From Deltaproteobacteria bacterium (GTDB lineage Bacteria; Myxococcota_A; Polyangia; Haliangiales; J016), in the NCBI GenBank assembly GCA_003696105.1, contig RFGE01000219.1, forward strand, positions 1 through 58,330: a stretch of 58,330 nucleotides of DNA. The letters run 5' to 3'. Of this stretch, positions 1 through 58,330 are shown piece by piece (within the stretch, counting starts at the first letter, position 1; each line of letters opens with the position of its first letter). Both the position numbers and the translations under genes were made by a program. The notes under the pieces were generated by a model. It had not been told where the DNA came from. It searched no databases and was given only the letters and a program-made list of their open reading frames with translations.

Positions 1-561
1 CAGGTCCACTGCGACGCGCAGATCCGCTTCCACTCGCCGTACGCGGACGTGACCGAGTTCATCGAACGCGTCGTGCGCGCGTTCGCCGCCGCCGCGCCGC
101 CCGACACGCGCCTGGTGGTCAAGCACCATCCGCACGACCGCGCGTACCGCGACTACACGGATTTGCTCGCGCGCCTCGGGCGCGACGCCGGCTGCGCCGA
201 CCGCATCGTGTATGTCCACGATCTCCACTTGCCGACGTTGCTCAAGCGGGCGCGCGGCACCGTCACGGTCAACAGCACGGTCGGCACGTCGTCGCTGTAT
301 CACGGAACGCCGGTGAAGGTGCTCGGCCGCGCGGTGTACGACATCCCGGGGCTCACGTTTCGCGGCAGCCTCGAGGCCTTCTTCGCCGACCCGGGCGAGG
401 TCGACGGCGAGCTGTTCGCCGCGTTCTGCAAGTGGCTGCGCTACCACAACCAGATCAACGGCAGTTTCTACCGCCGGCTACCGGGCGTCGAGACGCCGAC
501 CGGAATGACCGCGCCCGCGCGGCCGGACGAGTCGGTCCCGGCCGTCCGCCGCGCGGTGTGA
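1..561 (+). CDS. Capsule polysaccharide export/biosynthesis-like protein, C-terminal part (5' end outside window)
   Basis: The reading frame is open from base 1 (in-frame start upstream of the window), so only the last 186 residues are seen. They contain KHHPHDR at about residues 41-47, a repeated hydrophobic/Asp-rich pattern, and TVNSTVGTSSLYHGTPV at about 90-106. This combination resembles the C-terminal half of KpsS/KpsC-type capsule proteins, which in known systems add beta-Kdo linker sugars to a lipid anchor before export. Known family: capsular polysaccharide biosynthesis (CapsS-like). The next gene starts 16 bp downstream and is a glycosyltransferase, consistent with a surface-polysaccharide operon that continues to the left. 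The exact substrate cannot be told from this fragment. Confidence 0.75.
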   Translation, partial: QVHCDAQIRFHSPYADVTEFIERVVRAFAAAAPPDTRLVVKHHPHDRAYRDYTDLLARLGRDAGCADRIVYVHDLHLPTLLKRARGTVTVNSTVGTSSLYHGTPVKVLGRAVYDIPGLTFRGSLEAFFADPGEVDGELFAAFCKWLRYHNQINGSFYRRLPGVETPTGMTAPARPDESVPAVRRAV

Positions 562-576
562 CGGGGCGGGGGCGCG

Positions 577-1662
577 GTGCTGTCGGTCGTGATCCCGGTA
601 CGCTGCCGCGCGCCGACGCGCTATTTGCTGCCGCGGCTGGCGGCGCTGGTCGACCGGCTCGCGGGCGAGGCGGACACGGAGGTCGTGGTCGTCGACAGCG
701 CCAGCGCGCCGGCCGAGGCGGCGGCGATGCGTCGTCTGTGCGCGCAGCACGGCGCGGCGCTGGTGACCGATCCGCACCCGGTCGAGCCGTTCGCGCCCGG
801 CATCGCGCGCAACCTGGGCGCCGAGCGCGCCACCGGCGACACGCTGGTGTTCTTCGACGCCGACCTGCGGGCGCCGGCCGATCTGTTCGCGCGGGTGCGG
901 GCGTGGGCGGCCGCGCCGCCGGCGCCGCAGGCGTTCTTGCTGATTCCGAGCCTGTACGCGACGCGCGCAGAGACCCGTCGGCTGGAGGCGGACCCGGAGG
1001 CGGACCTGGCGCCGCTGGTCGACTCGCTGCTGGCCGGCGACAACCACCGCGTGTCGCTGGTCGCGCTCAGCACGTCCACCGTTGCGGTCGCTCGCGACCA
1101 TTTTTTCGCGATCGGCGGCAACAACCCGGCCTACCTCGGCCACGGCTGCGAGGACTTCGATCTGCTCCACCGGCTGGCGTCGCGCTGGCCGCACGCGCGG
1201 CGGCCGGCCGACTACTACGAGGACGTGCGCACGCGCTTTCCCGGCGACTACCGCGGCTTTCGCGCGTACCTGGCTCACTACGCGCTGCCGTTGTTGTTCG
1301 ACGGACTGTTTACCGTACATCTTTGGCACGACCGGCCGGTTCGGCGGCGGTACTTTCGCCAGCGTCGCCGCAACGAGCGGCTGTTGCAGGCCAACATGCG
1401 CGCGGCCGACGCGGCGCCGGGAGCATGGGCGGGCGAGGGGACCGAGCCGCCGCCACCGCTGGCCGACGCGATTGCGGCCGCGATGCGCGCGCGCGGCCTG
1501 GACCCGGACCGCCAGCCGGGCCTGTTTCGCTGGCGCCCCGGCGTCGTCGCCGACGGGCGCGCGCGCAGCCGGCTGCGCAAGCTCGTCGTGCATCCGCACG
1601 AGTTCTTCGCGGACTCGCGGGTGCCGCTGTTGCGGCCGCTGCGGCGCCTGTTTCCCAAGTGA
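577..1662 (+). CDS. Family 2 glycosyltransferase
   Basis: 361 residues starting with GTG, 15 nt after the previous stop and behind a G-rich stretch that can act as a ribosome site. The N-terminus (LSVVIPVR) is the GT-A nucleotide-binding strand, VVVVDSAS follows at about residue 40, and FFDADLR at about 91-97 supplies the DxD-type metal/UDP-sugar motif. GHGCEDFDLLHRL at about 189-201 fits the catalytic ED region. There is no membrane segment, so it should be cytoplasmic or peripheral. By position it probably extends the glycan handled by the upstream capsule-like protein. Donor and acceptor sugars are not readable from sequence. Confidence 0.85.
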   Translation: MLSVVIPVRCRAPTRYLLPRLAALVDRLAGEADTEVVVVDSASAPAEAAAMRRLCAQHGAALVTDPHPVEPFAPGIARNLGAERATGDTLVFFDADLRAPADLFARVRAWAAAPPAPQAFLLIPSLYATRAETRRLEADPEADLAPLVDSLLAGDNHRVSLVALSTSTVAVARDHFFAIGGNNPAYLGHGCEDFDLLHRLASRWPHARRPADYYEDVRTRFPGDYRGFRAYLAHYALPLLFDGLFTVHLWHDRPVRRRYFRQRRRNERLLQANMRAADAAPGAWAGEGTEPPPPLADAIAAAMRARGLDPDRQPGLFRWRPGVVADGRARSRLRKLVVHPHEFFADSRVPLLRPLRRLFPK

Positions 1663-1668
1663 GCCGGG

Positions 1669-3246
1669 ATGCGGGCGGCTCGCAGATACGCGGCAGGCGG
1701 CGGGCGGCGGTTCGCCGCGCCGGCGTGCGCGGTCGTGGCGCTCGTCGCGGCGACGCCGGCCGTCGCGCAGACCGCGGCCGCGCGCGCGCCGCACGCTGCC
1801 GCGGACCGGGCGGGCTCGCGCGGCGGCGGCGCGCGAGCCCCGGCCGCCCCCGCTGCGCAACCCACCGCACCGCCCGCGCGTGCCGTCGCCGGACGGCCGC
1901 CTGCGCGGCGGTCGCCGCATCGCCTGCGCGCGGTCGTCGAACTCGCGGCGACGCTCGCGGGCGGCGCCGCGTGGTACTGGATCGACCGCGACCGCCAGGT
2001 GGCCGACTGGGACTTCCCGAGCGTCGAGCAGCGGCTCACGTTCGAGGCGTGGCGCTACGACCACAACCCGTTTCCGATCAACTTCATCGCACACCCGCTC
2101 AACGGCGCGGCCTGGCACGTCATCGCCCGGTCCAACGGGTTCGGCAAGCTGTCGGCGGTCGGCTACGGGCTCGCCACGTCGTTGGCGTGGGAGTTCGGGC
2201 TCGAGTTTCGCGAAAAGGTCAGCGTCAACGACGTGATCGCCACGACCGCGGCCGGCGTCGCGATCGGCGAGTTCGCCCACCTGCTCGGCCGCTTCCTCGC
2301 CGCGCCCGGGCGCCCGGCCGGGCCGCTGGCCGCCGCGGCCCGCTGGACGGTCGGCCTCGGCGCGGCGGGCCACGCGGCGATCGACGGCGCGGCGCCGGCG
2401 CCGGTGCCGTGGGTCCGACTGGCCGGCGGCGCGACCTCCGCCCGCTGGCGCGCGTCGGGCGACGCGCCGGGCGGCGCGTGGACCACCGCCGGCGTTCGCT
2501 TTCGCGGCGAGCTGGTGGACGTCGCGGACTTCGGCTCCGGCCGTCCGCGGGCCGGCTGGTTCGCGGCCGGCAGCGCCACGTCGCTCGAGGTCGCGGCGGC
2601 CACGGGCGGCGGCGGCTACGGCGTCGACGTGTACGCGGAGGTCGTGCCGGCCGGCTACCGCGCCCAGCGAGACGGGCGCGCCCTCGTCGTCGGCCCGGCG
2701 GTCGCCTACCGCTACCGCAAGCACGCATTTCCGATGTGGAACGATCGCCTCGGCGTCGTCCACCTGCCGGGGCCGGCGGTGGCGGCGTGGTGGACGCGTC
2801 GCACCTGGCGGGCGTCGGTGGCGGCGCGGGCGAGCGCCGACTTCGCCGGCGTCGACGCCAACGCATTCGCCGCGTGGCGCGCCGACCATCCGAGCGCGTA
2901 CGACCGGACGATCTTGCACAAGCACGGCTACTACTACGGCTGGGGCGGCTCGGCGCGACTGCGGGCGGAGGTGGCGGCCGGCCGCGCGGCGCTCGGCGCG
3001 GTGGTCCAGGCGGCGGCGTACGCGTCGGACGAGGGGCTCGATCGCAACCAGGAGGAGATCGACCTCGAGGCGCCCGCGCGGGACACGGCGGTGGACGCCG
3101 AGGCGTGGGCGCGGTGGCGGGCCGCGGAGACCTGGTACGTCGAGCTGCGGGGGCACTGGGGCAGGCGCGACGAGCGAATCGCCGGCGGCTATCGCTACGG
3201 CGCGTCGATGTCGCAGTGGTCGCTGTCGGTGGGCGCCGCGCGCTGA
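1669..3246 (+). CDS. DUF3943-like exported protein
   Basis: 525 residues. The N-terminus has a basic stretch, a hydrophobic core and ATPAVAQ, a likely signal peptidase I site, followed by an Ala/Pro/Arg-rich linker to about residue 85. From about 85 the sequence turns ordered: WYWIDRDRQ, then NPFPINFIAHPLNGAAWHV and LAWEFGLEF, the type of conserved Asn/His/Gly/Glu pattern seen in DUF3943 proteins. The C-terminal half is rich in alternating aromatic and small residues (for example HKHGYYYGWGGSARL), suggestive of a beta-barrel, so an outer-membrane location is inferred. It starts 6 nt after the glycosyltransferase stop, so it is probably co-transcribed. The biochemical function of the family is unknown to me. 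Confidence 0.7.
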   Translation: MRAARRYAAGGGRRFAAPACAVVALVAATPAVAQTAAARAPHAAADRAGSRGGGARAPAAPAAQPTAPPARAVAGRPPARRSPHRLRAVVELAATLAGGAAWYWIDRDRQVADWDFPSVEQRLTFEAWRYDHNPFPINFIAHPLNGAAWHVIARSNGFGKLSAVGYGLATSLAWEFGLEFREKVSVNDVIATTAAGVAIGEFAHLLGRFLAAPGRPAGPLAAAARWTVGLGAAGHAAIDGAAPAPVPWVRLAGGATSARWRASGDAPGGAWTTAGVRFRGELVDVADFGSGRPRAGWFAAGSATSLEVAAATGGGGYGVDVYAEVVPAGYRAQRDGRALVVGPAVAYRYRKHAFPMWNDRLGVVHLPGPAVAAWWTRRTWRASVAARASADFAGVDANAFAAWRADHPSAYDRTILHKHGYYYGWGGSARLRAEVAAGRAALGAVVQAAAYASDEGLDRNQEEIDLEAPARDTAVDAEAWARWRAAETWYVELRGHWGRRDERIAGGYRYGASMSQWSLSVGAAR

Positions 3247-3297
3247 CCGCGACGCGCGGCTGCCGGCCGGGGGGCTGCTGCGCTACAATCGCCGCGC

Positions 3298-4041
3298 ATG
3301 GCGGGGTCGGTTCAGGCGCGGTTGCCGGTCGAGCCCGAGGTCGAACTCGCGCGGGCGCGGGCGGACCTCGAGGCGCTCACCGGCGCGATTCGCCACGACC
3401 TGCGCGCGCCGCTGCGCGCGATCATCGGCTTCGCCGAAGCGTTGTGCGAGGATTGCGGCGATCGCCTGGGGCCGGACGGCGCGGCGTACGCCGAGCGGAT
3501 CGTGGCGGCGGCGCGCAGCCTCGACCAACTCGTCGTCGACCTCGCGGCGTACTGCCGGCTCGGCAGCCAGCCGTTGACGCTCGGCGCCGTCGCGGTGGCC
3601 GACGCCGTCGCCGACGCGCTGACCGCGATCGACGACCAGCAGCTCGTCGCGTCCGCGGCGGTGGAGGTCGCCGGCGACCTGCCGCGGGTGCGCGCGCACG
3701 CGCCGACGCTCGCGAAGGCGCTCGCGCAGCTCATCGACAACGCGCTGCGCTACCGCAAGCCGGACGTCGCCCCGCGCGTGCGCGTGTACGCGACGGGCGG
3801 GATGGGGCCGCAGACGGTGCGGGTGTGGGTCGAGGACAACGGCATCGGCATCCCGCCGGAGCACCACGCGGACATCTTCGGGGTGTTCGAGCGCCTCCAC
3901 GGCGTGGAGCACTATCCCGGGACCGGGATCGGGCTGGCGCTCGTGCGGCGCGGGGTCGAGCGCATGGGCGGCGCCGCCGGTGTCGAATCCGTGCCGGGGG
4001 AGGGCAGCCGGTTCTGGATCGAGCTGCCGGCCGCGCCGTGA
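3298..4041 (+). CDS. Soluble sensor histidine kinase lacking an input domain
   Basis: 247 residues. The H-box RHDLRAPLRAIIGFAE is at about residues 31-46, the N-box LIDNALRYR at about 146, and the G boxes VEDNGIGIPPEH and GTGIGLALVRR at about 178 and 206. There is no sensor domain or membrane segment, so the signal must come from a partner or from elsewhere. The start is ATG 3298, preceded by TACAAT at 3284-3289 with an 8-nt gap and no Shine-Dalgarno sequence, suggesting a leaderless mRNA. Its stop overlaps the GTG start of the next gene (GTGA), so kinase and sigma54 activator are translationally coupled and probably form a two-component pair. The small regulator at 5929 is a second possible target. 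Confidence 0.9.
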   Translation: MAGSVQARLPVEPEVELARARADLEALTGAIRHDLRAPLRAIIGFAEALCEDCGDRLGPDGAAYAERIVAAARSLDQLVVDLAAYCRLGSQPLTLGAVAVADAVADALTAIDDQQLVASAAVEVAGDLPRVRAHAPTLAKALAQLIDNALRYRKPDVAPRVRVYATGGMGPQTVRVWVEDNGIGIPPEHHADIFGVFERLHGVEHYPGTGIGLALVRRGVERMGGAAGVESVPGEGSRFWIELPAAP

Positions 4042-5906
4042 GCCGCCCGCGTCCGCACGGCCTGTCCGGAAGCGAGTCGGCACCGCCGTTGCGCGTCGCG
4101 ATCGTCGACGACAGCCCCGACGACCGCCTGCTGAGCGTTCGGCAGCTCCGCCGCGACCTCGGCGCGGTGCACGCGATCGAGATCGCCCACCCGGACGATC
4201 TGGACGCGCTGTTGGCGACCGGCGACTACGACGTCCTGGTGACCGACTACAAGGTGCGCTGGACCGACGGCTTGTCCGTGTTGCGCCGGTCGAAGGAGGC
4301 TCATCCGGATCGGCCGGTGGTCATGTTCACCGCGACCGGGAGCGAGGAGGTGGCCGTCGCCGCGATGAAGGCCGGCTGCGACGACTACCTGGTCAAGTCG
4401 CCACGCAACTTCGTGCGGTTGCCGATCGCGGTGCGCGCCGCCGCCGACCGCGCCGCGGCGGCGCGCCGGGCGGCCCATCTCGAGTCGCAGCTCGCGCGGT
4501 CCGAGGCGCGGTGGGAGTCGCTCGTGCGAAGCGCTCCCGACTACATCCTCACGGTCGACCGCGATCGCACGATCACGTTTCTGAACCGGCCGGCGGCGAG
4601 CCCGGTCGACCGCATCGTCGGTCGCCGCATCGACGAGGTCGGCGGCGTCGAGCCGGCGAGCGAGTTGGTGGCCGCGGTCGACGCCGCGTTCGACGGCGCG
4701 TCCACCGCCGTCGACGTGACCGCGCGTGCGCCGGACGGCCGGCAGCTCGCGTTTCACGTGCGCGTCGGCCCCGTGGCGGGACCGGCCGGCGTCGACACCG
4801 CGATGCTCGTGGCTCGCGACGTCACCGAGCAGCGCCGGATGGAGGCGGAGCTGCGCGCGGCCCAGGAGCGCGAGCGCGAGCGCATCGCAGCGGATGCGGC
4901 GTACCTCGCGACGCAGGTCGCGGAGGCTCGGAGCGAGCGGATCGTCGGCGACAGCCCGGCCATGCGCGCGCTGCTCGACCAGGTGCGGACGGTCGCACCG
5001 ACCGACGCGACCGTGCTGGTGCTCGGACCGACGGGCACCGGCAAGGAGCTGATCGCCCACGAACTGCACGCGCTCAGCGGGCGGGCGGACAAGCCGCTGG
5101 TGAAGGTCAACTGCGCGGCGATCTCGGCCGGCATCGCCGAAAGCGAACTCTTCGGCCACGAAAAGGGCGCGTTCACCGGCGCGGATCGGCGGCGGCTCGG
5201 GCGGTTCGAGATCGCCGACGGCGGCACGATCTTTCTCGACGAGGTCGCCGAACTCACGCCGGACCTCCAGGTCAAGCTGCTCCGCGTGCTGCAGGAGCAC
5301 GAGTTCGAGCGAGTCGGCAGCTCGACTCCCGTCCGCGTCGACGTGCGCGTGGTGGCCGCGACGAATCGCGATCTGGCCGCGATGGTCCAGGCGGGCGAGT
5401 TCCGCAGCGACCTGTACTATCGGCTCAACGTGTTTCCGCTGCGCGTGCCGCCGCTGGCAGACCGCCGCGAGGACATCCCGCTTCTGGTCGACTACCTGAT
5501 CGAGAAGTTCGCCCGGCGCGTGCGCAAACCGATCGACGGTGTGACCGACGCGGCGCTCGCCCGGTTGATGCGCTATCGCTGGCCCGGCAACGTGCGCGAA
5601 CTGCAGAACGTCATCGAGCGCGCCGTCATCGTCGCGCGCGGGCCGAAGATCGACGTGGCGGACATCCCGCCGCTGGACGCGGACGAGGCTCTGCCGCCCG
5701 CGCTTCGCGCGCCGGCCGCGGACGACGCCGCGCCGCGATCGCTCGACGACGTGTTGCGGCGCCACATCGAGCGCGTGCTCGCCGAGCACGACTGGGTCAT
5801 CGAGGGGGAGCGCGGTGCGGCCGTGGCGCTCGGAATCAATCCGAACACGCTGCGGTCGCGGATGAAGAAGCTGGGCATTCGGCGGCCGGCTGGTCGCCGA
5901 GGATGA
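4038..5906 (+). CDS. Response regulator: REC-PAS-sigma54 AAA+ activator-Fis HTH
   Basis: 622 residues from GTG 4038, inside the preceding stop (GTGA overlap). An open frame extends far upstream but is antisense-like filler over the earlier genes. The receiver domain spans about 18-135 with acidic DD near 24 and phospho-acceptor Asp70 (VLVTDYK). A PAS domain covers about 165-270. The AAA+ domain has Walker A GPTGTGKE near 330 and the sigma54-contact loop GAFTGA near 376. The Fis-type helix-turn-helix is at about 575-615 (NPNTLRSRMKKLGI). By family it should drive -24/-12 promoters once the linked kinase phosphorylates Asp70. A PAS domain between REC and AAA+ is less usual than the plain NtrC layout and may add a ligand input. 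No convincing -24/-12 target was found in the window. Confidence 0.9.
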   Translation: MSRPRPHGLSGSESAPPLRVAIVDDSPDDRLLSVRQLRRDLGAVHAIEIAHPDDLDALLATGDYDVLVTDYKVRWTDGLSVLRRSKEAHPDRPVVMFTATGSEEVAVAAMKAGCDDYLVKSPRNFVRLPIAVRAAADRAAAARRAAHLESQLARSEARWESLVRSAPDYILTVDRDRTITFLNRPAASPVDRIVGRRIDEVGGVEPASELVAAVDAAFDGASTAVDVTARAPDGRQLAFHVRVGPVAGPAGVDTAMLVARDVTEQRRMEAELRAAQERERERIAADAAYLATQVAEARSERIVGDSPAMRALLDQVRTVAPTDATVLVLGPTGTGKELIAHELHALSGRADKPLVKVNCAAISAGIAESELFGHEKGAFTGADRRRLGRFEIADGGTIFLDEVAELTPDLQVKLLRVLQEHEFERVGSSTPVRVDVRVVAATNRDLAAMVQAGEFRSDLYYRLNVFPLRVPPLADRREDIPLLVDYLIEKFARRVRKPIDGVTDAALARLMRYRWPGNVRELQNVIERAVIVARGPKIDVADIPPLDADEALPPALRAPAADDAAPRSLDDVLRRHIERVLAEHDWVIEGERGAAVALGINPNTLRSRMKKLGIRRPAGRRG

Positions 5907-5928
5907 CGGGCGAGCCGATCGGGACGAC

Positions 5929-6345
5929 ATGCGAACGGGAACGGTACTTCTGGTCGAAGACACGCCGGACGACGAGCTGCTCGCGTTGCGCGCCCTGCGC
6001 CGGGCCGAGCCGGACGTCGCCGTCGAAATCGTCCGCGACGGCCAGGAAGCGGTCGACCGACTCCTCGACGGCGACGCGTTGCCGGACGTCGCGGTGCTCG
6101 ACCTCAAGCTGCCCAAGATCAGCGGGATCGACGTGATCGCGCGCGTGCGCGCCGACGCGCGGGCACGCGACGTACCGATCGTCGTGTTCAGCTCGTCGGC
6201 CGAGGCGCGCGACGTCGCCGCGTGCTACGCGGCCGGCGCCAACAGCTACGTGCAAAAGCCGGTGGACTACCGCGCGTTCGCGGACGCGCTGGTCGACATC
6301 GTGCGCTACTGGACGCGGCGCAACGTGTCCGGCGACGGCGGCTGA
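5929..6345 (+). CDS. Single-domain response regulator (Rcp1-type)
   Basis: 138 residues consisting of one receiver domain: acidic ED near 10-11, PDD, phospho-acceptor Asp58 (VAVLDLKLPK), the Thr/Ser position in VVFSSS, and Lys in SYVQKPVDY. The expanded loop NSYVQKPVDYRAF and the C-terminal helix with YW resemble Rcp1-like regulators that pair with phytochrome-type or orphan kinases. It lies 22 bp after the sigma54 activator, so it is probably the third gene of this signalling operon. It may act as a phosphate sink or as an adaptor for the shared kinase; which one is not decidable from sequence. Confidence 0.88.
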   Translation: MRTGTVLLVEDTPDDELLALRALRRAEPDVAVEIVRDGQEAVDRLLDGDALPDVAVLDLKLPKISGIDVIARVRADARARDVPIVVFSSSAEARDVAACYAAGANSYVQKPVDYRAFADALVDIVRYWTRRNVSGDGG

Positions 6346-6551
6346 CGGTCGACGGCGGTCGCCCGCAACCCGCGGCCGAGTCGGCGCGGTGCGGACCGAC
6401 GCCGCGCGGCGGGGCGACCCGCCGGAGACCGTCGCGCGCGGCCCGCGGCGGCTGCGCGCGGCGGCACGCTTCACCGCCCGGCGCGCCGAAATATCGCGGA
6501 TCCCATCGCATTTCGGAGCCCGACGGCCTATAGTGCCTCCAAGTCCTTGAA

Positions 6552-6956
6552 ATGGCTAACCATATTGGTTGGCCCAAAGTTGGCAAGGACGGGTTGCAGT
6601 ACATGGACACCACCGATTCCCCATCGCGAGAGGATGTGCTGCGGTCGCTGCTGCGGCGCATGGACCAGTCGTTGCGCCAGCTGCAGGCGGATCTCGCCGA
6701 GATTGCGCTGATGGCCGGCCTGCGGCGCGGCGACGCGGAGCGCGCGGGCAGCCGCGTGGACTTCAGCACGCTGTCGGCTCGGGAACTCGAGATCGTTCGC
6801 CATCTGCTGGCCGGCCGGCGTGTTCCGCACATCGCCCGATCCCTGGGATTGAGCCCGAACACCGTCCGCAGTCACCTGAAGTCGGTGTTCAAGAAGCTGG
6901 GCGTTCGCTCCCAGGGCGAGCTGATCGAGCTGTGCCGCGGCCCCGACCCGGTGTGA
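6552..6956 (+). CDS. LuxR-type HTH transcriptional regulator
   Basis: 134 residues if ATG 6552 is used; ATG 6603 (117 residues) is an alternative, with AAGGA about 13 nt upstream. The C-terminal 60 residues form a LuxR/GerE helix-turn-helix: STLSARELEIVRHLLAG, then IARSLGLSPNTVRSHLKSVFKKLG. The N-terminal part is a short helical region (LRRMDQSLRQLQADLAEI) with no receiver or autoinducer domain. It follows 206 bp of non-coding DNA and has unusually AT-rich upstream sequence with TATAGT at 6529-6534. The first 50 bases after ATG 6552 are less GC-rich than the rest, which favours the downstream start. Target genes are unknown; it may regulate the neighbouring signalling block. Confidence 0.82.
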   Translation: MANHIGWPKVGKDGLQYMDTTDSPSREDVLRSLLRRMDQSLRQLQADLAEIALMAGLRRGDAERAGSRVDFSTLSARELEIVRHLLAGRRVPHIARSLGLSPNTVRSHLKSVFKKLGVRSQGELIELCRGPDPV

Positions 6957-6972
6957 GGCCGTCGACGTCGGG

Positions 6973-7452
6973 TCACAGCCGGAGTTCGGCGCCGGCCACG
7001 CGCGCGAGATCGACCGTGAGGTCGTCGAGTCGGAACGCGGCGGGCGCAAACCCCGGCCAGTCCACGCCGGTGACGCGGACCAGGGCGGGCGTCGCCGGGA
7101 GGGGAACCTCGGCCGGCGGTTCGACCTCTCGCGCGCCGTCGAGCACCAGCGCCGTCCACACCGGGTCGCCGGCCGCGTCGACGACGGCGACGACGTGCAG
7201 GGCGGCACCGGCGCTCGGGGCGAACGCATAGCGGTTCCCGGCCGCCGACAGGGCGGCCGGCGGCGCGAGCCACGGCGGCAGCGCGGCGCTGGCGGCCAGA
7301 TCGACGTCCCGCACCAGGGAGGACGTGTAGGGGGCGGGGGCGCCGAGACGTGGCGTCGCGAGTCCGACAAGATCGTAGCGTCCGCCCGCGAACGCCCCGG
7401 TGAGCGCGGGTGCGCGGGCCGTCGCCGCCCCGGGGCGCACAGGAGTTGTCAT
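6973..7452 (-). CDS. Conserved-looking hypothetical protein
   Basis: 159 residues, not recognised. There is no signal peptide or membrane segment. It has an alternating hydrophobic beta-like pattern (LHVVAVVDAAGDPVWTALVLDG) that suggests a small beta-rich cytoplasmic protein. It is convergent with the LuxR-type gene (16 bp between stops) and divergent from the lipoprotein at 7512. Codon use is strongly GC3-biased like the neighbours, which supports real coding. No function is proposed. Confidence 0.6.
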   Translation of the reverse strand: MTTPVRPGAATARAPALTGAFAGGRYDLVGLATPRLGAPAPYTSSLVRDVDLAASAALPPWLAPPAALSAAGNRYAFAPSAGAALHVVAVVDAAGDPVWTALVLDGAREVEPPAEVPLPATPALVRVTGVDWPGFAPAAFRLDDLTVDLARVAGAELRL

Positions 7453-7462
7453 CGCCGCAGCG

Positions 7463-7504
7463 TTGACACGCGCACCGGATCTGTCGCGACAATGCGCGCG
7501 GAGG
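7463..7504 (+). promoter_or_regulatory. Candidate sigma70 promoter and Shine-Dalgarno for the 7512 lipoprotein
   Basis: TTGACA at 7463-7468 is followed after 19 bp by GACAAT at 7488-7493, and GGAGG at 7500-7504 lies 7 nt before ATG 7512. This is one of the few classical promoter plus ribosome-site arrangements in the window. Confidence 0.5.
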
Positions 7505-7511
7505 TAGCCCT

Positions 7512-8360
7512 ATGCTTCGGACGACTGCGAGGATGTGGACGATGCGGCCGGTCGCCGGTCTGCGATCTGGCTTGGTTGCGCTGGCCGGCGCGCTGGTGTG
7601 GCTCGGCGCTGGCTGTGGGGACGGCGGCGGATCCAAGCCGGACGCCGCACCGATCTCGCTGTTCGACGCGGCCCCGCCCGACGCCGCGCCGCCGGACGCG
7701 TTCGTGTGCACGAAGACGATGTGCGGCACCGAATGCGTCGACCTCGAGACCGACCCGCGGCACTGCGGCGCGTGCGACAACGCGTGTCCGCCGGCTGCCG
7801 ATTGCGCGGCGCCCGACTGCGTGTGTCCGAGCAACTTCGTGCCGGCCGCACCTGGCGCGCTGTTTTCCCAAATGAACACGGAACAAGTCGCGCCAGACAT
7901 CCTCGGACTGATGGTGTTCGCGGGGACCGACGGCAACGCGCACGCGCTGATTGCGATGTTCGCGCCGGACGTCGCGACGGGCGTCGACATCGACCTGGCG
8001 TCGGCCGACGCTCCGACGATCGGCTTCGGCTACCAGGTGGACACGGCAAACTTCACGTTGCGCAGCGGGTTCCTCGCGACCAGCGGGACGCTTCGCCTCG
8101 ACCACGCGTGCGCCGAAGGCGTGGCGGGGACGGTCACCGGCGCGAAGCTCGAGGAGTATGACGTGTTCTCGATGACGCCGGTGACCGACGGCTGCGCGAT
8201 CGACGACGTCGACGTGACGTTCGCGATCGGCGCGGACTGCGCGCCGACGCCCGACGCGGGGCCGGCCGACGCGGGGCCGGCCGACGCGGGGCCGGCCGAC
8301 GCGGGCTCGGCCGACGCGGGCTCGGCCGACGCGGGCTCGGCCGACGCGGCCGGTTTGTAG
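7512..8360 (+). CDS. Cys-rich exported lipoprotein with repetitive Ala-Asp tail
   Basis: 282 residues. The N-terminus has a hydrophobic segment ending in GAGCGD, a lipobox (Cys at about residue 35), so lipid anchoring is likely. A linker of PDAAP/DAAPPDA units follows. A six-Cys motif at about 64-97 (CTKTMCGTECVDL, RHCGACDNAC) is of the type common in myxobacterial surface lipoproteins. The middle 150 residues look like a beta-rich ligand-binding or adhesion domain of unknown family. The last 35 residues are PADAG/SADAG repeats encoded by a 15-bp tandem repeat. The start is fixed by GGAGG 7 nt upstream. Function unknown. Confidence 0.75.
   Translation: MLRTTARMWTMRPVAGLRSGLVALAGALVWLGAGCGDGGGSKPDAAPISLFDAAPPDAAPPDAFVCTKTMCGTECVDLETDPRHCGACDNACPPAADCAAPDCVCPSNFVPAAPGALFSQMNTEQVAPDILGLMVFAGTDGNAHALIAMFAPDVATGVDIDLASADAPTIGFGYQVDTANFTLRSGFLATSGTLRLDHACAEGVAGTVTGAKLEEYDVFSMTPVTDGCAIDDVDVTFAIGADCAPTPDAGPADAGPADAGPADAGSADAGSADAGSADAAGL
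8253..8342 (+). repeat. 15-bp tandem repeat, six units, inside the lipoprotein gene
   Basis: Three units of GACGCGGGGCCGGCC are followed by three of GACGCGGGCTCGGCC, in frame, encoding repeated Asp-Ala-Gly-(Pro/Ser)-Ala. The two homogeneous blocks look like recent slippage or recombination. The length is a multiple of three, so copy-number change would preserve the frame. Confidence 0.95.
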
Positions 8361-8496
8361 CCGCCGGCGGCGGAGGACCCGCGGCGCGCAGCCGGCGGTC
8401 ACCGTGCGTCCGCCGGCCGGCGCGCGGCCGCGGCGGCCGGCTCGACGCCGCGGGCCGGGGCGCGTGTGCGTGTCGGGTCGCGGTACAATGGCCGGG

Positions 8497-9963
8497 ATGG
8501 CAGCGATCGCGGGGCGGCGGCGCGCGATGGCGGTGGCGGCGGCGGTCGCGGCGATCGGCTGCCGCGGCGGCGACCGGCCAACGCCTCCGGGGGCGCCGCC
8601 CGATGCGTCGGCATCGCCCGCGCATGCATTGGCGTCGGCGCCGCCGGAGCCGCGGTCGCCGGCGCCCGCGCCGCCGGCGATCGCCGAGGCGGCCGTGCGC
8701 GGACTGGTCGATGCGTGGGCGCGGGCTCAAGCGGATGGCGACGCGAAGGCGCTCTCGGCGCTGTACGCCGACGGCTGTACGGGCGTCGACCGAACCGGCG
8801 GTCGGCTGGCCCGCTACTCGCGCGCCGCGTGGTTTGCCGCCCGCCCGCGCATCGCCCCCGCCGCGGCGCGCCGCGCGGTGGACGGCTTGCGCGTGACGGC
8901 CGGCGCGGTCGCGGCGGTCGCCGACTTCGCGTGGCGCGGGCCGGTCGACGCCGTACGAGTGCGGCTGGTTGCGGCTCGCCGTGGGGACGGACTCGCGATC
9001 GTGCGCGAAGAACTCGGGCCGGCCGACGTCGCCGGCGACGGTGCGGCGCCGGTGCCGGCAGACGTATTTTCGTTCGTGGTCACCGACGGCGGCGTGCCGT
9101 ACGTCGTCGTCGACCGCACCGCGCCGCGCGATTGGGCCGCCGGACCGCCCGTTCTCGTGTCGCGCGCGCCGGCGCGGGCGCTGTCGGCCGCGCGGCTCGA
9201 CGCGCTGCCGGCGCCGCTTCGGGCGTGGCGCGGCAAGGCCGTCGCGCTGTTTCGCCCGGCGGGCGCTCCGTGCACCGGACACGTCGACGGCCTGTACGTG
9301 TTGTCCGGCTTCGAGCCCCCGGCCGAAGCCGAAAACGCCTGGTCGACGATGGAGGATGCGGCCGTGGCAGCCGACATCGTGCGCACCGCGCCGGTCCATT
9401 GGTTGGTTGCGCGTGCACCGGAGGCATGCGCCGGCGCGCTGTGGGCGCGCGCCGACGACAAGAACCTGATTCCGCGCGCCGTGCGGTTGCCCGAAGGCGA
9501 CCGGCCTGACGTCGAAGCCGCCGCGACCGAGCACTTTCGCAAGCTCGCCGGCTACCGCGCGCGCCAGCGCGCGTACCGGCGGGCAGGTCGCCGCCACCCG
9601 TGGGACGCGGCCGCCGGAGGGCCGCTGGTCGTCGTGTTCGACGACCCCAAGGTCGGCCGGACGTTTGCGGCCGTCACGGTGCGTCCGGGTCGCGAGTGCG
9701 GTGGATGGACCGGGTCGCTGTGGGCGCTGTTCCAGTTGGTCGACGGCGGCCGTCGCCCGCGGCTGGTCGCGCTCACCGACCCCCGCGAGCCGGGACCGGC
9801 GTTCGTCCCGCAGACGTTGGCCGACGTCGACCGCGACGGCGACTTCGAAGTGATCGGCCACGGCGCGCTGGCGAAGCTCGTCGGGCGGACCTACCGAACC
9901 GTCGACCGCGCCGCGCTGCCGGCGCTCGACAGTCCGTGCGCCGCGGCGTCGGTCACTCGATGA
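8497..9963 (+). CDS. Exported lipoprotein with NTF2-like N-terminal domain
   Basis: 488 residues from ATG 8497. The start was chosen because TACAAT (8484-8489) lies 7 nt upstream and overlaps the alternative ATG at 8488. The N-terminus MAAIAGRRR plus a hydrophobic stretch ends at AAIGC, a lipobox. A Pro/Ala-rich spacer follows, then LVDAWARAQADGDAKALSALYA, the opening helix pattern of SnoaL/NTF2-like domains, with DRTGGRLARYSRAAWFAAR after it. The remaining 330 residues are an unrecognised globular region ending in a segment that resembles a VCBS/FG-GAP-like tail (ADVDRDGDFEVIGHG). The stop overlaps the convergent broken gene by 11 bp. Function unknown; cell-surface or periplasmic location is inferred from the lipobox. 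Confidence 0.7.
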   Translation: MAAIAGRRRAMAVAAAVAAIGCRGGDRPTPPGAPPDASASPAHALASAPPEPRSPAPAPPAIAEAAVRGLVDAWARAQADGDAKALSALYADGCTGVDRTGGRLARYSRAAWFAARPRIAPAAARRAVDGLRVTAGAVAAVADFAWRGPVDAVRVRLVAARRGDGLAIVREELGPADVAGDGAAPVPADVFSFVVTDGGVPYVVVDRTAPRDWAAGPPVLVSRAPARALSAARLDALPAPLRAWRGKAVALFRPAGAPCTGHVDGLYVLSGFEPPAEAENAWSTMEDAAVAADIVRTAPVHWLVARAPEACAGALWARADDKNLIPRAVRLPEGDRPDVEAAATEHFRKLAGYRARQRAYRRAGRRHPWDAAAGGPLVVVFDDPKVGRTFAAVTVRPGRECGGWTGSLWALFQLVDGGRRPRLVALTDPREPGPAFVPQTLADVDRDGDFEVIGHGALAKLVGRTYRTVDRAALPALDSPCAAASVTR

Positions 9964-10967
9964 CCGGCACCGACGTGGTGACCGCCGCGCCCCACCATCG
10001 CACGCTGCCGCTGTCGACGAGCGTGGCCGCGCCGGTCGCGGGGTCGAGCAGGACGAATTGGCCGTCATCGGTGAAGCCGAACACGCGGTTGCCCCAGAAG
10101 CCGACTCCCCAGATGTCCGCCACGCCGGTGTCGCCGATCACGGTTGCGGCGCCGGTCGTCGGATCGACGCGCGCCAGCAGGTCCGTGCCGGCGCCGCCTT
10201 GTTTGACCGTGGCGACGGTGCCGAACCCGGCCACCGACACGATGTCGCCGCTGGACGTGAGCTGTCCGCCGTAAAAGGCTGTTGCGCACAGCCGCTGGCT
10301 GCGGTCGCGATCTGCGGGCGATCTTCGCCGTACGTCCTTGCGCCCTTCGGTACCGTATGTGGATACGCGCCCTCGTGCGCTACGGGTGTGCGCCGAACCT
10401 CGCCTCGCATCTCGCAACCTCGCTGGCGCGCCTATACGCAACAGCCTCCCAGCGGCCGATCGGCGTGCTCGCGCCGGTGATCGGGTCGATGCGCACGAAC
10501 GACCCGTCGAGCGCGGCGCCGACGAGGGTCTCGTCGCCGGTCGGACCGACCTGCTGCGCCGGAATGAACGACAGGCCGTTGAACTGCCCGTCGAGATCCG
10601 CGAGGTACCTGCACGCCGCCGTGGCTTCGTCCACGGCGTACACTTTGTCGAACGAGATGCCGATCAGGCGGCCATCTTTGTCGATGGCAATGTCGGTCAT
10701 CCGGTCGGCGCCGGCGGGCCATGGAAACGGGCCGACGAGGGTCACCGCCAGCGTGTCCGGATCGACGCGGTACAGTTCCGTGGCGCTGTGCGCAAACACG
10801 GCGGCGTCTGCCGGCTGCGGCGCGGCATCGGCACGACTGAAGCCGGCGTCGGCGCGCGTACCCGCGTCGCGCAGGCCGTCGCCGCCGTCACCGATGCGCG
10901 GACCGCAGCGGACGGCCGCGGGCGCGACCGCGGCCCACCGTGCCGCGCGCCTGCCGACCGTCCCCAT
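9953..10967 (-). pseudogene. Beta-propeller-type exported protein gene split by a 170-bp insertion
   Basis: The 5' part (from ATG 10967, AGGAGGG ribosome site) encodes about 170 residues with propeller-like units: ELYRVDPDTLAVTLVGPF, AIDKDGRLIGIS, VRIDPITGASTPIGRW. The same style continues in a different frame from about 10275 down to the stop at 9953 (LLARVDPTTGAATVIGDTG, FVLLDPATGAATLVDSG). Between them lies the inverted-repeat-bounded element at 10277-10446; in the upstream frame it introduces a TAG at 10380-10382. The two halves would join across one blade, so a single gene was probably interrupted. No function is assigned beyond a secreted or periplasmic repeat protein. Two short separate products are possible but less likely. 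Confidence 0.72.
10277..10446. mobile_element. MITE-like element, 170 bp, with 10-bp perfect terminal inverted repeats
   Basis: GGCTGTTGCG at 10277-10286 is matched by its exact reverse complement CGCAACAGCC at 10437-10446; extended inward the match is 12 of 14 bases. The inside has no long open frame of its own and contains CGTAT-GTGG-ATACG (10354-10367) and the palindrome CGGTACCG (10348-10355), so it could fold. No target-site duplication is visible. It sits exactly where the propeller gene loses its frame. No other copy is seen in the window, so mobility is inferred from the ends and the disrupted host gene. Confidence 0.6.
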
Positions 10968-11014
10968 CCCTCCTGGCTCTCCGCGGTGCCCGTTTGGCCG
11001 TCCGCCGGTGGCGA

Positions 11015-11929
11015 TCACGGGATCGGCGGCAACTCGTTGCACGCGCGATCGATGATCGCGAACGCCTCGTCGAGGCCGTCTTCCAAGTTCCCCTGGCACA
11101 GGTCCCACCACACGCCACGATCTTGCGCCATGAACAGGTCGGTGATCTGGCGCAACTTGACCGCCTCGTCCGCCTGGCCGTACGCGCCGTTGCACCCGCC
11201 CGGTTGGCCGCCGCCGATGCCGACGAACACGATGCGCTTCGGGTCGCCGAACTTGGTCGCCACGAGCCGATCGTAGACCTCCTGTGCCGTCGCGTTCGGC
11301 ACGGGCTGCTCGTCTTCGTCGGTGATGGCGAGAACGACCAGCAGCGCCTCCGGGCGCGAGAAGCCGGCGTTGGGGCCGGTCGAGTAGGGCGGCTCGAGCG
11401 AGGCGGCGGCGGCGGACGCGGGTTGCTCGTCGTCGTTGTCGCCGGTGCAGTTGTTGCGCTTGTCGAGGTCGCCGACGCACGCGAACTCGGCGTTGAGGTT
11501 GGGCGACGAGCTGTCAATCCACACCTGTCCGCTCGAGAAGTTGCAGTCGGCGCCGGCGCTGTTGGTCGTGTGGTAGTTGGCCGGATCCGGACAGGCGTCG
11601 AGCGTGGCGACCCGGAAGTTGTCGAGTCCCATGCCGACTTGCGGCAGCCGCTGCGCGAACGCCGGGAACACGATGTCGCGGATCGCGACCAACTCCTCGG
11701 TCATGGAACCCGATGGATCCACGGCGATGATCATGTCCACGAGGCGGCAGGCCGACGGCGGCGCGGCGTCGGGACAGTGTTCCTGGCAGGCGTGGCCGCC
11801 GCCGTCCCCGGACACGCCGCCATCGCCGGTGACGTCGTCGTCGTCGCCTCCCACTTCACCGTCGCCGCACGCGCCCGCGAGCGGGACGCACACCGCGAGG
11901 ATCCAGCCCAGCTTGATCAGTGCGCGCAT
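11015..11929 (-). CDS. von Willebrand factor A domain lipoprotein
   Basis: 304 residues from the second in-frame ATG (11929), chosen because GGGAGG lies 7 nt upstream. Signal sequence MRALIKLGWILAVCVPLAGAC ends in a lipobox, followed by an Asp/Gly-rich linker. The VWA domain opens with DMIIAVDPSGSM, containing the DxSxS metal-ion-dependent adhesion site, near residue 65. Later come VVLAITDEDEQP and IVFVGIGGGQPGG, normal VWA strands. Several Cys pairs suggest an oxidising extracytoplasmic environment. VWA lipoproteins typically bind proteins or matrix in a metal-dependent way; the partner is unknown. It stands 48 bp upstream of the broken propeller gene on the same strand, so the two may have been co-transcribed. 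Confidence 0.88.
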   Translation of the reverse strand: MRALIKLGWILAVCVPLAGACGDGEVGGDDDDVTGDGGVSGDGGGHACQEHCPDAAPPSACRLVDMIIAVDPSGSMTEELVAIRDIVFPAFAQRLPQVGMGLDNFRVATLDACPDPANYHTTNSAGADCNFSSGQVWIDSSSPNLNAEFACVGDLDKRNNCTGDNDDEQPASAAAASLEPPYSTGPNAGFSRPEALLVVLAITDEDEQPVPNATAQEVYDRLVATKFGDPKRIVFVGIGGGQPGGCNGAYGQADEAVKLRQITDLFMAQDRGVWWDLCQGNLEDGLDEAFAIIDRACNELPPIP

Positions 11930-12285
11930 CGAATGCCTCCCGGCTCGGCCCGTCTCGCGGACGAACACCGCCGATCATAGTACGAGTTGTGAAACGACAG
12001 GTACACGAACCCACCTGCCTGCATAGCAAGGGGCGTGCCGAGGTGAGCTCGCGCACGCGGCGGGCTCGCCGAGAGCGCGTCTACACGTAATCCAGACCAC
12101 GACCGCGCCGTAGCCGCGCGCGATTTCAGCCGACCGCGGCGCGGCGAACGCGCGCGGATCCGGCGCGCGCGGCGCCGGGCGTGCCGCAGGCCGGGGCGCC
12201 CAGTGGGGCTGCCGTCGCCACCGGGGTGCGCGGGAGACCGCAGGCCGCTCGCGGACGCGCGCGGCGCGCCGCGCCCGGGGCGCGA
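11930..12285. other. Intergenic region of 356 bp
   Basis: No gene is seen. The right end, just after the GH15 stop, holds a GC-only palindrome (GCGCGGCGCGCC type) that can form a strong hairpin but has no T-tract. The left end is the only AT-rich part: TACTAT/TATGAT on the minus strand at 11974-11982 is a plausible -10 for the VWA lipoprotein, giving a leader of about 40 nt that carries its GGGAGG site. The middle looks featureless. Confidence 0.5.
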
Positions 12286-14052
12286 TTACACCAGCGCCAG
12301 CTCCGGCGGCGCGATCGCAAACGCCGCGTTGATGAGCCCGACGTGCGAGTAGGTCTGCGGGAAGTTGCCCCACTGCGTCCCGGTGGCCGGATCGATGTCC
12401 TCCGACAGCAGGCCGACGTGGTTGGCGTGGTCGACGAGCGCCTCGAACACGGCGCGCGCCTCGTCGCGTCGACCGACGCGGGCGAGCGCCTCGGCGTACC
12501 AGAAGCCGCACGCGGTGAACGCCGCGTGCGTCTCGCCGATGCCGTCGTGGTGGCGATATCGGTACAGCAGGTGGGGGCGCGCGGCGAGGCGTGCGGCGGT
12601 GTTGCGGACGTGGGGATCGGCGTGCGGATGGTCGCGGCCGAGCAGGCCGACGTTGACCATCATCATCAGCGACGCGTCCGCCTCGTCGCTGTCGACGGCG
12701 TCCGCGTAGTAGCCGCGGTCGTCGCGCCAACAGCGCTGGTCGATGAGGTCCGCGGCGCGCTCGGCGACGCGGCGCGCCCGCCGGAGCAAATCGTCGTCGC
12801 GGTAGCGCGCCGCGACGCGGGCCGCCGCACGGCCGCCGGTCCAGTGCATCAGCAACGAAAACGTGTGCAGCCGCTCGCGATCGCGCTTTTCCCACGGGCC
12901 GACGTCGGGCTGGTCGATCGTGCGTTCGATGCCAGCCAAGAGCCGCGACAACAGCGCCGATGCGTCGCCGCCGGCGGAGTCGCGAAACCGCATGTCGAGA
13001 AACAGCGGTGCGATGGCGGCGATCATCTCGCCGTAGACGTCGTGCTGGCGTTGCGCGTACGCGGCGTTTCCGATCCGCACCGGCCCGCCGCCCGCCGCGC
13101 CAGCGAGGTGGTCGAGGACCACCTCGTCGAGCGTGCGCTCGCCGGCAATGCCGTAGACCGGCTGCAGCGCGCCGTCGCTCTCCTCGGCGATGTTGGCGAG
13201 GTAGCGGACGAACCGCTCCATCTCCTCGAACTGGCCGAGGCGGCGCAGCGCGCCGAGGGTGAAGCATGCATCGCGCAACCAGCAGTAGCGGTAGTCCCAG
13301 GTGCGGCCCGAGTTCGGGTACTCGGGCAAGCTCGTCGTCGTCGCCGCGGTGATCGCGCCGGTGTCCTCAAACTGGTGTAGCTTCAACGCGAGGGCGGACC
13401 GGATGACTTCGGCGTGGTAGTCGTCGGGCAGCACGCCGTGTTTGACCCACGTCTGCCAGTAGCGCACGGTGCGGTGATAGAACACCTCGCACGTCTCGGT
13501 CAGCGGCGCCTCGAGCGGTTGGCCCCACGTGAGCACCAAGTAGACATCGTCCGAGAGCACGAACGGTCGGCCCTCGTTGACGAAGTGGAGCGACGCGTTC
13601 GTCGTGAGCCGCAGGTGGGCGTCCGGCAGTTGATAGCGGATGTGGTTGCTCGCCGGCTGCGGTGTCGGAACCACGCGGCCGTAGTCGTAGACCGGCCGGC
13701 ACACGACCCGCACCACGGGCCGGCCGGACAGCCGGCGGATGCGCCGCACGAGCATCGTCGGCTTGTAGAACCGCTCGTACTCGCGGAAGCGCGGCGCGAA
13801 GTCGAGTACCTCGAAGTCGCCGGACGCGGTGCGAAAGTACGTCTTGACCACGTTGGTGTTCGGCAGATACTCCTGCGCGGTCGAGAACGCGCCGTCGCGC
13901 GGCGCGACGGAGAATTCGCCCCCGCGCTCGCGATCGAGCAGTCCGCCGAACACGAAGCTCGAGTCGAACCGCGGCCAGCACAGCCACTGCACGCGGGCGC
14001 GGTCGTCGATCAGCGCCTGATAGCCGCAATTGCCGATGAGACAGAGGTTCAC
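12286..14052 (-). CDS. Glycoside hydrolase family 15 protein (trehalase/glucoamylase-like)
   Basis: 588 residues from GTG 14052; ATG 14073 would add seven. I prefer GTG because homologues begin close to LCLIGNCGYQALID and because TACTCT lies 9 nt upstream. Family features are WLCWPRFDSSFVFGGLLD near the start, RTWDYRYCWLRDACFTLGA near residue 245, GALQPVYGIAGERTLDE with candidate catalytic acids, and a C-terminal GTQWGNFPQTYSHVGLI. GH15 enzymes are inverting alpha-glucosidases; related bacterial proteins cleave trehalose or maltodextrins. Divergent from a trehalose synthase gene 30 bp away, so trehalose hydrolysis or glycogen-linked recycling is the best inference. It has no signal peptide, so it is cytoplasmic. 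Confidence 0.88.
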   Translation of the reverse strand: MNLCLIGNCGYQALIDDRARVQWLCWPRFDSSFVFGGLLDRERGGEFSVAPRDGAFSTAQEYLPNTNVVKTYFRTASGDFEVLDFAPRFREYERFYKPTMLVRRIRRLSGRPVVRVVCRPVYDYGRVVPTPQPASNHIRYQLPDAHLRLTTNASLHFVNEGRPFVLSDDVYLVLTWGQPLEAPLTETCEVFYHRTVRYWQTWVKHGVLPDDYHAEVIRSALALKLHQFEDTGAITAATTTSLPEYPNSGRTWDYRYCWLRDACFTLGALRRLGQFEEMERFVRYLANIAEESDGALQPVYGIAGERTLDEVVLDHLAGAAGGGPVRIGNAAYAQRQHDVYGEMIAAIAPLFLDMRFRDSAGGDASALLSRLLAGIERTIDQPDVGPWEKRDRERLHTFSLLMHWTGGRAAARVAARYRDDDLLRRARRVAERAADLIDQRCWRDDRGYYADAVDSDEADASLMMMVNVGLLGRDHPHADPHVRNTAARLAARPHLLYRYRHHDGIGETHAAFTACGFWYAEALARVGRRDEARAVFEALVDHANHVGLLSEDIDPATGTQWGNFPQTYSHVGLINAAFAIAPPELALV

Positions 14053-14082
14053 GGAGGCGGCAGAGTATGACATAAGCGAGCC

Positions 14083-16311
14083 ATGGCGGACTCGAGACTC
14101 CTCGTCGCGTCCGTGCGGTTGCCCGTGTCGCTCCACCGCCGCGACCACGCGTGGGCCGTCGCTCCGAGCCCCGGCGGGCTCGCGACGGCGCTCCGATCGG
14201 TCGCCGAGCGCCGCGCGTTCACCTGGCTCGGCTGGCCGGGCGCGCACGTGCCACCGGCCGAGCGTGACGCGGTGCGCGCTCGACTCGCCACCGCGGGCGC
14301 GGTGCCTATCTTTCTGGGCAAACGCGAGTTTGCGGGCTTCTACGAGCAGTTCAGCAACCGGCTGATCTGGCCGCTGTTTCACAACCTGCCCGAGCGCCTG
14401 CACTACGACCGAGCCGCGTGGCGCCACTACCGCCAGGTCAACGCGCGCTTCGCCGACGCGATCGCCGAGCAGGCACGGCCCGGGGACACGATCTGGGTAC
14501 ACGATTACCAACTCGCGCTGGTGCCGCAGATGCTGCGGGAGCGCAAGGTCGCGGGGCCGATCGGGTTCTTCTTGCACATCCCGTTTCCGTCGGCGGAGAC
14601 GTACCGCACGCTGCCCGTGCGCGAGGAGGTACTGCGCGGCATGCTCGGAGCCGACCTCGTCGGGTTCCACACCTACGAGTACGTGAGCCACTTTCGGAGC
14701 GCGTGTTTGCGCGTTCTCGGCGTCGACTCGGAGCCGGAGACGGTGTACTTGCCGTCGCACTCGGCCCAACTCGGCGTGTTGCCCATCGGCATCGACCCGG
14801 ACGAGATCGCGCGCCTGCGCGACACCGACGAGGCGCGCGAAGAGTTGGAACGCCTGCGGCGCCGGTTCGCCGGCAAGAAGCTCGTCGTAGGCGTCGACCG
14901 CCTCGACTATACCAAGGGCATTCCGCAGAAGCTCCTCGCGTTCGAGGAGCTGCTCGCCGCCAACCCGCGGCTGCGCGGCAAAGTCGTGCTGATCCAGGTG
15001 GCGGCGCCGTCGCGGACCGGAGTTGCCGAGTACCAGGAGCTCAAGCGCGAGGTGGACGAACTCGTCGGTCGGATCAATGGCCGGTTCGGAGCGACCGACG
15101 ACGTGCCCGTCGTATACATCAATCGAAACTTGTCGCGCGCGCGGCTCACGGCGCTGTACCGCGCGGCGGACGTCGCGCTGGTCACGCCGGTCCGCGACGG
15201 GATGAATCTGGTGTGCCTCGAGTACGTCGCCGCGCGCGGCGACGATCCCGGCGAACTGGTGCTCAGCGAGTTCGCGGGCGCGGCGGCCTGCCTGTCCGGC
15301 GCGCGCCTCGTCAACCCGCACAACCCGGAGCACGTGGCCGAGGTGCTCGCGGCCGCGCTCGACGCGGTGCCGGACCGGACGGCGTTCGAGCACATGACGG
15401 AGTTCGTGTACACGAATACGTCGGCGGCGTGGGCCGAGCGGTTCCTGCGCCGCCTGGAGGCGCGCTACGAAGAACTGCACGCGGGCGTCCAGCGCCTCGA
15501 CGTCGCCAAGCTGGATGCGCGGTCGACCGACACGCGCGGGCACCGCCCGCTGGTCCTGCTCGACTACGACGGCACACTACAACCGCACGCGAGCGTGCCG
15601 TCGGCCGCCGCACCGACCCGGCGCGTGCGCGACACGCTCGCCGCGCTGGCCGAGCTGGCGACCGTGTACGTCGTGAGCGGCCGGCCCGCCGACGTGCTCG
15701 ACGCGTGGCTCGGCGATCTGCCGATCGGGCTGGTGTGCGAACACGGCCTCAACGTGCGGCCGCCGGGCGGCCGATGGCCGGAGGTGCCGCACATCGACCG
15801 GGACGTGCTCGAGTCGGTCGTACGGCCGGTGTTGCGCGACTTCGTCGACCGGACCCCCGGCAGCAAGATCGAGGACAAGCGCGCGTCGCTGGCGTGGCAC
15901 TACCGGGCCGCCGACCCGAAGCTCGGCGCGTGGCGCGCGCACGAACTGCTCGCGCTGCTCGAGGAGCGGCTGCGCGGCGAGGAGTTTTCCGTGCTGGTCG
16001 GTTCGCGCGTCGTGGAGATCCGCCACCGCGAGATCAGCAAGGGGCGCGTGGCCGCGCGGTTGCTCGACGGCGTGGCGCGCGAGGCGTTGGTCGTGTGCGC
16101 GGGCAACGATCGGACCGACGAGGAGATGTTCGATGCCGTGCTGCGGTCGGGCCACGAGCGCGTCATCGTGTGCCACGTCGAGGGGCGCAACACGATCGCG
16201 CCGTACTTCGTCGAGACGCCGGCCGAGCTGCTCGACCAGCTGGGGGTGTTGATCGACCGCTGGCGCGCCGAGCGCGGAGAGGGCGTCGGGCGCGGCGCCG
16301 CGGCTCCGTGA
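14083..16311 (+). CDS. Bifunctional trehalose-6-phosphate synthase/phosphatase
   Basis: 742 residues. The synthase half (about 1-480, GT20) shows WVHDYQLALVPQMLR, FLHIPFPSAETYRTLP, VGVDRLDYTKGIP and VTPVRDGMNLVCLEYVAAR, the donor and glucose-6-phosphate binding motifs. The phosphatase half (about 490-735, HAD fold) shows LVLLDYDGTL with its nucleophile Asp, VVSGRPADVL, and CAGNDRTDEEMF. Together they convert UDP-glucose (or another NDP-glucose) plus glucose-6-phosphate to trehalose. The one-polypeptide fusion is like the yeast/plant class II and some bacterial proteins. Divergent from the GH15 gene with 30 bp between starts, so synthesis and breakdown may be co-regulated. Confidence 0.93.
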   Translation: MADSRLLVASVRLPVSLHRRDHAWAVAPSPGGLATALRSVAERRAFTWLGWPGAHVPPAERDAVRARLATAGAVPIFLGKREFAGFYEQFSNRLIWPLFHNLPERLHYDRAAWRHYRQVNARFADAIAEQARPGDTIWVHDYQLALVPQMLRERKVAGPIGFFLHIPFPSAETYRTLPVREEVLRGMLGADLVGFHTYEYVSHFRSACLRVLGVDSEPETVYLPSHSAQLGVLPIGIDPDEIARLRDTDEAREELERLRRRFAGKKLVVGVDRLDYTKGIPQKLLAFEELLAANPRLRGKVVLIQVAAPSRTGVAEYQELKREVDELVGRINGRFGATDDVPVVYINRNLSRARLTALYRAADVALVTPVRDGMNLVCLEYVAARGDDPGELVLSEFAGAAACLSGARLVNPHNPEHVAEVLAAALDAVPDRTAFEHMTEFVYTNTSAAWAERFLRRLEARYEELHAGVQRLDVAKLDARSTDTRGHRPLVLLDYDGTLQPHASVPSAAAPTRRVRDTLAALAELATVYVVSGRPADVLDAWLGDLPIGLVCEHGLNVRPPGGRWPEVPHIDRDVLESVVRPVLRDFVDRTPGSKIEDKRASLAWHYRAADPKLGAWRAHELLALLEERLRGEEFSVLVGSRVVEIRHREISKGRVAARLLDGVAREALVVCAGNDRTDEEMFDAVLRSGHERVIVCHVEGRNTIAPYFVETPAELLDQLGVLIDRWRAERGEGVGRGAAAP

Positions 16312-16349
16312 CCGCGCGCCCGCGAGCGCGCGCCGCGCCGCGGCCGTGG

Positions 16350-16362
16350 TAGGGTCGGCGGC
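16350..16362 (+). promoter_or_regulatory. Candidate -10 of a leaderless transcript (symporter)
   Basis: TAGGGT at 16350-16355 ends 7 nt before GTG 16363, and there is no purine-rich ribosome site. It is one of about 19 such arrangements in the window. Confidence 0.45.
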
Positions 16363-17646
16363 GTGCAGACGGAGACGTCTGGCGCGTGGTACCGGCGCCT
16401 TCACAACCAGGTGTTGCTCGCGATGGTGCTCGGCGCGGCGGTCGGGCTCGCGGGTGGCCCTGCCGCGGCGGACAAGGTCGGCTGGCTCGGCACGGTGTTC
16501 GTCCAGCTGCTCAAGATGGTCATCGTGCCGCTCGTGTTCTTCTCGGTCGCGACCGGCGTCGCATCCGTCGGCACCGGCCGCGACCTCGGCCGGCTGGGCT
16601 TGAAGACCCTGGCCTACTACGTGACCACGAGCCTGGCGGCCATTTTCGTCGGCCAACTGCTCGTCAACGCGATCCGGCCGGGCGTCGGCGCGTCGTTCGA
16701 GGGGCTCGCGTCGAAGACGGTACCGCAGGTCGCGCAGCCCGCGGGCGCCGGCCAGTTCGCGCTCGACCTGCTGCTTCGGTTCATTCCGAAAAATCCGATC
16801 GAGGCGTTCGCCGGCGGCGAGATGCTCGGCATCATCGGCTTCGCGATCTTCGTCGGCGTCGCGATCTCGCACAGTCCCATCCAGGTCCGCGACCGCGCGA
16901 AGACGGCGTTCGACGCCGCGTTCGAGGTCATGATGACCCTCACCGGGTTCGCGATCAAGGTGCTGCCGCTGGGCGTGTTCGGCCTCATCGCCGTGGCGGC
17001 GACGTCGGCCGACGCGGCCACCGTGCGCGCTCTCGTCAAGTACGTCGTGACGATCGCGCTCGGGTTGGCGATTCACGCCGGCGTCACGCTGCCGCTGTTG
17101 TTGATCGTGCTCGGGCGCGTGAGCCCGCGGGCGCACGCGCGCGCGATGCGCGACGCGTTGCTCACCGCGTTTTCGACGAGCAGCTCGGCGGCCACGATGC
17201 CGGTGACACTCGACGGCGTCGAGCGCCGCGCGGGCGTGAGCAAGCGCGTCGCCAACTTCGTCATCCCGGTGGGCGCGACCGTGAACATGGACGGCACGGC
17301 CCTGTACGAGTGCGTCGGCGTGATCTTCATCGCGCAGGCGCTCGGCTTCGACCTCAGCGCGGCGCAGCAGGCGACGATCGTCGTCACGGCGCTGGCGGCG
17401 TCGATCGGCGCCGCCGGCATCCCGTCGGCCGGGCTGGTGATGATCTTCATCGTCCTCGAGGCGGTCGGCCTCGCGGGCGAGGCGGCGACGGTCATCGTCG
17501 GGGTGATGCTCGCGATCGACCGCCCGCTCGACATGATGCGGACGGCGGTCAACATCTGGTCCGACTCGTGCGGGGCCGTGATCGTCGCGCGCTCGGAGGG
17601 CGAGGAGCTGCCGGCGCTGGCGCGGCCGCGGCCGGCGGTGCGGTGA
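16363..17646 (+). CDS. Dicarboxylate/amino acid:cation symporter (DAACS family)
   Basis: 427 residues starting with GTG. Eight or so hydrophobic helices are visible, with re-entrant loop sequence FSTSSSAATMPVTL near residue 270, the family signature NMDGTALYECVGVIFIAQ near 308, and the second hairpin AASIGAAGIPSAGLVM near 345. SLC1/GltP-DctA proteins couple Na+ or H+ influx to uptake of glutamate, aspartate, serine or C4-dicarboxylates across the inner membrane. Substrate is not resolved: the family Asp/Arg in helix 8 appear as DRPLDMMRTAVNIWSD, where Arg suggests an acidic substrate. It is a single gene with its own putative leaderless promoter. Confidence 0.93.
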   Translation: MQTETSGAWYRRLHNQVLLAMVLGAAVGLAGGPAAADKVGWLGTVFVQLLKMVIVPLVFFSVATGVASVGTGRDLGRLGLKTLAYYVTTSLAAIFVGQLLVNAIRPGVGASFEGLASKTVPQVAQPAGAGQFALDLLLRFIPKNPIEAFAGGEMLGIIGFAIFVGVAISHSPIQVRDRAKTAFDAAFEVMMTLTGFAIKVLPLGVFGLIAVAATSADAATVRALVKYVVTIALGLAIHAGVTLPLLLIVLGRVSPRAHARAMRDALLTAFSTSSSAATMPVTLDGVERRAGVSKRVANFVIPVGATVNMDGTALYECVGVIFIAQALGFDLSAAQQATIVVTALAASIGAAGIPSAGLVMIFIVLEAVGLAGEAATVIVGVMLAIDRPLDMMRTAVNIWSDSCGAVIVARSEGEELPALARPRPAVR

Positions 17647-17742
17647 CCGCCGGCGGCCGCGGGCGGCCCGCCGCGGGCAAGTGGCCCGGGCCGGCGTGCA
17701 GCGCTTGACGGCGAGCACGATTTTCCGCAGACTGCCCCGGCC

Positions 17743-17916
17743 ATGGCTACCCGACGTTCGAAGCGAAGCCTGCGAAACCGGCCGAAGTTCAAGCAAGAGC
17801 GGTCGCTCAAGAACCGACGCAAGAAGGCGCGCAAGGCCGCGCAGTACGCGCGCAACCGCAAGCGCTCGAAGGCCAAGCGACAAAAGCGCACCGGCCGCAA
17901 GCGCATCGGCGTGTAG
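17743..17916 (+). CDS. Small, extremely basic protein (57 residues)
   Basis: This frame is short enough to be missed by length cut-offs. It starts MATRRSKRSLRNRPKF and ends KRTGRKRIGV; about half of its residues are Lys or Arg, with almost no acidic ones. TTGACG at 17705-17710 sits upstream as a possible -35. The codons use AAG/CGC with clear third-position GC bias but tolerate AAA, CAA and CGA, giving local composition less GC-rich than neighbours. Such a composition suggests nucleic-acid binding (ribosome-associated or nucleoid protein). I do not recognise a family; a bL35/bS20-like or histone-like role is only a guess. It is convergent with the PilZ gene. Confidence 0.7.
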   Translation: MATRRSKRSLRNRPKFKQERSLKNRRKKARKAAQYARNRKRSKAKRQKRTGRKRIGV

Positions 17917-17936
17917 CGGCGTCGCGCGCGGGCGGC

Positions 17937-18299
17937 CTACCCGCTGAACTGCACGTCGGCGCCGCGTATCTGCTTGACCAGCGCCGTTCGCAACACGGGC
18001 GACACGCGCCTGAGTTCGTCGACGAACGCGCGCATTTCGGGGCTCACGTGCTGGAACTCGATGCCGACGCCGCGCCCGCTGGTCCACGCGACCCGGCCGG
18101 ACGCGGTCGCGGTTCGGCCCGCGCGCACCTCGAGCGTGACGCGAGCGGCGCCGGCGGCCGGCACGTCGTCGATGCGCTTGACGCGGAGGCCGCCGGGCGA
18201 CAGATCGACAATCTCGCCGCGTCCGGTCGCGCCCTCCGCGCGCAGCGTCGCCGCGACGTGCAGCGGGAACCGCTCGTGCCGGCGACGATCCGCGGGCAT
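17937..18299 (-). CDS. PilZ domain protein
   Basis: 120 residues from ATG 18299, which has TATCCT 8 nt upstream on the minus strand and no Shine-Dalgarno sequence. The c-di-GMP-binding signature is complete: RRRHERFP at residues 4-11 gives RxxxR, and DLSPGGLRVKR at about 36-46 gives the D/NxSxxG motif. Nothing follows the PilZ barrel except a helical tail, so it is a stand-alone c-di-GMP receptor. In myxobacteria such proteins affect motility and exopolysaccharide; the specific output is unknown. It is downstream of, but apparently not co-transcribed with, the thioredoxin-fold genes. Confidence 0.88.
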   Translation of the reverse strand: MPADRRRHERFPLHVAATLRAEGATGRGEIVDLSPGGLRVKRIDDVPAAGAARVTLEVRAGRTATASGRVAWTSGRGVGIEFQHVSPEMRAFVDELRRVSPVLRTALVKQIRGADVQFSG

Positions 18300-18328
18300 G
18301 GCGCCGGAGGATAGCGGACGCGCGCCGG

Positions 18329-18946
18329 TCAGGCGAGCTTCGGCCGCCAGCCGGCGAGCGCCTTTTCGACGAACATCAGCCGGTCGACGCCCCAAAACAG
18401 ATGATCGCCGTCGTCCGCGCTCACGATGAACGTCGGCGCGCCGAATATGCCGAGGGCGACCGCCTGTTCGCCGTTGGCGATGAGCTGTTGCTTGATGGCG
18501 GGGTCGCGGGTGCGCTCGAACATGTGCTGCGGATCGAAGCCGTGGCGCTCGAGGACCGCCGTCAGCGTGGCCTCGTCGTTGAGGTCGCCGTCGTCGACCC
18601 ACAGCGCGCGAAACAGATCCTTCGACAGCGGCGCGATGCGGTCGCCGGCCGCGAGGGCGAGGCGCAGCGCGGTGATCGTGCGCATGGGGAAACGGGACGC
18701 GAAGCGGAACGGCACGCCGAGGTGGTCGGCCCACATGTGTAGGTCGCGCGCCATCCAGGCGCGCTTGGGCTCGGGCATGGACAGAATTGGCACGTCGGGA
18801 GTGCCGATCGCCTTGAACAAGCCGCCGAGCAAGAACGGCCGCCACTCGAGGGTGACGCCGGCGCGGTCGGCGACGGCTTCGACCTGCGTCGATGCCAGGT
18901 AGGTCCACGGGCTCGAAAAGTCGTACCAGAATTGCAGAGTCGTCAT
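18329..18946 (-). CDS. Kappa-GST / 2-hydroxychromene-2-carboxylate isomerase-like protein (second of pair)
   Basis: 205 residues. It starts LQFWYDFSSPWTYLAS, the active-site strand of DsbA-superfamily isomerases in which Ser replaces the CxxC of DsbA. LGIFGAPTFIV near 175 carries the cis-Pro loop, and LFWGVDRLMFVEKAL closes the fold. Known members bind glutathione and isomerise aromatic degradation intermediates or detoxify hydrophobic compounds. The ATG overlaps the stop of the upstream paralogue (ATGA), so the two are translated together and may heterodimerise. A role in redox or xenobiotic metabolism is inferred. Confidence 0.85.
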   Translation of the reverse strand: MTTLQFWYDFSSPWTYLASTQVEAVADRAGVTLEWRPFLLGGLFKAIGTPDVPILSMPEPKRAWMARDLHMWADHLGVPFRFASRFPMRTITALRLALAAGDRIAPLSKDLFRALWVDDGDLNDEATLTAVLERHGFDPQHMFERTRDPAIKQQLIANGEQAVALGIFGAPTFIVSADDGDHLFWGVDRLMFVEKALAGWRPKLA

Positions 18947-19560
18947 CGGGGTCTCCATCCGGCCAGCGCCCGCTCGACGAACGGCAGGCGGTCCTGGCCC
19001 CAGAACATTATTGGCTCGTCGTCGCCGACGAACATCGTCGGAGCGCCGAACACGCCGCGGCGCACCGCCTCGTCGGTCCGGCGCCGCAGTTCGGTCTTGA
19101 TCGCGGGGTCGTCGTTGGCGGCGAGTGCGCGGTCGATATCGGCGTCCGCGGCGCCGGCGTCGCGCAGCGCGGCCGCGATCGTGGCCGGATCGTCGAACGC
19201 CCGGCCGTCGACCCAGTACGCGCGGTACAGCGCGTGGATCGCCGCGGGCCACGCCGGCTGCGGCAGCGCGAGCAGCGCGCGCAGCGCCCGCACGGTGCGC
19301 ATCGGGTGGCCGGCCGGTACGCGCAGGTCGACGCCGAAATGGTCGGCCCAGCGCAGCATGTCCAGAGCGTTGTAGCGGGCCTTGGCCGCGGGCATGTGCG
19401 CGGCGGGAACCTGCGGCGCCGACAGCGCGCGGAACACGCCGCCGAGCAGCATCGGCTGCCACACCAGCTCCGCGCCGGCGCGCGCCGCGATCGACTCGAT
19501 CTGGGTGCTGCCCAGGTACGCATAGGGGCAGGAAAAGTCGAACCAGTATTCGAGCCGCAC
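18943..19560 (-). CDS. Kappa-GST / DsbA-family protein (first of pair)
   Basis: 205 residues from GTG 19560. ATG 19578 would add six residues, but TACGAC at 19567-19572 lies 6 nt before the GTG and looks like a -10. The N-terminus LEYWFDFSCPYAYLGS has Ser-Cys-Pro-Tyr in the active-site position, closer to FrnE/DsbA-like members than the second paralogue. GVFGAPTMFVGDDEPIMFW holds the cis-Pro loop. The two proteins share the same layout and nearly the same length, so they are a tandem duplication that has diverged. It is divergent from selD (100 bp between starts), which makes thiol or selenium redox metabolism a plausible context. Confidence 0.83.
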   Translation of the reverse strand: MRLEYWFDFSCPYAYLGSTQIESIAARAGAELVWQPMLLGGVFRALSAPQVPAAHMPAAKARYNALDMLRWADHFGVDLRVPAGHPMRTVRALRALLALPQPAWPAAIHALYRAYWVDGRAFDDPATIAAALRDAGAADADIDRALAANDDPAIKTELRRRTDEAVRRGVFGAPTMFVGDDEPIMFWGQDRLPFVERALAGWRPR

Positions 19561-19647
19561 CGCCGCGTCGTACCGCATCCGACGAGAACCGGCAACCGGC
19601 GATGGTCGCGCTCGACCGCGCGCCCGGCGGGCGATCCACCGGCGTGC

Positions 19648-19660
19648 TACAGTCCTGGCG
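19648..19660 (+). promoter_or_regulatory. Candidate -10 of leaderless selD transcript
   Basis: TACAGT at 19648-19653 ends 7 nt before ATG 19661, with no ribosome site between. This supports the upstream ATG as the true start of the selenocysteine-containing frame. Confidence 0.5.
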
Positions 19661-20716
19661 ATGAGCAGCTCGCACCGCCGGCTCACGTCGTTCAGCCACG
19701 GCGCTGGTTGAGCGTGCAAGATCCCCAAGGAGGACCTCGGGAAGGCCCTGAGCTTTCTGCCGCCGCTGCCGGACGCGCTTCGCGAACGCATCGTCGTGGG
19801 CACCGATTCGCACGACGACGCCGCGGTCTACGCGCTCGACCGGCACACCGGCATCGTCGCGACCGTCGACGTGTTCACCCCCATCGTCGACGACCCGCGC
19901 GACTTCGGCCGCATCGCCGCCGCGAACTCGCTGTCGGACGTCTACGCGATGGGCGGCGAGCCTCTGTTCGCGCTGTCGGTCGTCGGGTTCCCGATTCGCG
20001 AGCTGCCGGTGGACGAGCTCGGCGCGATGCTCGCGGGCTCGGCCGAAGTCGCGGCCGAGGCGGGAATCGCGATCGTCGGCGGGCACTCGATCGACGACCC
20101 GGAGCCGAAGCTCGGGCTGTGCGTCATCGGCCGGGTCGCGCTCGCGCGCGTCGTGCGCAACGACGCCGGCCGGCCGGGCGACGCGCTCGTGCTCACCAAG
20201 CCGATCGGCACGGGCATCATCACGACCGCGATCAAGCGCGGCGCGGCAGACGCCGACGTGGCCGCGGGCGCGGTGGCCGCGATGACCGCGCTCAACCGCG
20301 CGGCCGGCGAGGCGATGGTCGCCGCCGGGGCGGTCGCGGGTACCGACATCACCGGGTTCGGCCTGCTCGGCCACCTGCACGAGCTGGCGCACGGATCCGG
20401 CGTGGCGGCCGAGATCTCGGCCGGCGCGGTGCCGCTGTTGCCCGGAGCGCGCGCATTGGCCGAAGCGGGGATCGTTCCGGGCGGCACGCGCCGCAACCTC
20501 GACTATTTCGGCCGCTGGGTCGAATTCGACGACGCGGTGGACGCCACTGGGCGGCTGTTGCTGGCCGACGCCCAGACGTCCGGCGGCCTGCTGATCGCGA
20601 TCGCGGCCGACCGGGCGGACGCTCTGTGCGCCGGCCTCGCCGAGCGTGGCGTGCAGGCGGCGGCAATCGGCTACTTGGTCGCCGGCGAAGCGGGACACAT
20701 CGCGGTCCGCGCCTGA
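19661..20716 (+). CDS. selD: Selenide, water dikinase (SelD), selenocysteine-containing
   Basis: 351 residues when the in-frame TGA at 19709-19711 is read as selenocysteine (residue 17). The N-terminus reads SHGAG-Sec-ACK with Lys20, the same positions as catalytic Cys17 and Lys20 in E. coli SelD. Frames that stop at this TGA restart only at 19796 and lose the active site. Downstream are GTDSHDDAAVY, DVFTPIVDDP, DVYAMGGEPLFALSV and AIVGGHSIDDPEPKLGL (ATP/Mg binding), TGTDITGFGLLGHLHEL, and LLLADAQTSGGLLI. SelD makes selenophosphate from selenide and ATP for selenocysteine and 2-selenouridine synthesis. No selA, selB or tRNA-Sec lies in the window. TACAGT 7 nt upstream supports the start. Confidence 0.95.
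19709..19742 (+). promoter_or_regulatory. Candidate bacterial SECIS element in selD mRNA
   Basis: Immediately after the UGA, UCCC (19722-19725) pairs with GGGA (19739-19742) and AGG (19728-19730) with CCU (19735-19737), leaving the tetraloop AGGA whose GG is where SelB-contact guanines usually lie. The distance from UGA to loop is 19 nt, within the usual bacterial range. The inner stem is short, so folding was judged by eye only. Confidence 0.55.
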
Positions 20717-20741
20717 CCCGGGTTGCGAAAGTCTTTTTGGA

Positions 20742-20799
20742 TTTCAACTAGTTGAAACTCGACCTTTGACACCGCCGCGCGCCGGCGAAAAAATAAGAG
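20742..20799 (+). promoter_or_regulatory. Palindromic operator candidate and sigma70-like promoter
   Basis: TTTCAACTAGTTGAAA (20742-20757) is a perfect 16-bp palindrome in an otherwise GC-rich region. It is followed 8 bp later by TTGACA (20766-20771) and an A-rich -10 region (AAAATAAG within 20788-20799). The layout suggests a dimeric regulator binding just upstream of the -35 of the 20805 gene; with only 25 bp from the selD stop, the palindrome might alternatively contribute to the end of the selD transcript. Confidence 0.55.
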
Positions 20800-20804
20800 A
20801 GACC

Positions 20805-21080
20805 GTGGCCAAGCTCGTCGAAGGGTTCAAAGACGGCAAGCCTGAGCTCGGACGCCGGACGTTCCTCGTACCGGAGACGAACGCCGAGGTACTGGCGCTG
20901 CTGTACCACGAGCAGACCGGGATCGTCGGCGGCCTGCCGGTGGGGCCGGTGACGACCGATCCGCTCGGTGCGTACGGCATCCGCATGTATCCCGACCAGG
21001 ATCCGCAAGTCCTCGAAGAGACTCGCCGTTATTTCGAAAAACTGGCGGAGCGCTTCACCAACGAACTGCCGAAGGCGTAA
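20805..21080 (+). CDS. Small conserved-looking protein of unknown function
   Basis: 91 residues from GTG 20805, the first start after the TTGACA promoter; the frame stays open upstream into selD, but that part is not credible. The protein is acidic and soluble: VAKLVEGFKDGKPELGRRTF, then ALLYHEQTGIVGGLPVGPVT and a helix LEETRRYFEKLAERF. There is no signal peptide, Cys or known motif. Its own palindrome-controlled promoter next to selD hints at regulation by a small-molecule or stress regulator, but a link to selenium is not shown. It could be a small adaptor or a regulatory subunit. Confidence 0.68.
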   Translation: MAKLVEGFKDGKPELGRRTFLVPETNAEVLALLYHEQTGIVGGLPVGPVTTDPLGAYGIRMYPDQDPQVLEETRRYFEKLAERFTNELPKA

Positions 21081-21094
21081 CCTTCGCGGCACCG

Positions 21095-22429
21095 GTGCTT
21101 GCGCATGCGCGGAACCGCGGGCCCGCGCGGTCCGCTGCGTCGGGATGCCGTATCCCGGGCGCGTGGGGCGCGTTCGCGGCCGCCGCGGCCGCCGTGCTAG
21201 GCGGATGTCCACGCCCGCCGGCCGGGCCGCCGCCCGGCTGCGGCAAGGACACGGACTGCCGTTTCGACCGGATTTGTGTCGACGGCGCGTGCCAGGACCG
21301 GCCGCCGTCGCCGCCGCCCGACGCGGCTCCGCCGCCCCCCGACGCGAGGACGCCGGGGCCGCCGCCGTTCGCCATGTACCTCGGCGACGCCCAGCACACC
21401 GGCCGCACGGCCGGACCCGCGCCGCCGCACGCACCCGCCGAGAAGTGGGCGTACAAGGTCGGCGCGCCGATCGCCGGCTCGCCGACGGTGGGCCCGGACG
21501 GGACGATCTACTTCACGTCGCACGACGGCTTCCTCCGCGCGCTCACCCCCGACGGCGCGCTCCGGTGGGAGTTCGCGACCGGCGATCGCATCTGGAGCAC
21601 GCCCGCCGTCGCCGAGGACGGCACGGTCTACACCGGGTCGGACGACGACCACTTGTACGCGGTCGACGGGGCGACCGGCGCCCTGCGCTGGAAGCTGCGC
21701 CTCGGTGCGTGCGATCCGCCGATCGGCATCGGCCCCGAGGGGGTGCGCTGCGACGTCGACGGCGGTCCCACGATCGGGCCGGACGGGACGATCTACACCG
21801 GCGGCGACGGCGTCTACGCCGTGTGGCCGGACGGGACCCTGCGGTGGAAGTTCGCCACGCCCGAGCACGTATCGACCGCGCCGGCGCTCGCGCCCGACGG
21901 AACCGTGTACGCCGGCTGCCAGGACGACGCGGTCTACGCGATCGCGCCGGACGGCACGCGCAAGTGGGCGTTTCGCACCCGGGGCGACGTCGAGTCGTCG
22001 CCTGCGGTCGGCCCGGACGGCACCGTCTACGTCGGCAGCGACGACAACGGCGTCTACGCGATCGGTCCGGACGGCGCGCTGAAATGGAAGCTGGTGACGC
22101 GCGACGACGTGCGCGGATCGCCGGCGATCGGGGCCGACGGTCGCATCTACATCGGGTCGTACGACCGCTCGCTGTACGCGATCGAGCCGACCGGCGCCGT
22201 CGCGTGGACGTTCGAGGCGGCGGACCGGATTCACGGTTCGCCCGTGGTCGCGGCCGACGGTGCCATTTTGTTCGGCTCGCAGGACGACCACCTGTACGCG
22301 GTCGAACCGGACGGGCGGCTGCGCTGGTTCATCGCGTTCGACGGGGATGTCGACACGTCGCCGGCGATTTCGGCCGCCGGCGTGCTATACGCGGCCAGCG
22401 ACGACCAGACCGTTCGCGCGTTTCAGTGA
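21095..22429 (+). CDS. PQQ-like beta-propeller lipoprotein
   Basis: 444 residues, GTG start. The hydrophobic segment AAAAAAVLGGC is a lipobox; a Cys-containing linker (GCGKDTDCRFDRICVDGAC) and Pro/Asp-Ala-rich spacer follow. From about residue 100 come seven or eight blades of about 40 residues with the pattern DGTIY-(T/V)GS-DD-LYA(V/I)-PDG-LRWKF, typical of PQQ-enzyme and BamB-type repeats. The dehydrogenase catalytic residues are not evident, so it is probably a scaffold or polymer-binding protein on the periplasmic face of a membrane. It lies 14 bp after the small protein and 6 bp before rnr, so all three could share a transcript. Confidence 0.85.
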   Translation: MLAHARNRGPARSAASGCRIPGAWGAFAAAAAAVLGGCPRPPAGPPPGCGKDTDCRFDRICVDGACQDRPPSPPPDAAPPPPDARTPGPPPFAMYLGDAQHTGRTAGPAPPHAPAEKWAYKVGAPIAGSPTVGPDGTIYFTSHDGFLRALTPDGALRWEFATGDRIWSTPAVAEDGTVYTGSDDDHLYAVDGATGALRWKLRLGACDPPIGIGPEGVRCDVDGGPTIGPDGTIYTGGDGVYAVWPDGTLRWKFATPEHVSTAPALAPDGTVYAGCQDDAVYAIAPDGTRKWAFRTRGDVESSPAVGPDGTVYVGSDDNGVYAIGPDGALKWKLVTRDDVRGSPAIGADGRIYIGSYDRSLYAIEPTGAVAWTFEAADRIHGSPVVAADGAILFGSQDDHLYAVEPDGRLRWFIAFDGDVDTSPAISAAGVLYAASDDQTVRAFQ

Positions 22430-22435
22430 CGATTC

Positions 22436-24775
<2,340 letters not shown>

Positions 24776-24786
24776 CGGTCTCCGGC

Positions 24787-27234
24787 CTACGCGCCCGCTG
24801 GCGGGACGTCCGCGGCACGGCGCAACAGGCGTTCGAGGGCGGCGACGAGCCGCTTGCGCGTGACCGGCTTCGGGATGAACCGGGCGGCGCCGAGCTGCTT
24901 GGCGCGCTCGCGATTGGGCCGCGTCGTGCGCGACGAGATCACGATGGCGGGCAGCTGCGCGAGGTGCGGGTGGCGGCGCATGGCCTCCAGCAGCCCGAAC
25001 CCGTCGAGTCGGGGCATCTCGATGTCGGTGACGAGCGCCGCGTAGCGCGTCTGCCGCAGCATGGTGAGCGCGCGTTCGCCGTCCTCGGCGACGTCGACTA
25101 CGTAGCCGGCGCCGGCCAGCATGCGGCTGACCGCCTCGCGGACGGAGCGCGAGTCGTCGGCTACGAGAACGCGCGGCGGCGGCACATCCGGCGCGGGCGG
25201 GTGCGGGTGGCGGTCCGCCGGCAGATCGATCGGCGCGTCTGGATGCGCGAGCTGCACCAGGGCGGCGGTGTCGATGATGAGCTGCACCTTGCCGGAACCG
25301 CTGATCGTGCCGCCGGCGTACAGCGGCAGATCGGACAGCAGCGGGCCGAGGCTCTTGACGATGATCTCCCGCGGGCCGATCACGCGATCGCACGTGACCG
25401 CGAGGCGCTTGCCGGCGTAGTCGACGACGACCGCCGGGACGCGGCGGGCGTCGGCCGGCGCCGGCGCGCCCAGCACGGCCTGCAGGACGACCAGCGGCAC
25501 GCTGCCATCGGCCAGCCGAAGGCGGTCGGGCATCGCCGGCGACGACGCCTCGATCCACACGGTGTCGAGCACGTGCACGTTCGGGATGGCGTACACGTGG
25601 CCGGCGATTTTGAACAGCAGCGCCTGGCTCACGGCGGCGGTGACGGGCAGCCGCAGGGAGAACGTCGTGCCGGCGCCGCGCGTCGATTCGACGGTGATGT
25701 CGCCGCCGAGCCGAGCGATGGTTTCGCGCACCGAGTCGAGGCCGACCCCGCGGCCGGCGAGCGCATCCGTCTCGTCTCGCGTCGACACGCCGGGCTCGAA
25801 CATCGCCCGCAACACCTCCGCCTCGGTCGCGCGCCGAGCGCGCTGGGGCGTCCACAGGCCCAGCGCGACGAACCGCTCGCGCAATGCATCCGGGTCGATC
25901 CCGGCGCCGTCGTCCGCGATGTCGATCCACACCGCGTCGGCCTGGTGGCGCGCGCGCAGCGAGATGCGTCCGACGGGAGGCTTGCCGGCGGCGATGCGCT
26001 GTTCTGCCGGTTCGATGCCGTGGGCGACCGCGTTGCGCAGGATTTGCAAGATCGGTGCGAAGACCTGGTCCGCGACGAGCTTGTCGAACTCCGTGTCGTC
26101 GCCCGACGTGTCGACCTCGATCCGCTTGCCGGCTTCGCGCGCGATTTCGCGCAGCGATACGCTCAGCCGCTCGAACAGCACGCGCGCCGACGCCATGCGG
26201 ACAGCCGACAGGCCCGACTGCAGCGCACCGGCCGTCTCGCCCAGCGCCGCCGCATCGTCCGCGAGCGCCGACGTCGACCGGGCGAGCGCGGCGACGTGCG
26301 CGGCGAGCCGCTCTTCGATGTCCGCGAGGGCCGCTGCATCGTCGCCGAGCCGCTCGCCGAGGGCGCCGGCGACGTCGCGCAGCGTGCGTCGGGTCGCGTC
26401 GAGTTCGCGCACCGCGCGGCGTAGATCGCCGATCCGCCGGTCGATGCGCGTGCGGTCGAACGTCAGTTCGCCGACGCTGTCCATCAGCCGGTCGATGCGA
26501 GCGGCGTCGATGCGGAGCACGCGGGTCGTGTCCCGCCGGCGCCGGCCGGCGACCGATCCGTCGGCCGGTGCGTCGGCGGCGTCGGTGGGGATCGCGATCG
26601 CTCCGCTGTCGGAGGCGGCCAGCGCCGGCTCCGGCGCCGCGTCGCCCGGCGAAGGCGCCACCGCCGACGGCCGATCGGTGGGTTCGCGCGCGCGATCCGG
26701 CGGTGCGGCACGGCGCGCCGCCGCGCCGGCCGGCTCGCGGTTTTGCGCGCCGGCCGGTGTGCCTTCCCGCCGGCTCGGCGGTGTCTGCGCCCGTGTCGCG
26801 GCTGGCTCGCGCCGTGCGGCGAGCGCGGCGAGCGCCGCCATTTGCTGGCGCATGCGCGCGATCCGGTCGGCTGCCGCCTCCGGTGCGTCGGCGTCGTCGA
26901 CGACCGCGCGCAGCGTGTCGACGATCTCGATGAGCGCATCGGCCGTCGCGGCAGACCAGCCGATGGTTCCCGATCGCAGCCGCGCAAACAGGCTCTCGAG
27001 TTCATGGGCGCACGCGGCGACGTCCGCCAGCCCTACCGTGGCGGCGCTGCCCTTGAGCGTGTGGGTCGTGCGCATCATTTCCTGCAGCGCGGCGCGGTCG
27101 AGTTCGGCGCGGCTCGCGTGCAACAGTCGTCGTGTGATCCCCTCCAACTCGTCGTGCGCCTCGTCGCGAAAGAAGCTGCGCAGCATGCGCGCCTCGTCCG
27201 CGTCGAACCCACTGTCGTCGCGGTCGTGACTCAC
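24787..27234 (-). CDS. cheA: CheA-type hybrid kinase with C-terminal receiver
   Basis: 815 residues, GTG start inside the cheW stop (GTGA). The Hpt domain has phospho-His58 in TTHTLKGSA. A long Ala/Pro/Arg-rich linker (about 130-215) leads to the dimerisation domain, then the HATPase domain with LRNAVAHGIEP near 402, DDGAGIDP and GRGVGLDSV, then a CheW-like domain. The last 120 residues are a receiver (VLVADDSRSVREAV; acceptor Asp in ALVTDIEMPRLDG). This CheA-REC layout is like FrzE and other alternative (non-flagellar) chemosensory systems. The P2 response-regulator docking domain appears to be missing or replaced by the linker. No chemoreceptor, CheR or CheB lies in the window. Confidence 0.92.
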   Translation of the reverse strand: MSHDRDDSGFDADEARMLRSFFRDEAHDELEGITRRLLHASRAELDRAALQEMMRTTHTLKGSAATVGLADVAACAHELESLFARLRSGTIGWSAATADALIEIVDTLRAVVDDADAPEAAADRIARMRQQMAALAALAARREPAATRAQTPPSRREGTPAGAQNREPAGAAARRAAPPDRAREPTDRPSAVAPSPGDAAPEPALAASDSGAIAIPTDAADAPADGSVAGRRRRDTTRVLRIDAARIDRLMDSVGELTFDRTRIDRRIGDLRRAVRELDATRRTLRDVAGALGERLGDDAAALADIEERLAAHVAALARSTSALADDAAALGETAGALQSGLSAVRMASARVLFERLSVSLREIAREAGKRIEVDTSGDDTEFDKLVADQVFAPILQILRNAVAHGIEPAEQRIAAGKPPVGRISLRARHQADAVWIDIADDGAGIDPDALRERFVALGLWTPQRARRATEAEVLRAMFEPGVSTRDETDALAGRGVGLDSVRETIARLGGDITVESTRGAGTTFSLRLPVTAAVSQALLFKIAGHVYAIPNVHVLDTVWIEASSPAMPDRLRLADGSVPLVVLQAVLGAPAPADARRVPAVVVDYAGKRLAVTCDRVIGPREIIVKSLGPLLSDLPLYAGGTISGSGKVQLIIDTAALVQLAHPDAPIDLPADRHPHPPAPDVPPPRVLVADDSRSVREAVSRMLAGAGYVVDVAEDGERALTMLRQTRYAALVTDIEMPRLDGFGLLEAMRRHPHLAQLPAIVISSRTTRPNRERAKQLGAARFIPKPVTRKRLVAALERLLRRAADVPPAGA

Positions 27235-27644
27235 GTGAGCCCTCTGCGGGCGAGCGCGGCGGCGGCGGCGGCGACGTCGGACAACAGCGCCGGCGGATCG
27301 AGCAGCGGGATCGCATCTCCGCCCGCCGGGTCGGCCAGGCCGACGCCATCGTCGGTCTCGCGCAGCGTGGCGACCAATTGGACGCTGTCGATCGGGACCG
27401 CAGCGCGAGCATCTTCGACTTCGACGAGCACCGCCGACTCACCGGCGTGCGGCGCCGGCCGCTCGCCGAAATGCGGCAGTCGCAAGACGGGAACGATCGC
27501 GCCGCGTACGTTGACGACTCCGGCGACCGCGTCCGGCGCGCGCGGGACGGGGGTAACGTGGCCGAGCGACGTCACCTCGCGCACCCACCGCAACTCGATC
27601 GCGTAGCGGTGGCCGCCAATCGCGACGACGATGACGTTTCGCAT
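27231..27644 (-). CDS. cheW: CheW-like scaffold protein
   Basis: 137 residues. It shows VVAIGGHRYAIELRWVREV, VAGVVNVRGAIVPVLRL and VLVEVEDARAAVPIDSV, the two SH3-like half-barrels of CheW. CheW proteins link a receptor array to CheA. It has its own TATAAC (minus strand, 27653-27658) 8 nt before ATG 27644, embedded in the stop of the upstream regulator, so cheW-cheA may also be transcribed on its own as a leaderless message. The stop overlaps the cheA start by 4 nt. Confidence 0.9.
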   Translation of the reverse strand: MRNVIVVAIGGHRYAIELRWVREVTSLGHVTPVPRAPDAVAGVVNVRGAIVPVLRLPHFGERPAPHAGESAVLVEVEDARAAVPIDSVQLVATLRETDDGVGLADPAGGDAIPLLDPPALLSDVAAAAAALARRGLT

Positions 27645-27653
27645 CCGGTCCGG

Positions 27654-29084
27654 TTATACCGCGACCGGCATGACGCGGCGGCGGATCAGTTTGATCGACA
27701 GCAGCCGGTACAGCATTTTCGAGACCTCGAACGAGCCCATTCGCGACGCCCGGATGATCTCCTTGACCGTGTTCTTGCCGTTGACGAGTTCGAGCACGGC
27801 GAGTTCCTCGCGCGTGAGCCTGCCGCGGCCCATTTGCGCGACGGCGTCCTCGTTGCGAAGGAACACCGTGTCGAAGTCGTCGATCTCGCGCTCGATGAGG
27901 TGCCACTCGTCGACGCGGCGGAACCCTTCCATGAGGATGCCCTCGACGTCGAGACCGAGCGCGGCCTCGACCGCCTGCGCCGGCATGTCGCGGGTCGCTC
28001 GGAACCGGAACGTCCCATGGTTCCAGCGCAGCACTTCGTAGATCAGCTCGGTCGTCTGCTTGCGCAATGCGACCGTGAGGTCGTCTGCGCTCAGGTAGCC
28101 GAGCTGGACGAGTTGGCTGCCGATGAGTTTGCTGCCGGGCGCGCGCGCTTCGAGGAAGCCCTCGAAGTCCTCTCGCTTCATCAGATCGGCCTCGAGGATG
28201 AAGCGGCCGAGCAGGAACTCCTCCGGAACACCCTCCGCGATCGCGAGGTCGACCGCGCCGTTGCGGAAGTAGATTTCGACGGTCTCTCCCGCGCGGCTCA
28301 CGTACAGAACGCCCGACTGCCGCTGTGCGTCGAGCAGCTGCAGCACTTCGGCGATCGGCACGACCTGCAGGTTGCCGGACAGCACCCATTCGTCGGCGGA
28401 CGCGTCGAACAGCGCGCGCGCCGGCGCGAGGAGGTCGCGCAGTGTCTCGTCGTCGAGCGCCGATCGCGCGGCGTCTTCGATGGCGTCGGCGTCGGTCGGC
28501 ACGTAGCTGTCGCGCGCGTCGTCGTCGTCGCGCGCCGCATCGGCCAGAGAGAACAGCGCGGCGATGCGCGCGCCGACGGTCTCCGCAATCGCATCGCGAA
28601 TTGTCGCGAGTGCTTCGCGCCGCTGCGCGATGTCGAGGTCGTCGTCTTCGGGGGAGCGGTCGCCGCGAAGCAGCGGCTCGGGCCGGTCGTCCGCCTCGCC
28701 GGTCCGGCGACCGAACTTGTCGATCGTGTGCTGCACCACCGCCGTGATCGCCTCGGGCGAAAACGGTTTGGTGATGTAATCGACGATGCCCATCACCTTG
28801 ACGAACCGTTCGCCGACCTGGTCGCCCTTGGCGCTCATCAGCACCACGGGCACGTGGCGGAGTTGCTCGTCGGCCGACAGTGCGCGACACACCTGGTAGC
28901 CGTTCATCCGCGGCATCACGAAGTCCAGCAGGATGCAATCGGGGCGGTGCTCGCGCGCGGCGGCCAATCCGGCCTCGCCGTCGGGCGCGGTTTCCACCCG
29001 GAACCCGGCCTTGGTCAGGACGAGTTGAACGACCTTGAGGATCGTGGGGCTGTCGTCGATGACGAGGACCGTTTCTCCGGCCAA
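27654..29084 (-). CDS. Response regulator with PATAN/DUF4388 domain
   Basis: 476 residues from TTG 29084. That start is favoured over the upstream ones because AGGGAGGA lies 5 nt before it and because the receiver begins at once (LAGETVLVIDDSP). Phospho-acceptor Asp54 is in CILLDFVMPRMNG and Lys in DYITKPF. After a variable acidic linker (about 125-230) comes a DUF4388/PATAN module (LSGNLQVVPIAEVLQLLDAQRQSG, near 240) and a long helical C-terminal part ending VLELVNGKNTVKEIIR and SFEVSKMLYRLLSI, like the winged-helix tails found in these proteins. In related bacteria PATAN regulators act through protein-protein contacts, often in motility pathways. The first gene of a likely operon with cheW and cheA; it is a natural output of that kinase. 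Confidence 0.85.
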   Translation of the reverse strand: MAGETVLVIDDSPTILKVVQLVLTKAGFRVETAPDGEAGLAAAREHRPDCILLDFVMPRMNGYQVCRALSADEQLRHVPVVLMSAKGDQVGERFVKVMGIVDYITKPFSPEAITAVVQHTIDKFGRRTGEADDRPEPLLRGDRSPEDDDLDIAQRREALATIRDAIAETVGARIAALFSLADAARDDDDARDSYVPTDADAIEDAARSALDDETLRDLLAPARALFDASADEWVLSGNLQVVPIAEVLQLLDAQRQSGVLYVSRAGETVEIYFRNGAVDLAIAEGVPEEFLLGRFILEADLMKREDFEGFLEARAPGSKLIGSQLVQLGYLSADDLTVALRKQTTELIYEVLRWNHGTFRFRATRDMPAQAVEAALGLDVEGILMEGFRRVDEWHLIEREIDDFDTVFLRNEDAVAQMGRGRLTREELAVLELVNGKNTVKEIIRASRMGSFEVSKMLYRLLSIKLIRRRVMPVAV

Positions 29085-29390
29085 GTCCGTCCTCCCTGAA
29101 ACGTCGAGTCGCGGCAAGCGGCGCCGTTTTGCCGCTGCACGCTACGTGCGACGGCCCGCGGTGCGGTCCGACTCGGCGACTGTACACGCGCCGCGGGGCG
29201 GCGTTCAACGCCGCGGCCGCGCGATCGCCGCGCGGCGCGGAGGCCCGCGCGCCGTCCCCGCGGCCGCGCGGGCGGCTCGGGGCGCCAGACGCCGCGCGCC
29301 GAAGCGGCCGCGCGGGCGGCTCGGGGCGCCAAACGCCGCGCGCCAAAGCGGCCGCGCGTGGTACCTTCGGTCCATCGGCTCCGCGTTCGT
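29085..29390. other. Divergent intergenic region of 306 bp
   Basis: Apart from the ribosome site for the 29084 gene (left edge) and the 44-bp tandem repeat on the right, no gene is seen. TACCTT at 29362-29367, 23 nt before ATG 29391, is a possible -10 for the double-kinase gene; that start has no clear Shine-Dalgarno sequence. Confidence 0.4.
29261..29358. repeat. 44-bp tandem repeat (2.2 copies) upstream of the double-kinase gene
   Basis: Unit 1 (29261-29304) and unit 2 (29305-29348) differ at only two positions (CAGA/CAAA and CGAAG/CAAAG) and a third truncated copy starts CGGCCGCGCG at 29349. Each unit begins CGGCCGCGCGGGCGGC. It is placed between two divergent signalling genes, so it may be a regulator-binding array or simple slippage DNA. 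Confidence 0.9.
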
Positions 29391-32480
<3,090 letters not shown>

Positions 32481-32526
32481 CCCGGCACCGGCGCGCCCGC
32501 GAGCGGCCGGCCGCCGCGCACCGGCG

Positions 32527-33549
32527 TCAGAACGCCATGCGGACGGACGCGGCCGCACCGCCCGGCGCGGGCGCGATCGTCAGCTCCGCGTCGCGCGCGT
32601 CCCGCCAGAACATCCAGCCGGCGGCCGCGCCTGCACCGGCGCCGATCGCGATCAGCGCCGCGCCGGCGCCGCCGGTCTCGTAGCGCTCCGCGCACCGCGC
32701 GCCCGCTGCGTCGCACCTCCCGTCGCCGTCGACGGCGACGAGCACGGCGCCCGTCGCGATGGCCGCAGTGGCCGCGCCGGCCGCGACCCACTTCCACGTT
32801 CGATACGGTCGCCGGGGCGGCGTCATCGGGAGCGGCGGCGCGGCGGCGGCGGCGGCCGGCAAATCCAGTTCGACGACCACCGGCTCCGCGTCCGACTCCG
32901 AGATCCGGACGGTCTGCGCGGCGCGCACGTGTCCGGGGGCTTCGGCGACAATCGCGTGGTCGCCGGGATCGAGATTCAGTTCGTGGGGGCTTTCCCCGAC
33001 GCGCACGCCGTCGACGGTGACGACGGCCCCCGGTGGGCGCGTGACGATGCGAACGGGGACCGGTTTCGCGGGCGGCAGTTCGACCATCTCCTGCGCTGCG
33101 GTCGCGATCAGGTCGCCGACCTCGGTCACGGTGCATACCGGGCAGCTGCGCTCGGCGCGCGTCACCAGGGCCCCCTCGACCTCCGCTGACAACAGCTCGA
33201 GCTCGACGAAATAGGCCGACCCGGTCACTTCGATCCGCGCGCGCACGAAGTAGTTGGCGCCGACCTTCTCGCCGATGCGCTGCAGGCAAGTGGTCGACCG
33301 GCAGCCGATGAGTTCGGGGCTGTCGGCGAGCGCGTGCATCACGTCGGTGAGCGCGATGACGCGCAGCCCGCCGGCCGCGAGGCCCTTGGCCAGGCTGCGG
33401 TGGGCGTGGTCGCGCATTTCGGGCGGGCCATCGCCGGTGATCTCGATCGACACGACGGCGACCGTGCCTTCGCGCGGTCGCGCGCGCGCGGCGGGCGAGA
33501 GGGCGAGGAGGACGGCGACGGCAGCGAACGCGGCGCGGCGGACAATCAT
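32527..33549 (-). CDS. Exported PEGA-domain protein with C-terminal membrane segments
   Basis: 340 residues. The signal peptide is AVAVLLALSPAARARP. It is followed by a 130-residue domain beginning VAVVSIEITGDGPPEMRDHAHR, like the nucleoside-hydrolase-less lipoprotein domains that open with a small beta-alpha fold, with Cys pairs GCRSTTCLQ and CPVCT. The PEGA module is VRIVTRPPGAVVTVDGVRVG near 183. A Thr/Ala-rich helix (WVAAGAATAAIATGAVLVAV) and a second hydrophobic stretch follow near the C-terminus. PEGA domains usually bind envelope polymers. TATAGT lies 9 nt upstream of ATG 33549 on the minus strand. It is downstream of, and opposed to, the double-kinase gene, whose TPR it could contact; that is only a suggestion. 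Confidence 0.78.
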   Translation of the reverse strand: MIVRRAAFAAVAVLLALSPAARARPREGTVAVVSIEITGDGPPEMRDHAHRSLAKGLAAGGLRVIALTDVMHALADSPELIGCRSTTCLQRIGEKVGANYFVRARIEVTGSAYFVELELLSAEVEGALVTRAERSCPVCTVTEVGDLIATAAQEMVELPPAKPVPVRIVTRPPGAVVTVDGVRVGESPHELNLDPGDHAIVAEAPGHVRAAQTVRISESDAEPVVVELDLPAAAAAAPPLPMTPPRRPYRTWKWVAAGAATAAIATGAVLVAVDGDGRCDAAGARCAERYETGGAGAALIAIGAGAGAAAGWMFWRDARDAELTIAPAPGGAAASVRMAF

Positions 33550-33566
33550 GCGCGGCGGACTATACC

Positions 33567-33663
33567 GCGAACGGGATGCGGGGCTCGCGGCCGCGAACGG
33601 GATGCGGGGTTCGCGGCCGCGCGACGGGATGCGTCGCTCGCGGCCGTGCGACGGGGCGTCGCG
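33567..33663. repeat. 26-bp tandem repeat, about 3.5 copies, in the upstream region of the PEGA gene
   Basis: Copies start at 33567, 33593, 33619 and 33646. The first two (GCGAACGGGATGCGGGGCTC type) differ at one position; the later two diverge (GCGACGGGATGCGTCGCTC). The array occupies most of the 146-bp gap between the PEGA gene and the redoxin gene. It looks like a decaying array rather than a coding region. Confidence 0.85.
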
Positions 33664-33695
33664 TGGCGCACGCGCGCGATGGGCCCCGCGCGCGG

Positions 33696-34301
33696 TCACC
33701 GCCGCGCCAGCGTCGCCAGCCGTTGCGCCAACTCCCCGCGCCGCAGCGGGCGATCGATGCGGTACGCGATCCGTCCGACGGCATCGAGAATGACGGTCGT
33801 GGGCACGACGGTCACCGGGCCAAGGTCGGAGCGTCCGGCGAGGACGTCCTGCCCGCCGAGCGCGACCGGGTAGTGCGCGCCGGATTCGCCGGCCCACGCG
33901 GCGACCGTCACGTCGGTCGCGTCGGCTCCGAGCGCGACCCCGATCACCGTCGCCAATCCCCGGTCGTGGGCGTCGTTGAGCGCGTCCACGTCGAGCATCG
34001 CGGGCAGGGCGCCGACGGAAAACAGATGGAGCACGACCGGCCGGCCGCGCAGGGCCACCGTGCGGAGCGCCCGGCCGTCCGCCGTGTGCACCGTCAGGTC
34101 GACCGGCCGCCCGGCGGACCGCGCGCGCGCCGCCGAGCCACACGCGCTCAGCACGGCCGCAGCCGCCACCGCGGCGGCCCGCGTGCGCCGCCGCCGCCGC
34201 GCGCCGCCCGCGCCGGCGGGATCGGCGCCCGCCGCGCGCGCGATCGCGGTCGCGGGCCGCGGCGTCATCGCGCCGTCCATCGCACTGCGCTCGCACGTCA
34301 C
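33696..34301 (-). CDS. Thioredoxin-fold (TlpA/ResA-like) lipoprotein lacking the CxxC motif
   Basis: 201 residues, GTG start overlapping the stop of the upstream SCP2 gene (GTGA). A basic stretch (GARRRRRTR) precedes AAAVLSAC, a lipobox. The domain begins DLTVHTADGRALRTVALRGRPVVLHLFSVGALPAMLDVDALN. In ResA/TlpA proteins the strand VVLHLF is followed by W-C-x-x-C; here that position is SVGALPA with no Cys at all, and the only Cys is the lipidated one. VVPTTVILDAVGRIAYRID keeps the cis-Pro loop. It therefore cannot exchange disulfides as the family does and is probably a binding or scaffold protein; a redoxin-derived chaperone is possible. Confidence 0.8.
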   Translation of the reverse strand: MTCERSAMDGAMTPRPATAIARAAGADPAGAGGARRRRRTRAAAVAAAAVLSACGSAARARSAGRPVDLTVHTADGRALRTVALRGRPVVLHLFSVGALPAMLDVDALNDAHDRGLATVIGVALGADATDVTVAAWAGESGAHYPVALGGQDVLAGRSDLGPVTVVPTTVILDAVGRIAYRIDRPLRRGELAQRLATLARR

Positions 34302-34897
34302 GCCGGCTGGCGCGCCATGAGCGACATCGCCAGCTGCATGGCGAAGTTCGCGTCGCCGGCGATCTGAATCTTGCCGGCGAAATACGCCTGCGGGGCCGCC
34401 AGTTCACCGCTGCGAATCTGGGCGAGGGTGTCGGCGTCTATCGTGATCGTTGCAGCCGGTTCCGCAGATCCCTTGAGGGAGACCGCGATCGACCACGTCC
34501 GGCCGTTGAACCCGGGGATCTCGAACGTCAGCGTGCCGGCGGTCGCCTCGAGGAGTTGGCGTGTCTGCGGGTCGGCGGCCACGAGCAGCTTGGCAGGGTC
34601 CACCTGCTGTGGCAGCAGATCCGCGGCGCCGTCCTCGCCGCACAGCGCGGCGCGCCAGTCGTCGACCGACAGGGATAGTACGAGGTCGGCCTGCTCGGCG
34701 CGTCCGGGCCGCACGGTGAGTTCGCCGCCGTGGGTTTCGACCGTCCACTGTCCGCCGCCCTCACCGGTGAGTTCGACGACGACGGTCGTGTCCGGCGGTG
34801 TGCCGGTCGTCGCCGCCGCGGCGCGGTATTGCGCGGGCAGCCAATCGCGAAAGAACGCGTCCGGGGTGATGTCGCGAGGTGGGCGTTCGATGGCCAT
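34298..34897 (-). CDS. SCP2 sterol-carrier-like protein
   Basis: 199 residues. After about 25 residues comes a lipid-binding SCP2-type fold: VVVELTGEGGGQWTVETHGG, VLSLSVDDWRAALCGED, and a C-terminal segment TITIDADTLAQIRSGELAAPQAYFAGKIQIAGDANFAMQL. The last part is the typical SCP2 core, where KIQIAGDAN gives the hydrophobic tunnel loop. Proteins of this family bind fatty acyl chains or other hydrophobic ligands. The middle 100 residues repeat the fold weakly, so this may be a two-lobed member. Translationally coupled to the redoxin-like gene. The start is ATG 34897, 28 bp from the divergent PilZ start, with TACGGT 5 nt upstream. Confidence 0.82.
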   Translation of the reverse strand: MAIERPPRDITPDAFFRDWLPAQYRAAAATTGTPPDTTVVVELTGEGGGQWTVETHGGELTVRPGRAEQADLVLSLSVDDWRAALCGEDGAADLLPQQVDPAKLLVAADPQTRQLLEATAGTLTFEIPGFNGRTWSIAVSLKGSAEPAATITIDADTLAQIRSGELAAPQAYFAGKIQIAGDANFAMQLAMSLMARQPA

Positions 34898-34925
34898 GCC
34901 TAACCGTACCGGATACGATTGCGTC
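34898..34925. promoter_or_regulatory. 28-bp bidirectional promoter (SCP2 / PilZ)
   Basis: On the plus strand TACGAT (34914-34919) ends 6 nt before GTG 34926. On the minus strand TACGGT (34903-34908) ends 5 nt before ATG 34897. No Shine-Dalgarno sequence fits between, so both messages would be leaderless, with -35 contacts inside the opposite coding region. Confidence 0.5.
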
Positions 34926-35270
34926 GTGCCCACCGACTTCGACGACAAAGAGCCGAGTGTCGTGTCCGAGCCGGTCGAGCGGCGGGATGCCCCGCGCGGC
35001 CTCGTTCGCGACGTCGCCGTGACGCTGCCGGACGGGCGGCGGGTCCCCACGGTCGAGGCGAGCCGCAAGGGCGTATTCGCCGCGGTGGACGACCCGGACG
35101 CGTGGCCTCTCGGCACGCTGCTCGACATCGGGATCGAACGCGGCGATCGCCGGGTCGCGTGTCGCGCGGAGGTCGTGCGCAAGGAACTCGAGCCGCGCCG
35201 CGGCGTCGCGCTGCGCATCGCGCACATCGCGCCCGCCGACGAGGAGCGCTTGCGCGACCTGCTCGAGTGA
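34926..35270 (+). CDS. PilZ-like domain protein
   Basis: 114 residues from GTG 34926. RRDAPRGLV supplies RxxxR near residue 21; the second motif reads EASRKGVFAAV, so the D/N of D/NxSxxG is replaced by Glu and c-di-GMP binding is uncertain. The rest is a six-strand barrel pattern (LLDIGIERGDRRVACRAEVVRKE) and a short C-terminal helix. It is the second PilZ-like gene in the window after 17937. Partner unknown. Confidence 0.78.
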   Translation: MPTDFDDKEPSVVSEPVERRDAPRGLVRDVAVTLPDGRRVPTVEASRKGVFAAVDDPDAWPLGTLLDIGIERGDRRVACRAEVVRKELEPRRGVALRIAHIAPADEERLRDLLE

Positions 35271-35362
35271 ACTGGGTTGCGCCGGTCGTGCGCGGCGCGC
35301 ACGTCGCGCCGGCGGACGGCGAGCGCCGGCGCGATCTGGGCGACCGGTGCGGGCGGCGCCCG

Positions 35363-36406
<1,044 letters not shown>

Positions 36407-36466
36407 GGGCCGCGGATTCTAAAGGCTGTCGCGCCGCACCGCCAGCGCGCCGGCGTGCGGCCGGCG

Positions 36467-36934
36467 CTACACCAGGGAGCCGGCGAGCCAGTCCGCCAGG
36501 TGGCCGACCGAGCCGAGCAAGGTGTTGGTCCGCCGCAGGCGGTCGCTCAGCACGCGGACGATCGTCACCAGCACCGCGTTGGCGGCGGCCGGTTCCTGCT
36601 CGAGCAGCGTCTGCAGCGCCGTCGTCGGCATCCGAAACAGAAACGACGGCTCTTCGGCGACGACGTCGGCGCAGCGGGTCGCCGGTTCGACGAGGCACAT
36701 CTCGCCGAAAAACTCGCCCGCCCCGAGCGTCGCGAGCACCCGGCCGCCCTTGCGCACGGTGACCGCACCGGACAGGACCAGGTACAGCGCATCGCCCAAG
36801 CTGCCCTCGGTGACCACCACTTCGCCACGGTCGAACGTCTCCACGTCTCCGGCGCTCGCGAACCGTCCAATTTGACCCGGCGCGAGCCGGCACAGCAGCG
36901 GGTGGCGTTCGAGCAGTGCGGCAGGCGCGGTCAC
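36467..36934 (-). CDS. Cyclic-nucleotide-binding domain protein without DNA-binding domain
   Basis: 155 residues from GTG 36934, which follows TATAAT by 7 nt. A single cNMP-binding beta-roll is visible: DRGEVVVTEGSLGDALYLVLSG, VLATLGAGEFFGEMCLVEPATRCADVVAEEPSFLFRM, with the phosphate-binding cassette GEMCLVEPATRCADV, in which Arg is retained. A helical extension follows; no HTH is present. It is a stand-alone sensor, and cAMP or c-di-nucleotide binding is suggested by the cassette but not proven. An output partner, perhaps the neighbouring YchF or a kinase, is not known. Confidence 0.85.
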   Translation of the reverse strand: MTAPAALLERHPLLCRLAPGQIGRFASAGDVETFDRGEVVVTEGSLGDALYLVLSGAVTVRKGGRVLATLGAGEFFGEMCLVEPATRCADVVAEEPSFLFRMPTTALQTLLEQEPAAANAVLVTIVRVLSDRLRRTNTLLGSVGHLADWLAGSLV

Positions 36935-36957
36935 GACGACTATTATATAGTGCGCGC
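36935..36957. promoter_or_regulatory. 23-bp bidirectional promoter (cNMP protein / SppA fusion)
   Basis: The minus-strand TATAAT (36942-36947) ends 7 nt before GTG 36934; the plus-strand TATAGT (36946-36951) ends 6 nt before ATG 36958. The two boxes share two base pairs. RNA polymerase could not occupy both at once, so the two genes should be transcribed in competition. Confidence 0.6.
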
Positions 36958-39498
36958 ATGCGGGCCATCGGGCTGTGCGCGATCGCGATCGCTGTCGGCA
37001 TCGCGCCCGCGCGCGCACAACAGGACACGCGCTATGCGGAGGAGCCGACCTCCGGGCTCGACACGCCGCTTACGCCGCTGGCGGGAGAGTACGACGCCAT
37101 GGCCGTGGTCGCGAATCCGGCGGGGCTGCGGTTTCTGCGCGGGCGGCATGTTGGCTTGCTGCTCCACGTCGACGACGACGCGGAGGCCACATCGGCCGGC
37201 GCCGGCTACGGCGGCTACGCGAGCGCCGGAGTGCAGTCGCGCCTGGTGCCGCCGATGGGCATCGGCGTCGGGCTCGAGGTGCTGCGCCCTGCGCGCGCGG
37301 CGCTGCTGCCCGATCCGGGCGAGCCGGTCCGGCTCTCCTTGGGCTCCGCGCTGCCGATCGGCGACGCAGCCGCGTTCGGCGCCACCTACCACCGGTTCTT
37401 CGACAGCGGCGGGCCGCTCGACGGGGTGACTACTTGGGATCTCGGGCTCGCGGCGCGCATGGGGCCGCGGTTTGCCGCCGGGTTTGTCGTCCGCGACGTC
37501 GGGCGCCCGTCGGTCGACGGCGTGCCGGTACAGCGCCGCTACGAGGTCGAGGTCGCGACGCGGCCGACCGGGACGGACCGGGTCGAGCTGGCGCTCGGCG
37601 GGCGGTTCGGTGAGACGCGGCTGGACATCGACGGATGGCTGCGCGGATCGGTGCGCGTGGCGCGCGGCGTGTGGTTGCGGTCTGAACTCGTGGCGCAGCG
37701 CCTCAACCGCGTCACGGCCACGCCGGGCGGCGAGGTCGACGACGGCGTGTACGAGGCGCGCGTCACCGCCGGTGTCGAGCTGTCGTTCGGCCGCACGGGA
37801 GCGCTCGGCACGGGCACGTTCGCCGGCAACCTCGACGGAGGCGACGCCCACCCGCTCGCCGCCAGCGTGTACCTGCGGGTGAGCGACGAGCAGCGCCCGC
37901 CGGTGCTGGGCGAGCGCGAGCGGATCGCGAAATTCGAAATCGGCGGTGCGCTCAGCGAGCGCGCGCTCACGGCCACGGTGTCGGCGCTGCGCGACGCCGC
38001 GCGCGACGACGCGGTGCGCGCGGTATTCGTTCACGTCGACGACGTGCAGGTCGGCTGGTCCGGCGCGCGTACGCTGCGGCGCGCGCTGCAGCGCGTACGC
38101 GAGGCCGGCAAGCCCGTATTGGCTTACATCGTGGCCGGCAACACCCGCGACTACTACATCGCCAGCGCGGCCGACAAGGTGTGGGTCGACCCGGCGGGGG
38201 GCATTCGGCTCACCGGGTTTGCCGCGACCGTGTTGTACTTCAAGGAGCTGCTCGCGCGCGTCGGGGCCGAGGCGCAGTTCGAGCGGATCGAGGAGTTCAA
38301 GACCGCGCCGGAGGCGTTCACTCGCACCGGGCCGTCCCAGCCGGCGCTCGCGATGCGCGAGTCGCTGTACGACGACCTGTACGCGACGATCGCGGAAGAC
38401 ATCGCTCGCAGCCGCGGCATCGCGCCGGCTCGCGTGCGCGAACTGATCGACGGCGGCCCGTACACGGCGGGCCAACTCGCCGACCTGCCCGAGCTGGTCG
38501 ACGGTGTCGTCGAGCCGGATAAGCTCGGCGATGCGGTGCGCGCGGCGCTCGGACGGTCGCTGCCCTTCGGCCCGCGGCCGCTGCGCGCGTCGGACCGATG
38601 GCACCACCCGACGATTGCAGTCATCTACGTAGACGGCGACATCGTGAGCGGCCGCAGCCGGTGGATTCCGCTGCTCGGCCGGCGGCTCGCCGGGTCCGAG
38701 ACGCTCGCCGCGGCGATCGCGGGGGCCCGGGCCGATCGCGACGTGTCGGCGATCGTCGTGCGCGTCGACTCGCCGGGCGGCGACGCGCTGGCGTCGGAGG
38801 TCATCGCGCGCGAAGTCAAGAAGACGCGGGGAGTCAAACCGATCGTGTGCTCGCTCGGCGACGTCGCCGCGTCGGGAGGCTACTTCATCGCCGCGGGGTG
38901 CGACCGCATCTTCGCGGAGCCGACCACGATCACGGGGTCGATCGGTATCTTCGTCGGCAAGGTCGATCTGTCGGGTCTGCTGTCGCGCCTCGGAATCACC
39001 TGGCACACGTACAAGCGCGGCCGCGCGGCCGATCGCGACAGCTACTTCCGCCCGTACACGGACGACGAGCGGCGCGCGGTCAAACGGCAGATTCGCTACT
39101 ATTACGGTCGGTTCGTGGACTTCGTCGCCGGCAATCGCGGGCTGACGCCGGAGCAGGTCGACGACGTCGGCCGCGGGCGCGTGTGGACCGGGCGGCAGGC
39201 GGTCGACGTCGGCCTGGTCGACGAACTCGGCGGAATCGGCGACGCGATCGCGCATGCCAAGCGGGCCGCCGGGATCCCCGACGGCGTTCCCGCGCAACTG
39301 CGGGATCTGCCGGACACGCCGCTCGGCTTGCTCAACCGGTTGCTCGGCGCACCGGCGCTGGGGCGCGGCGATGCCGGCGCGCTGGCGCCGGGAGTGCGCG
39401 AGGTGTTGCGCGCGCTGCCCGCGTCGATGTGGGCCGAATCCGGTCGCGCGCACGGTCGACCGCAGGCGCGCCTGCCCTTCGACATCGTGTGGGACTGA
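36958..39498 (+). CDS. sppA: SppA-type signal peptide peptidase fused to N-terminal beta-barrel-like domain
   Basis: 846 residues from ATG 36958, 6 nt after TATAGT. The signal peptide (AIGLCAIAIAVGIAPARAQQ) is cleavable. Residues about 25-320 alternate small, aromatic and Gly residues in short strands (DEATSAGAGYGGYASAGVQ, LRSELVAQRLNRVTATPGG), like a PorV/FadL-like outer-membrane barrel. The two SppA repeats follow. The N-repeat has YYIASAADKVWVDPAG with Lys407, aligned with the general-base Lys of E. coli SppA. The C-repeat has VAASGGYFIAAG with Ser639 as the nucleophile, then ITGSIGIFVGKVDLSGLL. E. coli SppA is an inner-membrane enzyme of 67 kDa; a barrel fusion would place the peptidase on the outer membrane. 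Confidence 0.85.
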   Translation: MRAIGLCAIAIAVGIAPARAQQDTRYAEEPTSGLDTPLTPLAGEYDAMAVVANPAGLRFLRGRHVGLLLHVDDDAEATSAGAGYGGYASAGVQSRLVPPMGIGVGLEVLRPARAALLPDPGEPVRLSLGSALPIGDAAAFGATYHRFFDSGGPLDGVTTWDLGLAARMGPRFAAGFVVRDVGRPSVDGVPVQRRYEVEVATRPTGTDRVELALGGRFGETRLDIDGWLRGSVRVARGVWLRSELVAQRLNRVTATPGGEVDDGVYEARVTAGVELSFGRTGALGTGTFAGNLDGGDAHPLAASVYLRVSDEQRPPVLGERERIAKFEIGGALSERALTATVSALRDAARDDAVRAVFVHVDDVQVGWSGARTLRRALQRVREAGKPVLAYIVAGNTRDYYIASAADKVWVDPAGGIRLTGFAATVLYFKELLARVGAEAQFERIEEFKTAPEAFTRTGPSQPALAMRESLYDDLYATIAEDIARSRGIAPARVRELIDGGPYTAGQLADLPELVDGVVEPDKLGDAVRAALGRSLPFGPRPLRASDRWHHPTIAVIYVDGDIVSGRSRWIPLLGRRLAGSETLAAAIAGARADRDVSAIVVRVDSPGGDALASEVIAREVKKTRGVKPIVCSLGDVAASGGYFIAAGCDRIFAEPTTITGSIGIFVGKVDLSGLLSRLGITWHTYKRGRAADRDSYFRPYTDDERRAVKRQIRYYYGRFVDFVAGNRGLTPEQVDDVGRGRVWTGRQAVDVGLVDELGGIGDAIAHAKRAAGIPDGVPAQLRDLPDTPLGLLNRLLGAPALGRGDAGALAPGVREVLRALPASMWAESGRAHGRPQARLPFDIVWD

Positions 39499-39526
39499 CC
39501 GCGGCGGCCGATCGGTCGCCGCCCGG

Positions 39527-40498
39527 TCATCGCGCGTCGAGGTACGCGCGCAGATCGGCCGGCAGCGGACTCGATACGGCCACCGGCTCCCGCGTCGCCG
39601 GGTGGGGAAACTCGATCCACGCGGCGTGCAGCGCCTGGCGCGGCAGTTCGATCTCGGCCAGAAGCTCGTCGGTCAATCCCTCGTCGCAGTAGCGCGCGAA
39701 CAGCTCGTCGCCGTGCGCGTACAACTTGTCTCCGACAATCGGGTACCCGGCGTGGGCCAGGTGCACGCGGATCTGGTGCTGCCGGCCGGTGACCGGCACG
39801 CAGCGCACGAGCGCGCGGTCGCGACGGCGTTCGACCACGCGAACCCGCGTCTCCGACGGCAGGCCGTCCGGTCGCACCTCCATGCGTACGGCGATCTTAC
39901 CGGTCCGCGGGTCGACCAGGGCGAGCGGTGCGTCGATCACGTGCTCTTCGGTCCACGGGGGCACGCCGCGGACGATCGCGAGGTATGCCTTCCGTACGCG
40001 CTTGTACTGGAACGCCTTCTTGAGCTTCGACGCGGCGCGTTTGCCCTTGGCGACGACCAGGCAGCCCGAGGTTTCGCGGTCGAGCCGATGCGCGATCTGC
40101 GTTTGCGCGTCGGGGTACCGCTCGGACAGCAGGCGCGTGAGCGTGTTGAAGTAGAACTTTGCCGACGCGTGCACCGGCAGTCCGGCGGGTTTGTCGACGA
40201 CCAACACGTGCGGGTCGTCGTACAGCACGCCGAAGTCGCGCGGACACGGCGGCTCGGGCTGCGCCGGCCGGCGCAGGATGATCTGTTCGCCGGCCGTGAC
40301 CCGCGCGTTCGGCTTCACCGGCCGGCCGTCGGCGCGCTCGATGCCGGTGCGAATGATGGCCTGCAGGCGGGTGCGCGACAGCCTCGGGATCTGCGCCTTG
40401 AGGAAGTGGTCCAGCCGGAATCCGGAAAACTCCTCCGGGACGACGAACCGGCGCTCGATGATGCGCGGCCTGCCGCTGTCGTCGAGGTGGACGTCCAT
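39527..40498 (-). CDS. RluA-family pseudouridine synthase
   Basis: 323 residues. An S4 RNA-binding domain comes first ([20 protein letters not shown], about 26-45), then [13 protein letters not shown] and the catalytic [12 protein letters not shown] near 137, whose Asp attacks uridine C6, then [19 protein letters not shown] near 243. RluA-family enzymes modify specific uridines in rRNA or tRNA; the S4 domain and length favour a RluD/RluC-like rRNA target, not settled here. It is 22 bp downstream of the sigma54 activator on the same strand and convergent with the SppA fusion. Confidence 0.92.
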
Positions 40499-40520
40499 CG
40501 TTCACAGTGGGCGGCGGTGG

Positions 40521-43500
40521 CTACGAGCGGAACTCCGATGGATCGATGTTGAACTTCTTCATCTTGTTGTAGACCGTCCCGCGGGATACGCCGAGCGTGC
40601 GCGCCACCGACGGGATGTTGCCCCGGTGCTGCGCGAGCGCGGCGATGAGCAGCTCGCGCTCGGACTCGACCATCGACTTGAGGCGCGGCGGCTGCTCGGC
40701 GCCACCGAGCGGAGGGCCCGGATAGCCGCCGAGGGCGGGCGGGACCGGGGCGAACGCGGCGGGCCCCGTCGGCGGGTTCCCCGGCGGCGCGCCGGCAAAC
40801 GCGGGCGGAAACAGGCGCTGGAGATCGCGGCGCGCCTGCTCGATCACGAGCGGCACTTCGGTGAGCGCGATCTGGTCGTCGCCCGCGAGGTTCACCTCGC
40901 CTTCGAGCACGTGTTCGAGTTCGCGGATGTTGCCGGGCCACGGGTAGCTGCGCAGCGCGTCCATCACGTGCGGCGCGATGTCGCGAACCGGCTTGCCGAG
41001 CCGCGCGGCGTAGATCTGCAGAAAGTGTCGTGCGAGTACCTCGACGTCCTCCGGCCGCTCGCGCAGCGGCGGCAGGTCGATGTGGATGACGCGGAGGCGG
41101 AAATACAGGTCTTGCCGGAACAGACCGCGGGCCACCTCGGCGCTCAGGTCGCGGTTGGTCGTGCCGATGACGCGGCAGTTGAGCGGGATCTCGCGGGTGC
41201 CGCCGAGCCGCTGGGTGACCTTCTCCTGCAACACGCGCAGCAACTTCGCCTGCATTTCGAGCGGCATGTCGCCGATCTCGTCGAGCAGGATGGTGCCGCC
41301 CTCGGCCAGCTCGAACTTGCCCGGGCGGCCGCCGCGCCGGGCGCCGGTGAACGCGCCGGTTTCATAGCCGAACAGCTCGCTTTCGAGCAGGTCGCGGGGG
41401 ATCGCGGCGCAGTTGATGCCGACGAACGGCCCCCCGGCGCGCGGGCCGGCGTTGTGGATGGCCTGGGCGAACAACTCCTTGCCGGTACCGCTTTCGCCGG
41501 TAATCAGCACGCTCGAGTCGGACCGCGCCGCGGCCTCGGCGAGCGCGAGCCGCCGTTTGAGCGCGGCGGACACGCCGATGATGTCGGCGAACGAGTAGCG
41601 CGCGGTCGACCCGACGATCCGCTGCGCGACCGACGTGGCGCGCTTGAGTTCCGTGAACGTCGCGACCACGCCGGCGATGTCGCCGCGGTCGTCGCGGATG
41701 ACGCGCGTGCTGCACAGGTAGTCGCCCGTGGGCAGGTTGACGTTGCGGCCGTCGTACTCCTCGCCGCCGACGATGGACGGTCGCAAGAAGTCGAGTTCCG
41801 GCATGCGAGTGAGCCGGGGAGGTCGCTTCGGGTCGTACCGCACTCCGAGGATGCGCGAGGCTTCCTCGTTCATCGCGATGACGATGCCGCCCGCGTTGAA
41901 GGTGACGACGCCGTCGCGGATCGCCTCCAGCGTGGTGGCCGTCGCGCGAATCTGTACGCGCAGCTCCTCCTGGATTCGGCCGTTTTCGAGGGCGGTGGCG
42001 GCTTGGCCGGCGAACACCGACAGCAGGTCCAGGTCGCGTTCGGTGAACACTCCGCCCGACAGCTCCTTGTCCGCGTAGATGATGCCGTAGACGTCCCGGC
42101 CCCGGCGCAGCGGCACGACCATCGCGTAGCCGAGACGCAGCCGCCGCTGCCGTTCGGCGTCGGCCGTCGGCGGCGGGTCGCTGCTGCGTCCGTCGCCGGC
42201 GCGCCCCGCGTCGCCGGAGGGCGCGCCCGGCGCCGCGTCGGCGCGAAACAGCAGCGTCGCGGCGCCGCCTCCGCGGGCCGTTTCGGACAGGTCGAGCAAC
42301 CGCGTGGCGGCCTCGTCGTCGGCGACGTTGTGGACGCCGTGTACCGCGAGGTCGCCCGTGTCGGGATCGGCGAGGGCGACGAACGCGCGATCCGCGTTCG
42401 ACAGCTGCGCCGCCATGTGTGCGATCTCGCTGGGGAGTCGGCCGTAGTCGTCGACCCGCGCCAGCGATTGCGTCAGCTCGAGCAGGGTACGGATGTTCTC
42501 GCGCTCGACGACGACCGCGTTGACGGCGCCGAGAAACCGCTCCTCCGCCATCGCCATCGCGTCGAGGCTGCGCGACAAGGTCTGCTCGACCGCGGCGATG
42601 CGCGTTTGCGTCTCGTCGACGGCGGACACCGGCGCGCCCGTGCGTTTGGCGATCGTCTCGACCGCGGCGCCGACCAGGTCGGCGAGCCGTTGGCTTTCGC
42701 GGTGCACGGCCATGCGGTGCTGCTTGAGTTCCTGCAGCAACTGCAGCACTTCGACCTCTGCGACGCGGTCTGTGGCACGGCGGCCGTGCTGGCGAAACGC
42801 TTCGCGCACGCGTTCGAGGTCATAGAGACCGCCGAGTTCGCGGAACAACTCCTGCGCCTTCGCGAGCCAGTAGGCGGGCGGATCGTTGAACCCATCGCCG
42901 AGCTGGTGGCCCGCGTCGCCCATGAACAGGCCGAATTGCAGGTACGCCTCGGCGAGTTCGCGCCGGTAGCCGTCCGTCTGGAATGCGGTCATCGCGCGGC
43001 GGAAATAGCGTTTGGCGTGCTTGACGTCGCCGGTGCGCCACGCCACGACGGCCTGGCACATCAGTGCCCGGCCGATCGCGAGCGAATCGCCGCTGGCCCG
43101 CGCGTCCTCCTCGGCGCGGCGCGCCAGCGCGCGAGCGTCCTCGAGTTGGTCGCGCGCGGCGGCGAGACGCGCGAGCCCGCAGTGGATCGTGGCGAGTTCC
43201 GCGCCGTCGAAGTGCTGTTCGAAGTGGCTGCGGGCGCGCGTAAACAGCTCCTGCGCCCGCTCGTACTCGCCCGCGCGCAGGGCGATGTGGGCGAGCGCGT
43301 TGAGCGCGCGCGCCTTGAGGTCGGCGTCGCCGAGGTCGTCGGCCACCGCGAGCGCACGGTCGAGGTGGATGCGCGCGCGGTCCGGTTCGCCCTTGGCCCC
43401 GCACGACGCGCCGATCGCCGCATCGGCCGCTCCCACGCCCGCGCGATCGCCGAGCGAGTCGAACAGCCGGCGCGCCGCCGAGAAGTGGTGCAGCGCTTCG

Positions 43501-43640
43501 TCGTGCAGACCGGAGCGGGCGCACAGCCGGCCGAGCGCCAGCTCGGTGGCGGCGCGTTCGCTGGCCGGGAGATCGCCGCGCAGTTTGTCGTGCAGGCTGT
43601 CGATCTCCTCCCTCGAGGCAACGCCCATCGGACTTTCCAT
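40521..43640 (-). CDS. TPR-GAF-PAS sigma54 activator with Fis HTH
   Basis: 1039 residues from ATG 43640 (ATG 43628 is an alternative). About 300 N-terminal residues are TPR-like helical repeats (DEALHHFSAARRLFDSLGDRAG and similar), then a helical region, a GAF domain (about 390-555), and a PAS domain (TTLEAIRDGVVTFNAGG near 570). The AAA+ domain has Walker A GESGTGKELFAQ near 713 and the sigma54 loop GAFTGA near 763; the HTH is VARTLGVSRGTVYNKMKKF near 1012. No receiver domain exists, so activation is by ligand or protein binding to TPR/GAF/PAS. Divergent from another sigma54 activator with 25 bp between starts. Confidence 0.93.
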   Translation of the reverse strand: MESPMGVASREEIDSLHDKLRGDLPASERAATELALGRLCARSGLHDEALHHFSAARRLFDSLGDRAGVGAADAAIGASCGAKGEPDRARIHLDRALAVADDLGDADLKARALNALAHIALRAGEYERAQELFTRARSHFEQHFDGAELATIHCGLARLAAARDQLEDARALARRAEEDARASGDSLAIGRALMCQAVVAWRTGDVKHAKRYFRRAMTAFQTDGYRRELAEAYLQFGLFMGDAGHQLGDGFNDPPAYWLAKAQELFRELGGLYDLERVREAFRQHGRRATDRVAEVEVLQLLQELKQHRMAVHRESQRLADLVGAAVETIAKRTGAPVSAVDETQTRIAAVEQTLSRSLDAMAMAEERFLGAVNAVVVERENIRTLLELTQSLARVDDYGRLPSEIAHMAAQLSNADRAFVALADPDTGDLAVHGVHNVADDEAATRLLDLSETARGGGAATLLFRADAAPGAPSGDAGRAGDGRSSDPPPTADAERQRRLRLGYAMVVPLRRGRDVYGIIYADKELSGGVFTERDLDLLSVFAGQAATALENGRIQEELRVQIRATATTLEAIRDGVVTFNAGGIVIAMNEEASRILGVRYDPKRPPRLTRMPELDFLRPSIVGGEEYDGRNVNLPTGDYLCSTRVIRDDRGDIAGVVATFTELKRATSVAQRIVGSTARYSFADIIGVSAALKRRLALAEAAARSDSSVLITGESGTGKELFAQAIHNAGPRAGGPFVGINCAAIPRDLLESELFGYETGAFTGARRGGRPGKFELAEGGTILLDEIGDMPLEMQAKLLRVLQEKVTQRLGGTREIPLNCRVIGTTNRDLSAEVARGLFRQDLYFRLRVIHIDLPPLRERPEDVEVLARHFLQIYAARLGKPVRDIAPHVMDALRSYPWPGNIRELEHVLEGEVNLAGDDQIALTEVPLVIEQARRDLQRLFPPAFAGAPPGNPPTGPAAFAPVPPALGGYPGPPLGGAEQPPRLKSMVESERELLIAALAQHRGNIPSVARTLGVSRGTVYNKMKKFNIDPSEFRS

Positions 43641-43665
43641 TGTAACCGATGTATAGTGAGGACTG
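43641..43665. promoter_or_regulatory. 25-bp bidirectional promoter between two sigma54 activators
   Basis: Plus strand TATAGT (43652-43657) ends 8 nt before ATG 43666. Minus strand TATACA (43650-43655) ends 9 nt before ATG 43640, and the hexamers overlap by four base pairs. A second minus-strand box, TACAAT (43639-43644), overlaps ATG 43640 and ends 10 nt before the alternative ATG 43628. None of the starts has a Shine-Dalgarno sequence. The two genes should compete for polymerase. Confidence 0.55.
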
Positions 43666-45150
43666 ATGTCCCCACCGCAGGATGCTCGCGAAAAGTTTCC
43701 CGACTTCGTGCCGCCGACGAAGATCTCCTACCTCGGCGACCGGTCTCCGACCCTGCACTTGCGACGGTGCCGGCTCACGCTGGCCGGCCCCGACGGACCG
43801 CGGGAGTTCACGTTCGACAAGGGCGAGGTGACGATCGGCGGGATGAAGGACAACGACGTCGTACTGCCCGACGAGACGGTGTCGCGCTACCACTGCAAGA
43901 TCATCCAGGAAGAAACCGGCTACGTGCTCGTCGATCTGCACTCGACCAACGGCACGTTCATCAACAAGGTGCGCATTCGCGAGGCGTTTCTGCGCCCGGG
44001 GTGCACGATCTCGTGCGGTCAGACGCAGATCAAGTTCAACGCGGTCGACGAGGCGGTCGAGATCCGCCCCTCCCGCAAGGACCACTGCGGGGACCTCATT
44101 GGCGCGAACCCGAAAATGCGCGAGCTGTACTCGATCATCGAGAAGATCGCGCCGACCAACACGACCGTCGTCATCGAGGGGGAAACGGGCACAGGAAAGG
44201 AGGTCGTCGCCCAGTCGATCCACAAGCTGTCGTCGCGCGCCGGCGGGCCGCTGATCGTGGTCGATTGCGGCGCGGTGCCGCCGAACCTCATCGAGTCGGA
44301 GCTGTTCGGCCACGAGAAGGGCTCGTTCACTGGCGCGACGATGACGCGCCAGGGATTGTTCGAAATGGCCGACGGCGGCACGTTGTTTCTCGACGAGCTC
44401 GGCGAGTTGCCGCTCGACCTGCAGCCGAAGCTGTTGCGTGCGCTCGAACAGCGCGAGATCCGCCGGGTCGGCTCGGCCAAGCCGATCCGGGTGGACGTGC
44501 GGATCATCGCGGCGACGAATCGCAGCCTCGAGGAGGAGGTGCGCAGCGGCCGTTTCCGGCAAGACCTGTTCTATCGGCTATCGGTCGTGCGGTTGAAGCT
44601 GCCGGCGCTGCGCGAGCGCGCCGACGACATCGCGCTGCTCGTCAATCACTTTCTGTCGAACCACAAGTACAACCTCGACGCCGATGGCAACCCGCGCGTG
44701 CGCGGGCTCAGCCGCCGCGCCGCCGAGGCGCTGCGCGCCTACCACTGGCCGGGCAACGTGCGCGAGTTGGTCAACGTCGTCGAACGCGCGGTGTCGTTTT
44801 GCGACGGCGACACGATCGACATAGGCGATCTGCCCGAGCACGTGCGCGACGCGGCGACCGGTGGCGCCGCGCCCGCGCGGGGGCGGGCCGCGACCGCGAG
44901 CGACGTCGACCGCGTTCCGGTCTATCCGCCGCGGCCGCCGGAGGAACTGGTGTCCGGCGACATCAAGTTCAAGGACGCAAAGGAGCGGTGGGTGTCTTCG
45001 TTCGAGCGCGACTACATCCTGTCGCTGCTCCGGCGCAACAACGGCAATATTTCGCACGCGGCGCGCGAGGCGGACATCGACCGCAAGTACTTTCGCAAAC
45101 TGATGAAGAAGTACGGCATCGACGCGGGGGATGCGGGCTCGGACGACTGA
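43666..45150 (+). CDS. FHA-domain sigma54 activator
   Basis: 494 residues. The FHA domain (about 45-125) has [19 protein letters not shown] followed by YHCKI and STNGTFIN, the phospho-Thr-binding loops, with Arg and Ser retained. AAA+ follows: Walker [13 protein letters not shown] near 172, the sigma54-contact loop as GSFTGA (not GAFTGA) near 219, [15 protein letters not shown], and Fis-type [22 protein letters not shown] near 465. FHA-activators in myxobacteria respond to Ser/Thr kinase phosphorylation, so the double-kinase protein at 29391 is one candidate input, without evidence beyond co-occurrence. The Ala-to-Ser change in the loop may weaken or alter sigma54 contact. Confidence 0.93.
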
Positions 45151-45180
45151 CCGCCGCCTGGCGACGCGGTCCCGCCACCT

Positions 45181-45978
45181 TCACATGGCGCGCGCGTGCT
45201 CGTCGAGGCGACGCGCGCCCTCCATCAACAAGTGGGTCGTGGTCTGGCCCACGCGGTCGGGCCGGTCGACCTCCTGGCTGTCGAAGTCGAACGATCCGTC
45301 CGACCAGGTGAGCAGGTGGTAGATGCACTCCTCGTCGCGCGGTGCGTCGCGGCCGTCGATCTCGGCCTGGACGACTCGCCCGTCGCGCAGCCAGATGCGA
45401 GCGGTATCGCCGCCGCCGGCCGCGCGCAACGTCAGCACGCCCGACTTGCGCTCCAGTTCGAGGAGGGTGAGCAGCGACGACAGGCCGATCTGCGCGAGGC
45501 TTCCGGCGATCGCGAACGCGCCGGAGCCGTCGGGTTTGGCCGGCGGTGGCGGCGGCGCGGGCACGGTCTGGATGCGCTCGCGCGCGGCGCGCTCGATCAT
45601 CTGGGTGCGGCGCAACGTGTTGGCCACGCGCAGGTCGAGTTCTTCGAACCGAAACGGCTTGGGCAGGTAGTCGTCCGCGCCGAGCCGGAAGCCGCGGATG
45701 CGGTCGTCGTCGGACGACAGCGCGGTGAGAAAAATGACCGGGACGAACGCGAACTCCGGGCGCGCGCGCAGCGCACGGACCAACTCCCAACCGTCCATGC
45801 GGGGCATCATCACGTCGGTGATGACCAGATCGGGCGGCGACGCGGTCGCTCGGTCGAGCGCCTCCCGGCCGTCGGTCGCGGTGTCGACGCGGTACCCGCG
45901 CTTCTCGAGAACCGTCGTGACCATGCGCAGGATCCACGCGTCGTCGTCCGCGACCAGGATGCGCAGTGGCTCCCCCAT
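45181..45978 (-). CDS. Response regulator with PATAN/DUF4388-like domain
   Basis: 265 residues. The receiver has DDD near 11-13, acceptor Asp55 ([13 protein letters not shown]), Thr in [12 protein letters not shown] and Lys in DDYLPKPFR. After a Pro-rich linker ([11 protein letters not shown]) the C-terminal part shows [24 protein letters not shown], the PATAN start also seen at 27654, then [16 protein letters not shown]. There is no DNA-binding domain. It is the second such regulator in the window and may serve the same kinase network. The promoter at 45990-46019 is of the classical type. Confidence 0.88.
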
Positions 45979-45989
45979 CTGAAACCCTA

Positions 45990-46019
45990 ATGGTATTGGG
46001 AGGTTTTAGAGGGTGTCAA
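45990..46019 (-). promoter_or_regulatory. Sigma70-type promoter for the 45978 regulator
   Basis: On the minus strand TTGACA (46014-46019) is followed after 18 bp by TACCAT (45990-45995), 11 nt before ATG 45978. It is the best classical -35/-10 match in the window and lies in an AT-rich island. Confidence 0.6.
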
Positions 46020-46170
46020 CCGACTTGCGCGCCGCCGTGCGCGGGCGGTCGCGCTCGGTGGCGCCGCCTCGGCCGGGGTCGCGCGCCGTGTCACGGCCCG
46101 GCGCCGCCCATGACCGAATCGTGACGCAGCGGTGGCGCCATCTTGGACGTCCGGTTGGTACGACCGACTC

Positions 46171-47082
46171 GTGTCAACGATCGCACGTCCTCGTTTCCCC
46201 CGACTGTCGACCCTGTCGTTCGTCCTCGTCCACGTCGCCGCCGTCGCCGGCGTCGTGGCCCTGGGCTGGTCGTGGTCAGGCCTCGCACTCGCGGCCGGCA
46301 TGTATGCGCTGCGCATGTTCTTCGTCACCGCCGCCTACCACCGCTACTTCTCGCACCGCGCGTTCAAGACGTCCCGCTGGTTTCAGGCGGTGCTCGCGTT
46401 CATGGCCGAGACCAGCAGCCAAAAGGGCATCCTGTGGTGGGCCGCCCACCATCGCGACCACCACAAGTATTCGGACACGCCGCGCGACATCCACTCGCCG
46501 CGGCAAAGCGGCATCTGGTACGCGCACGTGGGCTGGGTGCTGTCGGATCGCACGCGCGAATACGACCGCGGCCGGGTGCCGGACCTCGTGCGCTACCCCG
46601 AACTCGTCTGGCTCGATCGCTACTGGGCCGTGCCGGTGGTCGCGTTCGCCGCAGCGATGTTCGCGCTCGGCGGCTGGCACGGCCTGGTGTGGGGGTACGG
46701 CGTGTCGACCGTGCTGCTGTGGCACGGTACGTTCACGATCAACTCGCTTTCGCACGTCATCGGCCGGCGCCGCTACGACACGAGCGACGATTCGCGCAAC
46801 AACGCGGCGCTCGCGCTGATCACCCTCGGCGAGGGGTGGCACAACAACCATCATCACTATCAGAGTTCGGCCAACCAGGGGTTCTTCTGGTGGGAGGTCG
46901 ACGTCACGTACTACATTTTGAGGGCACTCGCGGCGGCCGGCATCGTGTGGGATCTGCGCAAGCCGCCGCAGCGCGTGTTGATGGGCGGCCGGTCGCGCGA
47001 TGCATCCGACGCGGACGCGGCTTCGCGGGCGGCGGACGCGGCGGCGCAGGACGAGCGCGCGCCCGCTCGCCGGGCCGCATGA
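46171..47082 (+). CDS. Acyl-CoA/fatty acid desaturase (membrane, di-iron)
   Basis: 303 residues from GTG 46171, 6 nt after TACGAC (46159-46164). Three His boxes are complete: HRYFSH at 57-62, HRDHHKY at 94-100 and HNNHHHY near 225, all ligands of the di-iron site. Hydrophobic helices surround them (SFVLVHVAAVAGVVALGW, then VAFAAAMFALGGWHGLVWGY). This is the stearoyl-CoA desaturase/DesA-like class that introduces a delta-9 or similar double bond with oxygen and an electron donor. The last 35 residues are an Asp/Arg/Ala-rich, probably cytoplasmic tail. Membrane-fluidity control is likely; regiospecificity cannot be read. An in-frame GTG at 46132 is the alternative start. Confidence 0.92.
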   Translation: MSTIARPRFPRLSTLSFVLVHVAAVAGVVALGWSWSGLALAAGMYALRMFFVTAAYHRYFSHRAFKTSRWFQAVLAFMAETSSQKGILWWAAHHRDHHKYSDTPRDIHSPRQSGIWYAHVGWVLSDRTREYDRGRVPDLVRYPELVWLDRYWAVPVVAFAAAMFALGGWHGLVWGYGVSTVLLWHGTFTINSLSHVIGRRRYDTSDDSRNNAALALITLGEGWHNNHHHYQSSANQGFFWWEVDVTYYILRALAAAGIVWDLRKPPQRVLMGGRSRDASDADAASRAADAAAQDERAPARRAA

Positions 47083-47100
47083 CCTGCCGCCGGCGCCGCG

Positions 47101-48081
47101 TCACGGTGCGGCGGAAAACGCCGCGGAGCATGCGTTGGCGATCAGCCGCGGCCAGTCGCCCGCACAGCCGAGCGCGCTCGCGCCGCCGCCGTTGACGTAC
47201 ACGACGCGAAAGTCCGGCCGGTACGCGGCTGCGATCTCCCCGTCCGCGTAACTGCCGTCGCGCCGGCCGTCGCCTTGGAGCGCGAGGCGATCGCGGTACT
47301 CGCACTCGTAGGCGTTCACGCCCGCGTGCAGCGCGGTCGTTCCGTCGCCGGCGTAGGGGGCGGGACTGAAGTGGTTCATCCCGGTCGGCGACACGACCGG
47401 CGAGTAGGACTCCGTCATGACTCGGCCGCCGAGCGAGTTGCCGAATGTATAGGTGGTGAACACACCGAGCACCGCGACGCCGCCGGCGTCGACGAAATCG
47501 GCCAACGCGTCGCCGAACGCCGCGCGATCGCCGTAGGGCTCGTTGACCCAGGTGTAGATGCAATCGTAACCGGCCAGCGCATCGGCGCCGGGCGGGGCGG
47601 CGCGCGCGTCGAGGTAGTCGACCGGGCCGCCGGTGATCTCCGCGATCGCGGCGCGGTAGGCCGCGTCGTCCGGTTCGGTCGGCGCGTACAGGATCGCAAC
47701 GCGCGCGCACTGGCTCGGCTCGCCGGCGCAGCGGAAAAACGGCTCCACCTCGCACGCGGCGCTGCAGCCGTCGCCGTCGGTACGGCCGCCGTCGTCGCAC
47801 GCCTCGGGCGCGGCGATCACGCCGTCGCCGCAACCGACCCCCGCGTCGGGCGCGGCCGCGTCGGGCGCGCCGGCGTCGGGCGGCGCCGCGTCGGGCGGCG
47901 CGGCATCGGCCGGCGCGGCGTCGGCCCGTGCCGCGTCGGCCCCGCCGTCGGGGCCGGCCGCGCACGCGGTCGCGAGCGCCGCGGCGATCCAGGCGGCGCG
48001 GCGCTCGCCGGGCGCACGCCGGCGCGGTCGCGCGACGGCGGTCTGGCGATTCGCGGCTCGGTGTGTGTCCCAAGGTCTCAT
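47101..48081 (-). CDS. DUF4215-type Cys-rich lipoprotein
   Basis: 326 residues from ATG 48081 (GTG 48093 is alternative). The basic N-terminus leads to a hydrophobic segment ending ATACAAG, a lipobox. A linker made of DAAPPDAAPPDAGAPDAA units spans about 50 residues. Then the Cys-rich motif CGDGVIAAPEACDDGG and GDGCSAACEVEPFFRC is a DUF4215 (myxococcus Cys-rich) repeat. The remaining 190 residues look like a glutamine-amidotransferase-like or flavodoxin-like alpha/beta fold (VAILYAPTEPDDAAYRAAIAE, DYLDARAAPPGADALAGYDCIYTW) of unknown activity. Surface or secreted location is inferred. Confidence 0.75.
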   Translation of the reverse strand: MRPWDTHRAANRQTAVARPRRRAPGERRAAWIAAALATACAAGPDGGADAARADAAPADAAPPDAAPPDAGAPDAAAPDAGVGCGDGVIAAPEACDDGGRTDGDGCSAACEVEPFFRCAGEPSQCARVAILYAPTEPDDAAYRAAIAEITGGPVDYLDARAAPPGADALAGYDCIYTWVNEPYGDRAAFGDALADFVDAGGVAVLGVFTTYTFGNSLGGRVMTESYSPVVSPTGMNHFSPAPYAGDGTTALHAGVNAYECEYRDRLALQGDGRRDGSYADGEIAAAYRPDFRVVYVNGGGASALGCAGDWPRLIANACSAAFSAAP

Positions 48082-48160
48082 CGGCTGCGCCACCGCAGGC
48101 GTTCGGCCGGCCAGCTCCGGCGCGTCAGTGCCGTTGTACCATCGCGCGCGGCCCGCGGCG

Positions 48161-49216
48161 CTAACGGGTCCTGGCCGGGCCGGGGCCGGCCCGCACCGGT
48201 TCGGCTGCGGCCGTCCGGATCTGCCGCGGCTGCCACGCGCCGCCGGCCCCGCGCAGCCGCACCACGCCGCGGTAGCTCACGGCGAGCACGCCGCCGTCGG
48301 GCGAGGCTCGGACGACCGACCAGCGGTCGCCGTCCGCGAGCGGCGGCAAGTCGGCCACCCGGCGCAGCGAACCGGCCTCGACCACCGCGAGCGCGCCGCC
48401 GCCGGGGAGTCGGCCCGCGACGACGATCGTTCCGCGCGGCGTCGCATCCGCCGCGTCGGCCTCGAACTGGGCGAGTGCGTCCGGGCGCGCGATCGGCCGC
48501 GCGCCGTCGGCGTGCAGCGCGAGAATCGTCCCGGCGTCACCGATCGCGTAGGGCGGTTTCCCCGGCCAGCCGACGAGCCGCGCGACCGTCTCGGGGGGGG
48601 TGAACCCGCCGGGCACCGGTGTCCACCGCCGGCCGTCGCCTCGCTCGATGGCGCCCGCGTCGTCGACGAGCCACACCGCGGCGGACGAGCCGGCCCACAG
48701 CGCCGCGACACCGGCGGGCGCGCGCCCGATCCGCCGAAACGCGCCGCCGTCGAATGCGTATAGCGTGCGGCCGATCGCAACGATCGGCAGGCCGGTGTCG
48801 GTGCTCGCGCGGGCGACGCCGCGCGCCTCCAGCGCGACCGCGCGCCACGCGCGGCCGTCGCGCACGTACAGCGGTGCGCGGCCCGCGATCAGGACGATCG
48901 TTCCGTCGCCGGCGCGGACGGCACCGGCCACGTCCTCCGCGATGCTGCCGGGTGCGTCGCGGGCCCAGCCCCCCGGTGCGGGCGTGTAGATCTCGCCGGC
49001 CTCGCCGACGAGCACCAGCCGGTCGAGCTGCGCGCGGTCGCCGATCGACGTGACGACGCGGGCGGGCCGCGCCGGCGCGTCGGCGGCGGGGGCGGCCGCC
49101 GCGGGCGCGCACGCGAGCGCGGCGGCGACGACGGCGGTGCGCGCGATCCCGATCAGCGGCCGCCGCCGTCCCGATCGCCGCGCGATGCGCGCTTGAGCTC
49201 CGTTACGCCGTCGCAC
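48161..49216 (-). CDS. Exported repeat protein (propeller-like)
   Basis: 351 residues if GTG 49216 is used. The start is uncertain because the frame stays open upstream; this one overlaps the small lipoprotein by 64 nt. A twin-Arg-like basic run precedes GIARTAVVAAALACAPAAAA, a signal or lipobox segment. The mature part is made of about 45-residue units (VLVGEAGEIYTPAPGGWARD, VLIAGRAPLYVRDGRAWRAV, VAIGRTLYAFDGGAFRRIG), giving a propeller of perhaps six or seven blades similar to Ycf48-like or PQQ-type folds. No catalytic motif is visible. It follows the 49153 gene on the same strand, in a probable operon. Confidence 0.65.
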   Translation of the reverse strand: MRRRNGAQARIARRSGRRRPLIGIARTAVVAAALACAPAAAAPAADAPARPARVVTSIGDRAQLDRLVLVGEAGEIYTPAPGGWARDAPGSIAEDVAGAVRAGDGTIVLIAGRAPLYVRDGRAWRAVALEARGVARASTDTGLPIVAIGRTLYAFDGGAFRRIGRAPAGVAALWAGSSAAVWLVDDAGAIERGDGRRWTPVPGGFTPPETVARLVGWPGKPPYAIGDAGTILALHADGARPIARPDALAQFEADAADATPRGTIVVAGRLPGGGALAVVEAGSLRRVADLPPLADGDRWSVVRASPDGGVLAVSYRGVVRLRGAGGAWQPRQIRTAAAEPVRAGPGPARTR

Positions 49217-49443
49217 TTGGCCAGGTCGTCGACGGTGCGCGCCTGAATCATGCATCGGATCGACTCGGATGACGCATTCGCGCGGCACGAACGGACGGCC
49301 GCGTGTTCGTCCGGACCGGAGCCGCTTTCGTTGACGCCCGTGATGCGAAAGATGTTTCGCACCGCTTCGCGGCACTGCTTCTCGTTGCCTTCGCCGCACG
49401 CGACCAACAACGCGGCGGCGGCGGCGATCGTGAGCCATTTCAT
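49153..49443 (-). CDS. Small Cys-rich lipoprotein
   Basis: 96 residues. Signal MKWLTIAAAAALLVAC has a lipobox. The mature protein has six Cys and a Ser/Gly/Glu-rich centre (CREAVRNIFRITGV, CRANASSESIRCMIQAR), and looks like a small compact disulfide-stabilised domain. GAGG 9 nt upstream supports ATG 49443. Not recognised; its C-terminal coding end overlaps the next gene's probable start. Confidence 0.7.
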   Translation of the reverse strand: MKWLTIAAAAALLVACGEGNEKQCREAVRNIFRITGVNESGSGPDEHAAVRSCRANASSESIRCMIQARTVDDLAKCDGVTELKRASRGDRDGGGR

Positions 49444-49639
49444 CGTGGAGCCTCGACAAGTCCCGCGCGGCACCGCCGCGCTCGCGGTTACCGTAGCTTG
49501 AAACGCGCCGCGGCGAAACACTCCGGCCGACCGTCCGGGCGAGGTCGGGGGCGGGGGATGGCGCGGCCGCAGCCCAGGCGCGCGCGGCGGCGCCCCGCGC
49601 GTCGGCCGCACGCCGCGGGCCGCGCGCCGGCGGCGCGCA

Positions 49640-50442
49640 TCAGCGCGGCGCGTCGGCGCCGGCCCACAGCGCGGCGGCCCGTTCGAGGTCCTGCACCGTG
49701 TCGATCTCGCGCCACTGGCCGCGGATTTCGACCGGGTGAATCGGGACGCCGGTGTCGATGAGGTGCTGAAGCAGGTCGGTGAGGTAGGCGGCGCGAAACG
49801 CCGGCGCGCGCATGAACGGCGCGTCTGGCCGGTCGGCGTAGCGCGCCGCCAGTTCGCGCCACGCGTCGCGCATCCGCGCGGCGCCGGCCGCCGACAGCTT
49901 GACCAGCCCGATGAACTCGCCCCACGCGTCGTCCGGGGGCAGCGCGCGTTTGCCCACGCGGCGCACGCGACCGGCCAGGTCGACCTCGGCGACCTCGGCC
50001 TCGTCCAGCGGATGGTCGGTGCGTCCCTCGTAGACGGCGCGGAAGTCGCGGTCGATGACCAGCGCGATGTCGGCCGGCGACGCGATCGCGCGCGCGACCA
50101 CGTCCGCGGTGAACACGATGTCGCTGTAGCTGACGAGCAGAGGCCCGTCGAACTCGTGTTCGGCGCAAAACAGCGACGCGAGGATGTTGTTGGTGCGATA
50201 GTCGGGGTTGTCGACGAACCGGATGCCGCCGCCGAGCGCGGCCGCGCGCGCCTCGAGCACGTCGCCGAGGTACCCGCGCACGACGACGACGTCGCGCACG
50301 CCGTGGGCGCGCAGCGCGTCGAGTTGGCGCGCCAGGATCGGCCGGCCAGCGACCGGCACGAGGCACTTGGGGATGCCGTCCGTGTACGGGCGCAGCCGGC
50401 GGCCCATTCCCGCGGCGACGACGATCGCCTTGCGCGGGCGCG

Positions 50443-50446
<4 letters not shown>
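49640..50446 (-). CDS. Nucleotidyltransferase (LicC/phosphocholine cytidylyltransferase-like)
   Basis: 268 residues, GTG start overlapping the upstream stop (GTGA). The N-terminus [19 protein letters not shown] is the nucleotide-binding loop, followed by [34 protein letters not shown] and [19 protein letters not shown] match the CTP/substrate-binding part of LicC/PntC-type enzymes, and VSYSDIVF carries the metal-binding Asp. [11 protein letters not shown] follows. Such enzymes make CDP-choline, CDP-ethanolamine-like or CDP-polyol donors. Adjacent CDP-alcohol phosphotransferase makes a two-step head-group pathway likely. Product unknown. Confidence 0.85.
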
Positions 50447-51168
<722 letters not shown>

Positions 51169-51344
51169 GCGGCACCGTAGGGTACACGCAGTCGCCCCGC
51201 GCGTGCGCGGGTGTCGGGCGCGCCCCGACGTGCGGCCGCCGCCGGTCACAATCGCTCACCGGTCGGCGTTTTCGCTTGCCGGCGCGGGCCGCGGGCCGGT
51301 AGGGTCCGCCATCGACATACAACCAACGGGAGGAGGGATTTAGG

Positions 51345-54300
51345 ATGCCCGAGCACACGATCCCCGCGTCTCTCATCGAGCGCATTCGCATGGGTCGCGC
51401 CGCCCTGGTCGTCGGGGCGGGACTGGGAATCACGACGTGGAAGCAGGTCCTCGAGCGGATGAACGAGGAGCTGCGCGACGACGAGGCGGCCCACAAGGAT
51501 GTCGCCAAGCTGCTGCACAAGGGCAACCTGACCCGCGCGGCCGGGTTCCTGGCGCGCAAGCTCGGGGAGGCGGCCTGCGACCGGATCGTGCAGGAGGCGT
51601 GGCGCACGCCCGACGCGCTGCCCGAGGTGGCGCGCGCGGTCGCACGGTTGCCGATACGGCAAGTGTGGTCGGCGTTCCCGGGCGATCTGCTCGAGGCGGC
51701 GATGGAGGCGGAACGGCCAGCGGACTGGCCGTCGCCCCGCGTCTACACGTACCGCGACATCGCCGCGATCGATCGCCGGCGCCGCTACGTGCTCAAGCTG
51801 CTGGGCGATTTCGACAGCTACGTGGTGACGCCCAAGTCGGTGCGCGCCGCGCTCGCGGGCCGCCAGGACCTGCGCGACTTCGTCCGCGACCTGTACGCCG
51901 AGGGCGCGCTGGTGTTCGTCGGCTTTCGCTTCGGCGATCCGGACCTGGCCGCGCTGCTCGATCGGGTGTTCGGCGCGCTCGAGCCGCCGCAGACCACCCA
52001 CTACCTGATCGCGTCGGGCGTCGGCCCGGTCACGGTGGACGAACTGTTGGCGGAGCACCACATCGAGGTGGTCAATCTGCCGGGCAAGGGCGCCGACGAG
52101 ACGGCCACCGCCGCGCTGATCGACTACCTCGACGCGCTCGCTTCGGCCTGCGCCGAAGCCGGCATCAGCCTGGCACAGACGCGGCCGGACGCCGACGACC
52201 TCGAGGGCTGGATCGCGCGCCTGGCCGACGATGCGGACGACGCCGAGGCGGCGGCCGCGGTCGCCGCGATCGAGGCGGCCGCGCGCGACGCGGGCGACGC
52301 CGAGCGCTTGATCGAAGTGTTGATGGCGCGCACGGAGGTGGAGCCGGAGCCGGCGCGGCGCGCGCAGCTGCTGCGCGCCGTCGCCGACGCGTTCCAGAAC
52401 CAGATCGGCGACCTCCCGCGCGCATTCACCGCACTCACCGTGGCGCTGCGCGAGGATCCGGCGGACGCCGCGACGATCGACACGCTCGAGGCGCTCGCGG
52501 GCGAGACCGATGCCTGGGCCGAACTCGTCGGCGAAGTCGCCGAGATCGCCGGCGAGGTCGAGGAGGCGGCGGTCGGGGCGGCGCTGTGGGCTCGGCTGGG
52601 CCGCTGGTACGACCTGCATTTGCGCCACTACGACTACGCGGTGGCGGCCTATCGGCACGCGATCAAGCTCGATCCGGATCACCTGGACGCGCGCGCCGGC
52701 GTCGAAGAAGTGTTGCGAAAGCAACAAAAATGGGCCGAGCTGGCCGACGAGATCGCGGCCCACGTCGACCGCGAGCCGGACGTCGATCGCAAGGTGGACC
52801 TGTACCTGTCGCTCGGCGACCTGTACGAGACGCAGCTCGCGTCGTCGGCGCGCGCGGCCGACGCCTACCAGGCGGCGGTCGACCTGGACGACACGAATCA
52901 GGACGCGCTGGCCGCCCTCGAGCGCCTGTACCGGCGCGACGAGCGCTGGGGCAAGCTCGCGACGGTGCTCGAGCGGCGCGCGGAGCTGTTCGAGGCGGCG
53001 GGCGACGCCAACCGCGCTGCGGCCGTGCGCCACGAGCTGGGCACGTTGCGCGCCGAGAAGCTCGGCGACCTGGAAGGCGCGATCGCCAAGTACGAGGCGG
53101 CGGTGGACGCCGACCCGGCGGACGTGAGCGCGCTGCGCGCCCTCGAGGGCCTGTACGAGCGCGCGGGCCGGACGGACGACTACCTGCGCGTGCTCGAGCG
53201 GCTCGTCGACGTCTCGCCCCCGGCGGAGCGGCCGGCGCTGCTCCGCCGGCTCGCCGCGGAGCTGGCCGAGGCCGACGGCGGCGCGGCGCGCGCGGTGGAC
53301 GCCTACGCGCGGCTGCTCGACATCGAGCCCGACGCCGAGGACGCCTACCGCGCGCTCGAGCGGCTGCACCGCGCCGCCGGCGACTGGTACGAACTGGTCG
53401 GCGTCTACGAGCGCCACATCGCCGCGCTGCGCGCGCCGGCGCCGCGGGTCGACCTGTACAACGAAATGGCCCGCGTCTACGAGGAGGAGCTGGCCGATCC
53501 GCACCGCGCGATCGAGGCGCACATGAACGCGCTCACGATCATGGACGACCACCGCCCATCGCTGGTCGCCCTCGCGCGCCTGTACGAGCGGATCGAGGCG
53601 TACGATCGCGCGGTCGACGTGCTCGTCCGGCACGCCGAGCTCGACGGGGCCGGCGGAGCCGAACTGTGGCATGCGGCGGGCGCGATCGCAGCTGACCGCC
53701 TCGACGATCCGGACCGCGCCGAGCGGTTCTTCGAAAAGGCACGCGAGCTGTCGCCGGACTTCTTGCCGGCGGTGCAGTCGCTCGCCCACCTCCACCGGCG
53801 GCGCCGCAACTGGGCTACGGCGCTGCAGCTTCTCCGCGAGGCGGAGGCGCTGTCGCACAACCGGCTGGAGAAGATCGATCTGCTGGCGCAGGCGGCCGAC
53901 ATCGCGGACGAGCAGCTCGAGGATCCCGACGCCGCGCTGGCGCTGCGCCGGCGCATCCTCGAGCTGGACCCGGAGAACGTCGACGCCGGCGCACGCGTGG
54001 CCGATCGGCTCGTCGCGGCCGAGCGGTGGGAGGAGGCCGAGCCGGTGCTCGAGATGCTCGCTCGCCGAGCGGAGGGCGGCGACCGCGTCGAGCGGGCGCG
54101 GCTCGAGGCGTTGCTCGGGCGCGCCTGCGAGCAGCTCGGCAAGACCGACAAGGCGGCTCGGCACTATCGGCTCGCCGTCGAGGCGGACCCGGATTCGCTC
54201 GAGGCGGCGCTGGGATTGGCGTCGATGGAGTTCGAGCGGGCCAAGGCGGCGGGGGTCGAGGACGTCTGGCGCGAGGTGGACCGCCGCTATCGCGAGATCC

Positions 54301-56189
54301 TCGCGCGCCACCGCGCCAATCTCGCCGACGGCCAGGTGGTCGACACCTGGCACCGGCTCGGCGTCGCGGCGCTCGCGCTCGGCGACGACAAGAAGGCGGA
54401 CAACGCGTTCCGTCGCGCGCTCGAACGCGACCCGCACCACCGGCCGTCGCTTCTCCGGGTGATCGAGATCGCCGAGCGGCGCGGCGACTGGAAGGCCGTG
54501 GTCGAGGCCAAGCGCGACCTGGTCGAGGGCGCGCCGGCCGACGAGCGCGTCCGTCTGTTCGCCGACATCGGCGACATCTACGCTCGCGAACTCGACGACC
54601 CGGTGACGGCGCTCGGCGCCTACCTCGAAGCGATCAAGATGGAGCCGGACAACCACGTGCTGCTCCACAAGACGCTCGACATCTACACGCAGCAAAAGCA
54701 GTGGCGCCGCGCGATCGAGACGCTCGGTGCGATCGCCGCGACCGAGCACCACGCGGCGCGCCGCGCCAAATACCGGTACGCGGCCGCGGTCATCGCGCGC
54801 GACGAACTCGGCGACGTCGACTTGGCGGTCGATAGCTTCAACCAGGCGCTCGACGACGATCCGACGATCCCGAAGGCGTTCGATGCGATCGACCGCCTGC
54901 TGTCGGACAAGGGCGACTGGCGAAATCTGGCGCGCGCATACCGCAAGATGCTCAAGCGCGTCGGCGAGGACGCTCCGACCGGCACGCTGCTGAAGCTGTG
55001 GACGCGCCTGGGCGACATCTGTCTGGACCACCTGGGCGACAACGAAGCCGCCATCGCCGCGTACGAGGTCGCCTCGTCGCTCGCGCCCGACGACGTCGAC
55101 CGCCACGAGCAACTCGCCAACCTGTACCTCGAGGCCGGCCACGAGCGGCGCGACGATGCGATCGCGGAGTTGCAGATCCTCGTGCAGGCACAACCGGATC
55201 GCGTCGAGCTGTACCGCGCGCTGTCCAATCTGTACTTCGAGGCGGAACAGTGGGACAAGGCGTACTGCCTGGCGCAGGCGCTCGTGTTTCTCGGCGCGGC
55301 CAACGATCGCGAGCGCGAGCTGTACGAGCGGCAGCGGCCGCGGCAGTTCCAGGTCGCCAAGCGGCGGCTCACCGAGGAGCTGTGGCAAAAGGCGATCATC
55401 CACCCGCGCGAGGATCGCCACGTCAACGCGATCTTCAGCTCGTTGGTGGCGCCGCTCGCGGCGACGACCGCGCAGCCGCCGTCGGCGTTCAAGCTCAACC
55501 CGAGCCGGCGCGCGAACACGCTGTCGGACCCGCACGTCGCCGCCCGTGTGTTCGGCTACGCGGCCAATGTCCTGGCCCTCGATCCGGCGCCGGCACTGTA
55601 TCTGGCGCGGGACGTCGCCGACGGCATCCGCATCGCGAACACGGCGGAAAAGGGCAGGCTTCAGCCGTCGGTGGTCATCGGCCCGCCGCACCTCGACAAG
55701 GACGACGAGCGCGAGCTGGCGTTCGAACTGGGCAAGCGGCTCGCCTACCTTCGACCGGAGCGCTACGTCACCTACGCGCTGCAGACGCTGCCCAGGCTCG
55801 AGGCGGCGTTCCGCGCGGCGCTGAGCGCGGCGGGCGCGGCGGAGATCGAGGGGGAGGTCGAGGCCGCGCAGATGGCGCTGCAGATCAAGAAGTCGGTGCC
55901 GGCGGCGGTGCTCGACCAGGTGTCGGCGATCGCGCGCAAGATGGGCGACCGCGCGGCCAACGGCGTCGTCGCGCACTGGCGGTCGGCGGCGGATCTCACC
56001 GCGAACCGCGTCGGGCTGATCTTGTGCAACGACTTCGAGACCGCCGCTCGGCAGATCGCGACCGAGCCGCCGGGACAGACGACGCTGTCGGCCAAGGACC
56101 GGTTGCGCGACCTGTTGGCGTACTCGGTGTCGGAGGCGTACTTCCAGGTGCGGCGCCACCTCGGCCTGGCGGTGTCGACCGATGCGTAG
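51345..56189 (+). CDS. Giant TPR protein with degenerate SIR2-like N-terminal domain
   Basis: 1614 residues behind a clear ribosome site (GGAGGAGGG, 8 nt before the ATG). Residues about 1-260 resemble SIR2-like domains: ALVVGAGLGITTWKQVLERM, then LLGDFDSYVVTPKSVRAAL, then ALVFVGFRFGDPDLAALLDR. Usual catalytic features are lost: GAGxS reads GAGLG, the His of HGD reads LGD, and no TNYD is seen at WSAFPGD. About 290-1270 are TPR-like repeats of 34-40 residues (DLYETQLASSARAADAYQAAV, VERRAELFEAAGDANRAAAV style) that continue in blocks to about 1300. A conserved globular C-terminal region of about 300 residues follows. The protein should be a large cytoplasmic scaffold; its partners are unknown. 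Confidence 0.9.
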   Translation: MPEHTIPASLIERIRMGRAALVVGAGLGITTWKQVLERMNEELRDDEAAHKDVAKLLHKGNLTRAAGFLARKLGEAACDRIVQEAWRTPDALPEVARAVARLPIRQVWSAFPGDLLEAAMEAERPADWPSPRVYTYRDIAAIDRRRRYVLKLLGDFDSYVVTPKSVRAALAGRQDLRDFVRDLYAEGALVFVGFRFGDPDLAALLDRVFGALEPPQTTHYLIASGVGPVTVDELLAEHHIEVVNLPGKGADETATAALIDYLDALASACAEAGISLAQTRPDADDLEGWIARLADDADDAEAAAAVAAIEAAARDAGDAERLIEVLMARTEVEPEPARRAQLLRAVADAFQNQIGDLPRAFTALTVALREDPADAATIDTLEALAGETDAWAELVGEVAEIAGEVEEAAVGAALWARLGRWYDLHLRHYDYAVAAYRHAIKLDPDHLDARAGVEEVLRKQQKWAELADEIAAHVDREPDVDRKVDLYLSLGDLYETQLASSARAADAYQAAVDLDDTNQDALAALERLYRRDERWGKLATVLERRAELFEAAGDANRAAAVRHELGTLRAEKLGDLEGAIAKYEAAVDADPADVSALRALEGLYERAGRTDDYLRVLERLVDVSPPAERPALLRRLAAELAEADGGAARAVDAYARLLDIEPDAEDAYRALERLHRAAGDWYELVGVYERHIAALRAPAPRVDLYNEMARVYEEELADPHRAIEAHMNALTIMDDHRPSLVALARLYERIEAYDRAVDVLVRHAELDGAGGAELWHAAGAIAADRLDDPDRAERFFEKARELSPDFLPAVQSLAHLHRRRRNWATALQLLREAEALSHNRLEKIDLLAQAADIADEQLEDPDAALALRRRILELDPENVDAGARVADRLVAAERWEEAEPVLEMLARRAEGGDRVERARLEALLGRACEQLGKTDKAARHYRLAVEADPDSLEAALGLASMEFERAKAAGVEDVWREVDRRYREILARHRANLADGQVVDTWHRLGVAALALGDDKKADNAFRRALERDPHHRPSLLRVIEIAERRGDWKAVVEAKRDLVEGAPADERVRLFADIGDIYARELDDPVTALGAYLEAIKMEPDNHVLLHKTLDIYTQQKQWRRAIETLGAIAATEHHAARRAKYRYAAAVIARDELGDVDLAVDSFNQALDDDPTIPKAFDAIDRLLSDKGDWRNLARAYRKMLKRVGEDAPTGTLLKLWTRLGDICLDHLGDNEAAIAAYEVASSLAPDDVDRHEQLANLYLEAGHERRDDAIAELQILVQAQPDRVELYRALSNLYFEAEQWDKAYCLAQALVFLGAANDRERELYERQRPRQFQVAKRRLTEELWQKAIIHPREDRHVNAIFSSLVAPLAATTAQPPSAFKLNPSRRANTLSDPHVAARVFGYAANVLALDPAPALYLARDVADGIRIANTAEKGRLQPSVVIGPPHLDKDDERELAFELGKRLAYLRPERYVTYALQTLPRLEAAFRAALSAAGAAEIEGEVEAAQMALQIKKSVPAAVLDQVSAIARKMGDRAANGVVAHWRSAADLTANRVGLILCNDFETAARQIATEPPGQTTLSAKDRLRDLLAYSVSEAYFQVRRHLGLAVSTDA

Positions 56190-57180
56190 GCCCGCGGGGA
56201 GCGATAGCCGGATCCCGGTCGCGGCGCCGGCTGGCGGCCCGCGCGACCCGCTCGGCCCCGTGCTCGCCTGGTGCGCGGCGCTGTCGGCGCTGGCGACGGC
56301 GGGCGTCGTCGCGCTGGCCTGCGGGGGCGGCGGCGACTCTCCGTGCGGCAATGGCGTGGTCGACCCCGGCGAGCAGTGCGACGACGGCAACACCGACCCG
56401 AACGACGACTGCGACAACAACTGCTTGAGCAACCTGCCGACTCTGCGCGTGCGGTGGGTGTTCAACCGCGACGCGGCCGACCAGTTCGACCAGGACGGCT
56501 GCCTCGACCTCGGCGTGAGTCGGGTCGAGGTCGACATCGTTCACGCGACCGACCCGACCGTCGCGGAGTCGGCCAGCGAGACGTGCAGCCTGCGGCAGGT
56601 GACCTTCCTCGCGCTGCCGCGCGGCGACTACGTGGTGACGCTGCGGCCGGTCGACAGCGACGGCGCGCTGCTCACGCGGGCCCCGATCGAGAACCTCGTG
56701 ACCGTGCGCGAGGACGTCGAGGCCGAGTTCAACATCCCCTACGACCAGTGGGCCCGCGACTACACGGGCACGCTGTACTTCCGCCTCCACTGGGGGCAGG
56801 CGGACGTCGACTGCGCCGCCGCGGTCCCGCCGGTCGTGCAGCAACGGCTCACGCTCGAGCGCGACGGCACGGCGGTGGCGCAGTCGACCGAGCAGGGGAC
56901 GCCGCTGGACGGCTCCGCGCCCGGGCCGTGCCAGTCGCTGGCCGAACCGTTCCCGCAAAGCGCCCTGTCGGTGCCGTGGGGGCCCTACACGCTACACGTC
57001 GAGGGGCTCGACGGTGCGGGAGACGCGCAGTTCGCCGGCGACTTCGACACGTTCGTCGGCGCCGGCGTGAGCAACCCGGAGATGCAGTTCGTCGTGCCGT
57101 CCCTCGCGCCGGACGCCGGCGTGCCGGACGCGGGTCCGGCGGATGCACCGGTGGCCGACGCGGGTGGGCCGGACGCGTGA
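56182..57180 (+). CDS. DUF4215-type Cys-rich exported lipoprotein
   Basis: 332 residues, its ATG 8 nt inside the end of the TPR gene. The hydrophobic segment ends VVALACGGG, a lipobox. The Cys-rich repeat CGNGVVDPGEQCDDGNTDP and DCDNNC is the DUF4215 type. The rest is rich in Asp and Val, with a beta-sandwich-like pattern (LRVRWVFNRDAADQFDQDG, TLYFRLHWGQADVDC), and the tail is APDAGVPDAGPADAP, a Pro-Asp-Ala linker. Overlap with the TPR gene suggests co-translation, so the lipoprotein may be a surface or periplasmic partner of that pathway. Confidence 0.8.
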   Translation: MRRPAGSDSRIPVAAPAGGPRDPLGPVLAWCAALSALATAGVVALACGGGGDSPCGNGVVDPGEQCDDGNTDPNDDCDNNCLSNLPTLRVRWVFNRDAADQFDQDGCLDLGVSRVEVDIVHATDPTVAESASETCSLRQVTFLALPRGDYVVTLRPVDSDGALLTRAPIENLVTVREDVEAEFNIPYDQWARDYTGTLYFRLHWGQADVDCAAAVPPVVQQRLTLERDGTAVAQSTEQGTPLDGSAPGPCQSLAEPFPQSALSVPWGPYTLHVEGLDGAGDAQFAGDFDTFVGAGVSNPEMQFVVPSLAPDAGVPDAGPADAPVADAGGPDA

Positions 57181-57201
57181 ACCTGCGGTACGCTGCGCGC
57201 A

Positions 57202-58330
57202 GTGCAACGACGCGACTCGAACTGGTGTCCGCGCGCGCCGGGGCCGGCCGCGCGGCTGTGGCTTGCGTGTGCGCTGGCCGCCGCGGCCGGCTGTCCGTCG
57301 CCGGCCGGCTCGCGGCCGGCGGGGGCCGGCGGTCCCGCGGCCGACCCGGCGCCGCCCCTCGGGGATCCGCCCGCCGGCGACCCGTCCGCCCCGGGATACG
57401 CGTATCTGACGGCCATCGAGCCGGCGCTGCAGGGCCGGTGGGTGACCTTCCTCGACAACTGCCGGTTGCGGCTGCCGGGCTCGCACCCGCTCAACGACCC
57501 GTCGCTCGAGGCGGCCGTGGAGCTGCAGATCGCGCCGAGCGGCGAGGTGGTCGCGCGCGACCTCACGCGCGCGAGCGGCAACGCCGAATTCGACGAAGCG
57601 GTGCGCGAACTGGTCGAGGACGTGCGCCAGGTCGCGCCGCCGCCGGCCGAGCTGCTGTCGGACGACGGCCGGGCCCACGTGATCTGGCGGTTCGCGCGGG
57701 ACCGGCGCCAGGCCGGCGCGGCCGGGGCGGCGGTCCGCCGGGTCGTGTTCCCACCCGAGCGCGCCGTACCGCTGTGGATCGAACGCGGCGATCTGGCCGA
57801 GGCGGCGCGCCGCGCGGCGACGGCCGCGACCCCCGAGGCGGTCGCGGCGCTGGTGGACGCGGTCGCGGAGGCGGCGGTTCGCGCGGGGCTTTCCGCCGCG
57901 TCGCCGGAGGCGCGGCGATCGGCGGTGGAGGCCGCCGCCGCCGGGCGGGTGCGCGCGGTAGCGGACGTCCTCGTGGCGATGGCGCGCGGCGCGGAGGATC
58001 TCGCGCTGCGCGCGGCGGCGACGGCGGCGCTCGGAGCGGCCGGCGGCGCGGACGCGGTGCCGGTGCTCGTCGAGCTCGTGCGCGAGCCGGCCGACGAGGC
58101 GCAGCGGTTGGCGGCCGCCGGCGCGCTGGCCGCGCTCGGACAGGGCGACCGCGTATGGGAGGCCGTCGCGCCGCGCGTCGCTGCCGGCGGGCCGGACGCC
58201 GCCGGTGCGCTGCGCGCGCTGGCCGCCGCGCCGTCGGTCGCCGCCGTGCCGGCGCTGGCGGCCGCCGTCGCCACCGGGCCGCGCGCACGCCGCGCGCTGG
58301 CCGCCGCGGCGCTCGGCGCGGCGCTGCCCG
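57202..58330 (+). CDS. Lipoprotein with TonB-C-like and HEAT-like regions (3' end outside window)
   Basis: Open frame from GTG 57202 to the window end with no stop, 376 codons. TACGCT (57189-57194) ends 7 nt before the GTG. The hydrophobic segment LWLACALAAAAGC is a lipobox; a Pro/Gly-rich linker follows. Residues about 100-145 (LEAAVELQIAPSGEVVARDL, EFDEAVRELVEDV) resemble the TonB C-terminal fold. From about 190 onward, Ala-rich helical repeats (AVAALVDAVAEAAVRAGL, LRAAATAALGAAGGADAV) are like HEAT or PBS-lyase repeats. The strand is covered by antisense open frames that are shadows. Function unknown. Confidence 0.75.
   Translation, partial: MQRRDSNWCPRAPGPAARLWLACALAAAAGCPSPAGSRPAGAGGPAADPAPPLGDPPAGDPSAPGYAYLTAIEPALQGRWVTFLDNCRLRLPGSHPLNDPSLEAAVELQIAPSGEVVARDLTRASGNAEFDEAVRELVEDVRQVAPPPAELLSDDGRAHVIWRFARDRRQAGAAGAAVRRVVFPPERAVPLWIERGDLAEAARRAATAATPEAVAALVDAVAEAAVRAGLSAASPEARRSAVEAAAAGRVRAVADVLVAMARGAEDLALRAAATAALGAAGGADAVPVLVELVREPADEAQRLAAAGALAALGQGDRVWEAVAPRVAAGGPDAAGALRALAAAPSVAAVPALAAAVATGPRARRALAAAALGAALP

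Follow-up and report, generated by a model that had tools for sequence, protein, structure and literature searches.

Selenocysteine-containing selenophosphate synthetases

Selenide water dikinases (selenophosphate synthetases, SelD) that carry selenocysteine (Sec) have been catalogued at least since a 2006 survey (PMC1794560), and the initial annotation of the gene described here was correct in treating Sec-containing SelD as already known in other bacteria. The Sec form accounts for 19% of the SelD genes of a reference set, with Sec always at the same position (PMC4561486), and it is among the commonest prokaryotic selenoproteins, forming the second largest such family (PMC13188914, PMC9312934). 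FdhA, DsbA-like UxxC, and SELENOW-like proteins are also listed selenoprotein families (PMC13188914, PMC9312934), and DsbA-like proteins are among the selenoproteins listed for Anaeromyxobacter (PMC1794560). Our literature search found nothing on the selenoproteome of Myxococc- taxa. Here we describe a selD gene in a 58,330-nucleotide stretch of DNA (the window) and conclude, with a probability of about 97%, that it codes for an ordinary Sec-containing selenophosphate synthetase in which the UGA at 19709 is decoded as Sec17 in a SelB- and SECIS-dependent manner.

The selD gene

The gene is transcribed rightwards (19661–20716, + strand) and was identified by profile and sequence comparison. Translated with TGA as Sec it codes for 351 residues beginning MSSSHRRLTSFSHGAG-U-ACK, with the in-frame TGA (19709–19711) specifying residue 17, an AAG codon (19718–19720) specifying Lys20, the other essential residue in the loop that binds selenide, and the true TGA stop (20714–20716) positioned at the end of the SelD models. 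Among the NCBIfam SelD models, NF002098 covers the whole protein at 378.8 bits (cut-off 299), TIGR00476 scores 374.4 bits at the protein level (cut-off 125), and a six-frame TIGR00476 search gives 368 bits while passing through a single TGA. In the alignment to the solved SelD structure 3u0o (347 aa) this region is ungapped, with U17 and K20 opposite C17 and K20, bearing out the claim of the initial annotation that Sec17 and Lys20 occupy the positions of the essential Cys17 and Lys20. The predicted assignment to SelD is based on the full-length equivalog match above the curated cut-off together with the catalytic Sec17 and Lys20, and the gene is similarly predicted to be a bacterial selenoprotein gene from the alignment of its UGA with the Cys of homologues and the conservation on either side.

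A standard table-11 ORF caller starts the gene at a GTG at 19796, giving a product of precisely 306 aa (19796–20716), a shortening to which the initial annotation had drawn attention. This would fit a gene whose N-terminal part is untranslated and that encodes a shorter AIR-synthase-like protein with no catalytic loop, but such a product is highly improbable, as the N-terminal loop is conserved with the SelD proteins of other phyla and the SelD model is matched without a break by residues 2–349. The annotation truncated by automatic callers is now corrected.

Two adjacent and slightly overlapping DsbA-fold genes (PF01323; 18329–18955 and 18943–19578, – strand) are transcribed divergently from selD. 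The catalytic position is Cys in one (FDFSCPYAYLG) and Ser in the other (FDFSSPWTYLAS), there is no TGA inside either, and by motif we take the pair to be 2-hydroxychromene-2-carboxylate isomerase-like. A long ORF elsewhere in the window (14083–16311) resembles by motif a trehalose-6-phosphate synthase/phosphatase (OtsA-OtsB) fusion and is putatively assigned as such.

Codon 17 in homologues and relatives

We fetched 110 homologous SelD loci, in which codon 17 is TGA in 77, TGC or TGT in 33, and nothing else; once the window gene's second copy and a repeated Cys row are set aside, the window gene and 107 others remain, and of these others 75 have TGA, 32 have TGC or TGT, and none has any other codon. 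The codon for Lys20 has AA at its first two positions in all 108 rows. The same TGA is present in the nearest relatives, one genome of the same family (G001) and two of the same order (G005 and G003), and since it is common to independently assembled relatives a sequencing error – named in the initial annotation as a way in which the reading could fail – or a fresh nonsense mutation is ruled out. The assembly is fragmented, and a Cys-type SelD occurs in the related genome G002, both of which would suit a gene that is really a Cys-type SelD or a pseudogene carrying a spurious or recent TGA. We give this explanation hardly any weight, however, since it is refuted by the shared codon, and the frame from 19661 to 20716 is otherwise intact with the TGA at 19709–19711 as its sole interruption, and the genome has the complete Sec machinery as well as five more TGA-containing genes. 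One candidate for a UAG-coded SelD (L124, on contig C192 of genome G017, with one in-frame TAG) was rejected, as its codon 17 is TGC and the TAG lies elsewhere; that TAG may reflect an assembly error or a pseudogene.

In a set of 56 related genomes, counting the host's own, 48 have a SelD match (E < 0.001), some of these being merely weak matches to related enzymes. The strong matches are mostly of the UGA type, and the Sec form is the usual SelD in this group of genomes. Genomes with no SelD match also have no selA above the cut-off, and a set of Cys-type SelD proteins is found among genomes that retain selA. About 30 relatives, incomplete ones included, have a UGA-type SelD, and in every one of them selA or a fragment of selA is present, except for G031, which is 73% complete. 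The pattern agrees with the exchange of Sec and Cys already known in SelD (PMC4561486, PMC13188914).

Selenocysteine machinery and other selenoprotein genes

The host genome (5.34 Mb in 381 contigs) is approximately 98% complete. The initial annotation had predicted a full Sec system elsewhere in the genome and staked its reading on selA, selB, and tRNA-Sec being found there; all three are present and the reading survives. The tRNA-Sec (contig C150) scores 72.9 bits (gathering score 47) and has a TCA (UCA) anticodon, and family searches find selA at 556 bits (contig C32) and a full-length selB at 307.6 bits in an ORF of 648 aa (contig C15). A six-frame TIGR00476 search found no second selD in the genome; the other match, at 26 bits, is far under the cut-off, covers the general AIR-synthase part only, and was rejected. 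The selenouridine synthase gene ybbB (SelU), whose product would be another user of selenophosphate, was looked for and not found in the genome either, and with a single selD and no ybbB found, selenophosphate in the host probably serves Sec synthesis alone.

Searches covering four families of selenoprotein clients found TGA at a redox or metal-ligand site in at least five more genes; the fourth family, CMD/AhpD-type selenoproteins, gave none in the genome. The first of the five is a formate dehydrogenase alpha subunit, FdhA (L133, C93:17059–18327; HQCAAT-U-HAPTV, with the motif CAATUHAP), identified by family search, with a SECIS-like hairpin (GGUGGCC-GGUCU-GGUCACC) that lies within the published rule for bacterial SECIS elements and whose GGUCU loop is about 20 nt past the UGA. 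Three others have DsbA folds. A FrnE-like protein (L141, C114:9397–9966; SDYC-U-PYC) has its in-frame TGA at L141 reverse-strand position 1525, and its CUPYC motif is related to that of published DsbA-like UxxC selenoproteins but with an extra Cys immediately before Sec. The remaining two have TGA in the motifs UPFC (L143, C206; EFA-U-PFC) and UPHC (L144, C209; DYG-U-PHC), and standard callers would break both genes. The fifth is a SelW-like Rdx protein (L146, C303:4302–4514; EYCVV-U-NYY, motif CVVU) with an in-frame TGA, downstream of which lies a strong hairpin (GGCGGCCA/UGGCCGCC). We considered whether SelD could be the genome's sole selenoprotein, in a self-serving loop, and rejected this, as the FdhA, three DsbA-fold, and SelW-like genes show that the Sec system has customers besides SelD. 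The finding identifies the organism as a selenium user, and among its modest complement of selenoproteins are formate dehydrogenase and several proteins of thiol-redox type.

The SECIS region

We folded the 48-nt segment starting at codon 17 with RNAfold and compared it with synonymous shuffles. The region after the UGA is more stable than its shuffles in Sec-type SelD genes (median z –1.76, n = 76), whereas Cys-type genes have no extra stability (median z +0.50, n = 32; Mann-Whitney p ~1e-9, uncorrected for relatedness). The hairpin common to the family has seven pairs and a GGUCC loop at about +35 to +39, and is fully paired in 32 of the 76 Sec rows and in none of the 32 Cys rows.

The window's own stretch has no stability beyond its synonymous shuffles (z +0.8), and the same test is weak for each of the other five Sec genes of the genome taken singly, such that the energy of a single gene is a poor test here. 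Two overlapping candidate SECIS hairpins are predicted at 19732–19752 (+ strand): candidate A (CUCGGG-AAGGC-CCUGAG, 19736–19752) with 6/6 pairs and –7.8 kcal/mol, and candidate B (GGACCU-CGGGA-AGGCCC, 19732–19748) with 5/6 pairs in the window and 6/6 pairs in G005 (GGACCU-CGGGA-AGGUCC). The core CCUCGGGAAGG (19735–19745) is identical in the window, G001, G005, and G003, including synonymous third positions, and all four can form a pairing of the A or the B type. In the published bacterial SECIS model the hairpin lies 16–37 nt downstream with a loop of 3–9 nt, a stem of 4–16 bp, a G within loop positions 1–2, and a minimum free energy of at most –7.5 (PMC13188914). The best hairpin of the window, candidate A, has a 6-bp stem, a 5-nt loop, a spacing of about 30 nt, and –7.8 kcal/mol, but falls just outside this rule as the first G of its loop is at position 3 rather than 1 or 2. 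Where other selD genes usually have GCGCA-GGUCC-UGCGC, its loop at about +35, the window's lineage has the core CCUCGGGAAGG instead. It is conceivable, though less likely than not, that the selD SECIS of this lineage differs from the usual one and that the core could act, via a CGGGA or AAGGN loop, as a slightly non-canonical SelB target.

The energetically weak folding of this candidate SECIS might favor a reading of the UGA by a near-cognate tRNA, for example one for Trp or Cys, rather than as Sec. This is very unlikely, given that the 107 homologues have either Sec or Cys at position 17 and never Trp, and that a tRNA-Sec with a UCA anticodon is encoded in the genome. For decoding as Sec17, analogy with the family suggests that the hairpin just downstream would bring SelB, GTP, and Sec-tRNA-Sec to the UGA at 19709, and that the SelB complex would place Sec at residue 17. 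Sec17 and Lys20, in a flexible N-terminal loop, would then take part in the formation of selenophosphate from selenide and ATP, and SelA would use the selenophosphate to make the Sec-tRNA needed by SelD itself and by at least five more selenoproteins of the genome.

Comparison with known systems

The initial annotation's central observation, a SelD with Sec at the catalytic position, is confirmed by the full-length SelD models and by the TGA or Cys codon 17 of the homologues; it is real and correctly interpreted, and is an ordinary and well-known case. General understanding is unchanged, since Sec-containing SelD, its dependence on itself for its own synthesis, and the swaps with Cys have already been described. 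The window gene and Cys-type SelD genes (3u0o; L022 in G002) have a common fold, the SHGAGxxCK loop, and Lys20, and they differ in that the Cys type has Cys at position 17 and no conserved downstream hairpin, whereas the window gene has Sec at 17. The Sec-containing SelD proteins of Anaeromyxobacter, Geobacter, Syntrophobacter, and Clostridia (PMC1794560, Table 3; TIGR00476/NF002098) are like that of the window in being full-length with Sec at the one catalytic position, and SelA, SelB, tRNA-Sec, and FdhA are likewise encoded in those genomes. There is no substantive difference between those genes and the window gene, which has a lineage-specific nucleotide core, CCUCGGGAAGG, in its SECIS region.
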